In this document: in pieces, positions 1 through 64,000 of the stretch
Numbering within the stretch: the stretch's first letter is position 1
How the letters are laid out: each line of letters begins with the position of its first letter
Source: Candidatus Bacteroides merdigallinarum
GTDB taxonomy: Bacteria > Bacteroidota > Bacteroidia > Bacteroidales > Bacteroidaceae
DNA length: 64,000 nt
Assembly (NCBI GenBank): GCA_019116285.1
Contig: DXBX01000032.1
Location: forward strand, 21,191-85,190
Direction of reading: 5' to 3'
Translations under genes and position numbers: made by a program
The notes under the pieces: model-generated
Seen by the model: the letters and a program-made list of their open reading frames with translations, nothing else
Database searches by the model: none
What the model was told of the DNA's origin: nothing

Positions 1-479
1 CATATCAGATGCAGTTTGAATCCGAAGAACCAGCCCATGGAACATTTTCCTCTTTGTGCTATTCCCTTGAACGTTTTATGGATATGGATTCTCTGGTTCT
101 TGCATACTCGTAAGGGGGTACTGTCAACGAAACTGATGCCTGTGCACTTGCCCAAAAGCACCTTCTTGATAAACAGAGCCAGTGGGATAGCCACCTCTTT
201 TTCCAGCTCAACAAAACGGTTATAAGAAACAACCTTTGGAAAAAGATGCCGCATATGCTTGCAGACCTTTTCCAGATAGAAATGCTTCAGACAACGGTAT
301 CCCGAATCATGAAAAAGAATCAAGATGAGCATGATTTCTGCCTTGGACATGGTGGAATCACGATGATATTTGCGTTTTTTTGCCGGCTTAAGCGTATATT
401 TTGTCATCATGGCATCAAAAAACTTGCAGAATTCATCTGCCATACAAAATAATTCTATAACTTTGCTTTCGGTGATCAT
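1..479 (-). CDS. IS982-family transposase, N-terminal part (runs off left edge)
   Basis: Read on the minus strand from the ATG at 477-479, this frame stays open for 159 codons to the window edge. The product starts MITESKVIELFCMADEFC and contains KYTLKPAKKRKYHRDSTMSK and GISFVDSTPLRVCKNQR. The latter has the layout of the first catalytic Asp region of IS982-type DDE transposases. Full-length members are about 290-300 residues, so roughly half is visible. The enzyme would cut and insert its own IS. It lies 200 bp downstream of an integrase on the same strand, in accessory DNA. The family call is from remembered motifs; the C-terminal catalytic residues are not in view. Confidence 0.8.
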   Translation of the reverse strand, partial: MITESKVIELFCMADEFCKFFDAMMTKYTLKPAKKRKYHRDSTMSKAEIMLILILFHDSGYRCLKHFYLEKVCKHMRHLFPKVVSYNRFVELEKEVAIPLALFIKKVLLGKCTGISFVDSTPLRVCKNQRIHIHKTFKGIAQRGKCSMGWFFGFKLHLI

Positions 480-590
480 AGCGACTATTGTTTGTAAATC
501 TTTGTAATTCAGCACTATAAAGATACAACAATTTTCGCTAATCACCAATTTTACAAGTACTTATAATTCATCGAACTCACGTTATATTAT
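1..590 (-). mobile_element. Partial IS982-like insertion sequence, transposase-start side
   Basis: The transposase frame begins at 479. The AT-rich stretch beyond it (480 to about 590) probably contains the IS end. Only one end is in the window, so the terminal inverted repeat and target duplication cannot be defined; 590 is an estimate. No other gene is visible between 480 and the integrase terminator at 624. Confidence 0.5.
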
Positions 591-623
591 ACTATTATAT
601 ACCTTAGTGCGCAAATATAGCAA

Positions 624-660
624 AGAATCCCCATAACCACGAAGTGATTACAGAGATTCT
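624..660 (-). terminator. Hairpin terminator of the integrase gene
   Basis: On the minus strand AGAATC pairs with GATTCT and the stem continues inward with Watson-Crick and G-U pairs to a three-base loop, about 17 pairs in all. A T-rich run follows. It lies 22 bp after the stop of the gene at 682-1962. Confidence 0.65.
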
Positions 661-681
661 TATCAATATCCCTTCTGGAGC

Positions 682-1962
682 CTAAAAAGCAGTTCTACTG
701 CCAAACACAAACTCAATCACTTTCCTGTTGGCTTCATTTTCCAGTCTGAAGTCCCTTTCAATATAAATGTCCGTCACTTTCATGGATTCATCTATATGGT
801 TGAGGGCTGCATGGACTGTGTACTTGTCTATTCCTACCTTGTTCAAAGCAATGGTAGCCCATGAATGCCTTGCAGCATAATATTCCAAATCATCTACTTT
901 TAGCAACTTGCCAATCTCTTTCAGACCTGCGTTAATAGCCCTGTTGAAGTTATTGGCGGTAGAATAGTTATGATAGAAGTTGAAGATTCTTTTTCTTGTG
1001 AAATCCCTGTATTTATGGATAATAGGCATGAGCATGGTTGGGATGATGACTTGCATCTTGGCTTTATCCAATCTTCTTCCCTTGGTCTTAGTCCTGTAAT
1101 AGGTGATAACTCCATCTTCCAATTCCGAACAATTGTACAAATCTACGGAATTCATGCCTATCAGACAGAAAGACAAGATGAAGCAATCCTTTGCCAGATT
1201 ATAGGGGCATATTCTTTCTCTGCCATTGGTGCTGTTCAGGATATAAGGTAGTTTCCAAATTTTCTTTATCACTTCTGGAGATAGTGCCCTTTTTCTGGTA
1301 GCCTCCTGTTTGGGTAGTTCAATACCTTCAAAAGGGGAATTGTGAATGAGGATAATCCCCCTGTCATGGTCATTATACTTTTTCTTGGCTTCATTGAACA
1401 AGTGCCTGATGCTTCCTAAATAGAGTGATACGGCTCTATTGGAAGGTATCCTTTTACCTTGCCTTTCAAGTTCTGCCGTTCTTATAGCCCTTTTCTCTAA
1501 GAGGTATTCCATGAACCCCTTAATAAGGTCTTTGGTAAGTTGGTTTGTCGGCAAACTATCCTTGCCAATATAGGTGATAAAAGAGTTTAGGGCGGTCTTG
1601 TAGTTTTTCTTTCCCCTTATTCTTGTCTGTTCCAACCATTCTTTGCAGAACTGGATGAAGTCAATGTTTTTATTCTTTTCTTGTGCAACTTTGATAAACT
1701 CAAGGATTTCGTCAATGCTGTAGTTGGATGCTTCCATGGGAAGGGTGGCACATATCTCTTGATACTTCCTTACTAGAGCATCTGCTTCCTTGATGAACTG
1801 AGGATTCTTTAATTTGAGTGACTTGGTGAGGTCGCAGGGTCTTACAAAGATATTAGTGGACAGCCTTTTGACTTCTCTGTTATGGGTCATTCTTATCTTT
1901 ACATTGTAAGTTCCGTCAGCTTTTTGTTTGTTCTTTAGAATTTCCACTTTGAATGTCAGCAT
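682..1962 (-). CDS. Tyrosine recombinase/integrase, IntDOT-like, lacking Arg I
   Basis: Site-specific recombinase of 426 residues, of the kind carried by Bacteroides conjugative and mobilizable elements. An arm-binding-like N-terminus (about 1-95) and a SAM-like core-binding domain (about 105-210) precede the catalytic domain (about 230-420). Visible catalytic features are R-T-K in YYRTKTKG (beta-hairpin Lys), the Arg of YYAARHSWAT, the His of LNHID and the nucleophile Tyr in DIYIE. The usual first Arg (XerD GLR) is Asn in IGMNSVDL. IntDOT of CTnDOT likewise lacks Arg I, so this is a subfamily trait rather than proof of inactivity. The 5' end points toward tRNA-His 143 bp away, which suggests the edge of an integrated element extending left of the window. 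Confidence 0.9.
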   Translation of the reverse strand: MLTFKVEILKNKQKADGTYNVKIRMTHNREVKRLSTNIFVRPCDLTKSLKLKNPQFIKEADALVRKYQEICATLPMEASNYSIDEILEFIKVAQEKNKNIDFIQFCKEWLEQTRIRGKKNYKTALNSFITYIGKDSLPTNQLTKDLIKGFMEYLLEKRAIRTAELERQGKRIPSNRAVSLYLGSIRHLFNEAKKKYNDHDRGIILIHNSPFEGIELPKQEATRKRALSPEVIKKIWKLPYILNSTNGRERICPYNLAKDCFILSFCLIGMNSVDLYNCSELEDGVITYYRTKTKGRRLDKAKMQVIIPTMLMPIIHKYRDFTRKRIFNFYHNYSTANNFNRAINAGLKEIGKLLKVDDLEYYAARHSWATIALNKVGIDKYTVHAALNHIDESMKVTDIYIERDFRLENEANRKVIEFVFGSRTAF

Positions 1963-2055
1963 GTTATCTCAAATAATTTGGGAACAACAATAGACCAACA
2001 ATCATAAATATATCTCTCTAAAAAGGCTTCTCCTGTCCTGTTTTAGGGACATTAT

Positions 2056-2098
2056 GAAAAGAAAAAATCCTTAATAATCTATTGATTATCAAGGATTT
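2056..2098 (-). terminator. Intrinsic terminator of tRNA-His
   Basis: On the minus strand AAATCCTTGATAATC pairs with GATTATTAAGGATTT (15 pairs, one G-U) around a three-base loop and is followed by TTTTTCTTTT. It begins 7 bp after the tRNA 3' end. Confidence 0.85.
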
Positions 2099-2104
2099 CT
2101 TGCG

Positions 2105-2179
2105 GGTGGCAGATGGGACTCGAACCCACGACATTCAGAACCACAATCTGACGCTCTAACCAACTGAACTACAGCCACC
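2105..2179 (-). tRNA. tRNA-His (anticodon GTG)
   Basis: The minus strand folds into a complete cloverleaf. The anticodon loop TTGTGGT gives anticodon GTG for His codons. The T arm is GTGGG-TTCGAGT-CCCAT and the D stem is GTTC/GAGC. The base before G1 is a G facing discriminator C73, the extra G-1 that identifies tRNA-His. The acceptor stem has one T-T mismatch (6:67). CCA is not encoded. It has its own promoter and terminator, so it is a monocistronic tRNA gene. Confidence 0.97.
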
Positions 2180-2205
2180 ATATTGTGCATTTCTCAAATG
2201 CGGTG

Positions 2206-2236
2206 CAAAGATAGAGGTTATTTTTGAAATGGCAAA
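2206..2236 (-). promoter_or_regulatory. Promoter of tRNA-His (TTTG-N19-TATCTTTG)
   Basis: The minus strand carries TTTG (2233-2236), a 19-bp spacer and TATCTTTG (2206-2213), a full match to the Bacteroides -33/-7 consensus. Predicted transcription starts about 20 nt before the tRNA. Confidence 0.9.
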
Positions 2237-2330
2237 GGATTCGGTCTTTTTTTTCGATAAATCCCGCAATTTTCTTGTTGGGAAGGGGGAAATGGATGAA
2301 AAATGGATGAAATGGATGGGAAAAGACATA

Positions 2331-2367
2331 AAAAAGAGATGTGCTTGGATGATGCACACCTCTTTTT
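2331..2367 (-). terminator. Terminator downstream of folD
   Basis: On the minus strand AAAAAGAGGTGTGC pairs with GCACATCTCTTTTT (14 pairs, one G-U) around a nine-base loop. The arms are A- and T-rich, so it could work in both directions. It lies 14 bp past the folD stop. The stretch 2237-2330 contains only a short run of AAATGGATGA-type repeats near 2290-2318. Confidence 0.85.
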
Positions 2368-2380
2368 CTTCTCCTTTATC

Positions 2381-3262
2381 TTATTTGTAGATGGCCTTTT
2401 TGCCTGCCAGCAAGGTATTCTTCATCAATGAAACGATGGTCATAGGACCTACGCCGCCGGGGACGGGAGTGATGTAGGAACATTTGGTGGCCACGTCATC
2501 GAACTTGACGTCACCGGTCAGCTTGAAGCCCGACTTCCGGGTGGCATCAGGGACGCGGGTGGTACCCACGTCGATTACCACGGCACCTTCCTTGACCATC
2601 TCCGAGCGGACAAAGTTGGGCTGGCCCATGGCGGCGATGATGATGTCGGCCTCCTGGCATTCTTTCACCAGGTCGCGGCTGCGGCTGTGGCATACGGTCA
2701 CTGTGGCATCGCCCGGATAGGCTTTCTGCATCATCAGCATGGCCATGGGCTTTCCGACGATGTTGCTGCGGCCCAGGATAACGCATTTCTTGCCTTGCGT
2801 CTCAATGTGGTAGCGTTTCAGCAGTTCCAGGATGCCGTTGGGTGTGGCCGAGATGTAGCAGGGCAGTCCGATGGACATACGGCCCACGTTGATGGGGTGG
2901 AAGCCGTCCACGTCTTTGCGGTAGTCGATGGTTTCGATTACTTTCTGCTCCGAGATGTGCTTGGGCAAGGGGAGCTGCACGATGAAACCGTCCACATCGT
3001 CATCGGCGTTGAGTTCGCGCACCTTGGCCAGCAGCTCTTCTTCGGTCACATCCAGTTCGTAGCGGATCAGGGTGGACTTGAAGCCGCACTCTTCGCAGGC
3101 TTTCACTTTATTGGCCACATAGGTTTCGCTGCCTCCGTCGTGTCCTACGAGGATGGCGGCGAGGTGGGGGCGCTTGCCTCCGTTGGCAACAATCTGCGCC
3201 ACTTCTTCTGCTATCTCTTGCTTGATTTGTGCCGAGATGGCTTTTCCGTCAATCAATGTCAT
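2381..3262 (-). CDS. folD: Bifunctional methylene-THF dehydrogenase/cyclohydrolase
   Basis: Cytosolic one-carbon enzyme interconverting 5,10-methylene-, methenyl- and 10-formyl-tetrahydrofolate with NADP. Length 293 is normal. The catalytic Tyr48-x3-Lys52 pair lies in [16 protein letters not shown], followed by QLPLP (96-100), KDVDGFHP, the dinucleotide-binding [14 protein letters not shown] and C-terminal [11 protein letters not shown]. It starts 26 bp after ffh on the same strand and ends at a strong terminator, so it is the last gene of an ffh-folD unit. Confidence 0.98.
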
Positions 3263-3288
3263 AGTATCTTGCTTTTTTGTAGGTTTGT

Positions 3289-4614
3289 TTATCGTTTCAT
3301 CTTCGGCATCATCATCTTGCCCATCTTGCTGCCGGTCACCATCTTCATCATCTTGCGCGTCTGGTCGAACTGCTTCAGCAGGCGGTTCACCTCTTGCAGG
3401 TTGGTGCCGCTACCCTTGGCAATACGTTGGCGGCGTGAGCCGTTGAGGATGGCGGGGTTGGTGCGTTCCTCGGGGGTCATGGAGTAGATGATGGCCTCGA
3501 TGCTCTTGAAGGCGTTGTCGTCGATGTCGATGTCTTTGATGGCCTTGCCCACGCCGGGAATCATGCTGGCCAGTTCCTTCAGGTTGCCCATCTTCTTGAT
3601 TTGCTGGATTTGGTTCAGGAAATCGTTGAAGTCGAACTGATTCTTCTGTATCTTGCGTTGCAGGCGCTTGGCTTCTTCTTCGTCGTATTGCTCTTGAGCG
3701 CGCTCTACCAGCGATACGATGTCGCCCATGCCCAGGATACGGTCGGCCATGCGCGAGGGGTGGAACTGGTCGATGGCGTCCAGCTTCTCGCCCGTACCGA
3801 TGAACTTGATGGGCTTGGTCACCACCGAGCGGATGGAGAGGGCTGCACCGCCGCGGGTATCGCCGTCCAGCTTGGTCAGTACCACGCCGCTGAAGTCCAG
3901 GCGGTCGTTGAACTCCTTGGCGGTGTTCACGGCATCCTGACCGGTCATGGCATCCACCACGAAGAGGATTTCGTTGGGTTGTATTCCATTCTTAATGGCT
4001 TCGATCTCGTCCATCATCTCCTCGTCCACGGCCAGGCGACCGGCGGTATCGACAATGACGGTGTCCAATCCCTTGGCCTTGGCTTCTTGAATAGCATTCT
4101 TTGCAATGGCAACGGGATCTTTCGAGTCAAGCTCGCAGTACATAGGTACCCCGATTTGCTCGGCCAGTACGCGCAACTGCTCGATGGCAGCCGGGCGGTA
4201 GACGTCGCAGGCCACCAAGAGCGGCCGGCGGTTTTTCTTTGCTTTGAGCATCCGCGCCAGTTTGCCGCTGAAGGTGGTCTTACCGGAGCCTTGAAGGCCG
4301 GACATCAGGATGACGGCAGGCTTGCCTTCCAGGTTGATCTCGGCGGTCTCGCCACCCATCAGGGAGGCCAGTTCGTCGTGTACGATCTTCACCATCAGCT
4401 GGCTGGGTTTCACGGCGGTCAGTACGTTCTGACCCAGGGCCTTTTCTTTCACGGTATCGGTGAAGTTCTTGGCCACTTTATAGTTGACGTCGGCGTCCAG
4501 CAGGGCCTTGCGGACGTCTTTCAGCGTTTCCGCTACGTTGATTTCGGTGATTTTGCCTTCACCCTTCAATATCTTGAACGACCGTTCGAGGCGTTCACTC
4601 AGATTGTCAAACAT
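3289..4614 (-). CDS. ffh: Signal recognition particle protein Ffh
   Basis: GTPase of the SRP that binds signal sequences and 4.5S RNA and delivers ribosomes to FtsY at the membrane. At 441 residues it has an N domain (1-95), the G domain with GLQGSGKTT (106-114), DTAGR (189-193) and [10 protein letters not shown] (247-256), and a Met-rich M domain from about 295 with [11 protein letters not shown] and a C-terminal [12 protein letters not shown] tail. folD follows after 26 bp. No SRP RNA gene was recognised in the window. Confidence 0.98.
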
Positions 4615-4625
4615 AGTCTTTGGTA

Positions 4626-4723
4626 AATTGAGAATTGAGAATTAAAAATTAAGAAATACGAAGATTGATTCTTTTCACTACTTTATTTCCTATTTCTTAA
4701 TTCTCAATTTTTAATTCTTAATT
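4626..4723. repeat. AT-rich 33-bp inverted repeat between rho and ffh
   Basis: 4626-4658 and 4691-4723 are inverted copies matching at 28 of 33 positions, with the differences mostly compatible with G-U pairing. They surround a 32-nt loop and fill nearly the whole rho-ffh spacer. It could slow or end rho transcription, although it lacks a GC-rich stem. Confidence 0.7.
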
Positions 4724-4728
4724 AATAG

Positions 4729-6663
4729 TTATCCGTTCATGCTAAGCAGGAATTCGTCGTTGTCCTTGGTCTTCTCCAGTTTGTCCTTGACGAAGTCCAT
4801 GGCTTCCACGGCAGTCATGTCGGCCAGGTACTTGCGCAAGATCCACATACGATCCAAGGTCTGCTTGTCCTGCAGCAGGTCGTCGCGGCGAGTGCTGGAG
4901 GCCATGATATTGACGGCCGGGAAGATGCGCTTGTTCGAGAGGTTACGGTCGAGCTGCAACTCCATGTTGCCCGTGCCCTTGAATTCCTCGAAGATGACTT
5001 CGTCCATCTTGGAGCCGGTGTCGATCAGGGCCGTGGCCAGGATGGTGAGCGAACCGCCTCCCTCGATGTTACGCGCAGCACCGAAGAAGCGCTTGGGCTT
5101 GTGTAGGGCGTTGGCATCCACACCACCGGAGAGCACCTTGCCCGATGCAGGCGATACCGTATTGTAGGCACGTGCCAGGCGGGTAATGGAGTCCAGGAAG
5201 ATGACTACATCGTGGCCGCATTCTACCAGACGTTTGGCTTTCTCCAAGACGATGCCGGCAATCTTGACGTGGCGCTCGGCGGGTTCGTCGAAGGTGGAGG
5301 CGATGACCTCGGCATTGACCGTGCGGGCCATGTCCGTCACTTCCTCCGGACGCTCGTCGATGAGCAACATAATCATATATACCTCCGGATGGTTGGCTGC
5401 GATGGCGTTGGCGATGTCCTTCATCAAGATGGTCTTACCCGTCTTGGGTTGTGCAACGATAAGGGCGCGCTGACCCTTGCCGATGGGAGCGAAGAGATCT
5501 ACCACGCGGGCGGAGAGGGAGTCGCTGTAGCCTCCCTTGCAGAGCTTGAACTTCTCGTCGGGGAAAAGCGGAGTGAGGTGCTCGAAGGGCACGCGGTCGC
5601 GGATGAAGGCCGGGTCGCGTCCGTTGATTTTCGATACCTTCACCAGCGGGAAATATTTCTCGCCTTCCTTGGGCGGACGGATGATGCCTTCCACTACGTC
5701 GCCGGTCTTCAGGCCGAAGAGCTTGATTTGCGATTGCGATACGTAGATGTCATCCGGCGAGGACAGGTAGTTGTAGTCCGAGGAGCGGAGGAAGCCATAG
5801 CCGTCCTGCATGATCTCCAATACGCCGGTGCCGGCCAGGATATCGTCAAATTCGTAAGCTTTTTCCGTCTCGGCGGGTTTCCGTTCGGAGGCAGCTTCTG
5901 TATTCGAAGCCTGAGGCTGGCGTTGGTTGCGTGGCTGGTTGTATCCGTTGTTGGGGCGGTTCGCATTGTCATGTGGGCGTGCAATGCGGGGACGCGGCTC
6001 CTTGGGTGTCTCGGCCGGAAGATTAGGCGTATTGTTTTTGGTTGCTTCAAATTTGCCGATCAGTTCGCTGGGGAGAGCGACTTCTTCGGTCGGCAAATCT
6101 TCGATGGGAATGAAATCGTCTGTATTTTCGGCGAAGGGGAGGAGAGTATCTTGGGTAGCCTTTTCATTTTCCGGCTGCTTGTCTGCGGAAGCTGCTTCGG
6201 CAGGTTGGGGAGCTTCGGCCGTGGGCGAAGGATTTTCTTCAGAGGCGTCGGCTTGGGGCTCCGATTTTGCCTTGCGCGGACGTCCCGGCTTCCGTTTCTG
6301 AGGGGTTGTGGCCGCAGCGGCTGCCTGTGCCTCATTGGTTTCTGTGGCAGTCTGTTCCTGCGAGGCTGTATTATTGTTGGCGGCTTCGGCTTTTACGGCT
6401 TCATCCGTAGCGGTTGCCGGGGCATTGTTGTTGGCTGCGTTTTTTTTGGTGGTGCGTGTGCGTTTTTGTTTTTCCACCTTTCGTTCTTCTTTCAGCTTGT
6501 CGGCGGCCACTTTTTTCGTGGCTCCTGCAATGGCTTGTTCATCCAGTATTTTATAAACAAGTTCTTCTTTCTTCATGGCATCGGTTTTCTTGATGCCAAG
6601 TTCTTGCGCAATGGCTTGCAGTTCCGGCAAACTTTTGTCGTTCAGTTGAATGATGTTATACAT
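4729..6663 (-). CDS. rho: Transcription termination factor Rho with long disordered insert
   Basis: Hexameric RNA-dependent ATPase that ends transcription. It is 644 residues against about 420 in E. coli. A SAP-like N-terminus (1-47) is followed by a low-complexity segment (about 48-270) rich in Ala, Pro, Glu, Lys and Asn, with an AT-hook-like [10 protein letters not shown] at 123-132. The RNA-binding cold-shock fold follows (about 278-345, [13 protein letters not shown]), then the ATPase core with Walker A QPKTGKT, Walker [11 protein letters not shown] and the [10 protein letters not shown] region. Insert-bearing Rho is typical of Bacteroides; in B. thetaiotaomicron the insert is reported to drive phase separation and gut fitness. 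It is transcribed alone behind a long leader. Confidence 0.98.
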
Positions 6664-6850
6664 ATAAATATATGTGTGAATGGTTTAATATTTCTGTTGG
6701 ATAGGCAAGGTTGCCTGCGGTCTTGTGTACGACCGGAAACCTTGTCTTTTTTGAAATTATGATTTTTGGGATAAATGCTTGTTTGGTTGTAAAATCGGGG
6801 GACAATTCCTGCCTCGGCAGGATGTCGTTGATTTCAACGGCGCAAAGGTA
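6664..6850 (-). promoter_or_regulatory. rho promoter and about 170-nt leader
   Basis: The minus strand has TACCTTTG at 6843-6850, a good -7 element; no clear -33 is seen. The leader to the rho ATG would be about 170 nt. It can form CCTGC/GCAGG (6808-6821) and CAAGGTT/AACCTTG (6706-6712 with 6738-6744). Between these hairpins is a C- and T-rich, weakly structured stretch. The layout would suit Rho autoregulation, but this is inferred. Confidence 0.6.
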
Positions 6851-6895
6851 GCAATTTTTTTTGAATATGCGTTATGAATCGGAGATTATTTGGAT

Positions 6896-8179
6896 TTATT
6901 CTGTGGGAGATTTCACCCGGATGACGGTGATTCTCCGGGTATGGTCGTCTACGCGGAAACGGTTGTCGCTCCGTTCACCCACCAGCCAGGCGATGTCATC
7001 GCCACAGCAGAGCACCCATTGCCGTTCTTTCTGCAAGATGGAGAATTTGCGGTCGGTCAGGTAGTCGCTGACCTTCTTTTTCCCTTTCATGCCGAAAGGT
7101 ACAAACATATCGCCTGTCTTCCAAGGGCGGAGTGAGAGCGGGCGTGAAAGTTTGTCTGCATCGAAACAGGCCGTTTGCCGGTCTTTGGGGATGGCAAAGT
7201 CCGGAGTATAAGGATAGGTGTGCAGGGATAGGGCAGGCGGTACATTTTCCGTATCCTGCTCTATCAATAACCGCTCCCGGTCTTTTACGACGCGCCATTG
7301 CCCTGCCTGGAAGCATTTGCCGGATTGTCCGCGGAGGGCTTGACAGATGTCCTGAGTCTGACTTTCGTTGAATCCCAAAGGATGCAGGATTTCAAACAGC
7401 AGGGTGGCCGGTGCAGGTTCTTTCAGCAGGGCGGCAATATCCAATGCTTTGCCGTTGTCAATGCAGACCTTTGTGCGGCCTTCGTCAATACATTGGCGAT
7501 AGAGCAGGGCTGCATCGGCCAGGTGGGCAGCGGTTTTCAGGATATTTTCTTTGGCTGCCGGTGAAATCTCTTGCATCAAGGGGAGCAGATGCAGGCGTAT
7601 CTTGTTTCGCAGATAGTCGTCCTCCAGGTTGGTGCTGTCCGTGACGTAAGATTGGCCGATACTCGTCAGATAATCTGTGATTTCCCGGCGATCCAGGCAA
7701 AGGAGCGGGCGGATGATGTATCCGTTGCGTGGGCGGATGCCTTGCAGGCCGTTGATGCCCGTACCCCGAAGGAGATTGAGCAGGAAGGTCTCGGCGCTGT
7801 CATCCCGATGATGGGCCACGGCAATAGCGTTGGCGCCGCACGCTTGTCGGATATCCTCAAACCAACTGTAGCGCAGTTCGCGGGCGGCCATCTCTATGGA
7901 GATATGTCTTTGGGCGGCTTCTTTCGCAGTATCGAAATGGGTGACGTGCAGGGGGGTATCGCGCTCCTCGCAAAGCCGGCGGACAAAGGCCTCGTCGCGA
8001 TCCGACTCCTCTCCGCGGAGGTGGAAGTTGCAATGGGCGGCTTCGCAAGTATATCCCAGGGATTGCAGCAGACATAACAAGGCCACTGAATCCGCTCCCC
8101 CGCTCAGAGCCACCAGGACTTTATCCTGTGCGGACAGGAGATGCTTTTCTGCGATATATTTTGCGACTTTTTGTTTCAT
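6896..8179 (-). CDS. tilS: tRNA(Ile)-lysidine synthase
   Basis: Modifies C34 of the CAU-anticodon tRNA-Ile to lysidine with ATP and lysine, changing both its charging and its decoding. The protein has 427 residues. The N-type ATP pyrophosphatase loop [13 protein letters not shown] has SGGADS at 26-31. [19 protein letters not shown] and [20 protein letters not shown] are characteristic of the family. The C-terminal domain (about 350-427) contains the tRNA-binding [11 protein letters not shown] segment. It has its own promoter, and the rho promoter lies just past its stop. Confidence 0.96.
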
Positions 8180-8210
8180 AAGGGCTTGGACGGATTACCG
8201 TTTAATTTTG

Positions 8211-8218
8211 CAAAAGTA
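8211..8218 (-). promoter_or_regulatory. -7 element of tilS (TACTTTTG)
   Basis: TACTTTTG on the minus strand, 31 bp before the tilS ATG. No convincing -33 element is present. Confidence 0.6.
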
Positions 8219-8295
8219 GGGAAAATCCATGGAATATCCGCCGGATGATGACAGATGATTTATGCTTTTTCTACGTCTATTGAACAAAGGATGAT

Positions 8296-8360
8296 CCTCC
8301 GTTTGCCAAAGAGACTAAAAACGGAGTTATAACGGAGGTGAAACGGAGGTAAAACGGAGG
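8296..8360. repeat. Short AACGGAGG tandem repeats with one inverted copy
   Basis: Four AACGGAG(G) units lie in direct orientation roughly every 11 bp between 8317 and 8360. One inverted copy (CCTCCGTTT, 8296-8304) precedes them. The array is in the tilS-to-fimbrial-gene spacer, upstream of tilS and just beyond the terminator of the fimbrial operon. No frame or family was recognised in 8219-8394. Confidence 0.75.
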
Positions 8361-8394
8361 TGAAGCTGTGCATTTACGTGAAGATTTATATATA

Positions 8395-8440
8395 AAGAGG
8401 GCATACCGAAACGTCGGATGGTATTCCGGTATGCCCTCTT
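8395..8440 (-). terminator. Terminator at the end of the fimbrial operon
   Basis: A perfect 14-bp stem, AAGAGGGCATACCG with CGGTATGCCCTCTT, around an 18-base loop. It lies 36 bp after the stop of the tip fimbrillin gene. An AT-rich stretch rather than a pure T run follows. Confidence 0.8.
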
Positions 8441-8475
8441 GGGGGACATGATGTCTGTTTTGCAAAAGCAGTGCC

Positions 8476-11310
8476 TCAGTCGCTGCTGGCTATCGGGAAG
8501 ATGGCGAGACAGTTTGTGATATGTCCCGATTGGGTATTACTACGGTGTTCGCCCCAAATATCTGTTTGCATATTGTAACGATTAATCTGCCCCGTACCAG
8601 GAATCCTTGCCTGTTCCAAATCAAAACTTAGGTTATTGGCTTTAGTTTCAGCATATTTGCCTGTTGTCCAAAAGAAACCGTATGTTCCATAATAGTCTGC
8701 TCTGAAATTGTAACCGGAACCGGCAATACGTATGCCAGACAAAGGAAAGAATAGGTAGCCTAATTCTGAGTCGAAATGAACTCCGATTTCATTACCGGTA
8801 AGAATAGGATTTCCATCGCGAAGTTCACCTGTTACTGTAGCATAATATCTTCCATCTCTGAGCAAGTCCTCATCCAATAATTGACCAAATGTTTGTTTAG
8901 GCGGCACCTTGAATCCGTAAGGGCAAGGATCATAGATGCTTTTGGTTACATCTGCTCTACTGCTTGTCCGGGTGCTTAATGATTCGGCAGCATTCCATAA
9001 GTAAGCGCTTTGTACTCTTCCGTTATCATCAAAATCATCATTTGTATTATATCTGTGTGGATTTTGTATCCAAGTATTGACGCCCTCCCAGCCTTGGCTC
9101 ATGGGGTTGGATGTACTCACCAAATACTGTCTTTGGGGGTCGTAAGAGAAAAGTTCTGCATCTACTGTAGTGCCACCGGAGATAGTAACGGGTCCCATGG
9201 GGTCTTTGCGTCCCCACTGGTACAAAGTATAGCTGCCACTGGTTGCGAGAGTGTGTCCGTTTTGTGTAACGTTAAACACACGTTCGTTAGTACTCTCATT
9301 AAGCAGGCGAAAGCGCAATTGAAGATTACGAGGAGCCCATGTCTTTGTGCCTCCTTCAACCCAGCCAAGTGGCTTTTTCAATACTCGGCGGGATTTGTTG
9401 TCCGTCCCTATGAGAGAAGCCGTAGGCATGTTGAGCTGTTCACCGCCGCACGTCACCCAGATGTGCCAGCTCCACATGATGCGATTTTGACTGTCGAATG
9501 CGGCAATTACAGCATTGCCCTCGGTGATGGTACCTTTGTACACTCGGAAGTGGATGTAATACTTCCCTTGTCTATCGTTGGTTTCTTTGGTAGCCATGTG
9601 TACCTCGGACACCAGTCCGTTCACGTCCTGCCACAATAATTCTGCTCGGACGGGGCGTTCGCCTGTTTGACCTGCATAGTAGTTGTTTGCTGTAATTTCT
9701 TTTCCTAAATAGTCCACGTAACCTTTGCTCAGCACACTGTTATTGAAATTGCCGCCACTTAAGGCGTTGCCATATACCATCGGAATCTCGTGGAAACCGG
9801 CGCGGTGTACCACATAACAATTGGCCGTACTACCGCCGTTATCTTCATTTACGATATTGCTAGGATGTGTATCAGTACCCCAGCCCAGTGTGTTGGCAAG
9901 GACACGCCGTGCCTCACCATTTATGTAGTATGATGCCTCAGATAAGTGGATTTTTTGTGTATGCTGTTCAGTCTGGTTGCCACTGGTGGTTATATTGGAA
10001 AATGCGGCACTGGCTGTAAGTCCATCATTTGAACTCCAAAGTCTGGTCCATTCAGTCGGGCCGGGTGCAGGTTCACCCGAGGCTACGACGTGTCTGTATT
10101 CTATAACGTATGGCAATGCCGTGCCGTCTTGTCGGGAGGTCACGTTAAAAGAAAGATCTGTGCCTTGATAGGAAAGATGTTCTGTGTTGCCGGTTACTGT
10201 CACATTGAATTCAGGTGCACTTTCCATCTGGAAGGAGAGTGTATAAGTGTAAGTGAATCCTGCTTCCCATTGCCGGGCTGCACCGCCGCTGGATCCGCCG
10301 ATAACTGCACTGAATGTCTTTTTTTCACTATTGTCCTTTTTCTCGAAGTCTATTTCCAGCGTGGCATTGTGTAGTAGTTCCTGTGGTAGCATTAGAAAAG
10401 CTTCCCCTGCTGGGGTAAGATTGACCTTGCTGCCATTGCCTACGTCAATTTTATCAAGAGATAAAGTAAAATTTTGTTTTACAGCAGCATCTGATTCGTC
10501 AACAATTAATTCCCGAACACTTCCATCCCCATTCAGTGTCGCCTTATTCTTTATATTCATTAGTCGTACCTCAGACACTGTGCCCGGGGTGACATCGCCT
10601 GCCACTACTATGCGGACAGCCGCCAAGGCATGTTTGAAATCGAGGCTTACTGTACCATTGCTAGTGCTTGCCTCGGCAGTGGCAAAGCAGAGGTCTTGCT
10701 GAGCGGCGAAATCGGTGGGCACCGTGTAGGTATAGATCGGCTCATCGGTGGAAGTGGTTGCGGGCAGTATCAGTCCGTTTGCGTTGTAGGGGGCGTAAGC
10801 ATAGAAGCCTACCTTCTGTCCGAGGCCGGGCAGATAATACGTCTGGTTATCGGCGGGGCTGTAGTTGTTCGATGTGCCGCTGCGTTTTACCTGGAGGTTG
10901 TACAGGAAATCCGGATTCCCCGTGGAGTTCAGTCCTCCCAGGTAGCCGAAGAGGCCGAAGTTGTTGTGAAAATCATTGATATCGTTTGTTGGGATTCCAC
11001 GCGTTTGCGGGGCAGATTGTTTTTTCTTGTTGTGTGCCACATCGGTGGTTGGTATGCCGAAGGAGCGCAGGTAGAGGGGTTTCCCGTCCAGTTGCCCCGC
11101 TTCGAACACATGCTTCGTGGCAGCGGGGCTTGTCTGCGAAGCATCGGCCCATTGTGCTTCGGGGGTTGATACGTTGAAAAGCAACCGTCCGTTGCCCGCT
11201 TGCCCATCCATCAAGGAATCGTCTTGGCAGGCGGCCAGACATAAGGTTGACAGTAGGACGGTCAGGCCTTTGCGGACAGATAGGCGATGTGATTGTTCGT
11301 TTGGTCTCAT
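8476..11310 (-). CDS. Large fimbrillin-family lipoprotein, probable fimbrial tip adhesin
   Basis: Exported lipoprotein of 944 residues. The signal peptide ends LSTLCLAAC, with the lipidated Cys at about 28. The N-terminal half resembles the Mfa_like_1 fimbrillin fold (AFLMLPQELLHNATLEIDF, then FTYTYTLSF). The C-terminal part contains NLQLRFRLLNES and SIYDPCPYGFKVPP, the signature of the Fibrobacter-type major paralogous (FISUMP) domain often found at the tip of Bacteroidales fimbriae. It is the last gene of the fimbrial operon, behind an internal terminator-like hairpin. That placement fits a low-copy tip protein. The reading frame is intact although three upstream locus genes are broken. Confidence 0.8.
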   Translation of the reverse strand: MRPNEQSHRLSVRKGLTVLLSTLCLAACQDDSLMDGQAGNGRLLFNVSTPEAQWADASQTSPAATKHVFEAGQLDGKPLYLRSFGIPTTDVAHNKKKQSAPQTRGIPTNDINDFHNNFGLFGYLGGLNSTGNPDFLYNLQVKRSGTSNNYSPADNQTYYLPGLGQKVGFYAYAPYNANGLILPATTSTDEPIYTYTVPTDFAAQQDLCFATAEASTSNGTVSLDFKHALAAVRIVVAGDVTPGTVSEVRLMNIKNKATLNGDGSVRELIVDESDAAVKQNFTLSLDKIDVGNGSKVNLTPAGEAFLMLPQELLHNATLEIDFEKKDNSEKKTFSAVIGGSSGGAARQWEAGFTYTYTLSFQMESAPEFNVTVTGNTEHLSYQGTDLSFNVTSRQDGTALPYVIEYRHVVASGEPAPGPTEWTRLWSSNDGLTASAAFSNITTSGNQTEQHTQKIHLSEASYYINGEARRVLANTLGWGTDTHPSNIVNEDNGGSTANCYVVHRAGFHEIPMVYGNALSGGNFNNSVLSKGYVDYLGKEITANNYYAGQTGERPVRAELLWQDVNGLVSEVHMATKETNDRQGKYYIHFRVYKGTITEGNAVIAAFDSQNRIMWSWHIWVTCGGEQLNMPTASLIGTDNKSRRVLKKPLGWVEGGTKTWAPRNLQLRFRLLNESTNERVFNVTQNGHTLATSGSYTLYQWGRKDPMGPVTISGGTTVDAELFSYDPQRQYLVSTSNPMSQGWEGVNTWIQNPHRYNTNDDFDDNGRVQSAYLWNAAESLSTRTSSRADVTKSIYDPCPYGFKVPPKQTFGQLLDEDLLRDGRYYATVTGELRDGNPILTGNEIGVHFDSELGYLFFPLSGIRIAGSGYNFRADYYGTYGFFWTTGKYAETKANNLSFDLEQARIPGTGQINRYNMQTDIWGEHRSNTQSGHITNCLAIFPIASSD

Positions 11311-11331
11311 TGTTTGTTTCGTTCAAATTAC

Positions 11332-11385
11332 AAAAAATAGATGGCTTCCCGCTGATGGCACTAATGCCTGTGCGGGGAGCCATCT
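11332..11385 (-). terminator. Internal terminator/attenuator between fimbrillin and tip gene
   Basis: On the minus strand AGATGGCTCCCCGC pairs with GCGGGAAGCCATCT (14 positions, one mismatch or wobble). The loop contains a further GGCA/TGCC hairpin and the stem is followed by ATTTTTTG. It lies 33 bp after the fimbrillin stop and 22 bp before the next ATG. It would lower tip-gene mRNA relative to the major subunit. Confidence 0.75.
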
Positions 11386-11417
11386 GAGATTTACTAGATA
11401 CCTATTAAAAACTGAAA

Positions 11418-12644
11418 TTACATGCTGGTATTGCCATCAAACCCGGGTTTTTGTGCATCATTCCATTTAGACACGGTTACGGAAAGTTTAATAGCATCAC
11501 CCAATACCGGTTTATTCGGATCTACAGGAACTTCGGGGTCTGTAGGTTTCGTTGGTTGATCAGGGTCTGTAGTACCGGCACCGTTGCTGAAGTCCAGCGT
11601 ATAGGTGTAGCAAGTGCCGGGTTGCCAGTTCTCATCAATGGGCACTGCGGTCCAAGCATATTTGCCTTTATTCTTCTCGTTGCCGGTACCAAGTACGGGA
11701 GGGAACATTTGCGTCCAGCCACTGTTTCCATCAGATTGTGAAATACGGCAAAGTACAGAGATATAGGCTCCGTTGACATCGGTCGAACCTGCATTACCAG
11801 GAGTTAATTTGGTAAGCTGTTGCGGCAGTACCATGAATGCATTGTTGTACTTGTTTGATTTGTCGTCCGCCGTTACATCCATAAGCGATTGGGCGGTACC
11901 ATTCAATACTACAGGAGTTAAAGATGTGCTTAGTCCCTTTGAAGGCAAAGCTTTGTAATCTCCATCCTTATTGGTCGTATTGTTTGTAACACTCCAAATG
12001 CTTTGAGCTAACGATGTACTTGCATCTGTGTTGGTTGATGTGGTGGGTAAAGTAAGGTCTGCAGTACTATTTACACCGTTAAGACGTACACCGAGTACTT
12101 CCACTTTAAGACTGGTGGATTTGTCATTCTTACCTTGGATTACCACTTTTGTGAAGGCGTGCTTGAAATTAACAGTCACGCCGCTAGTACCATTGGTCTT
12201 TTGATTCCCTGTTGCATAAGCTACCACCAAGTCTTTTTGAGCATTGGCTGTTGTCGCAGGCTTTACGCCGGTAATAGTTTGCGTGGTACCATTTATAGTT
12301 ACTGTACTGTTGGAAAGTGCATCATTGTAAGCGAAGAAATGCAAGGGCGTATTGTCACCCGGCCAAAAGTGCGTGGCAGCGCCATTGAAACTAGTTCCGC
12401 CATCCTTAGTCGTATAAGTGTCTTTCCATACAGGCGAAGCACCTTTAACAGTTTCTCCTTGCAGAGTCTCTACCTTGAACGACCCAAGGCTCTTAATGTC
12501 CACATCTGCCGCACGTGTCATGCTGTTGGTCAGCACATTGAAGCGGATGTCTTTCCCTTGATTGATTTCGATGGTTTCATCCTGTGCGCAGGATACGAAT
12601 GCCATTGTTGCAACGGCAGACAGATAAAAAATACTTTTTCTCAT
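11418..12644 (-). CDS. Fimbrillin-family major subunit (Mfa_like_1) lipoprotein
   Basis: Protein of 408 residues with a lipoprotein signal (MRKSIFYLSAVATMAFVSC, Cys19). A fimbrillin-like mature part follows, with the early NSMTRAAD segment where gingipain-type maturation occurs in Porphyromonas fimbrillins, FKHAFTKVVIQGKN, AFMVLPQQLTKLTP and the C-terminal CYTYTLDFSNG. A Pro-rich linker (DPDQPTKPTDPEVPVDPNKP) precedes the last strand, LSVTVSKWNDAQKP, a candidate donor strand. It is the probable shaft subunit, exported to the outer membrane and polymerised. It starts 46 bp after the disrupted DUF5119 gene. Confidence 0.85.
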   Translation of the reverse strand: MRKSIFYLSAVATMAFVSCAQDETIEINQGKDIRFNVLTNSMTRAADVDIKSLGSFKVETLQGETVKGASPVWKDTYTTKDGGTSFNGAATHFWPGDNTPLHFFAYNDALSNSTVTINGTTQTITGVKPATTANAQKDLVVAYATGNQKTNGTSGVTVNFKHAFTKVVIQGKNDKSTSLKVEVLGVRLNGVNSTADLTLPTTSTNTDASTSLAQSIWSVTNNTTNKDGDYKALPSKGLSTSLTPVVLNGTAQSLMDVTADDKSNKYNNAFMVLPQQLTKLTPGNAGSTDVNGAYISVLCRISQSDGNSGWTQMFPPVLGTGNEKNKGKYAWTAVPIDENWQPGTCYTYTLDFSNGAGTTDPDQPTKPTDPEVPVDPNKPVLGDAIKLSVTVSKWNDAQKPGFDGNTSM

Positions 12645-12689
12645 AAATCTAGATATTAATTGTTGGGTTAATAAAAAATAGTGATTTGC

Positions 12690-13627
12690 TTACATGGGTA
12701 AATCTACTTCCACATTGTCCCAGCCGTCCACACCGGCGTTCATGCCTCCTTCGTCGGTGACGGGAGCAGGCAGGGGGAGACCGTCAAGTTCCAGATGGAT
12801 GTTCCGAGGGTCGGGGGCATGGTTCACCTGGTCGGTCACGTCGTAGGTGTAATACCAGGAGCTGCCATCGTCCAACAGGATGTAGATGACAAATTTGTGG
12901 GGAAGGCCGGAGGCTGTCCTGTCGGGACAAAAGCCCCGGAAGCTACCGGTAACTTCTGATGAATTGTCGTGGCGGGCGGCAAACGGTACACAAACAGTCT
13001 CTTCGTTATAGGTTTCCGTTCCCACAAAGTATCCCCGGCTGAGTCCTGACAAGGAGCCGCTAATGGCCTTCACGTGCGTCAGGTTTTCGGCACCGGTGAT
13101 GCGGAAGGTGAAGTTCGTATGTACCTGCCGGGGAGTGAAAACGAGGGTTTGTTTCCCGGCCGACACATCCACGGTCAACTCTTCCCGGCATGCTGTCCAC
13201 AGGGAGTCCGGTTCCAGTCCGCCACTTTGCCCTTCTGTTCCTGAAGGCCGTGGAGGCTCTGCCGTCACCAGCACGTCCATGCCTTCCAAGAGGGAAGCAT
13301 CGCGGGTGTACACTTCGAAGGTGCTCCAGGTGTCTGTTCCCCGGTAGCGGTTGGCCGAGCCACCCGTGTTGAGGCAGAGTGCGTCATATGTGCCGGGCAA
13401 CAAGTCTACTTCACCACCTGTGTGATGGAAAGCAAAGCGTTGGGGTTGTCCGCCGCTTTGGGGAAAGAAGTACACCTCCATGAGCGAAGGTGTGGCATCG
13501 GGTGCCTGCTGCCAGTCGAACTCCACGTGCAGTGTCGCCGTATAGGGATGATCGTAGCACAGTTCCTTGTGTTCGCAAGCCGTGGCAGACAGCAAACTAT
13601 CCATTGTATGATCTTGTGGACGTTCAT
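12690..13627 (-). pseudogene. DUF5119-type fimbrial lipoprotein, frameshifted in the signal peptide
   Basis: The body (from CEHKELCYDH to the end) resembles DUF5119 lipoproteins encoded beside fimbrillins and may anchor or regulate the fimbria. The natural start is the ATG at 13627. It has a strong AGGAGG site, and its ATGA overlaps the stop of the preceding gene. From there the frame reads MNVHKIIQWIVC and runs out of register. Adding one T to the TTT at 13594-13596 would give MNVHKIIQWIVLLSATAC, a proper lipoprotein signal joined to the body. The only in-frame ATG (13604) leaves a nine-residue pre-Cys leader, too short for export. A one-base deletion or a homopolymer read error is the simplest reading. 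Confidence 0.75.
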
Positions 13628-14913
13628 CGTTGGCCTCCTTTCTCTTTAGCCCGATTATTATTGTTGCGTCCCAGCAGCCACACCAGCGATACTTCCGCCT
13701 TGGTGGGGCCGAACCAGCGTCGTTGCTTGGTGGCTTGCCACACATAGTGGCCGTCTTTGGGCAGATATTCTTGGTATTCGCCTCCCAGATAGCCCAGTCC
13801 GATGGAGAAATCAATGTTGAGCCTGCGTGCCACCGGCAGTGAATAGCCATATTCCAGGCCGACTCCCCAGCTCCAGCGGTTGCCGAGATAGCCGCGGCCG
13901 CCCCGTTAAATGTCATAGGTGAGCAGTTGGCCGTACACGCCGAGGTAATGGCCCTGAAGGGGCTTTATGGCCGCTTGGTGTCCGAAATACTTGCGTACAT
14001 TCAGTTCTCCGCCTTGGATACGCCAGTAGCGGTGGCGGTGGTCATTGCTCCACCAGGCATGCAGGTAGCTGCCGCCCAGCGTCCATCCCTTGCCCAGGGA
14101 AAACTCGATTCCCAAGTTGGGCACGAGTAGTGCATCATAGAGCATATTGGTCTTCAAGGCCCAGTAAGCGGAACGCTTCTGCCTGTCTGGGCAATCATTC
14201 TTGGCGGCGTTGTACGTCATCAAGGTCTCTCGGCCGGCAATGGTATCATGCGGAAGAACCGTATCTTGTCGCACGGGTTGGGGTACGGGTTCGACCGGTA
14301 TAGGGCGAGTCACGACGCATTGTATCTCCAGGGCAGAAGAGCGTAGTTCGGGGAAGAAATGTTCGGCCATGTAGTGCCAGACCCGTCCGCCTTGCAGCAT
14401 GCCCAACTGACGCTTGCGCCCGTCGACGATGCGTCCGTCGCGCCGGATCCATTCAGGCGTGTTGCGCAGAATCTCTAGTGCCGCGTCCCGATGGGGCATG
14501 TCACTCTCTTCCACCAGTTTCTCCAGGCCTTTCCAGTCCACACCCACGGATTGCACCTCATACCGCAGCCCGGACAATGCCGCCTGGCGGCTCATCCATC
14601 CGATGAGGCTCTCGGCACGCTTGCGCGCCAGGCGTTTGTTCATCACAGTCATGCCTTCCGGCGAGGCTGCCCCCACAATGCGCACCGGATGTACACGTTG
14701 CAGGGAGTCACCCGCCACTTGCCGCAGCTGTCCGGCGAATGCCTCCAGCTTACGTGCATTGTCGCGAAAAGAGGGGTCGAACGTGGAGTATCCTCGTTGG
14801 AAATACACCTTCAGACTCAGGGTGTCGGTATGCACGGCTTCTTGCGCCGAGACTTGCGACACCTGCACCAAAGCCGCCAGGGCGACCCATAGCAATTGGA
14901 CGTTTCGTTTCAT
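13624..14913 (-). pseudogene. DUF3575 outer-membrane fimbrial assembly protein with in-frame TAA
   Basis: The start at 14913 gives MKRNVQLLWVALAALVQV and a signal peptide. An OmpA-like periplasmic segment follows (VHPVRIVGAASPEG, NKRLARKRAESLIGWM), then the DUF3575 barrel (WALKTNMLYDALLVPNLGIE). At 13906-13908 the frame hits TAA after GQLLTYDI. The same frame then continues RGGRGYLGNRWSWGVGLEYG and on to a TGA at 13624-13626 that overlaps the next start as ATGA. Homologues are remembered with an acidic residue at this position, so GAA to TAA is the likely change. About 94 barrel codons are cut off. Readthrough cannot be excluded from sequence. Confidence 0.8.
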
Positions 14914-14919
14914 ACGCTT

Positions 14920-14950
14920 CAAAGTTATGCGAGTCCGGCCTAAGGGGAAA
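14920..14950 (-). promoter_or_regulatory. Probable promoter of the fimbrial operon
   Basis: The minus strand has TTTC (14947-14950), 19 bp, then TAACTTTG (14920-14927). The predicted transcription start falls at or within a few bases of the ATG at 14913, which implies a leaderless or nearly leaderless mRNA. The 21-bp array begins just upstream. Confidence 0.6.
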
Positions 14951-14972
14951 AGAAGCGGAAGGGGGCGGAAAA

Positions 14973-15110
14973 AGTTTCCAATTCCACGGGAAAAGTTCTC
15001 AATGCGCCTTGAATTCTTCATTTCCAGCCTGGAAATGTATATTTCCAGCCTAGAAATGTATATTTTCAGCCTAGAAATGTACATTTCCAGCCTGGAAATA
15101 GACTTTTCTC
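14973..15110. repeat. 21-bp palindromic array, copy A
   Basis: Four 15-bp palindromes of the form TTTCCAGCCTGGAAA lie at 15021, 15042, 15063 and 15084, exactly 21 bp apart. TGTATA or TGTACA separates them. Degenerate units (AAGTT...GGGAA type) extend to about 14973, and the right flank is TAGACTTTTCTCC. The same array occurs at 32970-33047 in the same orientation. No gene is seen in 14951-15226, whose remainder is a CCGG/TTTCCC-rich stretch. Confidence 0.95.
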
Positions 15111-15226
15111 CGTGTGTTGGCCGGTTTTTCCCGGTGATTTCCCGGTTTTTTCCCGCCTGACAGACATTTTTTGTCCGCAGCTTAAACCAGAACTCAGTAA
15201 AGTAGATGAATTTTTAGTTTATCGTT

Positions 15227-16114
15227 TCACAAGTGGCCTGTCGCCTGGAGAATCCTGCCTGCCTTGACCGCCTTCGTACCCCGTATCTCCGAGGGTGTCA
15301 TGCCGAAATAATTCTTGCAGAACGAAGTGAAGTAAGACATGGATGAGAAACCATATTCGGTGGCGATGGTCATCAGGTCCTTGTTGGTGGCGCGCAGTTC
15401 TTGGCGTACCGATTCTGCCCGGCGTGCAATGAGCCACTCGCGGGCGGAGCATGAGAATTCCGCCTTGAAGCGCCGCTGGAAGTTGCGCAGCGACATGTTT
15501 GCCTGCGAGGCAAATTCGTTGACATCATTCACGTGCCGGTAATTCTCGAACACAAACTGCTTGAAGGCATTGTTCTGATGCAGGATGGCGGCAAAGAGTC
15601 CGTGCAGTTCTTCGGCCTTGTGGTAGAGCCTTAACAGCAAGAGCAGTTCCTGCCGCTTCAGTTCCTGATAGTGGATGCAGTACAGCTCTTCGTCCAGTGC
15701 ATCCAGCACGGAGGAAAATACCCGTTTGATAGCCGGATAGGCGGACAACTGGGCCTTACGGGGGTGATGTAGCTCCGGCTGTTTATCCGCCATCTCCCGC
15801 CTCAGATCCTGCAGGTCGTAGATGTGGCATAGCTTGACGTGAAAAGGCAGGTTGCACGTGAGCATCACGGCGGAGGTCGTGGCATGCCCCCAGAACGATT
15901 CATTTTGCGACAGGAATATGATATTTCCCTGCGGGATGTGCCTGGACGAATCTCATTCTTCCACTTCAAGCAAGCCTTCCGCCACATAGAGCAAGATGCC
16001 GGCTTTCTGATTAATATAGGGTAATACTTCCCCTTCGTTCAACTGCAAGCGGTGGAATATGGAAGATTCTTCGTTGGCATAATGTAAACAATGAAGATTC
16101 TTATATTGCAGCAT
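15227..16114 (-). pseudogene. AraC-family regulator of the fimbrial locus, interrupted by TGA
   Basis: The C-terminal half is an intact AraC/XylS DNA-binding domain: NEFASQANMSLRNFQRRFKA, then TIATEYGFSSMSYFTSFCKN and FGMTPSEIR. The N-terminal sensor half starts at MLQYKNLHCLHYANEE (16114) and runs to GLLEVEE. An in-frame TGA (15953-15955) interrupts it before the frame continues DSSRHIPQGNIIFLSQNESF and onward to the DNA-binding part. No frame change is needed, so a single substitution explains the break. A later start at 15868 could yield a truncated 213-residue protein with the DNA-binding domain. Its position 314 bp upstream of the fimbrial operon suggests it was the local regulator. Confidence 0.8.
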
Positions 16115-16147
16115 TGTTTGTTTTGTTTTGTTTTTGTTTTCCGGCTG

Positions 16148-16155
16148 CAAAATTA
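16148..16155 (-). promoter_or_regulatory. -7 element of the AraC-family gene (TAATTTTG)
   Basis: TAATTTTG on the minus strand. Transcription would start near 16141, which rules out the upstream ATG at 16150 and favours 16114 as the start codon. No clear -33. Confidence 0.5.
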
Positions 16156-16220
16156 CAGATTATCCGCAAAGGAGAATTTCATTGATGCGCCAACAAATTT
16201 CTATTGTGCGCCAATTTTAA

Positions 16221-17351
16221 TTATTCGACAAACATCAGGTCGCTGAGGATGTCGTCCGAGACGAAAATGCCTTGTTCGGTCAGGCGGAGGATGCCCTCTT
16301 GCTCTGTGAGTTTTCCGCTTCTCAGATGGGGGGCGGCCATGTCCCGCAGGTAGTGCAGGCGGTCGGTGCCGAAGTCGTGCAGGATTTTGTCCGTCGAGAT
16401 GCCCCACATGGTGCGCAATCCGGTCATGACATATTCATTGTAGCGGGTGTCGGAAGACAGCACCTCTTTCTCATAGGGGCGTTGGCCGTTTTCCAGGCCG
16501 GTGATGTACGCATCCAGCGAAGCGAGGTTCCACTCGCGGCTTTGGGTGTCGAAGGAGTGGGCAGAGGGGCCGCATCCCAGGTAGGGGACGCCTTGCCAAT
16601 AGGAGGTGTTATGGCGGGCATGGTATCCGGGCAGGCAGAAGTTGGAAATCTCATAGTGTACGTATCCTGCCTGTCGGAGCGTGTGGGTAAGCCGGGTGAA
16701 GAAGCGCAGGCTGAGGTCCTCGTCCACCTCGTGCACCCGATGGACTTGCAGCAATCGGTGGAGGGGAGTTCCTTCTTCGTAGGTCAGGTGGTAGGCGGAG
16801 ATGTGTTCGGGGCGGAGTCGGAGGGCTTCTTCCAGGTCGCGTTGCCATTTCTCTTCCGTCTCGCCTGGCAGGCCGTAGATGAGGTCGATGCTGAGATTGC
16901 GGAAGCCGGCTTGGCGGCATCGCTCTACGGCTTCGATAGCTTGGCGGGCGGAGTGCCGGCGATGGAGCAGGCGCAGCGTCTCATCGTTGAAGGTCTGTAT
17001 GCCCATGCTGATGCGGTTGAAGGGCAGGCGGCGCAGGGTGTCTACATAGGCTTCGGTGAGGTCATCGGGATTGGCTTCGAGCGTGATTTCCACGGCATTC
17101 TCCAGTCCGTACACCTCTTGCAGGGTTTGGAAGATTTCGGCAAAGTCCTTTTCCTCCAGTTGCGAGGGGGTGCCCCCTCCGAAATAGACGGTATCTATCT
17201 GCGCTCCCTGCAGGTAGTCGCGGCGCATCCGCAGCTCCTTGCACAGGGCTTGGACATAGCGTCGCTTCAAGTCCTCGCGGGTGGTGGAGTAGAAGTCGCA
17301 ATAGATGCAGCGGGTCTTGCAGAATGGGATGTGCAGATAGATACCGGCCAT
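16221..17351 (-). CDS. hemW: Radical SAM heme chaperone HemW
   Basis: The protein has 376 residues. The HemN-like radical SAM motif CKTRCIYC places the cluster ligands at Cys11, Cys15 and Cys18. YFGGGTPSQL, TLEANPDDL, FNRISMGIQTF and GCGPSAHSF are typical of HemW rather than true HemN. HemW binds heme and is thought to pass it to membrane cytochromes; older annotations call it coproporphyrinogen III oxidase. It starts 33 bp after the GH51 gene on the same strand, so the two may be co-transcribed. The spacer 16115-16220 holds only the AraC-gene promoter. Confidence 0.93.
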   Translation of the reverse strand: MAGIYLHIPFCKTRCIYCDFYSTTREDLKRRYVQALCKELRMRRDYLQGAQIDTVYFGGGTPSQLEEKDFAEIFQTLQEVYGLENAVEITLEANPDDLTEAYVDTLRRLPFNRISMGIQTFNDETLRLLHRRHSARQAIEAVERCRQAGFRNLSIDLIYGLPGETEEKWQRDLEEALRLRPEHISAYHLTYEEGTPLHRLLQVHRVHEVDEDLSLRFFTRLTHTLRQAGYVHYEISNFCLPGYHARHNTSYWQGVPYLGCGPSAHSFDTQSREWNLASLDAYITGLENGQRPYEKEVLSSDTRYNEYVMTGLRTMWGISTDKILHDFGTDRLHYLRDMAAPHLRSGKLTEQEGILRLTEQGIFVSDDILSDLMFVE

Positions 17352-17383
17352 GTTATACTTATATACAAACGTTCTTATTGTTT

Positions 17384-18934
17384 TTATTGGAGAGTCAGGG
17401 TCACGATGGCCTTGGCCGGGAGGGTGACGTACAACTTGCCCCGGCTGATGCGTGCCTTGTCGAACGCTTTCAGCCGGATCTTGTCGGGTTGTTCGAAGGT
17501 GTTGTGGTCGTCTATCCGGTCGGCGGTCAGGATTTCACCCTGTACGCTCTTCGCTTTCTGTTCGTCGAGAGGAATCTCCACTTCGCACGGTTGCGCCAGG
17601 TCGATGTTGGCCAGCGAGATGTGTACCGTCCCTTCGGCATTGCGCGAGGCCGTGGCGCTGAGCGTCGGTACGATGCGGTCATCGCGGACGACACGGCGCG
17701 TGCATTGGATATCCATCGGGATGAAGGTGGCATCCTGGTGTACCTTGTACATCTTGAAGACGTAATAGGTGGGCGTCAGCACCATCTTGTCTTCCCGGGT
17801 GAGTATCATGGATTGCAAGACGTTGGCTATCTGTGCGATATTGGCCATGCGGATGCGGTCGGTGTATTTGTGGAAGACGTTGAGCGTCAGGGCGGCCACA
17901 AACGCATCGCGCAGGGTGTTCTGCTGGAAGAGGTGTCCGGGGATGGTGCCGGGCTCCTGATCCCACCAGGTGCCCCATTCGTCTACCATCAGCCCCACAT
18001 GCTTGGCCGGGTCATAGCGATCCATGATGCTGATATGGCGTTGTATCACGTCTTCTATTTCCAGGCACTTGCCCAATGTCCAATAGTAGTCTTCGTCCGT
18101 GAATTGCGTGGCCGACCCCTTGCTGCCTTCCCATCCTGCCACGGTGTAGTAGTGCAGGGAGAGGCCGTTCATGCGGGTGCCTACGTTTTTCATCAGGACT
18201 TCCGTCCAGTTGTAGTCATAGTCGCTGGCGCCGCTGGCTATCTTGAAGAGGTTGTTGCCGTTGTAGTTGCGGCAATAGGTGGAGTAGCGCCGGTAGAGGT
18301 CGGCGTAATACTCCGGGCGCATGCTGCCGCCACATCCCCAGCTCTCGTTGCCTACGCCGAAGAAGTGGACTTTCCAGGGCTTCTCGCGTCCGTTTTGTTT
18401 ACGGAGTTTGGCCATCGGCCCGTCTGCTGCGGTCATGTATTCCACCCATTTGGCCATCTCTTCCACCGAGCCGCTTCCCACGTTTCCACTGACGTAGGGT
18501 TCGCATCCCAGCAATTCACACAGGTTCAGGAATTCATGGGTGCCGAAGCTGTTGTCTTCCACGGTGCCTCCCCAGTTGTTGTTCACCATGCGCGGGCGTT
18601 GGCTCCGCGGGCCGATGCCGTCCATCCAATGATATTCGTCGGCAAAGCAACCGCCCGGCCAGCGCAGGTTGGGGATGGACAAATCCTTCAATGCGCCCAA
18701 TACGTCGTTGCGATAGCCTTGCGTGTGGGGGATGGAGGAGTCTTCGCCTACCCAGAGGCCTCCGTAGATGCACGTGCCCAGGTGTTCGGCAAACTGGCCG
18801 TAGATGTGTCGGCTGATGAGGTTTTTCCCTTCGTCGGGATGCAGGGTGAGGGTTGCTTTCTCTTGCGCCTGCAAGGTCAGCGGCCCCATTGCGAGGGCGA
18901 TGAGTGCCCAAATCTTAATGCTTTTCAGTTTCAT
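17384..18934 (-). CDS. GH51 alpha-L-arabinofuranosidase, secreted
   Basis: Removes terminal alpha-L-arabinofuranose from arabinan or arabinoxylan side chains. From the ATG at 18934 a signal peptide ([19 protein letters not shown], cut near TLQAQ) leads a protein of about 516 residues. Its (beta/alpha)8 barrel has [13 protein letters not shown] and the general acid Glu197 in [10 protein letters not shown]. The nucleophile is Glu319 in [11 protein letters not shown]. The C-terminal beta domain runs from about 430. An upstream in-frame ATG (19030) lies beyond the predicted promoter and is rejected. The gene stands alone, without SusC/D or other glycan genes. Confidence 0.93.
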
Positions 18935-18965
18935 CGTAAAAATCGGTATTTGAAGTTTGTCGGTG

Positions 18966-18997
18966 CAAAGGTAAGGGAAATCGAAACATTGGGCAAG
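18966..18997 (-). promoter_or_regulatory. Promoter of the GH51 gene (CTTG-N20-TACCTTTG)
   Basis: The minus strand has CTTG at 18994-18997 and TACCTTTG at 18966-18973, 32 bp before the chosen ATG. Confidence 0.8.
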
Positions 18998-19063
18998 TCT
19001 TTGCGCAACCTTGCCCGCATCTTTGCGCAACTTTGTGCGTATCTTTGCGCACTTTTGTGCACA
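18998..19063. repeat. 22-bp tandem array with TTGCGCAA cores
   Basis: Three units of 22 bp (18998, 19020, 19042) each begin TCTTTGCGCA and the first two contain the palindrome TTGCGCAA. A partial fourth starts at 19064. The array lies between two divergent promoters and touches the -33 of the GH51 promoter. Confidence 0.85.
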
Positions 19064-19145
19064 CCTTTGCAGCCGATGTCGGATAGCCTGTTTATCCGAC
19101 GAATAATCCCATATGGTGCATTATAGGAATAAAATTTGAAAGTGG

Positions 19146-19177
19146 TTTGATGGTCTTAAACACATTTTATATCTTTG
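19146..19177 (+). promoter_or_regulatory. Promoter of the 19203 operon (TTTG-N20-TATCTTTG)
   Basis: TTTG at 19146-19149, a 20-bp spacer and TATCTTTG at 19170-19177: a full consensus match 25 bp before the start codon. Confidence 0.9.
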
Positions 19178-19202
19178 TGGGCAGAAACGAACTCAAATAT
19201 GA

Positions 19203-20765
19203 ATGAATATGAGAAAACTGCTTTGTTTGTTAAGCACGGCATTGCTACTATTTTCTTGCAATGACGTGGATGAATTCGGGCGGATGCTGCCCGACAATGT
19301 TACATTGGGCGAGGTTCTTTCAGTGTCGGATTTGACCTATGCTGAACTGGAAACGCTCGTATCGGATGAATATATACGGGAAGAGATGCGCCGCAACGGC
19401 GGATTGCTGGTTCAGACGCAGATAGGAACGAGCACGGACTATCAGACCTATGATTATATGGAGGTTTTTTATTCGGATGATCAGTCTTTACTGCCCGATG
19501 GAAACGGGGATTGGACGGCTTTGACCGGAAGCGCGGGAAGCTATGATGGTACGGGCAAGGCATATATCTCTTGGTATGAGGATGCACTGATGCAGTTGCC
19601 CGGCAAGACCATTTACTGCCAGGCTTACATCTCTTTGTATGGCCAGCAAATGCCCGGATTCGTGGGACATATCCAAAGCGACGATTATGGATCTAGCCAT
19701 TTGTATTCGGACGTGCGCTCTTATGAATATCCCGATGCACCGCTGATCAGGGACTTTTATGTGGAAGGCGGCGATGTCATCCGAGCCGAATTCCGCACGA
19801 TGGTGGATGAATATACGGTGAGTGAGATGCCCGAGCGGGGTATCTGCTACAGCACTACCAACGAGTTGCCCACCATATCGGATGGAGCAACCTATGTATC
19901 TGCCAACGAACAGTCTTCCTATGCTTCGGTAACGGCCCAGGTGCCTAGCGGAGCGTACTATGTCCGTGCCTTTACGGTGGGCGCGAGCGGCGACGTTTAT
20001 TATTCGCCGGTGCAGCGTGTGTCGAGCGAGGGGCTGATGGCTTCCGTGCAGATAGATTCGCTGGTCTATGTGGCAGATATTCCTTATAATGCCTTGGCAG
20101 ACTACTTGCCTACGGATGCTGCCTTTTATCTGGATGACCTGCGTGTGCGTGGTGGTGCGCTCATCTATTTGTCGGCTTCGGCGGAAGGAAGTGTTAATTT
20201 TTGGGATTTGGGGCTTTCCGTTTCCGCAACAGGCGCAAATAATCTTCCGACCGATGGCTATGACAATGGGTATGGTGCCGAGGGTATTTGGAAGAATGAA
20301 GATGGTAACAACAATTATTGGACGCTCTACTGGCAACCGGCTTCCTATTTCTCGTATGACCGGGAGCGCAATGACTTCCATTACCAGGCCGCTATGGGCG
20401 TTTCCGGCACTTCCGGTAATATAGTTTGGAGCTATTCGGATACATTGGCTACAGTATGGGATGAAGAGCCGGTGATAGAATCTGTAGAATATAGTGAGGA
20501 TCCATTGGCTTACAATATGACATTGACCACGTGGGGACATACTACTAACGTGGGTGTCTGCTACAGCACGACGAACGACCTTCCCACGCTGGAGCAAAAC
20601 GACGGAGTGGTGCGGTGTCCGGATACATCCTTGGGGTATAGCGTAAATTCGTATTATGAATTCTCTTTGCCCGCAGGTACTTATTATGTGCGTGCTTATG
20701 CCCAATCGGAAGGCGGGCTGACTTATTCCCCCGTACAGCAGATTACAATTTCAACGACACGTTAA
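19203..20765 (+). CDS. Surface lipoprotein with two related Ig-like modules, function unknown
   Basis: The protein has 520 residues. MNMRKLLCLLSTALLLFSCND is a lipoprotein signal with Cys19. Two segments are clearly related: GICYSTTNELPTISDG with YYVRAFTVGASGDVYYSPVQ (about 217-272), and GVCYSTTNDLPTLEQND with YYVRAYAQSEGGLTYSPVQ (about 455-513). They look like fibronectin- or Ig-type beta modules. The central part is acidic and Tyr-rich. No enzyme motif is visible. It is the first gene of a three-gene operon with two outer-membrane barrel proteins (20 and 30 bp spacers), so an envelope role is likely. No named family was recognised with confidence. Confidence 0.75.
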   Translation: MNMRKLLCLLSTALLLFSCNDVDEFGRMLPDNVTLGEVLSVSDLTYAELETLVSDEYIREEMRRNGGLLVQTQIGTSTDYQTYDYMEVFYSDDQSLLPDGNGDWTALTGSAGSYDGTGKAYISWYEDALMQLPGKTIYCQAYISLYGQQMPGFVGHIQSDDYGSSHLYSDVRSYEYPDAPLIRDFYVEGGDVIRAEFRTMVDEYTVSEMPERGICYSTTNELPTISDGATYVSANEQSSYASVTAQVPSGAYYVRAFTVGASGDVYYSPVQRVSSEGLMASVQIDSLVYVADIPYNALADYLPTDAAFYLDDLRVRGGALIYLSASAEGSVNFWDLGLSVSATGANNLPTDGYDNGYGAEGIWKNEDGNNNYWTLYWQPASYFSYDRERNDFHYQAAMGVSGTSGNIVWSYSDTLATVWDEEPVIESVEYSEDPLAYNMTLTTWGHTTNVGVCYSTTNDLPTLEQNDGVVRCPDTSLGYSVNSYYEFSLPAGTYYVRAYAQSEGGLTYSPVQQITISTTR

Positions 20766-20784
20766 TTAAATAAGAAGGAAAACA

Positions 20785-21705
20785 ATGAAACACTTACTTA
20801 TGATATGTCTTGCCGCCTGGCTGGGAACCGCTTCCCTGATGGCGCAAGAGGTCGAGACCGATACGGTGGCGACCCATGTAGAGAACAATGAAGTGACGAC
20901 CCACGACATCAAGGGTATCGTGAAGGACCGCCAGGGACGCCCCATCGTGGGAGCCTTGGTACGGGTGGTGCGCACGGACATCAGCGTGGTGACCGACATC
21001 GACGGCCGCTTCCTGCTGGAGGATGTGCCGGTGACAGCCCGCGGCATTGTGGTGGAATCTGTCGGCATGGAGTCTGAGGAGTGGGACATCCGCGAACCGA
21101 TGCGTATGCCTGCCCGTCGCAAGAAGGTGACCTTCGTGGCGCAGGCCGGTTTGTCGATGAGCCGCTATACCTATTATGGAGGTAGCTTCAAGCTGGGATA
21201 TGAAGTCGGCCTGGGTATTGAAGTGCGCACGTCCAAGAAGTGGGCATTCCGCCCCATGCTGCAACTGAGCCAGCGCGGCACGGAGTACAAAATGGAGCAG
21301 GACGGCATGAGCTACAAGGAGACGTGGAGCCCGTTGTTCCTCGACTTGCCTCTGTACTTTGTCAACCGTCATCAGGTAGCGCCGAAGTGGAACATCGTCT
21401 TCTCCTTCGGCCCCGTCTTCTCCTACGGCTTCGGAGGCAACGTGAAGACGGACTTCAACGGCAAGCAGGAAGAAATCGGCGCCTTCGACAAGGTGAACGA
21501 AATGGACTATGGGTACGGACATTACCGTCTGCTCTATCCTTTCAACTGCGGCGTGGCCTACAGCCTCGGTGTGGAGTGGAAACAGCTGACCGTGGGCGTA
21601 TGGGGCAAGAACATGTGGTTGCCCTCCGGACAGTATGATGAGATTACCGCGGATCCCTGCGAGCACAATTGGGTATTGACCTTCGGTGCCGCCTATCGTT
21701 TCTAA
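20785..21705 (+). CDS. Carboxypeptidase-regulatory-like domain plus outer-membrane beta-barrel
   Basis: The protein has 306 residues and a signal peptide (MKHLLMICLAAWLGTASLMA). Residues about 42-105 form a CarboxypepD_reg-like module (IKGIVKDRQGRPIVGALVRV, TDIDGRFLLEDVPV) like those at the N-terminus of SusC proteins. The remainder (about 115-306) alternates aromatic-ended strands, ending FGAAYRF with the terminal Phe of outer-membrane barrels, and resembles PorT/OMP_b-brl proteins. It probably sits in the outer membrane. The next gene is a paralogue with the same two-part design. Confidence 0.75.
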   Translation: MKHLLMICLAAWLGTASLMAQEVETDTVATHVENNEVTTHDIKGIVKDRQGRPIVGALVRVVRTDISVVTDIDGRFLLEDVPVTARGIVVESVGMESEEWDIREPMRMPARRKKVTFVAQAGLSMSRYTYYGGSFKLGYEVGLGIEVRTSKKWAFRPMLQLSQRGTEYKMEQDGMSYKETWSPLFLDLPLYFVNRHQVAPKWNIVFSFGPVFSYGFGGNVKTDFNGKQEEIGAFDKVNEMDYGYGHYRLLYPFNCGVAYSLGVEWKQLTVGVWGKNMWLPSGQYDEITADPCEHNWVLTFGAAYRF

Positions 21706-21735
21706 TCAGAACCATCTAATATAAGGAGATACATT

Positions 21736-22542
21736 ATGAAAAGACTATATATCATGTTGCTGGCCACCCTCTGCACGGCCGGCGTGATGGCCCAGGGCCA
21801 GAGACTGAAACAACGCATCATCGACCGGGATTATTACCCCATGGACAGTGCGACGGTGACCGTGAAAGGTACGAATATCAGCACCGTGACCGACCGTAAG
21901 GGAAACTTCGTCCTGGAGGATGTCCCCGTGATACTGGACTCCATCGAGGTGACCAAGAACGGCAAGTCCAAGACATTGCCCATCCCCATTGAGATTACCA
22001 TGACCGAGGCGCTCAACGACCGCTACGTGGCGTGGTATGTGAAGGCCGCCGGCGGCTTCACTTCCGTATATGGCGAAGGGGTAGGCGGCAGTACCTTCTA
22101 TGCCGGTGGAGGCATGGACGTACGCCTGGGCCGCCACGGAGCTTACCAGATGGGATTGTATTACAATTACAGGAAACTGGGGGATGTGTACACTTATTAT
22201 TATGATGACTATAACTATTATGGTATGGATTTCGATTTCCATAGCGTGGAGATCCCCATCCTGTTTGCCAACAAGTTCCGTATGGCCAACCGGGTTATCA
22301 TGCAGATAGGACTGGGCGCATTTGTGAACTATACATTCAATGCCAAGGCTACGATGGACGGTGTCAGTGAGAGTGCCAATCCCAATGCCTTCGGCGGTGG
22401 TCCGCTGGTGGACTTTGGGTGGGAGATCCGTCGGCATTGGCTGGTGAACTTCACCGGGCGTTTCGGCTGGATAGAGTCCAATGATTACTTTGATGGTATC
22501 TCCTATATGGACTGGTCCCTCAGCTTCGGCTATAAGTTCTAG
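21736..22542 (+). CDS. Paralogous regulatory-domain/outer-membrane barrel protein
   Basis: The protein has 268 residues with signal peptide MKRLYIMLLATLCTAGVMAQ. A shorter regulatory-like module (DSATVTVKGTNISTVTDRKG, FVLEDVPV) is followed by a barrel of about 160 residues ending LSFGYKF. It resembles its upstream neighbour in layout and in the TVTDxxGxFxLEDVPV stretch, so local duplication is likely. It meets the convergent gene at 22543 without a spacer. Function unknown. Confidence 0.75.
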   Translation: MKRLYIMLLATLCTAGVMAQGQRLKQRIIDRDYYPMDSATVTVKGTNISTVTDRKGNFVLEDVPVILDSIEVTKNGKSKTLPIPIEITMTEALNDRYVAWYVKAAGGFTSVYGEGVGGSTFYAGGGMDVRLGRHGAYQMGLYYNYRKLGDVYTYYYDDYNYYGMDFDFHSVEIPILFANKFRMANRVIMQIGLGAFVNYTFNAKATMDGVSESANPNAFGGGPLVDFGWEIRRHWLVNFTGRFGWIESNDYFDGISYMDWSLSFGYKF

Positions 22543-23358
22543 TCACAACACCCCCGCCAGGAACTTCCGCATCACCCCGACCGGAAGTCCCCGGCGGCGG
22601 GCATAATCACATAGTTGGTCCTCGCCAATGTGCCCCACGGAGAAATACCGTGCGGCAGGATGGGCCAACATCAGTCCGGAGACGGAGCTGTGTGGATGCA
22701 TGGCTCCGTTTTCTGTTAGGGTGATGCCGATGCGGCGCAGGTCCAGCAGGTTGTCCAGCAGGAAGTTGACGGACTGGTCGGGCAGGGAGGGATAGCCCAC
22801 GGCGGGGCGGATGCCTTGGAAGCGCTCTGCCAGCAGGTCGGGGATGGGGAGGGCTTCATCGGGTGCATAGCCCCAGGCCTCGCGGCGGATGTAGAGGTGC
22901 ATCCGTTCGACGGCAGCCTCGGACAGGCGGTCGCAGAGGGTCTGGAGGAGCAGTTGGCGGTAGGGGTCGCGGGGGAAGTCCAGGTCGGTGTGTACCGTGG
23001 CGGCGAAGAGACCCACCGTGTCCGGGATGCCGCCGGAGAGCGGGCGCACGAAGTCGCTGAGGCAGAGCAGGGGAGCGCCGTCGGCGTGAGGGGTCTGTTG
23101 CCGCAGGAGGGGGAAGGCGGTGCCGTCCAGCAGGATATTGTCCCCGTCGGCATTGGCCCGGCAGAGGCGGTAGAGGCACCGGATGTGCAGCCGTACCTCC
23201 TGCAACTCCAGTATCCGCAGGGCATCGGCCCGAAGCTGTGCGGCCTCGGGCGAGCAAAGTGTATCCCCCCGGAATCCCCAGGCATGGAAGAAGTACCCCC
23301 AACTGATGTAGGGGGTTACCTCGGGGATGGCGTATGTCAGCAAGTGGCTGTCAGGCAT
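22543..23358 (-). CDS. Stand-alone methionine synthase (MetH) reactivation domain protein
   Basis: The 271 residues match the C-terminal AdoMet-binding domain of cobalamin-dependent methionine synthase. DRLSEAAVERMH followed by EAWGY corresponds to the E. coli ADRLAEAFAEYLH...WGY region. IRPAVGYPSLPDQ matches RPAPGYPACPDH, and ENGAMHPHSSVSGLMLAHP and ARYFSVGHIGEDQ match the end. Such a domain helps reductive methylation of inactive cob(II)alamin, so it may act in trans on a separate MetH. The start at 23358 overlaps the dihydroorotase stop by 8 bp, implying translational coupling; the longer frame upstream lies inside that gene. A role beyond MetH repair is possible. Confidence 0.85.
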   Translation of the reverse strand: MPDSHLLTYAIPEVTPYISWGYFFHAWGFRGDTLCSPEAAQLRADALRILELQEVRLHIRCLYRLCRANADGDNILLDGTAFPLLRQQTPHADGAPLLCLSDFVRPLSGGIPDTVGLFAATVHTDLDFPRDPYRQLLLQTLCDRLSEAAVERMHLYIRREAWGYAPDEALPIPDLLAERFQGIRPAVGYPSLPDQSVNFLLDNLLDLRRIGITLTENGAMHPHSSVSGLMLAHPAARYFSVGHIGEDQLCDYARRRGLPVGVMRKFLAGVL

Positions 23359-24700
23359 GGAAACGCAGTGCTTCGCCCCGGCGGGTGTCGTCCACGCCGG
23401 TGGCATGGTCATAGACCGAGTGGCCGTTGACAAAGGTCTTCTCTACGCGCCAGTCGAAGGCACGGCCCTCCAGCGGGCTCCAGCCGCACTTGCTGAGGAT
23501 GCGGTCGCGCGTCAGCTGCCAGCGTTCGGGGCGGACGAGGACTAGGTCGGCCCGGTAGCCTTCGCGGATGAAGCCGCGGCCCTCGATGCGGAACAGGCGG
23601 GCGGGGTTGTGGCACATCTTCTCCACCAATGTTTCCAGGGACAGGATACCCTCCTGCATCAGTTGCAGCATGCTCACCAGCGAGAACTGCACCATCGGCA
23701 TGCCCGAGGCGGCCCGCAGGGCACCGCCGGCCTTCTCCGTCAGCAGATGGGGGGCATGGTCGGTGGCGATGACATCGATGCGCGGCGTGCTGAGGGCCCG
23801 GCGCAGGGCGTCGCGGTCGCTCTGCCGCTTGATGGCGGGGTTGCACTTGATGCAGGCGGCCAGCATCTTGTAGTCCTTCATCTCGAACAGCAGGTGCGCC
23901 ACGCAGGCCTCGGCCGTGATCCGTTTATGCTCGTCCAGGGGCGCGTCGCTGAAGAGGGGCAGTTCCTTGGCGGTGGAGATGTGCATCACGTGCAGGCGTG
24001 CCCCGGCCTCCGTGGCCAGTTGCACGGCCAGCTGCGAGGAGGCATAGCAGGCCTGCACGGTGCGGATGTAGGGGTGCTTGTTGACCGGTATCTGGGCGCC
24101 CTCCAGGAATTGGGCCTTATACTTCTCCGTATTCTTCCGGATAATCTCCTGGTCCTCGCAGTGGGCGGCGATGAGCATGTCCGTGCCCCCGAAGATGCGG
24201 CGCAGGCTGTCCATGCGGTCCACCAGCATGTTGCCCGTGCTGGAGCCCATGAAGAGCTTGATGCCGCAGATGCGCGTCCGGTCCAGACGGGGGAAGAGCG
24301 TGTAGTTGTCATTGGTCGCCCCGAAGTAGCACGAGTGGTTCACCACGCACTTCTCCGCCAGCAACTGTTGCTTCTGCTCCAGGGCTTCGAGGGTGGTGGT
24401 GGCGGGATTGGTGTTGGGCATGTCCATGATGGAGGTCACGCCCCCCGCGGCGGCGGCGCGGCTCTCGCTGAGGATGTCGGCCTTGTGCGTCAGGCCGGGG
24501 TCACGGAAGTGTACGTGGTCGTCGATGACGCCCGGCAGCAGGCAGCAGCCCGTGGCGTCGATGGTCTCGTCGCACGGGGCGGAGAGGGGGCGCCCGTCGG
24601 TCAGTATCTCGGCGATGCGGCCGTCTTCGATGACGAGGGAGCCTTGCTTGCGCGTGCCCTCGTTGATAATCTCTGCGTTATGTATCAGGGTTCGTTTCAT
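23351..24700 (-). CDS. pyrC: Dihydroorotase
   Basis: Cyclises carbamoyl-aspartate to dihydroorotate in pyrimidine synthesis. The 449 residues include metal ligands in DDHVHFRDPG (His62, His64), substrate-Arg FRDP, GIKLFMGSST with the usual carbamylated-Lys position, HVMHIST and ATDHAPH with the catalytic Asp. Length and motifs fit the class I type. It lies between a glycosyltransferase gene upstream and the MetH-domain gene overlapping its 3' end. Confidence 0.95.
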   Translation of the reverse strand: MKRTLIHNAEIINEGTRKQGSLVIEDGRIAEILTDGRPLSAPCDETIDATGCCLLPGVIDDHVHFRDPGLTHKADILSESRAAAAGGVTSIMDMPNTNPATTTLEALEQKQQLLAEKCVVNHSCYFGATNDNYTLFPRLDRTRICGIKLFMGSSTGNMLVDRMDSLRRIFGGTDMLIAAHCEDQEIIRKNTEKYKAQFLEGAQIPVNKHPYIRTVQACYASSQLAVQLATEAGARLHVMHISTAKELPLFSDAPLDEHKRITAEACVAHLLFEMKDYKMLAACIKCNPAIKRQSDRDALRRALSTPRIDVIATDHAPHLLTEKAGGALRAASGMPMVQFSLVSMLQLMQEGILSLETLVEKMCHNPARLFRIEGRGFIREGYRADLVLVRPERWQLTRDRILSKCGWSPLEGRAFDWRVEKTFVNGHSVYDHATGVDDTRRGEALRFHA

Positions 24701-24760
24701 ATGCTATATTCTTATAAGTAGCTGTTAATGATTGGTTTATACTATGGAGGCCCGCACGCT

Positions 24761-24880
24761 TATGCCCCGGTGTACCCTCCGGGTTATGCTCCGGTGTACC
24801 CTCCGGGTTATGCCCCGGTGTACCCACCGCGTTTGCAGGCTTGCACGTACCCGCGTTTGCAGGCAAACGCACCCCCGCGT
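24761..24880. repeat. GC-rich 24-bp tandem array
   Basis: Five consecutive 24-bp units occur at 24761, 24785, 24809, 24833 and 24857. The first three share TATGCCCCGGTGTACCC and the last two share the CCGCGT end and TTGCAGGC start. A partial sixth unit runs into the stop codon of the glycosyltransferase gene (24883-24885). The array fills the spacer before dihydroorotase and is much more GC-rich than other spacers. Confidence 0.92.
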
Positions 24881-24882
24881 TT

Positions 24883-25632
24883 TCAGGCAGGGGCCTTTTC
24901 GTACTTCTTCCACAGGCTGTCCCACTTCAGGCGGATGACCCCGAAGACGGCTTCGCCGAAGATGCTGCTGTTCATCTTGGACGTGCCCAGCTCGCGGTTG
25001 ATGAAGATGACGGGCACCTCCTGGATGCGGAAGCCGTACTTGTAGGCGGTGAACTTCATCTCTATCTGGAAGGCATAGCCCTTGAAGCGGATGCGGTCGA
25101 GGGGGATGGTCTGCAGCACGCGGCGGCGGTAGCAGACGAAGCCCGCCGTGGTGTCGTGGATGGGCAGGCCGGTGATGAGGCGCACATATTTCGAGGCGAA
25201 GTAGGACATCAGCACGCGCCCCATGGGCCAGTTGACCACGTTGACGCCGCTGACGTAGCGTGAGCCGATGGACACGTCCGCCCCCTCGTCCTTGCAGGCG
25301 GCCAGGAGGCGCGGCAGGTCGGCGGGGTTGTGGCTGAAGTCCGCGTCCATCTCGAAGACGTATTCATAGTCGTGCTCCAGTGCCCAGCGGAAGCCGGCGA
25401 TGTAGGCCGTGCCCAGTCCCTGCTTGCCTGCGCGTTGCAGCATGAAGAGGCGGTCGGCGAACTCCTCGCGTTGCAGGCGCTTGACGATGTCCGCCGTGCC
25501 GTCGGGCGAGTTGTCCTCCACCACGAGGATGTGGAAACCGTGCTCCAGTCCGAGGACGGCGCGGATGATGTTCTCTATGTTTTCCCGCTCGTTGTAGGTC
25601 GGGATGATGACGATGCTGTCCGAAGTGTTCAT
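24883..25632 (-). CDS. GT2 polyprenol-phosphate mannosyltransferase (DPM1-like)
   Basis: The 249 residues form one GT2 domain. IVIIPTYNERENIENIIRAV is the nucleotide-binding start, VVEDNSPDGTADIV and EMDADFSHNP carry the metal-binding acidic residues, and GSRYVSGVNVVNWP and FKGYAFQIEM are typical of dolichyl-phosphate-mannose synthases. There is no C-terminal membrane domain. It would move a hexose from GDP-mannose (or a related nucleotide sugar) to a lipid phosphate at the inner membrane. The ATG at 25632 is preferred, because the one at 25653 lies inside the predicted -7 box. Confidence 0.9.
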   Translation of the reverse strand: MNTSDSIVIIPTYNERENIENIIRAVLGLEHGFHILVVEDNSPDGTADIVKRLQREEFADRLFMLQRAGKQGLGTAYIAGFRWALEHDYEYVFEMDADFSHNPADLPRLLAACKDEGADVSIGSRYVSGVNVVNWPMGRVLMSYFASKYVRLITGLPIHDTTAGFVCYRRRVLQTIPLDRIRFKGYAFQIEMKFTAYKYGFRIQEVPVIFINRELGTSKMNSSIFGEAVFGVIRLKWDSLWKKYEKAPA

Positions 25633-25650
25633 ACCATGTGATGTTTCCTG

Positions 25651-25658
25651 CAAAAGTA
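25651..25658 (-). promoter_or_regulatory. -7 element of the GT2 gene (TACTTTTG)
   Basis: TACTTTTG on the minus strand, 18 bp before the chosen ATG. It decides the start codon of the glycosyltransferase. Confidence 0.65.
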
Positions 25659-25702
25659 CGGCTTTTCCTCCACATACGGGTGTGAGTTGGTGGATTATTT
25701 TG

Positions 25703-25710
25703 TACTTTTG
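25703..25710 (+). promoter_or_regulatory. -7 element of mfd (TACTTTTG)
   Basis: TACTTTTG 20 bp before the mfd ATG. It is divergent from the GT2 promoter 45 bp away. No good -33. Confidence 0.65.
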
Positions 25711-25730
25711 CGGCGATAAACCGAAAGAGT

Positions 25731-28700
25731 ATGACCCTAAGCGAACTGCAACAACGCTATGCCGCCCATCCCAACGTGGCGGCCATCGACCGTTTACTGG
25801 ATAACCCGTCCGTTCATCACGTCTATTGCGGGGGACTGTGTGCCTCGTCCGCCTCGCTCTTCTCCTCCGTGCTGGTGGGGCAGGGGCGCAGGCCCTACGT
25901 CTTCATCCTGGGCGACCTGGAGGAAGCGGGCTATTTCTACCACGACCTGGTGCAGGTGTTGGGCGATGAGGAAGTTCTGTTCTTCCCCTCCTCCTTCCGG
26001 CGTGCCATCAAGTACGGGCAGAAGGATGCCGCCAACGAGATACTCCGCACCGAGGTACTGAGCCGCCTGCAGAAGTCCGACCGCGCCCTGAGCATCGTGA
26101 CCTATCCCGATGCGCTGGCCGAGAAGGTGGTGTCGCGCGGCGAGCTGGACGAGAAGACCCTCAAGCTCCACGCCGGCGAGAAGGTGGACATGACTTTCAT
26201 CACCGAGGTGCTGCACAGCTATGGATTCGAGCGGGTGGATTACGTCTACGAGCCGGGGCAGTACGCCTTGCGTGGCAGCATCATCGACGTGTTCTCCTTC
26301 TCCTCCGAATACCCCTACCGCATCGACTTCTTCGGCGACGAGGTGGAGAGCATCCGCACCTTCGAGGTGGAGACCCAGCTCTCCAAGGAGCCGAAGGACA
26401 GCATCGTCATCGTGCCCGACCTCAGCCACGACCTCGAGCGGAAAGGGACGGGCGGGATGGTGTCCTTCCTCGACTTCCTGCCGGTGGATACGGTGCTGGC
26501 GATGCGCGATTTCCTCTGGTTGCGCGAACGTATCCAGCAAGTCCACGACGAGGCGTTGACTCCGCAAGCCATTGCCGCCCGCGAGGCAGAAGAAAACGGG
26601 GCCATCTCCCTGGACGGCAAACTCATCGACGGAGGCGAGTTCACCGTCCGCGCCCTCGACTTCCGGCGGATGGAGTTCGGCACCAAGCCCACAGGCACTC
26701 CCGATGCCACCATCTCCTTCCAGACTTCCGCCCAACCCATCTTCCACAAGAACTTCGATCTCGTGGCGCAGAGCTTCACCGAATACCTTGCCAAGGGATA
26801 CACCTTATATATATGTAGCGACAGCAAGAAGCAGACCGACCGCATCCGTGCCATCTTCGAGGACCGCGGCGACCAGATAGCCTTCACCGCCGTGGAGAAG
26901 ACCTTGCACGAAGGATTTGCCGACGACAGCCTTCGCCTCTGCATCTTCACCGACCACCAGCTCTTCGACCGCTTCCACAAGTACAACCTCAAGAGCGACA
27001 AGGCCCGCAGCGGCAAGGTGGCCCTCTCGCTGAAAGAGCTGAACCAGTTCACCCCCGGCGACTATGTGGTGCATACCGACCACGGCGTGGGCCGCTTTGC
27101 CGGATTGGTGCGCATCCCCAACGGCAACACTACGCAGGAGGTGATGAAGCTGGTGTATCAGAATGACGACGTGGTGTTCGTCTCCATCCACTCCCTGCAC
27201 AAGGTGTCCAAGTACAAGGGCAAGGAGGGCGAGCCTCCCCGCCTCAACAAGCTGGGTACCGGTGCGTGGGAGAAGCTGAAGGACCGCACCAAGAAGAAGA
27301 TTAAGGACATTGCCCGCGACCTCATCAAGCTCTATTCGCAGCGTCGCGAGGAGAAAGGCTTCCAATTCAGCCCCGACAGCTTCCTGCAACGCGAGCTGGA
27401 GGCATCCTTCCTCTATGAAGACACGCCCGACCAGAGCAAGGCCACGGCCGATGTGAAGGCCGACATGGAGAGTGCCCGTCCGATGGATCGTCTGGTGTGT
27501 GGTGATGTGGGCTTCGGCAAGACCGAGGTGGCCATCCGCGCCGCTTTCAAGGCCGTGACGGACAACAAGCAGGTGGCCGTCCTGGTGCCCACCACCGTCC
27601 TGGCCTACCAGCACTTCCAGACCTTCAAGGAGCGGTTGAAGGATATGCCTTGCCGGGTGGAATACTTGAGCCGTGCCCGTACCTCGGCGCAGGCCCGTGT
27701 CGTCATCAAGGGGCTGGCTGCGGGCGAGGTCAACATCCTCATCGGCACGCACCGCATCCTGGGCAAGGACGTCAAGTTCAAGGACCTGGGCCTGCTTATT
27801 ATCGACGAGGAGCAGAAGTTCGGTGTCTCGGTCAAGGAGAAGCTCCGCCAGATGAAGGTCAATGTCGATACCCTGACGATGACCGCCACGCCCATCCCCC
27901 GTACCCTCCAGTTCTCGTTGATGGGAGCCCGCGACCTGAGCGTCATCCAGACACCGCCCCCCAACCGCTATCCCATCCAGACGGAGGTACACACCTTCAA
28001 TCCCGATGTCATCATCGATGCCATCAACTTCGAGATGAGCCGCAACGGGCAGGTGTTCTTCGTCAACAACCGCATCGCCAACCTGCCGGAGTTGAAGTAC
28101 TTCATCGAGCGCAACATCCCCGATTGCCGTGTCTGCATCGGTCACGGGCAGATGCCTCCCGAGGAACTGGAGCAGGTTATCCTGGGCTTTGCCAACTACG
28201 ACTACGATGTCCTGCTGGCAACCACCATCGTGGAGAGCGGCATCGACATCCCCAATGCCAATACCATCATCATCAACGAGGCGCAGAACTTCGGCCTCAG
28301 CGACTTGCATCAGATGCGTGGACGTGTGGGCCGCAGCAACAAGAAGGCATTCTGCTACCTGTTGGCACCCCCTCTGTCCAATCTCACGCCCGAAGCCCGG
28401 CGTCGCCTGCAGGCCATCGAGAACTTCAGCGACCTGGGCAGTGGCATACACATCGCCATGCAGGACCTGGACATCCGTGGGGCGGGCAATATGCTGGGAG
28501 CCGAGCAGAGCGGCTTCATTGCCGACCTGGGCTATGAGACCTACCAGAAGATATTGAGCGAGGCTGTCCGCGAACTGAAGACGGACGAATTTGCCGACCT
28601 CTATGCCGAAGAGCAGCAGGCCGCCGACGGCTCGGGCAAGATTAGTGGCGAACAATTTGTGGACGAGTGCCAGGTGGAGAGCGATCTCGAACTGCTCCTC

Positions 28701-29126
28701 CCTGCAGAGTATGTCACGGGCAGTGCCGAGCGTATGCTGCTCTATCGCGAGTTGGACGGCCTGACCCTGGACAAGGATGTGGAAGCCTTCCGCGAACGGC
28801 TCATCGACCGCTTCGGCCCCGTGCCGCACGAGACGGAAGAATTGCTCCGCATTGTTCCCCTGCGTCGCATCGCTGCACGACTGGGTGCCGAGAAGGTCTT
28901 CTTGAAAGGCGGCCGTATGGCACTCTATCTGGTGCACAACCTGGAGAGCCCTTACTATCAGAGCCAGTCTTTCGGCAAACTCATCGCCTATATGATGAAG
29001 TACACCCGCCGTTGCGACCTCCGCGAGCAGAACGGCAAGCGTTCGATGGTGGTGAAGGATGTCACCACCGTGGAAGAAGCATTGGCCGTCCTGCAGGAGA
29101 TGCTGGCGATGGAGGCGGCGGAGTGA
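25731..29126 (+). CDS. mfd: Transcription-repair coupling factor Mfd
   Basis: Translocase that removes RNA polymerase stalled at DNA damage and recruits UvrA. It is full length at 1131 residues. The UvrB-like N-terminal part contains LRGSIIDVFSFSSEYPYRI. The RNA-polymerase-interacting domain begins near LNQFTPGDYVVHTDHGVGRF. The RecG-type motor has GDVGFGKTEVA (from residue 591), DEEQKFGV (near 692), TATPIPRTL and GRVGRSNKKAFCYLL. A C-terminal TRCF domain follows. It is transcribed alone and meets the convergent transporter gene 4 bp past its stop. Confidence 0.98.
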   Translation: MTLSELQQRYAAHPNVAAIDRLLDNPSVHHVYCGGLCASSASLFSSVLVGQGRRPYVFILGDLEEAGYFYHDLVQVLGDEEVLFFPSSFRRAIKYGQKDAANEILRTEVLSRLQKSDRALSIVTYPDALAEKVVSRGELDEKTLKLHAGEKVDMTFITEVLHSYGFERVDYVYEPGQYALRGSIIDVFSFSSEYPYRIDFFGDEVESIRTFEVETQLSKEPKDSIVIVPDLSHDLERKGTGGMVSFLDFLPVDTVLAMRDFLWLRERIQQVHDEALTPQAIAAREAEENGAISLDGKLIDGGEFTVRALDFRRMEFGTKPTGTPDATISFQTSAQPIFHKNFDLVAQSFTEYLAKGYTLYICSDSKKQTDRIRAIFEDRGDQIAFTAVEKTLHEGFADDSLRLCIFTDHQLFDRFHKYNLKSDKARSGKVALSLKELNQFTPGDYVVHTDHGVGRFAGLVRIPNGNTTQEVMKLVYQNDDVVFVSIHSLHKVSKYKGKEGEPPRLNKLGTGAWEKLKDRTKKKIKDIARDLIKLYSQRREEKGFQFSPDSFLQRELEASFLYEDTPDQSKATADVKADMESARPMDRLVCGDVGFGKTEVAIRAAFKAVTDNKQVAVLVPTTVLAYQHFQTFKERLKDMPCRVEYLSRARTSAQARVVIKGLAAGEVNILIGTHRILGKDVKFKDLGLLIIDEEQKFGVSVKEKLRQMKVNVDTLTMTATPIPRTLQFSLMGARDLSVIQTPPPNRYPIQTEVHTFNPDVIIDAINFEMSRNGQVFFVNNRIANLPELKYFIERNIPDCRVCIGHGQMPPEELEQVILGFANYDYDVLLATTIVESGIDIPNANTIIINEAQNFGLSDLHQMRGRVGRSNKKAFCYLLAPPLSNLTPEARRRLQAIENFSDLGSGIHIAMQDLDIRGAGNMLGAEQSGFIADLGYETYQKILSEAVRELKTDEFADLYAEEQQAADGSGKISGEQFVDECQVESDLELLLPAEYVTGSAERMLLYRELDGLTLDKDVEAFRERLIDRFGPVPHETEELLRIVPLRRIAARLGAEKVFLKGGRMALYLVHNLESPYYQSQSFGKLIAYMMKYTRRCDLREQNGKRSMVVKDVTTVEEALAVLQEMLAMEAAE

Positions 29127-29130
29127 GCAT

Positions 29131-30054
29131 TTACGCGTGCCGCGGTCGGATGCGCTTCATCACCGTGTCCACGCCTTCCTTGATGCGGTTTGTCAAGATG
29201 ACCAATACCACGGCCACGAGAATCAGTGCGATGCCCACTGCCTCCGTGGCCGTGAACGCTTCACCAAAGACGCACGCCCCGATGACTACGGCCGTCACCG
29301 GCTCCATCGCTCCGAGGATGGACGTCAGCGTACCGCCAATGTGGCGCACGGCCAGCAGCAGCGTGATGTTGGAGATGACCGTAGGAGCCACGGCCAGGAG
29401 AATGATGAGGCCCACGCTCTCCCAGTCCGGCAGCGGCTGGAGACTGCCTTGGACACCGTTCTTCACCGTGAAGGTCAGCGCCGTGAACAGGAAGACGTAG
29501 AAGGCCAGCTTGCGGCTGTGCAGATCCTTCAGACGGGACTTGTTGACCGACACGATGTAGCTGGCATAGCCCACGGCGGAGAGCAGTACGATGAACACAC
29601 CCCAAGGATCCAGTTTCAGCTCCGTGCCTTGCAGCGACAGCCGTGCCACGCCTCCCACGGCCAGCACGATGGCCAGCCACGTCACCCACGAGGCCCGTTC
29701 GCGGAACAGCGTGAGCATCAGCAGCGTGGTGAAGATGGGATAGGTGAAGTGCAGTGTCGTGGCCACGCCTGCCCCCATCACCTCGTAGCCATAGAGCAGG
29801 AACATCGACGAGGCGGTATAAAACAGAGCCATCACGATGAGCAGCGGCACATCCTTCCAATGGATGCGGAATGATTCGCCCTTGACGAGCATCATCGTGC
29901 CCAGGGCCAGGGTGGCCGCCACGAAGCGGTAGAAGAGGATGGAGTCCGACTCCAGCTCTTTCTGCATCAGCGGGAGGGTAAACAACGGGATGAGGCCGAA
30001 CGTCACCGACGTCAGCAGGCCGTAGAAAAAGCCTTTCAGTTTCGAAGATTGCAT
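29131..30054 (-). CDS. DMT-superfamily (EamA) transporter
   Basis: The protein has 307 residues and about ten hydrophobic helices arranged as two EamA repeats. The first contains GLIPLFTLPLMQ and LLYGYEVMGAGVATTLHF. The second contains PWGVFIVLLSAVGYASY and SILGAMEPVTAVVIGACVFG. The inner-membrane exporter or importer substrate cannot be read from sequence. The ATG at 30054 is used; the frame can be extended three codons only to a TTG. A basic tail ends the protein. Confidence 0.9.
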   Translation of the reverse strand: MQSSKLKGFFYGLLTSVTFGLIPLFTLPLMQKELESDSILFYRFVAATLALGTMMLVKGESFRIHWKDVPLLIVMALFYTASSMFLLYGYEVMGAGVATTLHFTYPIFTTLLMLTLFRERASWVTWLAIVLAVGGVARLSLQGTELKLDPWGVFIVLLSAVGYASYIVSVNKSRLKDLHSRKLAFYVFLFTALTFTVKNGVQGSLQPLPDWESVGLIILLAVAPTVISNITLLLAVRHIGGTLTSILGAMEPVTAVVIGACVFGEAFTATEAVGIALILVAVVLVILTNRIKEGVDTVMKRIRPRHA

Positions 30055-30089
30055 ACCTATCAAATGTCTTTATGTTCAAAAAAAGCGTG

Positions 30090-30121
30090 CAAAGGTACGT
30101 AACTCCCGCCAAAAGTCCAAG
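30090..30121 (-). promoter_or_regulatory. Promoter of the DMT transporter (CTTG-N20-TACCTTTG)
   Basis: The minus strand has CTTG at 30118-30121 and TACCTTTG at 30090-30097, about 35 bp before the start codon. Confidence 0.8.
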
Positions 30122-30159
30122 AAATAGGTGGAGTAGAACACTTTTTCTCTGTCAAGGTG

Positions 30160-30190
30160 CTTGCCGGGCGGATTATTATGGCTACCTTTG
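30160..30190 (+). promoter_or_regulatory. Promoter of the structured leader/DUF4595 gene (CTTG-N19-TACCTTTG)
   Basis: CTTG at 30160-30163, 19 bp, TACCTTTG at 30183-30190. The start codon is 240 bp downstream, leaving an unusually long leader. Confidence 0.8.
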
Positions 30191-30196
30191 CACCCG

Positions 30197-30367
30197 CAAA
30201 TCGGGAATATCTCTTTTTTCCCGATGGGGAGATTACATTACCTCGGCAATTCTGCCTCCGAAATTCCGGAGACGGAAAGTAATGGGACGGCTCTTCTCTC
30301 CTTGAATCGTAGGACATACTCTGCGTCCCGTCTGGCAGAACTTTTTTTAAAAACAGGACAGCCAGAC
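30197..30367 (+). promoter_or_regulatory. Highly structured 5' leader, candidate cis-regulatory RNA or sRNA
   Basis: Predicted pairings: 30200-30207 with 30218-30225 (8 bp, perfect); 30228-30232 with 30297-30301. Inside these, ATTAC 30237-30241 pairs with GTAAT 30279-30283 and encloses two hairpins, GGCA-ATTC-TGCC (30245-30256) and CTCCG/CGGAG (30256-30260 with 30267-30271). A terminator-like TCTGC/GCAGA (30320-30324 with 30335-30339) is followed by seven T. GTCTGGC (30330-30336) can instead pair with GCCAGAC (30361-30367), which would disrupt that terminator. No known riboswitch class was recognised. It may alternatively be an independent small RNA of about 150 nt. Confidence 0.55.
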
Positions 30368-30429
30368 GTATGCGAATGCGAATTCAAACATATCATTTAT
30401 TTATTGTTTCACTAAATCATTATTGTAAC

Positions 30430-32010
30430 ATGAAGAAAATGAATTTCTTTATGGTGGCCATGCTGTGCCTGTGTACATTGGCCACCGGATTCACTGCATG
30501 CAGTGACGATGACAATCCTGTAACCCCTCCCGACCTGGGCACCCCGCCCTTCGAGACCGTCAGTGGCAAGTATGACGTTACCTCCACCGACTCGCCTTAC
30601 GAGAGCATCGAACTGACAGCCAGCGGCAATTACATTGTCACCCTCAGCGGTGCATCGTCTCCTGTTGCTTCAGCTGCTCCGCGTGCCGGACGCTCGGAAG
30701 TTAAGTTATTCAAGAGAAATGTGGCCCAGACCCGCGCCACGGAGTCCGACAATTATATCTATGGTACTTTCACCGACCTGGGCAACGGACGCTACCAATT
30801 GGAAGACTTCGGTACTATCACGCTGACTACCGATGTCGGCGGCCAGGTGACGGGCATTGAGGTGGAGTCCAACCGCTACGGCGATGCTTCGCTGGAGGTA
30901 GAGAAGGAGCCGGTGATGTCCGATGACGCTCTGACCAATGCTCTCTGCCGCACATGGTGCATCCAGTCCGTCCGCGAAGTCTATACTGACCTGGAAACGG
31001 GTGAGAAGTACGAGGAGACCGTGGACCCCACGCAGGATCCCGACTATGGCTATGAGGCCATGTTCTCCAAGGCTGGCACTTACCTGGTGAAGTACATCGA
31101 CGGCACGCTGGATATGGCCCGGTGGAAGTGGCGCAGCCAGACCGATGCCTCTTTCTATTACACGTGGGAAGATGAGTGGTACGAAGAGGACTATGCCTCC
31201 ATCAGCTTCTCCGGCAATACTGCCATCGTTTATGAGGCATGGGAGGAGGACGGCTATCGCGAGGAGTCTTGGTACACCATGACCACCGATGTAGCCATCC
31301 CCGACGATCCCACCGACGAACCGCAAGAGCCCGAACAGCCCACCGTAGAATCCCCCGTAGCCAGAGTCTTCGGCGACAAGTGGATCAAGACCGTGAGCGA
31401 TGATACTTATATCTACGATGAGAACGGCTTCCTGGTGCAGATTGCCGACGAGGATGACCTGGAGGGCGAAGGCACCTTCTTCCACTACAACTACGTGACC
31501 GGCGCCGAAGGTCCCGATGTCTATACGCTGGACGGCACGGAGTTGGAGCAGACCGCCACGCTCGGCGAGAACGGCTTCGTGGCCAGCGTTCACCACGAGG
31601 AGTATGACTGTGTCACCACCTTCGAGTATGATGAAGAAGGCCACATCATCCGCATCGACGATGGCCGCGAGGAGCGTCATCACGTGCTGACGTGGGAGAA
31701 CGGCGACCTGGTGCGCGTGGAATATTGGTATTACGATGAGACACCCGAAGAGGCTCGCGTCTACACTTACACCTACTCCGACCAACCCTCCAATGGCATC
31801 ATGCGTTTCTATAATAACTACAACATCGACCTGGATGTGGTGGAGGAGTTTTACTATGCCGGACTGATGGGTATTCCCACCAAGCACCTCATCGAGACCG
31901 AAACAAACTACGACGGCGAGGTGACCCGTTACGAATGGACGGACACCACGTTGACCAAGTATAATCCCAGCGGGACTACCAGCGATCTGACCTTCTCCTT
32001 CTATGAATAA
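30430..32010 (+). CDS. DUF4595-like lipoprotein, function unknown
   Basis: From the ATG at 30430 the protein is about 526 residues with a lipoprotein signal (MVAMLCLCTLATGFTAC). An N-terminal half of unknown type (acidic, ending in a DDPTDEPQEPEQPTVESP linker near 300-315) precedes a C-terminal half of repeated beta units. These include YDENGFLVQIADEDD, TLGENGFVASVHHEEYDC, FEYDEEGHIIRID and LTWENGDLVRVEYWYYD, the pattern of DUF4595 porin-like or YD-like proteins. It is probably attached to the outer membrane. It stands alone between a long leader and a strong terminator. Confidence 0.7.
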   Translation: MKKMNFFMVAMLCLCTLATGFTACSDDDNPVTPPDLGTPPFETVSGKYDVTSTDSPYESIELTASGNYIVTLSGASSPVASAAPRAGRSEVKLFKRNVAQTRATESDNYIYGTFTDLGNGRYQLEDFGTITLTTDVGGQVTGIEVESNRYGDASLEVEKEPVMSDDALTNALCRTWCIQSVREVYTDLETGEKYEETVDPTQDPDYGYEAMFSKAGTYLVKYIDGTLDMARWKWRSQTDASFYYTWEDEWYEEDYASISFSGNTAIVYEAWEEDGYREESWYTMTTDVAIPDDPTDEPQEPEQPTVESPVARVFGDKWIKTVSDDTYIYDENGFLVQIADEDDLEGEGTFFHYNYVTGAEGPDVYTLDGTELEQTATLGENGFVASVHHEEYDCVTTFEYDEEGHIIRIDDGREERHHVLTWENGDLVRVEYWYYDETPEEARVYTYTYSDQPSNGIMRFYNNYNIDLDVVEEFYYAGLMGIPTKHLIETETNYDGEVTRYEWTDTTLTKYNPSGTTSDLTFSFYE

Positions 32011-32049
32011 TCCACGCAAACAAGTCAATTCTTCTCTATAAATTGCCGT

Positions 32050-32097
32050 GTGCCCCGTGCGTCCGTTGTCTTGCGGACAGTGCGGGGCACTTTTTTT
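32050..32097 (+). terminator. Terminator of the DUF4595-like gene
   Basis: GTGCCCCG pairs with CGGGGCAC (32050-32057, 32083-32090), with an inner GTCCG/CGGAC stem, followed by seven T. It is 39 bp past the stop codon. Confidence 0.95.
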
Positions 32098-32107
32098 GTC
32101 CCTGCCT

Positions 32108-32139
32108 CTTGCCGGATTGCGCAAGTTGTCTTACCTTTG
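32108..32139 (+). promoter_or_regulatory. Promoter of the queuosine operon (CTTG-N20-TACCTTTG)
   Basis: CTTG 32108-32111, 20 bp, TACCTTTG 32132-32139. The leader to the yhhQ ATG is about 77 nt and holds a GAGGGC/GCCCTC hairpin (32158-32163, 32181-32186) before the riboswitch. Confidence 0.85.
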
Positions 32140-32185
32140 CGCCCGATTTTATGGGATGAGGGCATCCGGCTTCGTGTCGCGCCCT

Positions 32186-32222
32186 CCGTGTATTCCAGCT
32201 TAACCACGTAAAAAACAGGAAA
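32186..32222 (+). promoter_or_regulatory. preQ1-I riboswitch
   Basis: P1 is CGTG/CACG. The loop carries TTCCAGC followed by TTAAC, and P1 is followed by TAAAAAACAGGA directly before the ATG. This matches the preQ1-I layout: a UUCYAGC loop with the ligand-reading C, an ACC end and the AAAAAAC tail, with a pseudoknot between TTCC and GGAA. The tail covers the ribosome-binding region, so ligand binding would block translation. The downstream genes make and import preQ1/queuosine, which supports the call. Confidence 0.8.
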
Positions 32223-32903
32223 ATGAAACAAACTGTATCCGTACCCTTCATGCTGCTGGGCATCCTCTTCAACGTATGCCTCATCGCAGCCAATCTCCTT
32301 GAGACAAAAGTCATCACCCTCTGCGGGCTGACGGTCACTGCCGGCCTGCTGGTCTTCCCCGTGTCCTACATCATCAACGACTGCATTGCCGAGGTGTGGG
32401 GCTTCCGCAAGGCACGGCTCATCATCTGGACGGGCTTCGTGATGAATTTCTTTGTCGTCGCCCTCGGATTGGTGGCCGTGGCCCTGCCGCCCGCGCCCTT
32501 CTGGACGGGAGGCGAGCACTTCAACTTCGTCTTCGGCATGGCGCCCCGCATCGTGGCGGCCAGCCTGGCGGCCTTCCTCGTGGGTTCTTTCCTCAATGCC
32601 TACGTGATGAGCCGGATGAAGCTGCGCAGTGGCGGGCGTCACTTCTCCGTGCGGGCCATCGCCTCCACCGTGGTGGGCGAGACGGCGGACTCGCTGCTGT
32701 TCTTCCCCATCGCCTTTGGCGGGGTCATCGCGTGGCAGGAGCTGGCCGCAATGATGGCACTGCAAATCATGTTGAAATCCCTGTACGAGGTCATCATCCT
32801 GCCCGTCACCGTGCGGGTGGTGCGCTATGTGAAGCGCATCGACGGCAGCGACGTGTACGACAAGGGCATCTCCTACAAGATTTGGAAAATCAGAGAACTT
32901 TAA
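32223..32903 (+). CDS. yhhQ: Queuosine precursor transporter (YhhQ/VUT family)
   Basis: Inner-membrane importer of preQ0/preQ1 of 226 residues with about six helices. The family features FPVSYIINDCIAEVWGFRKAR and STVVGETADSLLFFPIAF are present, along with KSLYEVIILPVT. It is the first gene behind the preQ1-I riboswitch, followed by queC and queF, so import and synthesis of the base are likely to share control. The C-terminus (DVYDKGISYKIWKI) is soluble. Confidence 0.93.
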   Translation: MKQTVSVPFMLLGILFNVCLIAANLLETKVITLCGLTVTAGLLVFPVSYIINDCIAEVWGFRKARLIIWTGFVMNFFVVALGLVAVALPPAPFWTGGEHFNFVFGMAPRIVAASLAAFLVGSFLNAYVMSRMKLRSGGRHFSVRAIASTVVGETADSLLFFPIAFGGVIAWQELAAMMALQIMLKSLYEVIILPVTVRVVRYVKRIDGSDVYDKGISYKIWKIREL

Positions 32904-32918
32904 GCAAAAGCCGCTTGA

Positions 32919-33060
32919 AAAAGTTTTCAATGTCATTAGAAAACTTTCCGATGCCGCTAGAAAAGTCTATTTCCAGGCTGGAAATGTGTATTTCTAGGTT
33001 GGAAATGTACATTTCTAGGCTGGAAATGTATATTTCTAGGCTGGAAATAGAGTTTTCTCC
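32919..33060. repeat. 21-bp palindromic array, copy B
   Basis: Four palindromes of TTTCTAGGCTGGAAA type lie at 32970, 32991, 33012 and 33033, exactly 21 bp apart. TGTGTA, TGTACA and TGTATA separate them. Degenerate units (AAGTTTTC...AGAA and AACTTTCC...AGAA) extend left to about 32925. The right flank TAGAGTTTTCTCC matches copy A. It occupies the yhhQ-queC spacer. Confidence 0.95.
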
Positions 33061-33122
33061 TTACTTTGGAAACTTTTTCTATGGTCTTCGATAAGTTTCA
33101 AAAGCGGGTAATAAGTGAATTT

Positions 33123-33803
33123 ATGAATAATAGTATGACGAACGAAACAGCTTTGGTCGTGTTCAGCGGTGGGCAGGACTCGACTACTTGCCTATTCTGG
33201 GCAAAACGTGAGTTTAAAGATGTGTGCGCTCTGAGCTTCCGCTACGGGCAAAAGCACGAGAAGGAAGTGGAACTGGCAAAGAATATTGCCGACGGGGCAG
33301 GGATTCCCTTCACCGTGATGGATCTTCCCCTCATCGGGACGTTGGGGCATAACGCACTGACAGACACAACGATGCCGATGGACGAGCAGATACCCGACGG
33401 ACAGGTATGCCCCAACACCTTCGTCCCCGGGCGCAACCTCTTCTTCCTCAGTGTGGCAGCCGTATGGGCCAGGGAGCGTGGCATCCGGCACATCGTCACG
33501 GGCGTATCTCAGACAGACTACAGCGGCTATCCGGACTGCCGGGACAACTTCATCAAGTCGCTGAACGTGACGCTGAACCTGGCGATGGATACGCAGTTCG
33601 TACTGCATACGCCGCTGATGTGGCTGGACAAGGCACAGACGTGGGCCTTGGCGGACGAACTGGGCGTGCTGGACTTGGTGCGCCACCGGACTTTGACCTG
33701 CTACAACGGCATCCCCGGTGATGGCTGCGGCCATTGTCCGGCTTGCAAGTTGAGGCGTGAGGGACTGGAGAAATATCTTAATCAATTGACAATTAATAAA
33801 TAA
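33123..33803 (+). CDS. queC: 7-cyano-7-deazaguanine (preQ0) synthase QueC
   Basis: Converts carboxydeazaguanine to preQ0 with ATP and ammonia. The PP-loop [15 protein letters not shown] and [11 protein letters not shown] are diagnostic. The zinc site is at the C-terminus, in [20 protein letters not shown]. The protein is about 226 residues. The ATG at 33123 ([13 protein letters not shown]) or at 33135 could be the start; codons upstream run into the 21-bp array and are rejected. queF follows 33 bp later. Confidence 0.97.
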
Positions 33804-33836
33804 CCATTAATCATTTATCATTAACCATTGATTAGC

Positions 33837-34298
33837 ATGTCAGAAGAATTGCGTGCCCGGCTCCATGCCTTGGGCCACACGACGGAATACCGTCAGGATT
33901 ATGCGCCGGAGGTGCTGGAGGCCTTCGACAACAAACACCCGGAGCGTGACTACTGGGTGAAGTTCAATTGTCCGGAGTTCACATCCCTGTGTCCCATCAC
34001 GGGTCAGCCGGACTTTGCGGAGATACGTATCTGCTACATTCCCGACGTGCGGATGGTGGAGAGCAAGAGTCTGAAGCTCTACCTCTTCAGTTTCCGCAGC
34101 CACGGTGCCTTCCACGAGGATTGCGTCAATATCATCCTGAATGATCTGATAAAGCTGATGGACCCGAAGTACATTGAGGTGACGGGACTCTTTACCCCGC
34201 GCGGCGGCATCTCCATCCATCCGTATGCCAACTACGGACGGCCGGGTACGAAATACGAAAGACTAGCGGAGGAGCGGTTGTTTTCACGCGACCGCTGA
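33837..34298 (+). CDS. queF: NADPH-dependent preQ0 reductase QueF
   Basis: Reduces preQ0 to preQ1, the base inserted into tRNA by TGT. The 153 residues are the short single-domain type. The active-site Cys lies in [19 protein letters not shown] and [13 protein letters not shown] is the QueF signature. The ATG at 33837 is chosen over an in-frame TTG at 33828. It is the last gene of the yhhQ-queC-queF operon. Confidence 0.97.
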
Positions 34299-34350
34299 CA
34301 TGGCCTTTGGGGCAGGGGTGTACAAAAATCCGATACCTGACAGGGAATAA

Positions 34351-35253
34351 TTACGAATTCACCTGCGTTCGATATTCGTTTGGCGTACACCCCGTCTGCT
34401 TCTTGAACCATCTGCTGAAATGTTGTGGATATTGGAATCCCAGCTCGTAGGCAATCTCGCTGACGGTCTTCGAAGGGTTGAACACGTGTTCCTTGGCCGT
34501 TTCCAAGGTCTTCTGCTGGATGTGCTTCAAGGCAGACAGGCCCGTTTCCTTCTTCAACAAGTCACTTAGGTAGTTGGGGGACAGGCAGAGCTTGTCGGCG
34601 CAATACTGCACAGTGGGCAGTCCTTCCACGGCAGGCTGTCCGGAGTGGAAATAATCATCCAGCAAGGTCTCGAAGCGGGCAAGGAGGTCGCTGTTCAGGT
34701 TCTCGCGGGTGATGAACTGGCGGTCGTAGAAGCGTTCGCAGTAATCCAGCAGCAGCTTGATGTTGTCGGCGATGAGGGACTTGCTGTGCTTGTCCACCGG
34801 ATATTGCAGCTCTTCCTTAATCTTGGTCAGGCAGTCGATAACCGTCCGCCGCTCCTGCTCCGAGAGGTGGAGGGCTTCGTTGGCGTTGTACGAGAAATAG
34901 GAATACTCCTTCATCAGTCCTGCGAGCGGAGTCTTGCGCAGGAATTCCGGATGAAAGCAGAGCGCCCAACCTTCCGGCTGGTGCAGCTTGCCGTCATCTT
35001 CCGACCCCATTACCTGACCGGGAGCGATAAAGAGCATTGTGCCCCGTTGATAGTCGTACATACTGCGGCCATACTTCAAGTTTCCGCAATCCGCATCTTT
35101 TAATAATACAGTGTAAATGCCGTATAACTTCCGCCCGAAGCGCAAAGGTTTTGCCTCGTGCCCGTCTATTACGCTGACCAACGGATGGCGCGTCTCCACG
35201 CCGAAGTAATCGTTGTAGGCCTGCACGGAGTCTATGTTCAACAGTTCGCTCAT
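34351..35253 (-). CDS. AraC-family transcriptional regulator
   Basis: The protein has 300 residues. A cupin-like N-terminal sensor (about 1-165, with YQRGTMLFIAPGQVMGSED) is followed by a two-HTH AraC domain: VQYCADKLCLSPNYLSDLLK, then VSEIAYELGFQYPQHFSRWF and GCTPNEYR. It has its own promoter and is convergent with the que operon. The regulated gene is not next to it in an obvious way; the effector is unknown. Confidence 0.92.
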   Translation of the reverse strand: MSELLNIDSVQAYNDYFGVETRHPLVSVIDGHEAKPLRFGRKLYGIYTVLLKDADCGNLKYGRSMYDYQRGTMLFIAPGQVMGSEDDGKLHQPEGWALCFHPEFLRKTPLAGLMKEYSYFSYNANEALHLSEQERRTVIDCLTKIKEELQYPVDKHSKSLIADNIKLLLDYCERFYDRQFITRENLNSDLLARFETLLDDYFHSGQPAVEGLPTVQYCADKLCLSPNYLSDLLKKETGLSALKHIQQKTLETAKEHVFNPSKTVSEIAYELGFQYPQHFSRWFKKQTGCTPNEYRTQVNS

Positions 35254-35283
35254 CGTTATTCCTCCTCTATTTATTTGACCTTA

Positions 35284-35314
35284 CAAAAATAGACAGATCT
35301 CCTCGTCCTCCAAG
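35284..35314 (-). promoter_or_regulatory. Promoter of the AraC-family gene (CTTG-N19-TATTTTTG)
   Basis: The minus strand has CTTG at 35311-35314 and TATTTTTG at 35284-35291, 31 bp before the start codon. Confidence 0.75.
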
Positions 35315-35360
35315 TACAAAAACCTACGATTATACTACCCATATCACTGCAAATGTTGCC

Positions 35361-36326
35361 TTATTTCGCAAGATGCCTCAGATGTCCGCATTCCTTTTGC
35401 AAATAGTTCAACGCTGCGGCTCTTTCTTTCGGACTCATATCATCCGATTGCATTTGCTCCATAAATTCCCAAATATCTTCCAGGATACGTTTCTCCTGAT
35501 AGAAGCGAAGGAGGGTTTGATGGATGGTGAAATCTACGTGTTTTTCTTTGTATCTGCCATAAAACAAATGGAACCAAGGCTTGTCGGCGAGGAAAAACAA
35601 ATCGGCTTCGGGCGGAGCAAGCCTTAATCCCTCCCAATCTATCAAACTAAGGCGGTTTGCACATTGAAGCAGATTGCCCTCGTGGATATCCGTATGACAT
35701 AGGACATACCTTAAAGGCATATCCTTCAATTGGTCAGCCAATGAGGTCAGTTGTTTCAAATGGCCGAGTATAGTCCCCATATAGGGCGCTATCTGCTTAC
35801 GCAAATCCTCTTTCAAGCAACTATCGGCAGCAGCTAATATATCAAGCAAGGGCTTGCTAAAGCGGATATTGAAATCCTCTTTGATGTTGCCCGTAGGCAA
35901 GGGTATTTCCTCTCCATAAGCGTGTAGTTCGGCTACTATGTCGGCAAGTTGAAGTATCTGTTCTATGGAGAATCCGGAATGAAGCAGGTTGTTTCCTTCG
36001 ATGTAATCGCCCACCAGATAGATATGGTGCTCGTCTTCGCGGCTATATTCCCCTTTCTCGGTTGTCAAAGGATGTACGATTTTGCCGGATAAAGCCGTAT
36101 GGGCATTCAGCCAACAGACGATAGGCATATAATCTTTTATCCTTGCGGTCAATTGGGCGGTAGATGTCCTCGACTTGTCATAGACTTTCACCAAGAACTT
36201 CCGGTTCTCAACGTCCGTCGCCCTATAAGCCAATGCAGACCAACCTCCTTCCATCGGGACAACCGACTCCGTTTCAATAAGATAGTGCTCTTCCAATACA
36301 CTTTTGATGATTTGCTCTAAGTCCAT
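35361..36326 (-). CDS. APH-fold small-molecule kinase
   Basis: From the ATG at 36326 the protein is 321 residues. It has an aminoglycoside-phosphotransferase/choline-kinase fold: FLVKVYDKSRTS holds the ATP-binding Lys, VLCHTDIHEGNLL has the Brenner catalytic Asp, and SLIDWEGLRLAPPEADL the metal-binding Asp. Substrate is unknown; family members act on aminoglycosides, homoserine, choline or sugars. Nothing nearby suggests antibiotic resistance. The frame extends 28 codons upstream into a region that looks non-coding. Confidence 0.85.
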   Translation of the reverse strand: MDLEQIIKSVLEEHYLIETESVVPMEGGWSALAYRATDVENRKFLVKVYDKSRTSTAQLTARIKDYMPIVCWLNAHTALSGKIVHPLTTEKGEYSREDEHHIYLVGDYIEGNNLLHSGFSIEQILQLADIVAELHAYGEEIPLPTGNIKEDFNIRFSKPLLDILAAADSCLKEDLRKQIAPYMGTILGHLKQLTSLADQLKDMPLRYVLCHTDIHEGNLLQCANRLSLIDWEGLRLAPPEADLFFLADKPWFHLFYGRYKEKHVDFTIHQTLLRFYQEKRILEDIWEFMEQMQSDDMSPKERAAALNYLQKECGHLRHLAK

Positions 36327-36417
36327 ATATGATGCGAAACAAGAATTATTCTTTAGATACAGTGAAATGATTCCGTAAAGATAACGATATTTCCTATAAG
36401 ATCGTCCCAAAAGCCAC

Positions 36418-36425
36418 TATCTTTG
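36418..36425 (+). promoter_or_regulatory. -7 element of the GNAT gene (TATCTTTG)
   Basis: TATCTTTG 45 bp before the ATG at 36470. No clear -33. Confidence 0.65.
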
Positions 36426-36469
36426 CACCCATTATTAGGATTTCAGACAATAATCAAAACAAGATAACT

Positions 36470-37009
36470 ATGGAATTGATAACCGAACGATTGCTGCTGC
36501 GTCCCTGGAAGGAATCCGACGCAGAGAGTTTGTATCAGTATGCGAAAGACGAGCGGGTAGGTCCGATAGCAGGATGGCCGGCACACCGGAGCGTGGAGGA
36601 AAGCCGGGAAGTCATCCGGACCGTCTTTTCGCAGGAAGGCGTGTTTGCCGTGACCTTGAAGGGAGACGATACGGCAATAGGGTGCATCGGCGTGATACGC
36701 GGGGCGAAAAGCAACTTCCCCATCAGCGAGGACGAGGGGGAAGTGTCCTACTGGATTGGTGTCCCGTTTTGGGGCCAGGGACTGATACCCGAAGCCATGC
36801 GCGAGATTATCCGCTACAGCTTCGAGGAGTTGGGGCTGAAAACCTTGTGGTGCGGCTATTTCGACGGGAACGAACAATCGCGGCGGGCGCAGGAGAAATG
36901 CGGGTTCAGGTATTTCAAGACCAACGAGAACCTGTATTGTCCGCTGACTGATGAGGTCCGCACGGAGCATGTCAGCAGGCTGGAGAGGGAAGAGTATTTC
37001 GCAAAGTGA
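36470..37009 (+). CDS. GNAT-family N-acetyltransferase (RimJ/RimL-like)
   Basis: The protein has 179 residues. The start ITERLLLRPWKESDAESLY and the acetyl-CoA segment YWIGVPFWGQGLIPEAMRE (the Q/RxxGxG/A-like loop) are typical. The C-terminal QEKCGFRYFK is also characteristic of the RimJ/L-like subfamily. It transfers acetyl to an amine on a protein or small molecule; the target is unknown. Confidence 0.92.
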   Translation: MELITERLLLRPWKESDAESLYQYAKDERVGPIAGWPAHRSVEESREVIRTVFSQEGVFAVTLKGDDTAIGCIGVIRGAKSNFPISEDEGEVSYWIGVPFWGQGLIPEAMREIIRYSFEELGLKTLWCGYFDGNEQSRRAQEKCGFRYFKTNENLYCPLTDEVRTEHVSRLEREEYFAK

Positions 37010-37020
37010 TTGCCTTTTGT

Positions 37021-37183
37021 ACCCCACGCGTGGGGTATCGCAAGGGGTCACGCGTGGGGTACTTTCAAGGGTATCTGATACTGTTGACGATGGGTATCTG
37101 ATACTGTTGACGATGGGTATCTGATACTGTTGATGAAGGGTATCTGATACCCTTGACGAAGGGTCACCGTGACTGTTCATCCA
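37021..37183. repeat. ACGCGT palindromes followed by a 23-bp tandem array
   Basis: A perfect 16-bp palindrome ACCCCACGCGTGGGGT (37021-37036) is echoed near 37045-37060. Five 23-bp units then follow at 37069, 37092, 37115, 37138 and 37161. The first four contain the palindrome GTATCTGATAC; the last is diverged. The array fills most of the spacer 37010-37209. There are no unique spacers between units, so it is not a CRISPR. Confidence 0.92.
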
Positions 37184-37209
37184 TCCTTATAACTAGAACT
37201 GACAACGAT

Positions 37210-37416
37210 ATGAAAACTCTACTACTAGCCTGCCTTGTCCTCCTGATGGCCGGATGCGGCGGGCGCAACGACAGCCATGCACTAATCATTGCCGAGCAAG
37301 GCAGCTTCGCCGTGGGTGGCACAGTGCTGAAAGATTCCTTGGAACATACCTACCACGGCGACCACGTTGCCGTGATTGACCGTTCCCTTGCGTTTACGCA
37401 TAGGATGTATATATAA
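37210..37416 (+). pseudogene. Truncated lipoprotein, probable remnant of an alpha/beta hydrolase
   Basis: This 68-codon frame has a good lipoprotein signal (MKTLLLACLVLLMAGCGG). It continues AEQGSFAVGGTVLKDSLEHT and HGDHVAV, which resembles the N-terminus of a larger secreted alpha/beta hydrolase family where GSFAVGGT and HGDHAYVFYQ precede the hydrolase core. Here it breaks into IDRSLAFTHRMYI and stops. No catalytic segment follows in any frame up to xusA. The family assignment is from memory and tentative. It may still be expressed as a small lipoprotein. Confidence 0.5.
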
Positions 37417-37545
37417 TAGGTATGCGCTTTTAGTGTTTTTTAGGGATTATCCCCACAGCTAGGTATTGTAGGATGACTCTGTGCCGAAGAGAGGGGAGGG
37501 CAGATTACCGATTTTTGGTGATTGCAGGATAGGGCAGGCCGGTTG

Positions 37546-37553
37546 TATCTTTG
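37546..37553 (+). promoter_or_regulatory. -7 element of xusA (TATCTTTG)
   Basis: TATCTTTG 31 bp before the xusA ATG. A weak ATTG 21 bp upstream (37521-37524) may be the -33. No iron-box could be identified by eye. Confidence 0.65.
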
Positions 37554-37583
37554 CAGTGCGAAATTTAAACCACTGACAGATAT

Positions 37584-40007
37584 ATGAATACAAAGACCAC
37601 CCTGATTCTTTTCCTCCTGTTTATAGTCGTCACTGCGGCGCAGGCACAACATCACCGTGGCCGTCGCCATCATCGTCCCCACGGCATCGAACTGAGCGGA
37701 CACATCACCTCTTCGGAGGGCGGTATCATCGACTTTGCGGCCGTCCAGCTGAAAGATACTCCGCATGGGGCTTACGTCGACACCGAAGGCCGTTACCGTT
37801 TCCACGCTCCGGCAGGTACCTATACTTTGGTTGTCTCTGCCATCGGTTACGAGACCGTGGAGAAGGAAATCACCCTGCGCCGTGGCGAGGACCGCACGTT
37901 GGACTTCACCCTTCGCCCCGAACACCGTCAATTGGAAGAAGTGGTGGTCACCGCTTCCGGCGTAGGCCGCGTGAAGCGTTCCGCCTACAATGCCGTGGCC
38001 GTGGATGCCACCGAGTTGCACAACTCCGCCAAGACCTTGGGCGATGCCTTGGCCAAGGCTCCCGGCGTGAAGCTGCGCGAGAGTGGGGGCGTAGGCTCGG
38101 ATACCCAGTTGATGTTGGACGGTTTCAGCGGCCGCCACGTCAAGATCTTTATCGACGGTGTGCCGCAGGAAGGGGCAGGAAAGGCTTTGGACCTGAACAA
38201 CCTGCCGGTGAACTATGCCGAGCGCATCGAGGTCTACAAGGGAGTGGTGCCCGTGGGCTTCGGCACGGACGCGCTGGGTGGAGTGGTCAACATCGTCACT
38301 GCCAAACAGCGCGAGGGCTGGCACCTGGATGCCTCTTATTCGTATGGCTCGTTCAACACGCATAAGTCCTACGCCCGTTTCGGACAGACGCTGCGCAACG
38401 GCTTCACTTACGAGGTCAACGCCTTCCAGAACCTGTCGGATAATGACTACTACATTGACAATTACATCACCGAGTTTGGCGATGACGGCATCACGGAGAA
38501 TACCGATCCCAGCAAGATCTATCACGTGAAGCGCTTCAACGACCGTTTCCACAACGAGGCAGTGATAGGCAAGCTGGGCGTGACGGGCAAGTCCTGGGCC
38601 GACCGTCTGATGCTGGGCTTCACCTGGTCCAATTATTACAAGGAGATACAGAACGGCGTGTACCAATACATCGTCTTCGGACAGAAGCACCGCAAGGGCC
38701 ACTCCTTCGTCCCCTCGCTGGAGTACAGCAAGCGCGACCTCTTCACCAAAGGCCTTGACGTTGTCTTGGCTGCGAATTACAACCACAATCTGACGCAGAA
38801 CATCGACACCGCTTCGTGGAAGTACAACTGGCTGGGACAGCGCAAGCCCCTGACCAGCCCCGGCGAGCAATCCTACCAGGACAACGAATCGACCAACAAG
38901 AATTGGAATGCCACGCTGACCGTGAACTACCGCATCGGGCGTGTCCATGCCTTTACGTTGAACCACGTGCTCAGCACCTTCGAACGCACCACCGTCTCCT
39001 ACAGTGGCGGCGCCTCGAAGATAACCAGCTTCGACATCCCCAAGGTGACGCGCAAGAACATCACCGGCCTGTCCTACCGCCTGATGCCTTCCGAGCGTTG
39101 GAACCTTTCCGCCTTCGGCAAATACTATAACCAATACAACCGGGGACCTGTCTCCCAGAGTGCGGACGGCGTGGGCAGCTACGTCAATATGTCCAAGCAG
39201 GTCAGCTCCTTCGGCTATGGCGCGGCGGGTACGTGGTTCATCCTCGACGGCTTGCAGGCCAAGCTGTCCTACGAGAAGGCCTACCGACTGCCCACGACCG
39301 ATGAGCTGTTCGGTGATGAAGACTTGGAAGCCGGCCGTGCGGACCTCCGTCCCGAGAACAGCCACAACATCAACCTCAACCTGAGCTATACCCGCCAGTT
39401 CGGGCGTCACGGGCTCTATGTGGAAGGCAGCTACATCTACCGCGACACGAAGGACTACATCAAGCGCAGCCTGGATGCGGTGGGCGGCACCAGCTTCGGC
39501 ATCTACGAGAACCACGGGCGTGTCAAGACCAAGGGTTTCAACGTCTCTGCCCGTTATAGCTACGGGCGTTGGCTCAGTCTGGGCGGCACGTTCAACAATC
39601 TCAACGCCCGCGATGCCGAGCGTTACCTGGCCGGGAATACCCAGCAGGAGAGTATGACGTACAACCAGCGCATCCCCAACCAGCCCTACACGTATGCCAA
39701 CTTCGATGCCTCCTTCACGTGGCACGACCTCTTTGCCGAGGGCAATGTCCTGACGCTGACCTACGACGGGTTCTACCAGCACGAGTTTCCTCTCTATTGG
39801 GAGCATCTGGGTGACCCCACCACCAAGAGCCGTGTGCCCGACCAGCTTTCGCACAGTTTAATCCTGGGCTACTTCCTGAAGAACGGCCGCTACAACCTCT
39901 CCCTGGAGTGCCGCAACCTGACGGACGAGAAGCTGTATGACAACTTCAGCCTCCAGAAGGCAGGCCGTGCGTTCTATGGCAAGGTGCGGGTGTACTTCGG
40001 CAAATGA
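37584..40007 (+). CDS. xusA: TonB-dependent receptor, XusA-type xenosiderophore importer
   Basis: Outer-membrane TonB-dependent receptor of 807 residues. A signal peptide (cut near AAQAQ) and a His-rich stretch (HHRGRRHHRPHG) come first. A CarboxypepD_reg-like domain (about 37-112), the plug (about 115-235, LEEVVVTASGVGRVK, GSDTQLMLDGFSGRHVKIFI, ALGGVVNIVTAK) and a 22-strand barrel ending in KVRVYFGK follow. The Xus call rests on context: it is followed by a DUF4374 lipoprotein and a PepSY membrane protein, the gene order of the B. thetaiotaomicron XusABC system for enterobactin and salmochelin. The exact siderophore is inferred. Confidence 0.85.
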   Translation: MNTKTTLILFLLFIVVTAAQAQHHRGRRHHRPHGIELSGHITSSEGGIIDFAAVQLKDTPHGAYVDTEGRYRFHAPAGTYTLVVSAIGYETVEKEITLRRGEDRTLDFTLRPEHRQLEEVVVTASGVGRVKRSAYNAVAVDATELHNSAKTLGDALAKAPGVKLRESGGVGSDTQLMLDGFSGRHVKIFIDGVPQEGAGKALDLNNLPVNYAERIEVYKGVVPVGFGTDALGGVVNIVTAKQREGWHLDASYSYGSFNTHKSYARFGQTLRNGFTYEVNAFQNLSDNDYYIDNYITEFGDDGITENTDPSKIYHVKRFNDRFHNEAVIGKLGVTGKSWADRLMLGFTWSNYYKEIQNGVYQYIVFGQKHRKGHSFVPSLEYSKRDLFTKGLDVVLAANYNHNLTQNIDTASWKYNWLGQRKPLTSPGEQSYQDNESTNKNWNATLTVNYRIGRVHAFTLNHVLSTFERTTVSYSGGASKITSFDIPKVTRKNITGLSYRLMPSERWNLSAFGKYYNQYNRGPVSQSADGVGSYVNMSKQVSSFGYGAAGTWFILDGLQAKLSYEKAYRLPTTDELFGDEDLEAGRADLRPENSHNINLNLSYTRQFGRHGLYVEGSYIYRDTKDYIKRSLDAVGGTSFGIYENHGRVKTKGFNVSARYSYGRWLSLGGTFNNLNARDAERYLAGNTQQESMTYNQRIPNQPYTYANFDASFTWHDLFAEGNVLTLTYDGFYQHEFPLYWEHLGDPTTKSRVPDQLSHSLILGYFLKNGRYNLSLECRNLTDEKLYDNFSLQKAGRAFYGKVRVYFGK

Positions 40008-40018
40008 CGCTTTCACAG

Positions 40019-40126
40019 TACGGCTGTGACGTTGTAACACTCTTACTGTGATGATGTAACATCCGTACTGTGACGATGTAACATCCGTACTGTGATGATG
40101 TAACATCCGTACTGTGACATACTGTG
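40019..40126. repeat. 22-bp tandem array after xusA
   Basis: Three near-identical 22-bp units start at 40044, 40066 and 40088 (TACTGTGAYGATGTAACATC). A diverged unit precedes (40019-40043) and a partial one follows from 40110. GATGTAACATC inside each unit is nearly palindromic. Confidence 0.92.
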
Positions 40127-40148
40127 AAGTGTGCAAGTGTGAAATGAT

Positions 40149-40368
40149 GATTTAGATGAAACGTCAATGGTAACTGATTTCCCCTCCTCCGGGGAGGAGG
40201 GGTGGCCAACGGCCGGGGTGGTAGCGGCAGCAACAAATGCCCTTAACTAAAACACAATATTGTAGAGCGTTTTTGCCGCTACCACCTCCCCCTTCGGGTA
40301 CTCCTCCTCCCCGGAGGAGGAGAAATGAGTTACTACCGTTTCAATCAGCCCGCTAAATTTCCATTTAT
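40149..40368 (+). repeat. MITE-like element, copy 1 (xusA-xusB spacer)
   Basis: About 220 bp. The core is 187 bp (40157-40343), from TGAAACG to CGTTTCA. Inverted ends read GTAACTGATTTCCCCTCCTC and the complement of GAGGAGGAGAAATGAGTTAC. Inside, GGTGGTAGCGGCA pairs with TGCCGCTACCACC, and a GC-rich hairpin CCTCC/GGAGG lies at each side. There is no coding capacity. Two further copies lie at 41888 and 63841 in the same orientation. Confidence 0.9.
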
Positions 40369-40400
40369 CGTAACTAATGATATTACATATAACAAATTAA

Positions 40401-41867
<1,467 letters not shown>

Positions 41868-41887
41868 AGAACTTGTGAATCGAATAG

Positions 41888-42107
41888 GAATTTAGATGGA
41901 ACGTAAATGGTAACTTATTTCCCCTCCTCCGGGGAGGAGGGGTGGCCAACGGCCGGGGTGGTAGCGGCAGCAACAAATGCCCTTAACTTAAGCACAACAT
42001 TGCAGGGCGTTTTTGCCGCTACCACCTCCCCCTTCGGGTACTCCTCCTCCCCGGAGGAGGAGAAATCAGTTACCAACTTTTCAATCAACCCGATAAATTA
42101 TCATTTA
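41888..42107 (+). repeat. MITE-like element, copy 2 (xusB-xusC spacer)
   Basis: Same length and orientation as copy 1 (187-bp core 41897-42083) and the same inverted ends and internal GGTGGTAGCGGCA/TGCCGCTACCACC pair. Its right end is 9 bp before the xusC ATG. Confidence 0.9.
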
Positions 42108-42116
42108 CCCCAACTT

Positions 42117-42947
42117 ATGACAAAGAAACTTTTCCGTCAACTGCATCTTTGGCTTTCGGTCCCCTTTGGCATCCTGCTCACGCTGATATGTTTCTCCGGC
42201 GCGATGCTGGTGTTTGAGGATGAAGTGACGCAGTGGGCCAAGCCGCATCTCTACCGTGTGCCGGATACGTCCGGTACACGGATTTCCACCGAAGAGGCCG
42301 CAGCCTTGGTGGCCGCCACCTTGCCTGAAGGGGTGAAGGTGCGTGGTGTCAAGACATTCCCCGATACCGACCGCACCTACCAGGTCCGCCTCTCCAAGCC
42401 CAAGCACGCTTCGGTATTTGTCAATCCCTATACGGGGGAAATCATCGGCAAGTACGAGCGTCTGCCTTTCTTCCAGACGATGTTCCGCCTGCATCGCTGG
42501 TTGCTGGGCAGCCGTCCGGCAGACGGAGGCATCTATTGGGGCAAGCTGTTGGTAGGCATCAGTACGTTGCTGTTCGTGTTCGTGCTGCTGTCCGGAGTCG
42601 TCATCTGGTGGCCTCGGACAAAGAAAGGATTGCGCAACAGCCTGAAGATTGTCACCCGCCGGGGCTGGCCCCGCTTCTGGTATGGCCTGCACGTAGCGGG
42701 TGGGATGTATGCCTTGCTCCTGCTGTTGCTGATGGCGTTGACCGGGTTGAGCTGGTCCTTTGGCTGGTACAGGGAGTGGGTGTATGGCTTGTTGGGAGCG
42801 GATGCCCGCCCGTTGGTGAAGGCCCTGCACATCGGTACCTGGGGTGGCATGATTACCCGTATCCTTTATTTCTTGGCTGCCCTGCTGGGTGCTATCCTGC
42901 CCATTACGGGTTATTACCTATGGATATGCAGGTTGCGGAGGAAATAG
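42117..42947 (+). CDS. xusC: PepSY-associated membrane protein, XusC-type
   Basis: The protein has 276 residues and four main hydrophobic helices: an N-terminal one (LWLSVPFGILLTLICFSGAM), one at about 150-170 (LLVGISTLLFVFVLLSGVVI), one at 205-225 and a C-terminal one. A periplasmic PepSY-like part (about 60-125, TYQVRLSKPKHASVFVNPYT) lies between the first two, with conserved LHRWLLG. Such proteins are proposed inner-membrane ferric-siderophore reductases. The spacer that follows to degP (42948-43150) has no gene. Confidence 0.85.
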   Translation: MTKKLFRQLHLWLSVPFGILLTLICFSGAMLVFEDEVTQWAKPHLYRVPDTSGTRISTEEAAALVAATLPEGVKVRGVKTFPDTDRTYQVRLSKPKHASVFVNPYTGEIIGKYERLPFFQTMFRLHRWLLGSRPADGGIYWGKLLVGISTLLFVFVLLSGVVIWWPRTKKGLRNSLKIVTRRGWPRFWYGLHVAGGMYALLLLLLMALTGLSWSFGWYREWVYGLLGADARPLVKALHIGTWGGMITRILYFLAALLGAILPITGYYLWICRLRRK

Positions 42948-43004
42948 TGTCAGTCTTTTAACAGTCTGCAATCCTGCATAAATGCTAATTTGTCAGTCGC
43001 TGCC

Positions 43005-43040
43005 GTTAACCGCTGTTAAGCTCCAAAGAACCATTGTTAA
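43005..43040 (+). promoter_or_regulatory. GTTAA direct repeats upstream of degP, putative operator
   Basis: GTTAA at 43005, 43015 and 43036. The first two are 10 bp apart (five-base gap), the geometry of OmpR/CpxR-type response-regulator boxes. No clear TAnnTTTG promoter was seen between here and the degP ATG at 43151. The regulator is unknown. Confidence 0.35.
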
Positions 43041-43150
43041 AGGTGAACAAATTTTCGCGACAAGGGTGATAAGTGAATGATTTTTGTCGTTATTTTAACG
43101 CCGAAATCTTAAAACAAACCCGAATATTAACAATTAAACTAATAATGGTT

Positions 43151-44686
43151 ATGAAACAGACAGCAAAGAAATTCGTAGGCGTTGCCGCTATTGTACTTCT
43201 CAGTTCAGGAGTGGGCGGCTTTACAGCCTACAAACTGCTCAGCAATCAGCAGGAGGCCTCGGCCACGTTCAGCGAATTGTTCCAGCAGAATCCCGATAAT
43301 ATGCGTTTGGCAGCATTGACCGCCACCAATGCCCAGCCGGTGGACTTGACGCAGGCCGCCGAGACTTCGGTGCACGCCGTGGTACACATCCGCTCCACGC
43401 AGTTGGGACGCACACAGACGGTTCGTACGATGCCGGATATCTTCGACTTCTTCTTTGGCGATCCCCGTGGGCAGGAACGTCAGATTCAGACACAACCGCG
43501 TGTAGGTTTCGGTTCAGGTGTCATCATTTCTAAGGATGGCTATATCGTGACCAACAACCACGTGGTGGAGGATGCCGATGAAATCACCGTCCAGCTCAAT
43601 GACGGACGTGAGTTGAAGGGACGTATCGTGGGTACGGACCCGACTACGGACTTGGCCCTGCTGAAGATCGAAGGCGATGATTTCCCCACGATTCCAGTGG
43701 GCGATTCGGATGGTCTGAAGGTAGGCGAATGGGTATTGGCCGTGGGTAATCCTTTCAGCCTCAGTTCTACGGTAACGGCCGGCATTATTAGTGCCAAGGC
43801 TCGTGACATAGGTCCGGAGGCTGCCAATGGCAAGGCTGCTACCATCCAGTCGTTCATCCAGACGGATGCGGCCATCAATCCGGGTAACAGTGGCGGTGCG
43901 CTGGTCAACGCACGTGGCGAGCTGATAGGCATCAATACGATGTTGTATTCACCCACGGGCAGCTACTCCGGCTACGGTTTTGCCATTCCTTCCAACCTGA
44001 TGAAGACGGTAGTGGCTGACCTGAAGCAGTATGGTGCCGTACAGCGTGCCCTCCTTGGCATCAAGGGCATTGACCTCACTACGGACTTGCAGATGAGCGA
44101 AGCCGACATCCAACTCAGGAAGCAGCTGAAGGAAGAATTGGGCGTAGAGGAAGGTGCCTATGTGGGCGAAATCGTCGATGGTGGTTCTGCTGCCGGCATC
44201 CTGCAGGAGAAGGATGTCATTGTCAAGATGGACGGCCAGAAGATTCACAAGTTCTCCGATTTGCAGCAAGTCCTCGGCAAGCATCGTCCCGGCGACAAGG
44301 TGAAGGTCACGATTGTCCGCGACAAGAAGGAAAAGGAAGTGACGCTGACGCTGAAGAACGCCCAGGGCAACACCAAGGTAGTGAAGGACCGTGGCATGGA
44401 AATCCTGGGTGCCGCCTTCAAGCCTGTCAGTGATGAACTGAAACGCCAGCTCAACCTGGGTTATGGTCTGGAGGTGACCGGAGTCAGCACGGGCAAGATG
44501 AAGGATGCCGGCATCCGCAAGGGCTTCATCATCCTGAAAGCCAACGGTAAGAGCCTGAAGACCGTGGCAGACCTGGAAGACGTGCTGAAAGCCGCTACCC
44601 AGTCGCCCGATCAGGTGTTGTTCATCACGGGTATGTTCCCCTCGGGCAAGCGTGCCAGCTATGCAGTGGACTTGCAGCAAGAATGA
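43151..44686 (+). CDS. degP: Periplasmic serine protease/chaperone DegP (HtrA)
   Basis: Degrades or refolds damaged envelope proteins. From the ATG at 43151 it is 511 residues with an N-terminal signal or anchor. The trypsin-like domain has His137 (NNHVVED), Asp167 (TTDLALLKI) and Ser247 (NPGNSGGA). Two PDZ domains follow (about 320-415, with GAYVGEIVDGGSAAGIL, and 430-510). The upstream in-frame ATG at 43073 would add a non-signal-like leader and is rejected. It is monocistronic, ending at a strong terminator. Confidence 0.96.
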   Translation: MKQTAKKFVGVAAIVLLSSGVGGFTAYKLLSNQQEASATFSELFQQNPDNMRLAALTATNAQPVDLTQAAETSVHAVVHIRSTQLGRTQTVRTMPDIFDFFFGDPRGQERQIQTQPRVGFGSGVIISKDGYIVTNNHVVEDADEITVQLNDGRELKGRIVGTDPTTDLALLKIEGDDFPTIPVGDSDGLKVGEWVLAVGNPFSLSSTVTAGIISAKARDIGPEAANGKAATIQSFIQTDAAINPGNSGGALVNARGELIGINTMLYSPTGSYSGYGFAIPSNLMKTVVADLKQYGAVQRALLGIKGIDLTTDLQMSEADIQLRKQLKEELGVEEGAYVGEIVDGGSAAGILQEKDVIVKMDGQKIHKFSDLQQVLGKHRPGDKVKVTIVRDKKEKEVTLTLKNAQGNTKVVKDRGMEILGAAFKPVSDELKRQLNLGYGLEVTGVSTGKMKDAGIRKGFIILKANGKSLKTVADLEDVLKAATQSPDQVLFITGMFPSGKRASYAVDLQQE

Positions 44687-44727
44687 TGATTTCTCGTCAT
44701 TCATAGACGATAATTAGTTTTTGCCTG

Positions 44728-44774
44728 GCGGGTGAAGCGGAAAGATGAAAATCCGTTTCACCCGCTTGTTTTTT
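44728..44774 (+). terminator. Terminator of degP
   Basis: GCGGGTGAA pairs with TTCACCCGC, with an inner CGGA/TCCG stem, followed by TTGTTTTTTG. Confidence 0.93.
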
Positions 44775-44828
44775 GCCTTGTCGGTTGATATTGTTCTCAC
44801 AAAAGTTGGTCGTGTCAGAAAATATCCG

Positions 44829-44836
44829 TACTTTTG
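44829..44836 (+). promoter_or_regulatory. -7 element of the DUF4301 gene (TACTTTTG)
   Basis: TACTTTTG 36 bp before the start codon; a GTTG about 20 bp upstream may be the -33. Confidence 0.65.
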
Positions 44837-44871
44837 GGCAAAATTAAACCCATTAAAATTGATTGTACATC

Positions 44872-46389
44872 ATGATGACACAAGAAGACAAAGACTTGTT
44901 AGTCCAGAAAGGCATCTCCGAAGCGCAGATTGCCGAGCAACTGGCTTGTTTTGAGAAAGGCTTTCCTTATCTGAAACTCTATGCCGCCGCTTCCGTGGAC
45001 AATGGTATCCTGGCTCCTGACGCCGATGACCAGAAGAAGTATCTGGATGCGTGGGAGGCCTACACACAGACGGACAAGACCGTGGTGAAGTTCGTGCCTG
45101 CCTCGGGCGCTGCCAGCCGTATGTTCAAGAACATGTTCGAATTCCTCGGTGCGGACTATGACGTGCCTACTACGGATTTTGAGAAGAAGTTCTTCGACCG
45201 CATTACGGATTTCGCTTTCTACGAAGACCTGAACGCTGCTTGCCTGAAAGCGGAAGGCAAGGACATCCCGGCACTGGTGGCCGAGGGTAAGTACAAGGCT
45301 GTGGTGGCCGCCTTGCTTCAATCGGCCGGATTGAATTACGGCTCCCTGCCCAAAGGCTTGCTGAAGTTCCACAAGTATGAGGACGGCAACCGTACGCCGG
45401 TGGAAGAACATCTGGTGGAAGGTGCTCTCTACGCTGCCAACAAGAACGGCAAGGTGAACGTACACTTCACCGTCTCTCCCGAGCATCGCGCTTTTTTCAA
45501 AGCGTTGGTGGAAGAGAAAGCGGCCCTCTATGCCAAACGTTACGGCGTGGATTATAATATCTCCTTCTCCGAACAGAAGCCCAGCACGGACACCATCGCC
45601 GCCGACATGGACAACCAGCCCTTCCGCGACAATGGCAAGCTGCTCTTCCGTCCGGGTGGTCACGGTGCCTTGATTGAGAACCTGAACGACCTGGATGCCG
45701 ATGTCATCTTCATCAAGAACATCGACAACGTGGTGCCCGACAAGCTGAAGGGCGATACGGTGCTCTATAAGAAAGTGATTGCCGGCGTGCTGGTGGGCTT
45801 GCAGCAGCAGGCTTTTGCCTACCTCCAGTTGCTGGATAGCGGCAAGTACACGCACGAACAGATATTGGAAATCCTCCAGTTCCTCCAGAAGAAACTCTAT
45901 TGCAAGAATCCTGAGGTGAAGAACCTGGAAGACGCCGAGCTGGTCATCTACTTGAAGAAGAAACTGAACCGTCCGATGCGCGTCTGTGGCATGGTGAAGA
46001 ACGTGGGCGAGCCGGGTGGCGGTCCGTTCTTGGCTTACAACCCCGACGGAACCATCTCCTTGCAAATCCTGGAAAGCTCGCAGATTGACATGAACGATCC
46101 CGAGAAGAAGGAAATGTTCGAGAAGGGCACGCACTTCAATCCGGTAGATTTGGTTTGTGCCGTGCGCGACTACAAGGGTCACAAGTTCGACCTGACGAAG
46201 TACGTGGACAAGGCTACGGGCTTTATCTCGCGTAAGTCCAAGAACGGCAAGGATCTGAAGGCCCTCGAACTGCCGGGCTTGTGGAATGGTGCGATGAGTG
46301 ACTGGAATACCGTTTTTGTGGAAGTGCCTCTGAGCACCTTCAATCCGGTGAAGACTGTGAACGATCTGTTGCGTGAGCAGCATCAATAA
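44872..46389 (+). CDS. DUF4301 family protein
   Basis: Cytosolic protein of about 505 residues, recognised as the Bacteroidota DUF4301 family. KFVPASGAASRMFKNMFEFL near residue 75 resembles a nucleotidyltransferase-type glycine-rich loop. DADVIFIKNIDNVVPDKLKG and RVCGMVKNVGEPGGGPF are strongly conserved-looking segments, like sugar-nucleotide pyrophosphorylases. Function is unproved. The start may be 44872 or 44875. A terminator separates it from purT. Confidence 0.85.
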   Translation: MMTQEDKDLLVQKGISEAQIAEQLACFEKGFPYLKLYAAASVDNGILAPDADDQKKYLDAWEAYTQTDKTVVKFVPASGAASRMFKNMFEFLGADYDVPTTDFEKKFFDRITDFAFYEDLNAACLKAEGKDIPALVAEGKYKAVVAALLQSAGLNYGSLPKGLLKFHKYEDGNRTPVEEHLVEGALYAANKNGKVNVHFTVSPEHRAFFKALVEEKAALYAKRYGVDYNISFSEQKPSTDTIAADMDNQPFRDNGKLLFRPGGHGALIENLNDLDADVIFIKNIDNVVPDKLKGDTVLYKKVIAGVLVGLQQQAFAYLQLLDSGKYTHEQILEILQFLQKKLYCKNPEVKNLEDAELVIYLKKKLNRPMRVCGMVKNVGEPGGGPFLAYNPDGTISLQILESSQIDMNDPEKKEMFEKGTHFNPVDLVCAVRDYKGHKFDLTKYVDKATGFISRKSKNGKDLKALELPGLWNGAMSDWNTVFVEVPLSTFNPVKTVNDLLREQHQ

Positions 46390-46409
46390 TTGTATTGTAG
46401 TAAGGAGTG

Positions 46410-46448
46410 ACCGAAGGGGAGCGCATCCTCTTCGGTTGCTTTTGTTTT
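46410..46448 (+). terminator. Terminator after the DUF4301 gene
   Basis: ACCGAAGGGGA (46410-46420) pairs with TCCTCTTCGGT (46426-46436), with minor mismatches, and is followed by TGCTTTTGTTTT. purT begins 18 bp later, so partial readthrough is likely. Confidence 0.8.
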
Positions 46449-46466
46449 AATACCCCAAGTTTAAGA

Positions 46467-47633
46467 ATGAAGAAGATTTTGTTATTAGGTTCCGGTGAGT
46501 TGGGCAAGGAGTTCGTGATTGCCGCCCAGCGTTTGGGGCAGTATGTCATTGCCTGCGATTCGTATGCCGGTGCGCCCGCCATGCAGGTGGCCGACGAGTG
46601 TGAAGTGTTCAGTATGCTGGATGGGGATGCCCTGGAGCGTGCGGTGCGTAAGCATCAGCCCGACCTTATCGTGCCCGAGATAGAAGCCATCCGTACCGAG
46701 CGCCTCTACGAGTTCGAGCAGGAAGGCATCCAGGTGGTGCCCAGCGCCAAGGCTGTCAACTTCACTATGAACCGCAAGGCCATTCGCGACCTGGCTGCTA
46801 AGGAACTGGGACTGAAGACGGCCCGTTATTTCTATGCCAAGTCATTGGATGAACTGAAGGATGCCGCTGCCAAGATTGGCTTCCCGTGCGTGGTGAAGCC
46901 GTTGATGTCCTCCTCGGGCAAGGGTCAGTCCATCGTGAAGAGTCCTGACGAGTTGGAGCACGCCTGGGAGTACGGATGCAGTGGCAGCCGGGGCGACATC
47001 AAGGAGTTGATCGTGGAGGAATTTATCAAGTTTGACAGCGAGATAACCCTGCTGACGGTGACCCAAAAGAACGGCCCCACCTTGTTCTGTCCGCCCATCG
47101 GCCACGTGCAGAAGAACGGTGACTATCGGGAGAGTTTCCAGCCCGCCTATATCGACCCGGCCCATCTGAAGGAGGCACAGGACATGGCCGAGAAGGTTAC
47201 CCGTGCCCTGACCGGTGCCGGCATCTGGGGCGTGGAGTTCTTCCTCAGCCACGAGAACGGCGTGTACTTCTCCGAACTTTCGCCCCGTCCGCACGACACG
47301 GGTATGGTGACTCTGGCCGGGACGCAGAACCTGAACGAATTCGAACTTCATCTGCATGCGGTGTTGGGTCTGCCCATTCCTCACGTCAAGCTGGAGCGCA
47401 TGGGAGCCAGTGCGGTTATCCTCTCCGGCATCTCCAGTCAGGAGCAGCCCAACTACCGGGGCGTGGAGGAGGTGCTGAAGGAAGAAGACACCTACCTGCG
47501 CATCTTTGGCAAGCCCACCACGCGCGTCAACCGCCGTATGGGTGTTGTATTGTGTCATGCTCCCTTGGGCAGTGACCTCGATGCCCTGCGCGACAAGGCG
47601 AAGGCGTTGGCGGTCAAGGTGAAGGTTTGTTGA
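46467..47633 (+). CDS. purT: Formate-dependent phosphoribosylglycinamide formyltransferase
   Basis: Makes formyl-GAR from GAR, formate and ATP, bypassing 10-formyl-THF. From the ATG at 46467 it is 388 residues. A pre-ATP-grasp domain starts [20 protein letters not shown], and the ATP-grasp domain carries [11 protein letters not shown] and [20 protein letters not shown]. Both are PurT rather than PurK signatures. It is followed by a very strong hairpin. Confidence 0.97.
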
Positions 47634-47648
47634 CGTCAAAGCCTTGTT

Positions 47649-47700
47649 GAGGCAGCTAAAGTCCCTCTTTACGCCGCTAAAGAGGGACTTTAGCTGCCTC
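47649..47700 (+). terminator. Perfect 23-bp hairpin after purT
   Basis: 47649-47671 and 47678-47700 are perfect inverted repeats (GAGGCAGCTAAAGTCCC...) with a six-base loop. No T run follows; instead a third partial copy (AAATCCCTCTTTAGGG) begins at 47701. It may end purT transcription or protect its mRNA, or be a repeat-type palindrome. Confidence 0.75.
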
Positions 47701-47736
47701 AAATCCCTCTTTAGGGAAAAACAATATCTATTCCTT

Positions 47737-47767
47737 TTTGATATTCAAAAATCAATCCGTATCTTTG
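47737..47767 (+). promoter_or_regulatory. Promoter of the sulfatase-GH92 operon (TTTG-N19-TATCTTTG)
   Basis: TTTG 47737-47740, 19 bp, TATCTTTG 47760-47767, a full consensus match. The leader to the sulfatase ATG is about 107 nt, with no recognised motif. Confidence 0.9.
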
Positions 47768-47880
47768 CAGAAATCATCGACATTGGCAAGGGAGTGGCTT
47801 GTTTCGTCAGGTCTCTTCCACCTTTGTTAATCTTGCTGAGTTGATATGAAATTAATCACTTTATTAATAAATCAGTTTTT

Positions 47881-49461
47881 ATGAAACATTTGACCTCCGC
47901 GTACCTCTACCCCTTGACGGGAATGGCCGCCATTGCCTCGTTGGCTTCGTGTGCCGGCGAGAAAGAATCTGCCAAGCAATACAACATCGTGTACATCATG
48001 ACCGACGACCATACAGCCCAGATGATGAGCTGTTATGGCGGTTTGATTGAGACTCCCAATCTGGATCGTATTGCCAATGACGGTGTTATCTTCATCAATA
48101 GTTTCGTGGCCAATTCGTTGAGCGGTCCCAGCCGTGCCTGTATGTTGACGGGCAAGCATAGCCATGCCAACGGCTTCACGGACAATACGACCTGCGTGTT
48201 CGACGGCTCCCAGCAGACTATGCCCAAGTTGCTTCGCCAGGCGGGATATCAGACAGCCCTCATCGGCAAATGGCATTTGATAAGCCTGCCCACGGGCTTT
48301 GACCATTGGGAAATCCTGCCGGGTCAGGGTGATTACTACAATCCGTCTTTCATCACCATGAACAATGATACCGTGGTCGAGAAAGGCTATCTGACAAACT
48401 TGATTACGGACAAGAGCATCGATTGGATGGAAAACCAGCGCGACAAAGACAAGCCTTTCTGCCTCTTCATCCATCACAAGGCCATCCATCGCAACTGGTT
48501 GCCCGAATTGAAGTATCTGAACTTGTACGAGGACAAGACATTCCCCCTGCCCGAGAATTTCTATGACGACTATGAGGGACGTCCTGCCGCTGCTGCACAA
48601 GAGATGAGCATCTTCGAGGACATGGACCTCATCTATGATAACAAAATGTGGAAGGCTGACGTGGAGACTCCTTTGAAGTCCACCTACGAGGCATTCGTCG
48701 GCCGTCTGAGCCCCGAAGAGCGCAAGGTGTACGATGACTTCTACCAGCCGATTATCGATGATTTCTACAAGAAGAATCCGAAAGGCAAGGAACTTGCCGA
48801 ATGGAAATACCAACGTTACATGCGCGACTATGCCAAGGTGGTGAAGTCGTTGGATGACAATGTAGGCCGCGTATTGGATTACCTGAAGGAGAAAGGCATG
48901 CTGGACAACACGCTGGTGGTATATACCTCTGACCAAGGTTTCTACATGGGTGAGCACGGATGGTTCGACAAGCGTTTCATGTACGAGGAATCCATGCATA
49001 CGCCGCTCATCATGCACCTGCCGAAGGGTTTCAATGCCAAGGGCGAAATCCCGCAGATGGTGCAGAACATCGACTATGCGCCCACCTTCCTCGACCTGGC
49101 CGGTGCACCGATACCCGAAGACATCCAGGGTGTATCCCTCCTGCCTTTGCTGAAGGGTGAGAAGCCTGCTGACTGGCGCAAGTCGCTCTATTATCACTTC
49201 TATGAGTATCCTGCCGAGCACATGGTGAAGCGTCATTATGGCGTGCGCACCGAGCGTTATAAGTTGATTCACTTCTACAACGACATCGATGAGTGGGAAT
49301 TGTATGACCTGCAGGAAGATCCGCGTGAAATGAACAATCTCTATGGCAAGCCCGGTTATGAGAAGATAACGGAAGACATGATGAACGAGCTTCACAAGCT
49401 CCAGACTCAATACCAGGATCCGATAGAGGAGAAGCTGAAGGCTGAAAAAGCGCAGAAATAA
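47881..49461 (+). CDS. S1-family sulfatase, serine type, lipoprotein
   Basis: The protein has 526 residues with a lipoprotein signal ending LASC (Cys24). The formylglycine signature SGPSRACMLTG starts at Ser81, so a radical SAM anaerobic maturase must convert the serine; none is in the window. Asp42-Asp43 (TDDH) and the late DQGFYMGEHGW segment bind calcium. The sequence resembles N-acetylglucosamine-6-sulfatase-like S1 enzymes. Together with two GH92 genes it suggests removal of sulfate from host N-glycan or mucin chains; the exact substrate is inferred. Confidence 0.9.
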   Translation: MKHLTSAYLYPLTGMAAIASLASCAGEKESAKQYNIVYIMTDDHTAQMMSCYGGLIETPNLDRIANDGVIFINSFVANSLSGPSRACMLTGKHSHANGFTDNTTCVFDGSQQTMPKLLRQAGYQTALIGKWHLISLPTGFDHWEILPGQGDYYNPSFITMNNDTVVEKGYLTNLITDKSIDWMENQRDKDKPFCLFIHHKAIHRNWLPELKYLNLYEDKTFPLPENFYDDYEGRPAAAAQEMSIFEDMDLIYDNKMWKADVETPLKSTYEAFVGRLSPEERKVYDDFYQPIIDDFYKKNPKGKELAEWKYQRYMRDYAKVVKSLDDNVGRVLDYLKEKGMLDNTLVVYTSDQGFYMGEHGWFDKRFMYEESMHTPLIMHLPKGFNAKGEIPQMVQNIDYAPTFLDLAGAPIPEDIQGVSLLPLLKGEKPADWRKSLYYHFYEYPAEHMVKRHYGVRTERYKLIHFYNDIDEWELYDLQEDPREMNNLYGKPGYEKITEDMMNELHKLQTQYQDPIEEKLKAEKAQK

Positions 49462-49497
49462 GAAGGTATTGACCTTTTGAAGACTTTCTCTTGCGGA

Positions 49498-49530
49498 GAG
49501 GGCGGCAATCTTTTGAAAAGCGCCGCCCTC
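49498..49530 (+). repeat. GC-rich hairpin between sulfatase and first GH92
   Basis: GAGGGCGGC and GCCGCCCTC form a perfect 9-bp stem with a 15-base loop, 36 bp past the sulfatase stop. With no T run it is more likely an mRNA-stabilising or processing hairpin than a terminator. Confidence 0.6.
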
Positions 49531-49579
49531 CTCCCAAGAAAGGGTTAAGCAGAAGTCCAACGGTGAATAGCAAATGATT

Positions 49580-51865
49580 ATGAAACAAAGAAAGACGATA
49601 CTTTTAGGTGTGTTGGCCGTGGCTTTGGCCGGATGCGGCACGGCTACGGTGGAAAAGGATTATACCCAATACGTCAATCCGTTCATTGGTACGGGTGGCC
49701 ACGGGCATACCTATCCGGGTGCCATCGTGCCCAACGGGATGATTCATCCCAGCCCCGACACGCGTTTCTATGAGTGGGATGCCTGTGCGGGCTATTATTA
49801 TCCGGATTCTACCATCAACGGATTCTCGCACACGCACCTCAGCGGTACGGGATGCAGTGATTATGGCGACGTTTTGCTGATGCCCACTGTGGGTGAGCAA
49901 CAGCTGGAAGGAGAGACGGGCAACAAGCAGATATTACCCTATGCCTCGTCTTTCTCCCATGAGAATGAGACGGCCACGCCCGGATATTACTCCGTATTCT
50001 TGGATCGCTACGGCGTGAAGGCGGAGCTGACCGCCACCAAGCGTGCAGCCCTGCATCGCTATACCTTCCCCGAGAGTCAGGAAGCCGGGTTTATCCTCGA
50101 CTTGGATTATAGCATCCAGTTCTTGAACCAGCGTAATCGCGCCTTGACCCTCGAACAGGTGAACGACTCCACCTTGCGTGGCTACAAGTACACCAGCGGC
50201 TGGGCCTGGCAGCAGGATGAATACTTCTATGCCGTTTTCTCCAAGCCGTTCACGTGTACGATTCTCTCGGATTCGGTGAAGCAGAAGAACGGGAAGATGG
50301 CTCCCGGACGTTGCAAGGCCTTGTTGAAGTTCAAGACGCAGAAAGACGAGCAGGTGCTGGTGAAGGTGGCACTCTCAGCCGTAGATGCGGAGGGTGCCCG
50401 CAAGAATCTGGCGGAAATACCCGGTTGGGATTTCGACGGCGTCAGAGAGCAAGCGCGCCAGGCTTGGAATGGCTGGCTCTCCAAAATTGATGTGGAGACA
50501 CAAGACGAGGAGCAGAAGCGCATCTTCTATACGGCGCTCTATCATACGGCTGTATCGCCCGCCCTCTTCACGGATGCCGACGGACGCTACCGCAGTATGG
50601 ATCGGGAAATCCGCACCGCATCGGCCGACAAACCGATGTTCACGGTCTTCTCTTTGTGGGATACCTTCCGTGCCCTGCATCCGTTGATGACCATCCTCGA
50701 CCCGCAGCAGAATTCCTTGTACATCCAGACCTTGTTGCGCCAATACCAGGAGGGAGGCATTCTCCCGATGTGGGAGTTGGCGGGCAACTATACGGGTACG
50801 ATGATTGGCTACAATGCCGTGCCTGTCATTGTGGATGCCTACATGAAGGGCGACCGGAGTTTTGATGCAAATCTGGCCCTGAAGGCTTGTTTGCGTAGCG
50901 CAGAGTATGATACGATAGCCCCCGTGGCCACGACGGGTTATCTTTTGCACAATGCGCTGATGCCTATCTCGAAGTATTATAAGAACAAGATTGGGTATAT
51001 TCCTTGCGACAAGGAGCTGGAATCCGTGGCCAAGGGCTTGGAGTATGCGTATGCCGATTGGTGCATCAGCCGGTTGGCAGGTGCCTTGGGCGATACCGAC
51101 ACGCAGCGTTTGTATGAGGAGCGTGGACAGAACTACCGCAATTATTACGACGCCTCTACGGGATTTATGCGCGGCAAAGACCTGAAAGGTGAATGGCGCA
51201 CGCCTTTCAATCCCAATGCCAGCAATCACCGCGTGGATGACTATTGTGAGGGCAATGCCTGGCAGTGGACATGGTTCGTGCCCCATGACATTGAAGGGCT
51301 GGCCGACCTGATGGGTGGCCGCGAAGCGATGCTGGCTCGTCTGGATACGTTGTTTACGACGGATGCCAAGCTGGAGGGCGAACAGATTTCGGCCGATATC
51401 ACCGGACTTATCGGACAATATGCGCATGGCAACGAGCCGAGCCACCATATTATCTATATGTATAACACCTTGGGACAGCCATGGAAGGCGCAGGAATTGA
51501 TAGACGAGGTGCTCCGCACGCAATACTTTGATGCACCGGATGGCCTTTCGGGCAATGAAGATTGCGGGCAGATGTCGGCTTGGTACATCCTCAATGCCAT
51601 GGGCTTTTACCAGCCTTGTCCGGGCAAGCCGGTGTATAGCATCGGTCGCCCGTTGTTTGATGCTGTGTCCATCCAGTTGCCCGGAGGCAAGACCTTCCGC
51701 ATCACTGCGACGAACAATGCCCCGCAAAACAAGTATATTCAGTCGGCCATGTTGAACGGGACTCCGTTGGATACGCCTTTCTTTGACCATGACACGTTGA
51801 TGAAGGGTGGTACGCTGGAGTTCACCATGACGGACAAGCCGACGGAATGGGGAACAGGTGAATAA
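49580..51865 (+). CDS. GH92 alpha-mannosidase, lipoprotein (first of two)
   Basis: Calcium-dependent exo-alpha-mannosidase family, about 761 residues, with signal MKQRKTILLGVLAVALAGC. N-terminal beta domain: VNPFIGTGGHGHTYPGA, GFSHTHLSGTGC. Catalytic (alpha/alpha)6 domain: PMFTVFSLWDTFRALHPL, the general-acid Glu at about 557 in CEGNAWQWTWFVPHD, HGNEPSHHIIYMYN and GNEDCGQMSAWYI with the base acidic pair. The HGNEPSHH segment is like that of characterised alpha-1,2-acting GH92 enzymes. It lies 21 bp before a second, differently specialised GH92. Confidence 0.93.
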   Translation: MKQRKTILLGVLAVALAGCGTATVEKDYTQYVNPFIGTGGHGHTYPGAIVPNGMIHPSPDTRFYEWDACAGYYYPDSTINGFSHTHLSGTGCSDYGDVLLMPTVGEQQLEGETGNKQILPYASSFSHENETATPGYYSVFLDRYGVKAELTATKRAALHRYTFPESQEAGFILDLDYSIQFLNQRNRALTLEQVNDSTLRGYKYTSGWAWQQDEYFYAVFSKPFTCTILSDSVKQKNGKMAPGRCKALLKFKTQKDEQVLVKVALSAVDAEGARKNLAEIPGWDFDGVREQARQAWNGWLSKIDVETQDEEQKRIFYTALYHTAVSPALFTDADGRYRSMDREIRTASADKPMFTVFSLWDTFRALHPLMTILDPQQNSLYIQTLLRQYQEGGILPMWELAGNYTGTMIGYNAVPVIVDAYMKGDRSFDANLALKACLRSAEYDTIAPVATTGYLLHNALMPISKYYKNKIGYIPCDKELESVAKGLEYAYADWCISRLAGALGDTDTQRLYEERGQNYRNYYDASTGFMRGKDLKGEWRTPFNPNASNHRVDDYCEGNAWQWTWFVPHDIEGLADLMGGREAMLARLDTLFTTDAKLEGEQISADITGLIGQYAHGNEPSHHIIYMYNTLGQPWKAQELIDEVLRTQYFDAPDGLSGNEDCGQMSAWYILNAMGFYQPCPGKPVYSIGRPLFDAVSIQLPGGKTFRITATNNAPQNKYIQSAMLNGTPLDTPFFDHDTLMKGGTLEFTMTDKPTEWGTGE

Positions 51866-51886
51866 TTATCATTTACTTTTGTGCTT

Positions 51887-54163
51887 ATGATGCATTTGAT
51901 GAAAAACAGTTGCTTGGGCGGCCTGCTGGCCGTCCTGGCCATTCTTCCCACGACGGGGAAGGCAGACACCGGACAAGAGCCGGTGGATTATGTGAATCCC
52001 TTTGTCGGTACCACTAATTATGGTACGACCAATCCCGGTGCCTTGTGCCCGCAGGGTATGATGTCTGTCGTTCCCTTCAACGTGATGGGCGGAGGAGAAG
52101 GCAACCGCGATAAAGACAAGACTTGGTGGTCCACCCCTTATGAGTACAAGAACACCTACTTTACCGGCTATGCCCATGGCAGCTTGAGTGGCGTGGGTTG
52201 TCCGGAGCTGGGTTCCCTGCTGCTGATGCCTACGGCAGGTCCCTTGGAGGTGGATTACTTGAAATACGGCAGTTCCTACAAGGATGAGAAAGCCACGCCG
52301 GGCTATTACTCCAATCGCCTGGTCAAGTATGACATCCTGACGGAGGTGACCGCCACACCCCGCACGGGACGTGCCCGCTTCACCTTCAAGGCCGGGCAAG
52401 GCAACATCCTGTTGAACCTGGGCGAAGGCCTGACGAACGAGACGGGTGCCACGGTGCGTTTCGTCAATGAGTGCGAGATAGAAGGCACCAAGCTGCTGGG
52501 TACTTTCTGCTACAATCCGCAAGCTGTCTTTCCCATCTATTTCGTGATGCGTCTCAACAAGACGCCGAAGTCTTCCGGATACTGGAAGCAGATGCGTCCG
52601 ATGCAGGTGGAGGCGCAATGGGATTCCACGGCAGGCACCAAGAAAATCTACACCAATTACAGGCGCGAAATCAGCGGAGACGATGTGGGCGTGTGGTTCA
52701 CATATGATACCGCAGAGGGCGAGCAGGTGGAGGTCAGCATGGGCATTTCCTTTGTCAGCATCGAGAATGCCCGTATGAATCTGGACGCAGAGCAGGAAGG
52801 CAAATCCTTTGAGGATATTCGCCTGGCGGCCCGCAAGGCCTGGAATGATGATTTGAGTCGCATACAGGTGGAGGGAGGTACGGACGAGCAGAAGCACGTC
52901 TTCTACACCGCCTTTTATCATCTGTTGATTCATCCCAACATCCTGAACGACGTCAACGGACAGTATCCCGCCATGGAGTCCGACCAGATCCTGACCACCA
53001 AGGGCAACCGCTATACGGTGTTTTCCTTGTGGGATACCTACCGCAACGTGCATCAGCTGATGACCTTGCTTTTCCCCGACCGTCAGATGGATATGGTGAA
53101 TACGATGCTGGGTATGTATCGTGAGCACGGCTGGTTGCCTAAGTGGGAACTTTACGGGCGCGAGACATTGACCATGGAGGGAGACCCCTCTATCCCTATC
53201 ATTGTGGATACGTGGTTCAAGGGCTTGCGTGATTTTGATGTCAATCTGGCTTACGAAGCCATGTATAAGTCGGCTACGCTGCCCGGTGCGGACAATCTGA
53301 TGCGTCCCGATGCCGATGATTACTATAGCCTGGGTTATGTGCCTATTCGTGCGAAGAATGACAACTCCGTCTCTCATGCCTTGGAGTATTACATTGCCGA
53401 CTATGCTCTGTCCCGCTTTGCCGATGCATTGGGTAAGAAGGATGATGCCAAGTTGTTCTACAAACGTTCGTTGGGTTATAAGAATTACTATTGTCCGGAG
53501 TTTGGAACGTTCCGTCCCAAACTGCCTGACGGTACGTTCTATTCGCCTTTCGACCCGATGCAGGGTGCCAACTTCGAAGAGAATCCCGGCTTCCACGAGG
53601 GCAATGCTTGGAATTACACGTTCTACGTTCCTCACGATGTCAAGGGGCTTGCCCGTCTGATGGGTGGGCGCAAAGCATTCGTCAACAAGTTGCAATCCGT
53701 CTTTGATAACGGCCGCTATGATCCCGCCAATGAGCCGGACATTGCCTATCCCTACTTGTTCAGCTATTTCCCCGGTGAGGAATGGCGTACGCAGGAGTTG
53801 GTTCCCCGGTTGGTGAATGCTCATTTCAAGAATGCGCCGAACGGCATTCCCGGCAATGACGATACGGGCACGATGTCTGCCTGGGCCATCTTCAGCATGA
53901 TAGGTTTCTATCCGGATTGTCCGGGTGTGCCGGAGTACACGTTGACTACGCCCATGTTCGACAAGGTGACGATCAAGCTTGACCCGCGTTACTACAAGGA
54001 GTCCGAGCTGGTCATTACGGCCCATAAGCCGGCCGGCGGAAGTGCTGCCTCCTACATTGGTGAGGTGAAGTTGGGCGACAAGAAGCATCGGGGTTTCCGT
54101 ATCACGCATGACGAGTTGATACATGCCCATACGCTGGATTTCTATCTGACAAACGATAAATAG
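51887..54163 (+). CDS. GH92 alpha-mannosidase (second, different active-site variants)
   Basis: About 758 residues with a cleavable signal (cut near PTTGKA). It has the GH92 landmarks VNPFVGTTNYGTTNPGAL, TVFSLWDTYRNVHQLMTL and the general-acid Glu near 571 in HEGNAWNYTFYVPHD. At positions that contact the leaving-group sugar it reads ANEPDIAYPYLF and GNDDTGTMSAWAIF instead of GNEPSHH and GNEDCGQ, so another linkage is likely. The start is taken as 51887; a GTG at 51881 and later ATGs are alternatives. A strong terminator follows. Confidence 0.93.
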   Translation: MMHLMKNSCLGGLLAVLAILPTTGKADTGQEPVDYVNPFVGTTNYGTTNPGALCPQGMMSVVPFNVMGGGEGNRDKDKTWWSTPYEYKNTYFTGYAHGSLSGVGCPELGSLLLMPTAGPLEVDYLKYGSSYKDEKATPGYYSNRLVKYDILTEVTATPRTGRARFTFKAGQGNILLNLGEGLTNETGATVRFVNECEIEGTKLLGTFCYNPQAVFPIYFVMRLNKTPKSSGYWKQMRPMQVEAQWDSTAGTKKIYTNYRREISGDDVGVWFTYDTAEGEQVEVSMGISFVSIENARMNLDAEQEGKSFEDIRLAARKAWNDDLSRIQVEGGTDEQKHVFYTAFYHLLIHPNILNDVNGQYPAMESDQILTTKGNRYTVFSLWDTYRNVHQLMTLLFPDRQMDMVNTMLGMYREHGWLPKWELYGRETLTMEGDPSIPIIVDTWFKGLRDFDVNLAYEAMYKSATLPGADNLMRPDADDYYSLGYVPIRAKNDNSVSHALEYYIADYALSRFADALGKKDDAKLFYKRSLGYKNYYCPEFGTFRPKLPDGTFYSPFDPMQGANFEENPGFHEGNAWNYTFYVPHDVKGLARLMGGRKAFVNKLQSVFDNGRYDPANEPDIAYPYLFSYFPGEEWRTQELVPRLVNAHFKNAPNGIPGNDDTGTMSAWAIFSMIGFYPDCPGVPEYTLTTPMFDKVTIKLDPRYYKESELVITAHKPAGGSAASYIGEVKLGDKKHRGFRITHDELIHAHTLDFYLTNDK

Positions 54164-54193
54164 TTCATTTTTATTTTTGATAAGTGTGGTAAG

Positions 54194-54238
54194 AATGCCT
54201 GTACCTTGGCGAAGACTAGGGTACAGGCATTTACTTTG
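54194..54238 (+). terminator. Terminator of the sulfatase-GH92 operon
   Basis: AATGCCTGTACC (54194-54205) pairs perfectly with GGTACAGGCATT (54220-54231), followed by TACTTTG. Confidence 0.88.
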
Positions 54239-54287
54239 ACAGATAAATTTGAAAACAAAACATCAGAACCCTTAGAAATTTATCTGT
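54239..54287. repeat. 12-bp perfect inverted repeat just before the integrase start
   Basis: ACAGATAAATTT (54239-54250) and AAATTTATCTGT (54276-54287) flank 25 bp. The right arm ends 1 bp before the integrase ATG. It could be an operator, a leader hairpin covering the start, or a recombinase site; spacing is too short for ordinary inversion. Confidence 0.85.
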
Positions 54288-54288
54288 T

Positions 54289-55497
54289 ATGGCAACCATT
54301 AAAGTCAAGTTCCGTCCTTCGTCCAAAGCAGGGAGAGAAGGACGTTTGTATTTACAAGTAATTCATCATCGAATGGTCCGTCAGGTTAAGACTGACTGCC
54401 TCTTATTTCCCCATGAGTGGGATTCAAAACTGGCGAAAATTATCAGTGCACATGTCGACGAGAAACGCCGGGCATATCTCTTCTCCATAGAGCGGGAACT
54501 GGAGGGAGACCTCTTGAAGCTGAAGCGCATCATTACCCGTTTTGAGTCGCAGGGTCATCCGTTCAGCGTATATGATATCTTGGAGACTTACCAATCGCCT
54601 TGGGAAGCGAGAGGTTTCTTCGGGTTTTCCGACCATCTGATTCAGACAATGAGGGAGGCCGGAAAACAACGGACGGCAGAGACGTATGAAGCGGCCATGA
54701 AGAGTTTTAGGAAGTTCTATACGAAACGGTATGATATTCCTTTCGAGCAGATGGATGCGGAATTGATGATGTGCTATGAGCAATACCTGAAAGTGAAGGG
54801 ATTGGCCGCCAATACCATTTCGTTCTATATGCGCAATCTGCGGGCCATTTACAACCGGGCGGTAGTGAAAGAACTGACTCCCCCGAATAATCCGTTCAAG
54901 TATGTATATACGGGCGTAGACAAAACACGCAAACGCGCTATCACTTTGAGAAAAATCCAGGAAATCAAGAAATTGGATTTGTCTGAAGAAGAAAGTATGG
55001 AGTATGCCCGCGACCTTTTCCTGTTCAGCTTCTATACGCGGGGGATGTCCTTTGTCGACATGGCTTTTCTGAAGAAGGCGGACTTGCAGAATGGCATACT
55101 GACCTATCGGCGACACAAGACCGGACAGTTGCTTTCCATCAAATGGGAAATGCCTATGCAGGACATTGTTGACAAATATGGCATCCCCGGTAGCCCCTAT
55201 CTGCTGCCGGTCATCAAGGCAACCGGACAGGATGAATGGAAGCAGTACAAGAGTGCCGCGCATCTGGTGAATAGAAAGTTGAAACAGGTAGGTGCCTTGC
55301 TGGATTTGCCGGTAGCGTTGACTTTATACGTCGCCCGCCATGCCTGGGCCAGCATCGCCCGGAACCTGAATGTCGCTTTGTCGGTTATCAGTGAGGCTAT
55401 GGGACATGATTCGGAGAATACGACCCGCATCTATCTTGCATCGCTGGATACATCGACGGTGGATCGGGCCAATCAATTGATCCTTCAGTCGTTGTGA
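54289..55497 (+). CDS. Tyrosine recombinase, Bacteroides invertase/IntDOT type
   Basis: The 402 residues have the start MATIKVKFRPSSKAGREGRL of chromosomal Bacteroides site-specific recombinases that often drive local DNA inversions. A SAM-like core-binding domain (about 110-205) is followed by a catalytic domain with YRRHKTG (R-x-K), YVARHAWASIARN, EAMGHDSENTT and the nucleophile Tyr in RIYLASL. Arg I is replaced by Ser in TRGMSFVDM, as in IntDOT. No mobile-element genes adjoin it, so a solitary invertase is plausible. It ends 13 bp inside the convergent radical SAM gene. Confidence 0.92.
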   Translation: MATIKVKFRPSSKAGREGRLYLQVIHHRMVRQVKTDCLLFPHEWDSKLAKIISAHVDEKRRAYLFSIERELEGDLLKLKRIITRFESQGHPFSVYDILETYQSPWEARGFFGFSDHLIQTMREAGKQRTAETYEAAMKSFRKFYTKRYDIPFEQMDAELMMCYEQYLKVKGLAANTISFYMRNLRAIYNRAVVKELTPPNNPFKYVYTGVDKTRKRAITLRKIQEIKKLDLSEEESMEYARDLFLFSFYTRGMSFVDMAFLKKADLQNGILTYRRHKTGQLLSIKWEMPMQDIVDKYGIPGSPYLLPVIKATGQDEWKQYKSAAHLVNRKLKQVGALLDLPVALTLYVARHAWASIARNLNVALSVISEAMGHDSENTTRIYLASLDTSTVDRANQLILQSL

Positions 55498-57140
55498 GCG
55501 ATATCCTGCGCCTTGAATACCGGACACGCCTCCTGCCGCTCCGATTCATATCCATACCAATACCCTTGTGTACCTGACTCTTCGGCCGGTAAAAAGCAAA
55601 GGCGTAGGCTGGGCTTGTAGGAGCCTTTTAGTATATCCCAGTGTGCGGGAGGAACCTGGTGCTTGGTTTTGACCCGTTCGGCCGGCTTTTTCTTGAGGGA
55701 GAGGCCGGCCTCTATCCAGGCCTGACTGACGGACAAGACGAAAGATGGGTAATACTTCCGGCAGAAATCATAGAGCAGGATGCCTCTTCTTTCCAAGCTG
55801 AGCGGCTGGTCAATGACGCCTTGCCGGATTAGTTCGTCCAGGAATGTGTGTAGAAAGTTGCCGTCGTGCAGGATTAGTTGTCTGGTCGCTTCTTGCCAGG
55901 CCGGTGTATTATAGTATCCGTCCAGCAGGCGGGAAAGCCGTCGGGCGGTTTGCAGTTCGGCGGGCGTAATGTCCGGGGTCTTTAGTACTTCATAGGGAGG
56001 CAGGGGAGAGTAGGAGAGCCCCCATTCGGTAGCCCGTCGTCTCATCTCTGTGCCGGGCAGCACCTTGAGGGATTCCAATTGGATTTCTCCGGCCCGATAT
56101 TCGGCCAGCGTGCGCACATCCTCGAATATCTGTGTCAGGGAATAGAGAGGCAAACCGGCTATGAGGTCGGCATGAGTCACCACATTTGGCAGGGAACAGA
56201 GAAATTGGAGTCCGCTCAGCGAAACTTTCAAGCCGCCTTTGCGCCCGCAAGCCTGGAGCACGTCCTCGTGAAGGCTTTGGATGCCTGCCTCCAGATGCAG
56301 CAAACCGGCAGGCATCTCGCTGAGCAGGGATTTTAATTCATCCGTCAGGAGGGCCGGATGTATTTCCAGGTGAAAGTGCAGGTGGGGATGATAGCTTCGG
56401 AAAAGCTCCAGCAAGGCACGGGCCCGCGAAGCGTTGTAATTGAAAGTGCGGTCCAATATGCGTACGTCGCGGATGCTGTGTTGGCGGATGAGATCCAATC
56501 TCCGGGCAATGGTTTCGATGGGCAGGACACGTACCGGTTTTTCTCCCCCGCTGACGCAGAAGGCACAGGTGTTGAAGCATCCGCGCGTGGTTTCCAGTTG
56601 CACGAAGGGCTTGCTCCAGTTGAAGAAACGGCTTTCCTCGGGAGGCACGAGCCGGTCGAAACGAAGGACACGTGCCGTCCCGTTATCCACATACGTGTTG
56701 TTCTCCGGATGAATGTAGCACAAACCTGGTATATGGCTCCATTCTGCCTTTTGTTCCCAACAAGCGAGCCACTGGTGAAAGACCTCCTCGCCTTCGCCGC
56801 GGAACACGCAATCTACGTCGGGATGCCGGCGCAGATAGTCTTCATTGTCGCCCAGGAATTCCGGTCCTCCCAAGACCACGCAACAATGAGGAAGCAGTGC
56901 CTTGACCCGGGCGATGATGTGCAGCAAGGCTTCGTGGTTGAACAGCCAGGCTGTGGAGGCCACGATGTCGGGCCGGTGGTCATATAGCTGTTGTACGATG
57001 GGACCCGGATTTTCGTTGATGGTGGCGGACACGACTTCCCATTCCGTGGATGAAGTCTCCTCTTGCTGGGCATGCAGAGCCGGCAAGGCCAAGGAGGCAT
57101 GGGCGTATGAACAGTTCAGGTCTAACCAGAGAATCTTCAC
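55485..57140 (-). CDS. B12-binding-domain radical SAM protein (DUF4080)
   Basis: The protein has 551 residues. A Rossmann-like cobalamin-binding domain (about 1-140, ILWLDLNCSYAHASLALPAL, VVLGGPEFLGDNEDYL) has no obvious DxHxxG base-off motif. The radical SAM core has TRGCFNTCAFCVSGGEKPVR with the three cluster Cys. A C-terminal DUF4080 region ends the protein. The reaction is unknown. A GTG start at 57140 is chosen because the promoter at 57167-57174 precludes a longer protein and no ATG lies between. The very long open frame upstream is antisense to the PBP gene. Confidence 0.88.
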   Translation of the reverse strand: MKILWLDLNCSYAHASLALPALHAQQEETSSTEWEVVSATINENPGPIVQQLYDHRPDIVASTAWLFNHEALLHIIARVKALLPHCCVVLGGPEFLGDNEDYLRRHPDVDCVFRGEGEEVFHQWLACWEQKAEWSHIPGLCYIHPENNTYVDNGTARVLRFDRLVPPEESRFFNWSKPFVQLETTRGCFNTCAFCVSGGEKPVRVLPIETIARRLDLIRQHSIRDVRILDRTFNYNASRARALLELFRSYHPHLHFHLEIHPALLTDELKSLLSEMPAGLLHLEAGIQSLHEDVLQACGRKGGLKVSLSGLQFLCSLPNVVTHADLIAGLPLYSLTQIFEDVRTLAEYRAGEIQLESLKVLPGTEMRRRATEWGLSYSPLPPYEVLKTPDITPAELQTARRLSRLLDGYYNTPAWQEATRQLILHDGNFLHTFLDELIRQGVIDQPLSLERRGILLYDFCRKYYPSFVLSVSQAWIEAGLSLKKKPAERVKTKHQVPPAHWDILKGSYKPSLRLCFLPAEESGTQGYWYGYESERQEACPVFKAQDIAHND

Positions 57141-57166
57141 GTGTAAATGTCTTTTAGTTTCGGGTG

Positions 57167-57174
57167 CAAAGGTA
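57167..57174 (-). promoter_or_regulatory. -7 element of the radical SAM gene (TACCTTTG)
   Basis: TACCTTTG on the minus strand, 26 bp before the GTG start, which it helps to fix. Confidence 0.7.
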
Positions 57175-57260
57175 GTGTAAAAGACAGATATTCTTTGTTC
57201 CTGCACGTAGATATCTTGCATAAAATGCAGCCTCATTCTTTCCGTTCCAAAATAAATTCG

Positions 57261-57268
57261 TACCTTTG
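57261..57268 (+). promoter_or_regulatory. -7 element of the PBP1A gene (TACCTTTG)
   Basis: TACCTTTG 31 bp before the ATG; CTTT at 57238-57241 (19-bp spacing) may be the -33. Confidence 0.7.
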
Positions 57269-57299
57269 CCCGAATCAATGAAGTAAGCATCATCAGACA

Positions 57300-59642
57300 A
57301 TGATAAAGAAAATCATACTTGCCCTGTGGATATTCCTGGGCTTCTGCATCCTTGCATGCGTCATCGTGTTCTATTCCATTGCGAAGGGATGGATTGGCTA
57401 TATGCCTCCGGTGGAGGATTTGGAGAACCCTAACTACAAGTTTGCCACCGAGGTGTTGTCGTCCGACGGGAAAGTCCTGGGTACCTACTCTTATAGCAAG
57501 GAAAACCGTGTCTACGTGGGTTACAATGATTTGTCGCCCAATCTCATCAACGCCCTTATCGCCACGGAGGACGTGCGTTTCGCCAATCACTCCGGCATTG
57601 ATGCCAAGGCCTTGTTCCGTGCCATCCTGAAGCGCGGCATCCTGATGCAGAAGAATGCCGGCGGCGGAAGCACCATCACCCAGCAGCTCTCCAAGCAGCT
57701 CTATTCGCCCAGCGCGGACAACGTGATGGAGCGGCTTTTCCAGAAGCCCATCGAGTGGGTCATTGCCGTCAACCTGGAGCGGTATTACACGAAGGAGGAA
57801 ATCCTGACGATGTACCTCAACAAGTTCGACTTCCTCAACAATGCCGTGGGCATCAAGACTGCCGCCCATACCTACTTCGGCTGCCAGCCCAAGGACCTGA
57901 AGATAGAAGAGGCCGCCACCTTGGTGGGCATGTGCAAGAACCCCTCGCTCTACAACCCCCTGCGCCGCAGGGAACAGACGCGCGGACGCAGGAATGTGGT
58001 GCTCGACCAGATGCGCAAGGCGGGCTACTTGACCCAGGCCGAGTGCGACTCGCTCCAAGCCCTTCCCCTCGAATTGCATTATAATCGCGTGGACCACAAG
58101 GAGGGCTTGGCCACCTATTTCCGCGAATACCTGCGCGGGGTGATGACCGCCAAGAAGCCTGTCAAGTCCAACTACCGCGGCTGGCAGATGCAGCAGTTCT
58201 ACGAGGACTCCATCGACTGGGAGACCAATCCCCTCTACGGCTGGTGCAACAAGAACTTCAAGAAGGACGGCAAGCCCTATAACCTCTATACGGACGGGTT
58301 GAAAATCCACACTACCATCGATTCGCGTATGCAGCAATATGCCGAAGAGGCCGTCACCGAGCACCTCCGCGAGATGCAACCCTATTTCTTCAAGGACAAA
58401 AAAGGCGCCAAGAAGGCTCCTTACACCTTCCGCCTCACGCAAGAGCAGGTGGATGAAATCCTGGATCGCGCCATGCGCCAGTCTGACCGCTACCGCATCA
58501 TGAAGAAGCTGGGCAAGAGCGAAGCCGAAATCAAGCAAGCCTTCAATACCCCGCAGGAGATGTCCGTCTTCACTTGGGAGAACGATGAGATGGTGAAGGA
58601 CACCGTGCTCACGCCGATGGACTCTATCCGCTACTACAAGTACTTCCTCCGCGCCGGATTCATGTCGATGGACCCGCACAACGGCCACGTCAAGGCCTAC
58701 GTGGGTGGTCCCAATTACCACTATTTCCAGTATGACATGGCCATGGTGGGACGCCGCCAGATAGGATCCACGGTGAAGCCCTATGTCTACACGCTGGCCA
58801 TGGAGAACGGCTTCTCCCCCTGCGATGAGGCAAGACACGTGCAATATACATTGATGGACGAGAACGGTATCCCTTGGACTCCCCGCAATGCCAACAAGAA
58901 ACGCTTGGGCGAAATGGTTACGTTGAAGTGGGGACTGGCCAACTCGGACAACTGGATTACGGCCTACCTGATGAGCAAGCTCAATCCCTACGAGCTGAAA
59001 CGCTTGCTCCATAACTTCGGCTTGCGCAACCAGGACATCTTCCCCTCCGTCTCCCTCTGCCTCGGTCCTTGCGAGGTGTCCGTGGGCGAGATGGTGAGTG
59101 CCTATACCGCCTTCCCCAACAAGGGCATCCGCGTGGCACCCCTCTTCGTCACCCACATCGAGGACAATGAGGGCAACGTGGTGGCCACCTTTGCTCCACA
59201 GATGCAGGAGGTCATCAGTGCCTCCAGTGCCTACAAGATGCTCGTGATGCTTCGCGCCGTCATCAACGAAGGTACCGGCGGACGTGTGCGTTTCCGCTAT
59301 GGCGTCAAGGCAGACATGGGCGGAAAGACGGGTACTACCAACAACAATTCGGACGGCTGGTTCATGGGTTTCACTCCTTCGCTGGTGTCCGGTTGTTGGT
59401 TTGGCGGTGAAGATCGTGACATCCACTTCGATACGATGCTCCACGGACAGGGCGCTTCGACGGCCTTGCCCATCTGGGCGAAGTTCATGAATAAAGTCTT
59501 TGCCGACAAGAGCTTGGGATACGATGAGACCGAGACCTTCCAGCTTCCGCCCAATTACGATCCTTGTGCCGATGATTCGGTGGATGAAGGCATCTTCGAA
59601 GGCGATGAGCCGGTGGAAGGTTTGGACGAGTTCTTTAACTAA
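57300..59642 (+). CDS. Class A penicillin-binding protein (PBP1A-type)
   Basis: Bifunctional peptidoglycan polymerase of 780 residues with an N-terminal membrane anchor (about 4-28). The GT51 glycosyltransferase domain has ATEDVRFANHSGID with the catalytic Glu and GGGSTITQQLSKQLY. The transpeptidase domain has the SxxK Ser in GSTVKPYVY, SDN (ANSDNWIT) and KTG (GGKTGTTNNNSDGWF). The extra-long linker and acidic C-tail (DDSVDEGIFEGDEPVEGLDE) are common in this phylum. It heads a run of plus-strand genes into folK-like and kdsB. Confidence 0.95.
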   Translation: MIKKIILALWIFLGFCILACVIVFYSIAKGWIGYMPPVEDLENPNYKFATEVLSSDGKVLGTYSYSKENRVYVGYNDLSPNLINALIATEDVRFANHSGIDAKALFRAILKRGILMQKNAGGGSTITQQLSKQLYSPSADNVMERLFQKPIEWVIAVNLERYYTKEEILTMYLNKFDFLNNAVGIKTAAHTYFGCQPKDLKIEEAATLVGMCKNPSLYNPLRRREQTRGRRNVVLDQMRKAGYLTQAECDSLQALPLELHYNRVDHKEGLATYFREYLRGVMTAKKPVKSNYRGWQMQQFYEDSIDWETNPLYGWCNKNFKKDGKPYNLYTDGLKIHTTIDSRMQQYAEEAVTEHLREMQPYFFKDKKGAKKAPYTFRLTQEQVDEILDRAMRQSDRYRIMKKLGKSEAEIKQAFNTPQEMSVFTWENDEMVKDTVLTPMDSIRYYKYFLRAGFMSMDPHNGHVKAYVGGPNYHYFQYDMAMVGRRQIGSTVKPYVYTLAMENGFSPCDEARHVQYTLMDENGIPWTPRNANKKRLGEMVTLKWGLANSDNWITAYLMSKLNPYELKRLLHNFGLRNQDIFPSVSLCLGPCEVSVGEMVSAYTAFPNKGIRVAPLFVTHIEDNEGNVVATFAPQMQEVISASSAYKMLVMLRAVINEGTGGRVRFRYGVKADMGGKTGTTNNNSDGWFMGFTPSLVSGCWFGGEDRDIHFDTMLHGQGASTALPIWAKFMNKVFADKSLGYDETETFQLPPNYDPCADDSVDEGIFEGDEPVEGLDEFFN

Positions 59643-59661
59643 GTATGCAGGAGGTACACGA

Positions 59662-60039
59662 ATGGTCTATACGATTGGCATAGGAAGCAATGAAGAGCGC
59701 GAAGCCAACCTGGCTTTGGCCCGTCAACGGCTGACGGAGTCCTTTCCTGGCATCCGTTTTTCGCAGGAGGAAGAGACACAGCCCTTGTCTCTGCATCGGT
59801 CGGTGCCTTTCTCCAATCAGTTGGCCCGCTTCTCCTCCGATTGGGAGCAATGCGAGGTCTGCTCCCGCCTGAAGTCCATTGAGCGGGAGGCCGGTCGCCT
59901 GCCCGGTGAGAAGGAACGGGAGATTGTCCGGCTGGATCTTGACCTGCTGGCTTGCGATGAGTTGATTTACAAGCCGGAGGATTGGAAACGGGATTATGTG
60001 CAGCGCGGAGTGAAGGAACTGGACGGAGAGGCTCTGTGA
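59662..60039 (+). CDS. FolK-like HPPK-fold protein
   Basis: 125 residues resembling 6-hydroxymethyl-dihydropterin pyrophosphokinase: YTIGIGSNEEREANLALARQ matches the GSNLG start, and IVRLDLDLLACDEL has the D-x-D metal pair. It is shorter than classic FolK (about 160) and lacks the late catalytic Arg loop in recognisable form, so it may be a divergent enzyme or a regulator. It lies 19 bp after the PBP gene and before kdsB. Confidence 0.65.
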   Translation: MVYTIGIGSNEEREANLALARQRLTESFPGIRFSQEEETQPLSLHRSVPFSNQLARFSSDWEQCEVCSRLKSIEREAGRLPGEKEREIVRLDLDLLACDELIYKPEDWKRDYVQRGVKELDGEAL

Positions 60040-60093
60040 TGAATGTTTGGTGATTAATGATTAGTACTCAGTTAGTGATAAGTGTTGATTAAG

Positions 60094-60849
60094 ATGAAAT
60101 ACATAGGAATAATACCGGCGAGATATGCTTCCACGCGTTTTCCGGCCAAGCCGTTGGCCTTGTTGGGCGGGAAGACTGTGATAGAACGGGTGTACGGCCA
60201 GGTGGCCGGCGTGTTGGACGATGCCTGGGTGGCCACCGATGATGAGCGCATAGCCGATGCCGTGCGTGCGTTCGGAGGAAAAGTTGTCATGACCTCCGTA
60301 CACCACAAGAGCGGTACGGACCGTTGCCGGGAAGCCTACGAGAAGGTGGGGCAAGGCTATGACATCGTGGTGAACATCCAGGGAGACGAACCTTTCATCC
60401 AACGCTCCCAGCTGGAGGCGGTGAAAGCCTGCTTTGAGGATGCCTCCACGCAAATCGCTACTTTGGTGAAGCCTTTCTCTTGCGAAGACGGGCTCAATGC
60501 ATTGGAGAATCCCAATTCACCCAAGGTCGTGGTGGATGCTTCGATGAAGGCGCTCTACTTCAGCCGTTCGGTCATTCCCTATTTGCGTAATGTAGATCGC
60601 GCCGAATGGCTCTCGCATCACACGTTTTACAAGCATATCGGCCTCTATGCCTATCGCGCCGAAGTGCTGAAGGAGATAACGGCGCTTCCCCAGTCTCCTT
60701 TGGAGTTGGCCGAATCCTTGGAACAACTCCGTTGGCTGGAGAACGGCTATGCCATCAGGGTGGGCATCACCGATGTGGAAACCATCGGTATCGACACGCC
60801 GCAGGATTTGGAGCGTGCGGAGCGTTTCTTACAAGAACATCATCTTTAA
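60094..60849 (+). CDS. kdsB: CMP-KDO synthetase
   Basis: Activates 3-deoxy-manno-octulosonate with CTP for lipid A-core synthesis. The 251 residues begin KYIGIIPARYASTRFPAKPL, the CTP-binding signature. VNIQGDEPFI and HIGLYAYRAEVL follow. The ATG at 60094 is preferred over an in-frame GTG at 60082. It is 19 bp upstream of an M16-fold gene. Confidence 0.97.
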   Translation: MKYIGIIPARYASTRFPAKPLALLGGKTVIERVYGQVAGVLDDAWVATDDERIADAVRAFGGKVVMTSVHHKSGTDRCREAYEKVGQGYDIVVNIQGDEPFIQRSQLEAVKACFEDASTQIATLVKPFSCEDGLNALENPNSPKVVVDASMKALYFSRSVIPYLRNVDRAEWLSHHTFYKHIGLYAYRAEVLKEITALPQSPLELAESLEQLRWLENGYAIRVGITDVETIGIDTPQDLERAERFLQEHHL

Positions 60850-60868
60850 ACCTCCTCTGATTTTTCCA

Positions 60869-62158
60869 ATGCTGAACCGAACTACTCCTCCCTCCATTTG
60901 CAAGCCCGGACATTCGCCGGTGCGCGAACCGGCCTGCGTGCGGATGCCCAACGGCATTCCCGTCTACGTGTTCGATGCGGGTGAGAGCGATGTAGTGCGT
61001 ATGGATCTGTTGTTCGAAGGAGGGCGCTGGCATCAGGAGCAACCTTTGCAAGCCTTGTTTGCCAATCGGATGCTGCGCGAGGGTACGGTACGCTTCTCTT
61101 CCGGTGAGATTGCCGAGCGGTTGGATTATTATGGCGCTTGGCTGGAGCTGGCCAGTGCGGCGGAATATACGTATCTGACGCTTTATTCGTTGGGGAAATA
61201 TCTTCCGGAGACATTGGCCGTGCTCGAGTCGGTGGTCAAGGAACCGCTTTTCCCGGAGCAGGAGTTGAAGGTTGTGTTGGAGACCAATGTCCGTCAGTTC
61301 TTGGTCAATTCTTCGAAAGCGGAGTTTCTGGCAGGCCGCTCGCTGATGAATTTCCTTTATGGGCCTGAGCACCCCGCGGGTCATATACTCTGCGAGGAGG
61401 ATTACCGATGCATCACACCGGAGGTACTGCGTCATTTTTATGACCGTTATTATCACTCGGTGAATTGTTCCATCTATCTGGCCGGGCGCATAGACGAACA
61501 TTGCTTGCGCTTGGTGGAGGAGCATTTCGGAAAGGAGCCGTTCGGAAGTGATTTTCGGGAGGCGGAGAAGCAACGGTTTCTTCCCGCCGGCAGCCCGGAG
61601 AAGACACGTTTCCTGGAGCGGAAAGGTGCATCGCAGAATGCGGTGCGCATGGGGATGCTCTCTTTGAATCAGCATCATCCGGATTACCTGAAGTTGCGTG
61701 TGCTGGTGACGTTGTTCGGTGGTTATTTCGGAAGTCGCCTGATGTCCAACATCCGGGAGCAGAAAGGATACACCTATGGCATATCTGCCGGTTTGCTGCC
61801 TTATCCGGGCGAGGGCGTGTTGACCATCTCGGCCGATACCACACCGCAATATGTCGAGCCGTTGTGCCGCGAGGTCTATGTGGAGATGGATCGGTTGTGT
61901 GGGGAGCGGGTATCCGGGGAAGAACTGGAGCGGGTGCGCAATTATATGCTGGGCGAGATGTGCCGCAGCTATGAATCGGTCTTTTCACTCTCCGATGCAT
62001 GGATATTCATCCATATATCCGGTCTGGACAGATCTTATTTTACGGGCATCGTAGAGGCGATAGAGAGCGTCACGCCGGATGAGTTGCAATCGCTGGCTCA
62101 AAAATATTTATGTAAAGAGAACTTAAAAGTGGTGGTTTGCGGGGAAAATTTCTCCTAA
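60869..62158 (+). CDS. M16-fold protein without zinc-binding motif
   Basis: 429 residues with the two-lobe M16 architecture. The usual HxxEH motif is absent: the matching place reads LQALFANRMLREGT. The C-lobe substrate-grip pair is present (GSRLMSNIREQKGYTYGIS). This is the pattern of the non-catalytic partner in heterodimeric M16B peptidases, or of an inactive chaperone-like form. No signal peptide is evident, so it may be cytosolic. No active M16 gene is in view. The ATG at 60869 avoids overlap with kdsB. Confidence 0.88.
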   Translation: MLNRTTPPSICKPGHSPVREPACVRMPNGIPVYVFDAGESDVVRMDLLFEGGRWHQEQPLQALFANRMLREGTVRFSSGEIAERLDYYGAWLELASAAEYTYLTLYSLGKYLPETLAVLESVVKEPLFPEQELKVVLETNVRQFLVNSSKAEFLAGRSLMNFLYGPEHPAGHILCEEDYRCITPEVLRHFYDRYYHSVNCSIYLAGRIDEHCLRLVEEHFGKEPFGSDFREAEKQRFLPAGSPEKTRFLERKGASQNAVRMGMLSLNQHHPDYLKLRVLVTLFGGYFGSRLMSNIREQKGYTYGISAGLLPYPGEGVLTISADTTPQYVEPLCREVYVEMDRLCGERVSGEELERVRNYMLGEMCRSYESVFSLSDAWIFIHISGLDRSYFTGIVEAIESVTPDELQSLAQKYLCKENLKVVVCGENFS

Positions 62159-62196
62159 AAAAGTCCGTTTCACTCCTGGTTTTAGGGGATAAATTG

Positions 62197-62204
62197 TAAC
62201 TTTG
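62197..62204 (+). promoter_or_regulatory. -7 element of the MORN-repeat gene (TAACTTTG)
   Basis: TAACTTTG about 55 bp before the start; -33 unclear. Confidence 0.6.
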
Positions 62205-62263
62205 CTCCTGCTTTTTCCGTCTTTGAAGAGAATGGAAAATCAATATTTTTTAGATAGATGATT

Positions 62264-63442
62264 ATGAGAAGATTTTATATAGTGGCACTTGCATGGGTCT
62301 TGGCTGTTCCTGCCTTGGTCAGTGCCCAGGAGCAACAGAAAGAAGGATTTTTCGGTAAGGTAAAAGGTATTTTCTCTTCGGAAATCAAGATTGGTACATA
62401 CACGTTCAAGGATGGTTCGGTCTATACCGGCGAATTGAAAGGCCGTAAACCCAACGGTCGGGGAAAAACCGTGTTCAAGAGCGGAGATACCTACGAGGGC
62501 GATTACGTGAAGGGAAAGCGGGAAGGCCACGGCATCTATTCCTTTACGGATGGCGAACGGTATGATGGCGAATGGTACCAGGATCAGCAACACGGACATG
62601 GCATCTACTACTTCACCAACAACAACCGGTATGACGGACTTTGGTACAAGGACTTCCAGCACGGTGCGGGAACGATGTATTATTACAACGGAGACATTTA
62701 TAAAGGCAACTGGGCCTACGATAAGCGCGAGGGCGAGGGTACCTATACCTGGAAGAATGGTTCGGAATACGTGGGCACTTGGCATGAAGACAAGAAGGAA
62801 GGCAAAGGCAAGCTGACGTGGAATGACGGCAGCAGTTACGAGGGCGAGTGGAAAGGCGACGTACGTCAGGGAACCGGCACCTTCTGCTATGCCAATGGCG
62901 ATAAATACGTGGGACATTGGTCCAACGACATACAGGACGGACGAGGCATTTACTTCTTCCACACCGGCGAACGCTATGAAGGCGACTATGTGCAGGGCGA
63001 GCGCACGGGCGAAGGCATCTACTATTATGCCAACGGCGATAAGTACGTGGGGCACTTTGAGAATGGCCTGAAGGAGGGTCGCGGTACCTTCACGTGGGCC
63101 AATGGAGCCGTCTATGAGGGTGAGTGGAAAAACAACATGCGCCACGGCACGGGTACCTATCGGTGGAGCGTGGGCGATTCCTACGAAGGTGAATGGAAGG
63201 ACGACAAATTCAATGGTCAAGGCACGCTGAAGATGGCCGACGGCTCACAATACAACGGAGGTTTCGTGGATGGTCTGCAAGAAGGTAGCGGGGTAGAGAT
63301 CAGCAAGAACGGACACCGTTACGAGGGTTTCTTCAAGCAGGGCAAGAAAGACGGCCCCTTTGTGGAAACCGACGAGAACGGTGCCATCTTGCGTCGGGGT
63401 ACCTATAAGATGGGACGCATCGCGTCCGTGGAAGGGAAGTGA
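62264..63442 (+). CDS. Secreted MORN-repeat protein
   Basis: About 392 residues. A signal peptide (MRRFYIVALAWVLAVPALVS, then AQ) is followed by roughly 14 tandem 23-residue MORN units of the form xYxFxDGxxYxGxWxxxxxxGxG, from about residue 40 to near the end. MORN arrays form extended beta solenoids and can bind lipids or proteins. Function is unknown; periplasmic or surface location is inferred. An ATG two codons earlier (62258) is an alternative start. Adjacent repeats give 69-bp periodicity in the DNA. Confidence 0.9.
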   Translation: MRRFYIVALAWVLAVPALVSAQEQQKEGFFGKVKGIFSSEIKIGTYTFKDGSVYTGELKGRKPNGRGKTVFKSGDTYEGDYVKGKREGHGIYSFTDGERYDGEWYQDQQHGHGIYYFTNNNRYDGLWYKDFQHGAGTMYYYNGDIYKGNWAYDKREGEGTYTWKNGSEYVGTWHEDKKEGKGKLTWNDGSSYEGEWKGDVRQGTGTFCYANGDKYVGHWSNDIQDGRGIYFFHTGERYEGDYVQGERTGEGIYYYANGDKYVGHFENGLKEGRGTFTWANGAVYEGEWKNNMRHGTGTYRWSVGDSYEGEWKDDKFNGQGTLKMADGSQYNGGFVDGLQEGSGVEISKNGHRYEGFFKQGKKDGPFVETDENGAILRRGTYKMGRIASVEGK

Positions 63443-63453
63443 CGGAGCGTCCG

Positions 63454-63819
63454 TCACTCCTCTTGCTTCAGTAGGGGTGCCAGCCATTCCGGTACCTCCA
63501 TTCCTTGTTCCTTGATGCGTTCCAGGCAGTTTTTCCCCTTGCGGGTCAGGACAAAGTACATCTGACGTTTGTCTTGTTCACCCAGCTTGCGGGAAAGCAG
63601 TCCCTTCTCCTCCACCGACCGGATGGTCTTCGAGGCGTGCGAGGGGGTCATTCCCGTGCAGGTCGTGATATTTCCTGCAGATACTGTTTCATTTCCTATG
63701 CTGCAAAGGACCATGGCCTCGTTCAGGGTCACTCCATGGTTCTCTTCCAGTTGATGTTCCAATTCGGCGAGAGCCTTCATCAGGTCTCTCATCAGACAAA
63801 TACATTGAATCTTTTCCAT
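63454..63819 (-). CDS. MarR-family transcriptional regulator
   Basis: 121 residues with a winged helix-turn-helix: TLNEAMVLCSIGNETVSAG, then ITTCTGMTPSHASKTIRSVE as the recognition region and LGEQDKRQMYFVLTRKGKN as the wing. Cys residues near the N-terminus (CICLM) and in the HTH (TTCTG) could sense redox, which is speculation. It is convergent with the MORN gene. A MITE-like element starts about 20 bp upstream of its start codon. Confidence 0.9.
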   Translation of the reverse strand: MEKIQCICLMRDLMKALAELEHQLEENHGVTLNEAMVLCSIGNETVSAGNITTCTGMTPSHASKTIRSVEEKGLLSRKLGEQDKRQMYFVLTRKGKNCLERIKEQGMEVPEWLAPLLKQEE

Positions 63820-63840
63820 TTGTGGGTATGCTATAAATAG

Positions 63841-64000
63841 GAATTTATATGGAACGCAAATGGTAACTTATTTCCCCTCCTCCGGGGAGGAGGGGTGGCC
63901 AACGGCCGGGGTGGTAGCGGCAGCAACAAATGCCCTTTTTTCCGTTATCTTAAGCACCTCATTGACGGGCGCTTTAGCCGCTACCACCTCCCCCTTCGGG
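63841..64000 (+). repeat. MITE-like element, copy 3 (truncated by window edge)
   Basis: Begins AATTTATATGGAACG and follows copies 1 and 2 closely through GTAACTTATTTCCCCTCC, GGGGTGGTAGCGGCA and CCGCTACCACCTCCC. The loop is variant (TTTTTTCCGTTATC in place of AACT). The right end lies beyond 64000. Confidence 0.9.

What the first reader, a model, noticed from the sequence alone, without database searches (positions are those of the whole stretch)
12690..16114. Fimbrial locus with three independent inactivating lesions upstream of intact pilin genes
Seen directly: the AraC-type gene has an in-frame TGA (15953-15955), the DUF3575 gene an in-frame TAA (13906-13908), and the DUF5119 gene is out of frame with its well-positioned ATGA-coupled start unless one T is added at 13594-13596. 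In each case the protein-like sequence continues past the lesion, while the fimbrillin and tip genes downstream stay open. Either the locus is decaying and the subunits are orphaned or used with another assembly set, or the strain switches this pilus off reversibly.
Basis: partly seen in the sequence, partly recalled or inferred. Interest (0 to 1): 0.7.

Follow-up and report, generated by a model that had tools for sequence, protein, structure and literature searches.

The report
Decaying pilus operon, unbroken alleles elsewhere
A draft bacterial genome, likely of the Bacteroides group, carries a predicted pilus operon in which the regulator gene and the predicted outer-membrane and anchor genes are each broken while near-identical unbroken versions exist in public sequence data, so this is most likely ordinary loss of one pilus in a single strain, although errors in the assembled sequence cannot be ruled out.

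Summary
The three lesions are in the sequence, but one was misdescribed. The AraC-type regulator has a TGA at 15953-15955 and the DUF3575 gene a TAA at 13906-13908; conserved protein resumes in frame after each. The DUF5119 break is not one lost base: against a 99% identical allele its signal-peptide region is 13 nt short. Database proteins 97-100% identical to the pieces run unbroken through all three sites, so the lesions are apparently not fixed in the species. Of nine DUF3575 copies in the genome only this one contains a stop. I read it as strain-level decay of the regulator, outer-membrane and anchor half of a type V-like pilus operon. The open pilin genes are weak evidence of kept function: three random lesions would all fall upstream 8% of the time. 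Reversible switching is unsupported: no repeat tract at any lesion and no convincing invertible promoter. Local assembly or strain-mixing error stays possible, since the genome is an 81%-complete draft in 93 contigs and neither reads nor conspecific DNA were available. Anchor-gene loss by a stop codon is known in Porphyromonas gingivalis.

The parts
15227..16114 (-). AraC-type regulator gene, broken by an in-frame TGA after 53 codons; the HTH domain lies entirely after the stop
   Evidence: Stop. HTH_18 and HTH_AraC in the second piece. Unbroken 295-aa protein P0121:
15953..15955 (-). in-frame TGA in the AraC-type gene
16175..16214 (-). two 19-nt direct repeats (79% alike) 21 bp apart upstream of the AraC-type gene; candidate (inferred) AraC binding sites, followed by a Bacteroides-type -7 motif at 16148-16155 (motif recalled, from no call)
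   Evidence: repeats; position of the motif:
13639..14913 (-). DUF3575 gene (predicted OmpA-like periplasmic domain plus C-terminal beta barrel), broken by an in-frame TAA that removes the last strands of the predicted barrel
   Evidence: the stop falls on a column invariant in a 47-sequence alignment
13906..13908 (-). in-frame TAA in the DUF3575 gene
12690..13627 (-). DUF5119 lipoprotein gene (predicted Mfa2/FimB-like pilus anchor); its coupled start is out of frame with the lipobox and body because the signal-peptide region is a net 13 nt short
11418..12644 (-). fimbrillin (Mfa_like_1), 408 aa, open; predicted stalk subunit
11325..11390 (-). strong hairpin followed by a T run between the two pilin genes; predicted (inferred) partial terminator setting the stalk-to-tip ratio
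   Evidence: -28.6 kcal/mol, z = -5.4, 0 of 200 shuffles as stable. The consensus terminator scan did not list it
8476..11310 (-). large Mfa_like_1 protein, 944 aa, open; predicted tip adhesin

Best explanation
This is a predicted type V-like pilus operon, likely of a Bacteroides-group bacterium, that is likely decaying in this one strain: its regulator gene and its predicted outer-membrane and anchor genes are broken, while near-identical unbroken versions of all three exist in public protein data. Shown: the three lesions, the unbroken versions, and other DUF3575 genes without stops in the same genome. Inferred: loss of the regulator would leave the operon poorly expressed, the truncated DUF3575 barrel would not insert in the outer membrane, and the DUF5119 anchor would lack a usable lipoprotein signal. 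Once one gene was lost, the others would drift free of selection. The pilin genes simply have not yet been hit.
For: Lesions. Continued homology across each. Unbroken versions, in clusters of 31, 18 and 37 member sequences. Only 1 of 9 DUF3575 copies in the genome has an internal stop. The window otherwise tiles into long frames (45 listed); of 10 further frames scanned, 7 gave Pfam matches, 3 gave none, and no domain was divided between neighbours. Twelve amino-acid differences from the unbroken versions lie nearer the lesions than random placement gives (P = 5e-5, post hoc), and three of them change residues kept in 119 of 119, 110 of 113 and 77 of 100 homologues, as expected under relaxed constraint. 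The DUF5119 model matches Bacteroides adhesins and, at rank 8, the Mfa2 anchor 5nfi.
Against: Several of the 12 differences do not look like damage: at one the window has the common residue (106 of 119 against 5), at one both are common (58 against 42 of 118), and at two the window residue is the better represented (7 against 0 of 100; 1 against 0 of 3). In AraC only 2 or 3 homologues inform each site (all). The clustering also fits local assembly trouble or mosaic strains. No reads, no synonymous sites and no conspecific DNA were available: among 158 genus genomes, own included, the best-scoring match outside the own genome is 74% over about 545 nt and no row exceeds 76%.
Confidence: 0.62

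Rival explanations
1. Assembly or consensus artefact: the draft contig merges reads of several strains, or low-quality reads, at two tracts (15731-15955 and 13458-14043), and no cell carries all three lesions together.
For: Draft of 80.6% completeness in 93 contigs. Differences concentrate at the lesions. The database representatives that match best are the unbroken versions.
Against: Two nonsense codons and a 13-nt shortfall, with no homopolymer of 5 or more near any site, are not the typical error pattern (inference). The other 8 DUF3575 copies have no stop, and the frames checked show no general frameshift load. If the database version is ancestral, 9 of the 12 changes are minimally C-to-T or G-to-A on the coding strand, the usual mutation bias (my reading of the codons).
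Confidence: 0.25
2. The locus is only partly disabled: the pilins are still made and exported, and without the anchor the cell would make longer, loosely held or shed pili, as in P. gingivalis strains lacking FimB.
For: P. gingivalis with a fimB nonsense mutation makes long fimbriae, and FimB acts as terminator (PMC3436787, one passage read). Pilin genes open. DUF5119 resembles the Mfa2 fold.
Against: Here the regulator and an outer-membrane partner are also broken. The role of DUF3575 in pilus assembly is not established by any search, nor is the anchor role of DUF5119.
Confidence: 0.1
3. Reversible phase switching of the pilus by the lesions.
For: Surface structures of Bacteroidales are often phase variable (general knowledge; search listing and abstract starts only). 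A 12-nt inverted pair, 92% complementary, spans the AraC promoter.
Against: Nonsense codons and a 13-nt shortfall are not reversible by slippage; no homopolymer of 5 or more near the sites and no tandem repeat listed there. The arms of the 12-nt pair lie in coding sequence on both sides, so inversion would scramble two genes; the other pairs belong to a dispersed 21-bp array or are distant and short.
Confidence: 0.02

Closest known systems
P. gingivalis fim locus with fimB nonsense mutation
   Same: A Bacteroidales type V pilus locus in which the anchor/length-control gene is naturally broken while the stalk gene is intact (PMC3436787 for strains 33277 and 381, one passage read; PMC12785474 FimB-positive, passage read)
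   Different: There one accessory gene is broken and pili are made; here regulator, outer-membrane protein and anchor-like gene are all broken, and pilus production is unknown
Natural nonsense mutations in the P. gingivalis mfa cluster (PMC8313007)
   Same: Strain-to-strain loss of pilus genes by possible nonsense mutations (passages read)
   Different: There the stalk gene mfa1 was hit in three strains; here the stalk gene is open
Shigella type 1 fimbriae inactivation (PMC4374849)
   Same: A fimbrial operon inactivated by distinct mutations (abstract read)
   Different: A different kind of pilus in a pathogen, lost repeatedly across lineages; here one draft genome, host and lifestyle unknown
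DUF3575-DUF5119 loci of genus relatives
   Same: 27 of 31 loci searched, the window's own among them, have a DUF5119 relative beside DUF3575
   Different: None of the 30 loci taken has a stop inside the matched part, though that query ended at the window's stop; in the rest of that cut list three rows have stops (G006, G013, G103). The window copy has three lesions across the operon

Membership tests
Type V (Bacteroidales) pilus operon | fimbrillin-family stalk and tip subunits | tested here: met
   Mfa_like_1 in both, E 3e-21 and 3e-22. No PDB sequence match for either
Type V (Bacteroidales) pilus operon | accessory lipoprotein with a fimbrillin-superfamily fold like Mfa2/FimB | tested here: met
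   Model of the unbroken version (pLDDT 91) matches 5cag (TMq 0.63), several Bacteroides adhesins and, at rank 8, Mfa2 5nfi (TMq 0.51, E 4e-9); FimA 6jzk follows at TMq 0.41. The lipobox cysteine is invariant in 53 sequences. In the window copy the signal is broken
Type V (Bacteroidales) pilus operon | that lipoprotein acts as the anchor | not testable with these tools
   the fold does not by itself tell anchor from other subunits
Type V (Bacteroidales) pilus operon | lipidated, protease-processed subunits joined by donor-strand exchange (recalled) | not testable with these tools
   needs biochemistry
Pseudogene locus | unbroken homologous version exists and homology continues past each lesion | tested here: met
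Pseudogene locus | lesions present in the organism, not only in the assembly | not testable with these tools
   no reads available
Pseudogene locus | relaxed selection on the broken genes | tested here: inconclusive
   changes cluster at lesions and three hit conserved sites, but others do not; only protein-level alleles were available
Phase-variable locus | slippery repeat at the lesion | tested here: not met
   no homopolymer of 5 or more near any lesion; no tandem repeat listed there
Phase-variable locus | invertible promoter | tested here: not met
   in 14800-16400 only one 12-nt pair spans the AraC promoter at promoter-like distance, with both arms in coding genes

The most novel reading that the evidence does not exclude
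The operon is a mosaic: recombination brought two decayed tracts (about 0.2 and 0.6 kb) carrying all three lesions into an otherwise functional operon. The species would then keep working and disabled forms of this pilus in circulation, a population-level rather than clonal on/off polymorphism.
Probability: 0.08. Interest if true: 0.4.

Novelty: new member of a known kind. Interest (0 to 1): 0.17.

Why it matters
It is a worked example of likely strain-level loss of one pilus locus in a bacterium with several DUF3575 loci, and it corrects a one-base frameshift call to a 13-nt shortfall. It also shows why open pilin genes downstream of broken accessory genes should not be read as kept function without a test.

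Tried and rejected
Stop-codon recoding: rejected, since 16 window genes counted (of 45 listed frames) end in TAA (9), TGA (6) and TAG (1), so neither TAA nor TGA is a spare sense codon. Reversible switch: rejected as above. PDB sequence search found nothing for the two pilins. AraC beside DUF3575 in relatives: 4 of 31 loci including the window's own, inconclusive because most flanks were about 1.5 kb. Literature on DUF3575: 2 papers, one opened and found to list it only in expression tables, the other not opened. No paper held both Bacteroides and DUF5119. Rates of stops in the genus: no listed row has a stop inside, but both lists are cut and the window's own lesions would not show in them. 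Of six stretches taken only three were looked at.

Rows dropped: from the clustering test, one difference in the repeat-derived leader upstream of the DUF3575 start and the two residues next to the DUF5119 break. In one search the homologues were 3 of the 4 others found for AraC, the 119 others listed of 1101 for DUF3575, and 100 of the 108 others for DUF5119.

Full report
Setting. The window lies in G000:C11:21191-85190 of a 2.73-Mb draft in 93 contigs, 80.6% complete and 2.8% contaminated. The group is inferred to be Bacteroides-like: the one control genome that matched was Bacteroides ihuae, and the one outside hit was an uncultured Parabacteroides.

The operon, on the minus strand, runs: AraC-type regulator, DUF3575, DUF5119, fimbrillin (408 aa), hairpin, large fimbrillin-like protein (944 aa). 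Pfam finds HTH_18, DUF3575, DUF5119 and twice Mfa_like_1. A DUF5119 relative sits beside DUF3575 in 27 of 31 loci searched, the window's own included. The hairpin between the pilin genes is strong (-28.6 kcal/mol, z = -5.4) and precedes a T run; I infer a partial terminator that sets the stalk-to-tip ratio. The consensus terminator scan did not list it.

Lesions. TGA at 15953-15955 and TAA at 13906-13908 are in frame. The AraC pieces before and after the stop match one database protein, P0121, at 53 of 53 and 236 of 241 residues. The DUF3575 pieces match P0001 at 333 of 335 and 86 of 89. The stop falls on a column invariant in 47 homologues. In the model of the unbroken version (mean pLDDT 78, pTM 0.43) the strands from about residue 397 onward would be missing. 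Its best structural matches are weak (none at E 0.001 or better): OmpA-like periplasmic domains first, the OmpW barrel lower down. The DUF5119 body matches P0126 at 299 of 302, but from its coupled ATG the window has 32 nt to the conserved lipobox stretch where P0126 implies 45, a 13-nt shortfall after ten shared residues. An in-frame ATG at 13602-13604 would give only nine residues before the lipobox cysteine, too short for a normal lipoprotein signal (sequence; inference).

Unbroken versions. P0001, P0121 and P0126 stand for clusters of 31, 18 and 37 member sequences on 16, 2 and 1 contigs, source ENA. That they are conspecific is inferred from 97-100% identity. Clusters are at 90% identity, so I cannot say how many members carry lesions, and the three need not come from one strain.

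Is the draft generally bad? Of nine DUF3575 copies in the genome only the window's has a stop. The window otherwise tiles into long, nearly non-overlapping frames (45 listed; at least one of them, 17324-19126, lies opposite what looks like the real gene). Of ten further frames scanned, seven gave Pfam matches, three gave none, and no domain was divided between neighbours. Most other frames were not scanned. This argues against a general error load, not against a local one.

Pattern of change. Twelve amino-acid differences between window pieces and unbroken versions lie closer to the lesions than in random placement (P = 5e-5 in 200,000 draws; a post hoc test). Three hit residues kept in 119 of 119, 110 of 113 and 77 of 100 homologues. 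Against this, at one site the window has the common residue (106 against 5 of 119), at one both are common (58 against 42 of 118), and at two the window residue is the better represented (7 against 0 of 100; 1 against 0 of 3). So the pattern supports relaxed constraint only in part, and equally suggests two divergent tracts, by recombination or by strain mixing in the assembly.

Pilins. Their being open is weak evidence of kept function: with 3,104 nt upstream and 4,062 nt downstream coding, three random lesions would all fall upstream with P = 0.08. dN/dS could not be computed, because no conspecific DNA was found.

Switching. No homopolymer of five or more lies near any lesion and no tandem repeat is listed there. 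In 14800-16400 the inverted pairs are those of a 21-bp array, and distant short pairs; one of 12 nt (92%) with 300 nt between its arms spans the AraC promoter, but the arms are inside the AraC-type gene and the upstream gene.

Mechanism. Shown: lesions, unbroken versions, and other DUF3575 genes without stops in the genome, one beside a DUF5119 gene on C5, one near an Mfa2-family gene on C73, two on C72 (frames read for C5, C73 and one of the two C72 places). Inferred: the regulator is lost, the barrel is truncated, and the anchor lacks export and lipidation. DUF5119 as anchor rests on fold likeness to Bacteroides adhesins (5cag, TMq 0.63) and, at rank 8, Mfa2 (5nfi, TMq 0.51), and on a PDB profile match to 5cag (E 2e-25); the fold alone does not prove the role. 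In P. gingivalis, loss of the anchor FimB by a nonsense mutation gives long fimbriae, not none (PMC3436787, one passage), so anchor loss alone need not abolish pili; loss of the regulator and the outer-membrane partner makes a silent operon more likely here.

Verdict. Ordinary strain-level decay of one of several such loci is the best reading (0.62). A local assembly or strain-mixing artefact is the main rival (0.25).

Noticed in passing
window 15019-15099 and 32956-33058; 66 exact sites across the genome: Arrays of about four 21-bp near-palindromic units dispersed through the genome: 66 exact 17-bp cores against 0 for the reversed control. Only 5 of 156 genus genomes, own included, have any (66, 13, 3, 1, 1), and one other genome has one control match. 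The five arrays looked at share short flanking ends in part, so this looks like a species-restricted small mobile or REP-like element. One literature search gave no description (one unrelated listing).
   Followed up: partly
window 14914-15084: The database version of the DUF3575 protein (P0001) starts inside the repeat array, giving a repeated leader peptide. The likely true start is the ATG at 14913, so this is probably a gene-calling error.
   Followed up: partly
window 37067-37177 and 40024-40118: Two further tandem arrays with 23-bp and 22-bp units, not examined.
   Followed up: no
window 16148-16214: Two 19-nt direct repeats 21 bp apart and a TAATTTTG motif upstream of the broken AraC-type gene, possibly a self-regulation site.
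   Followed up: no
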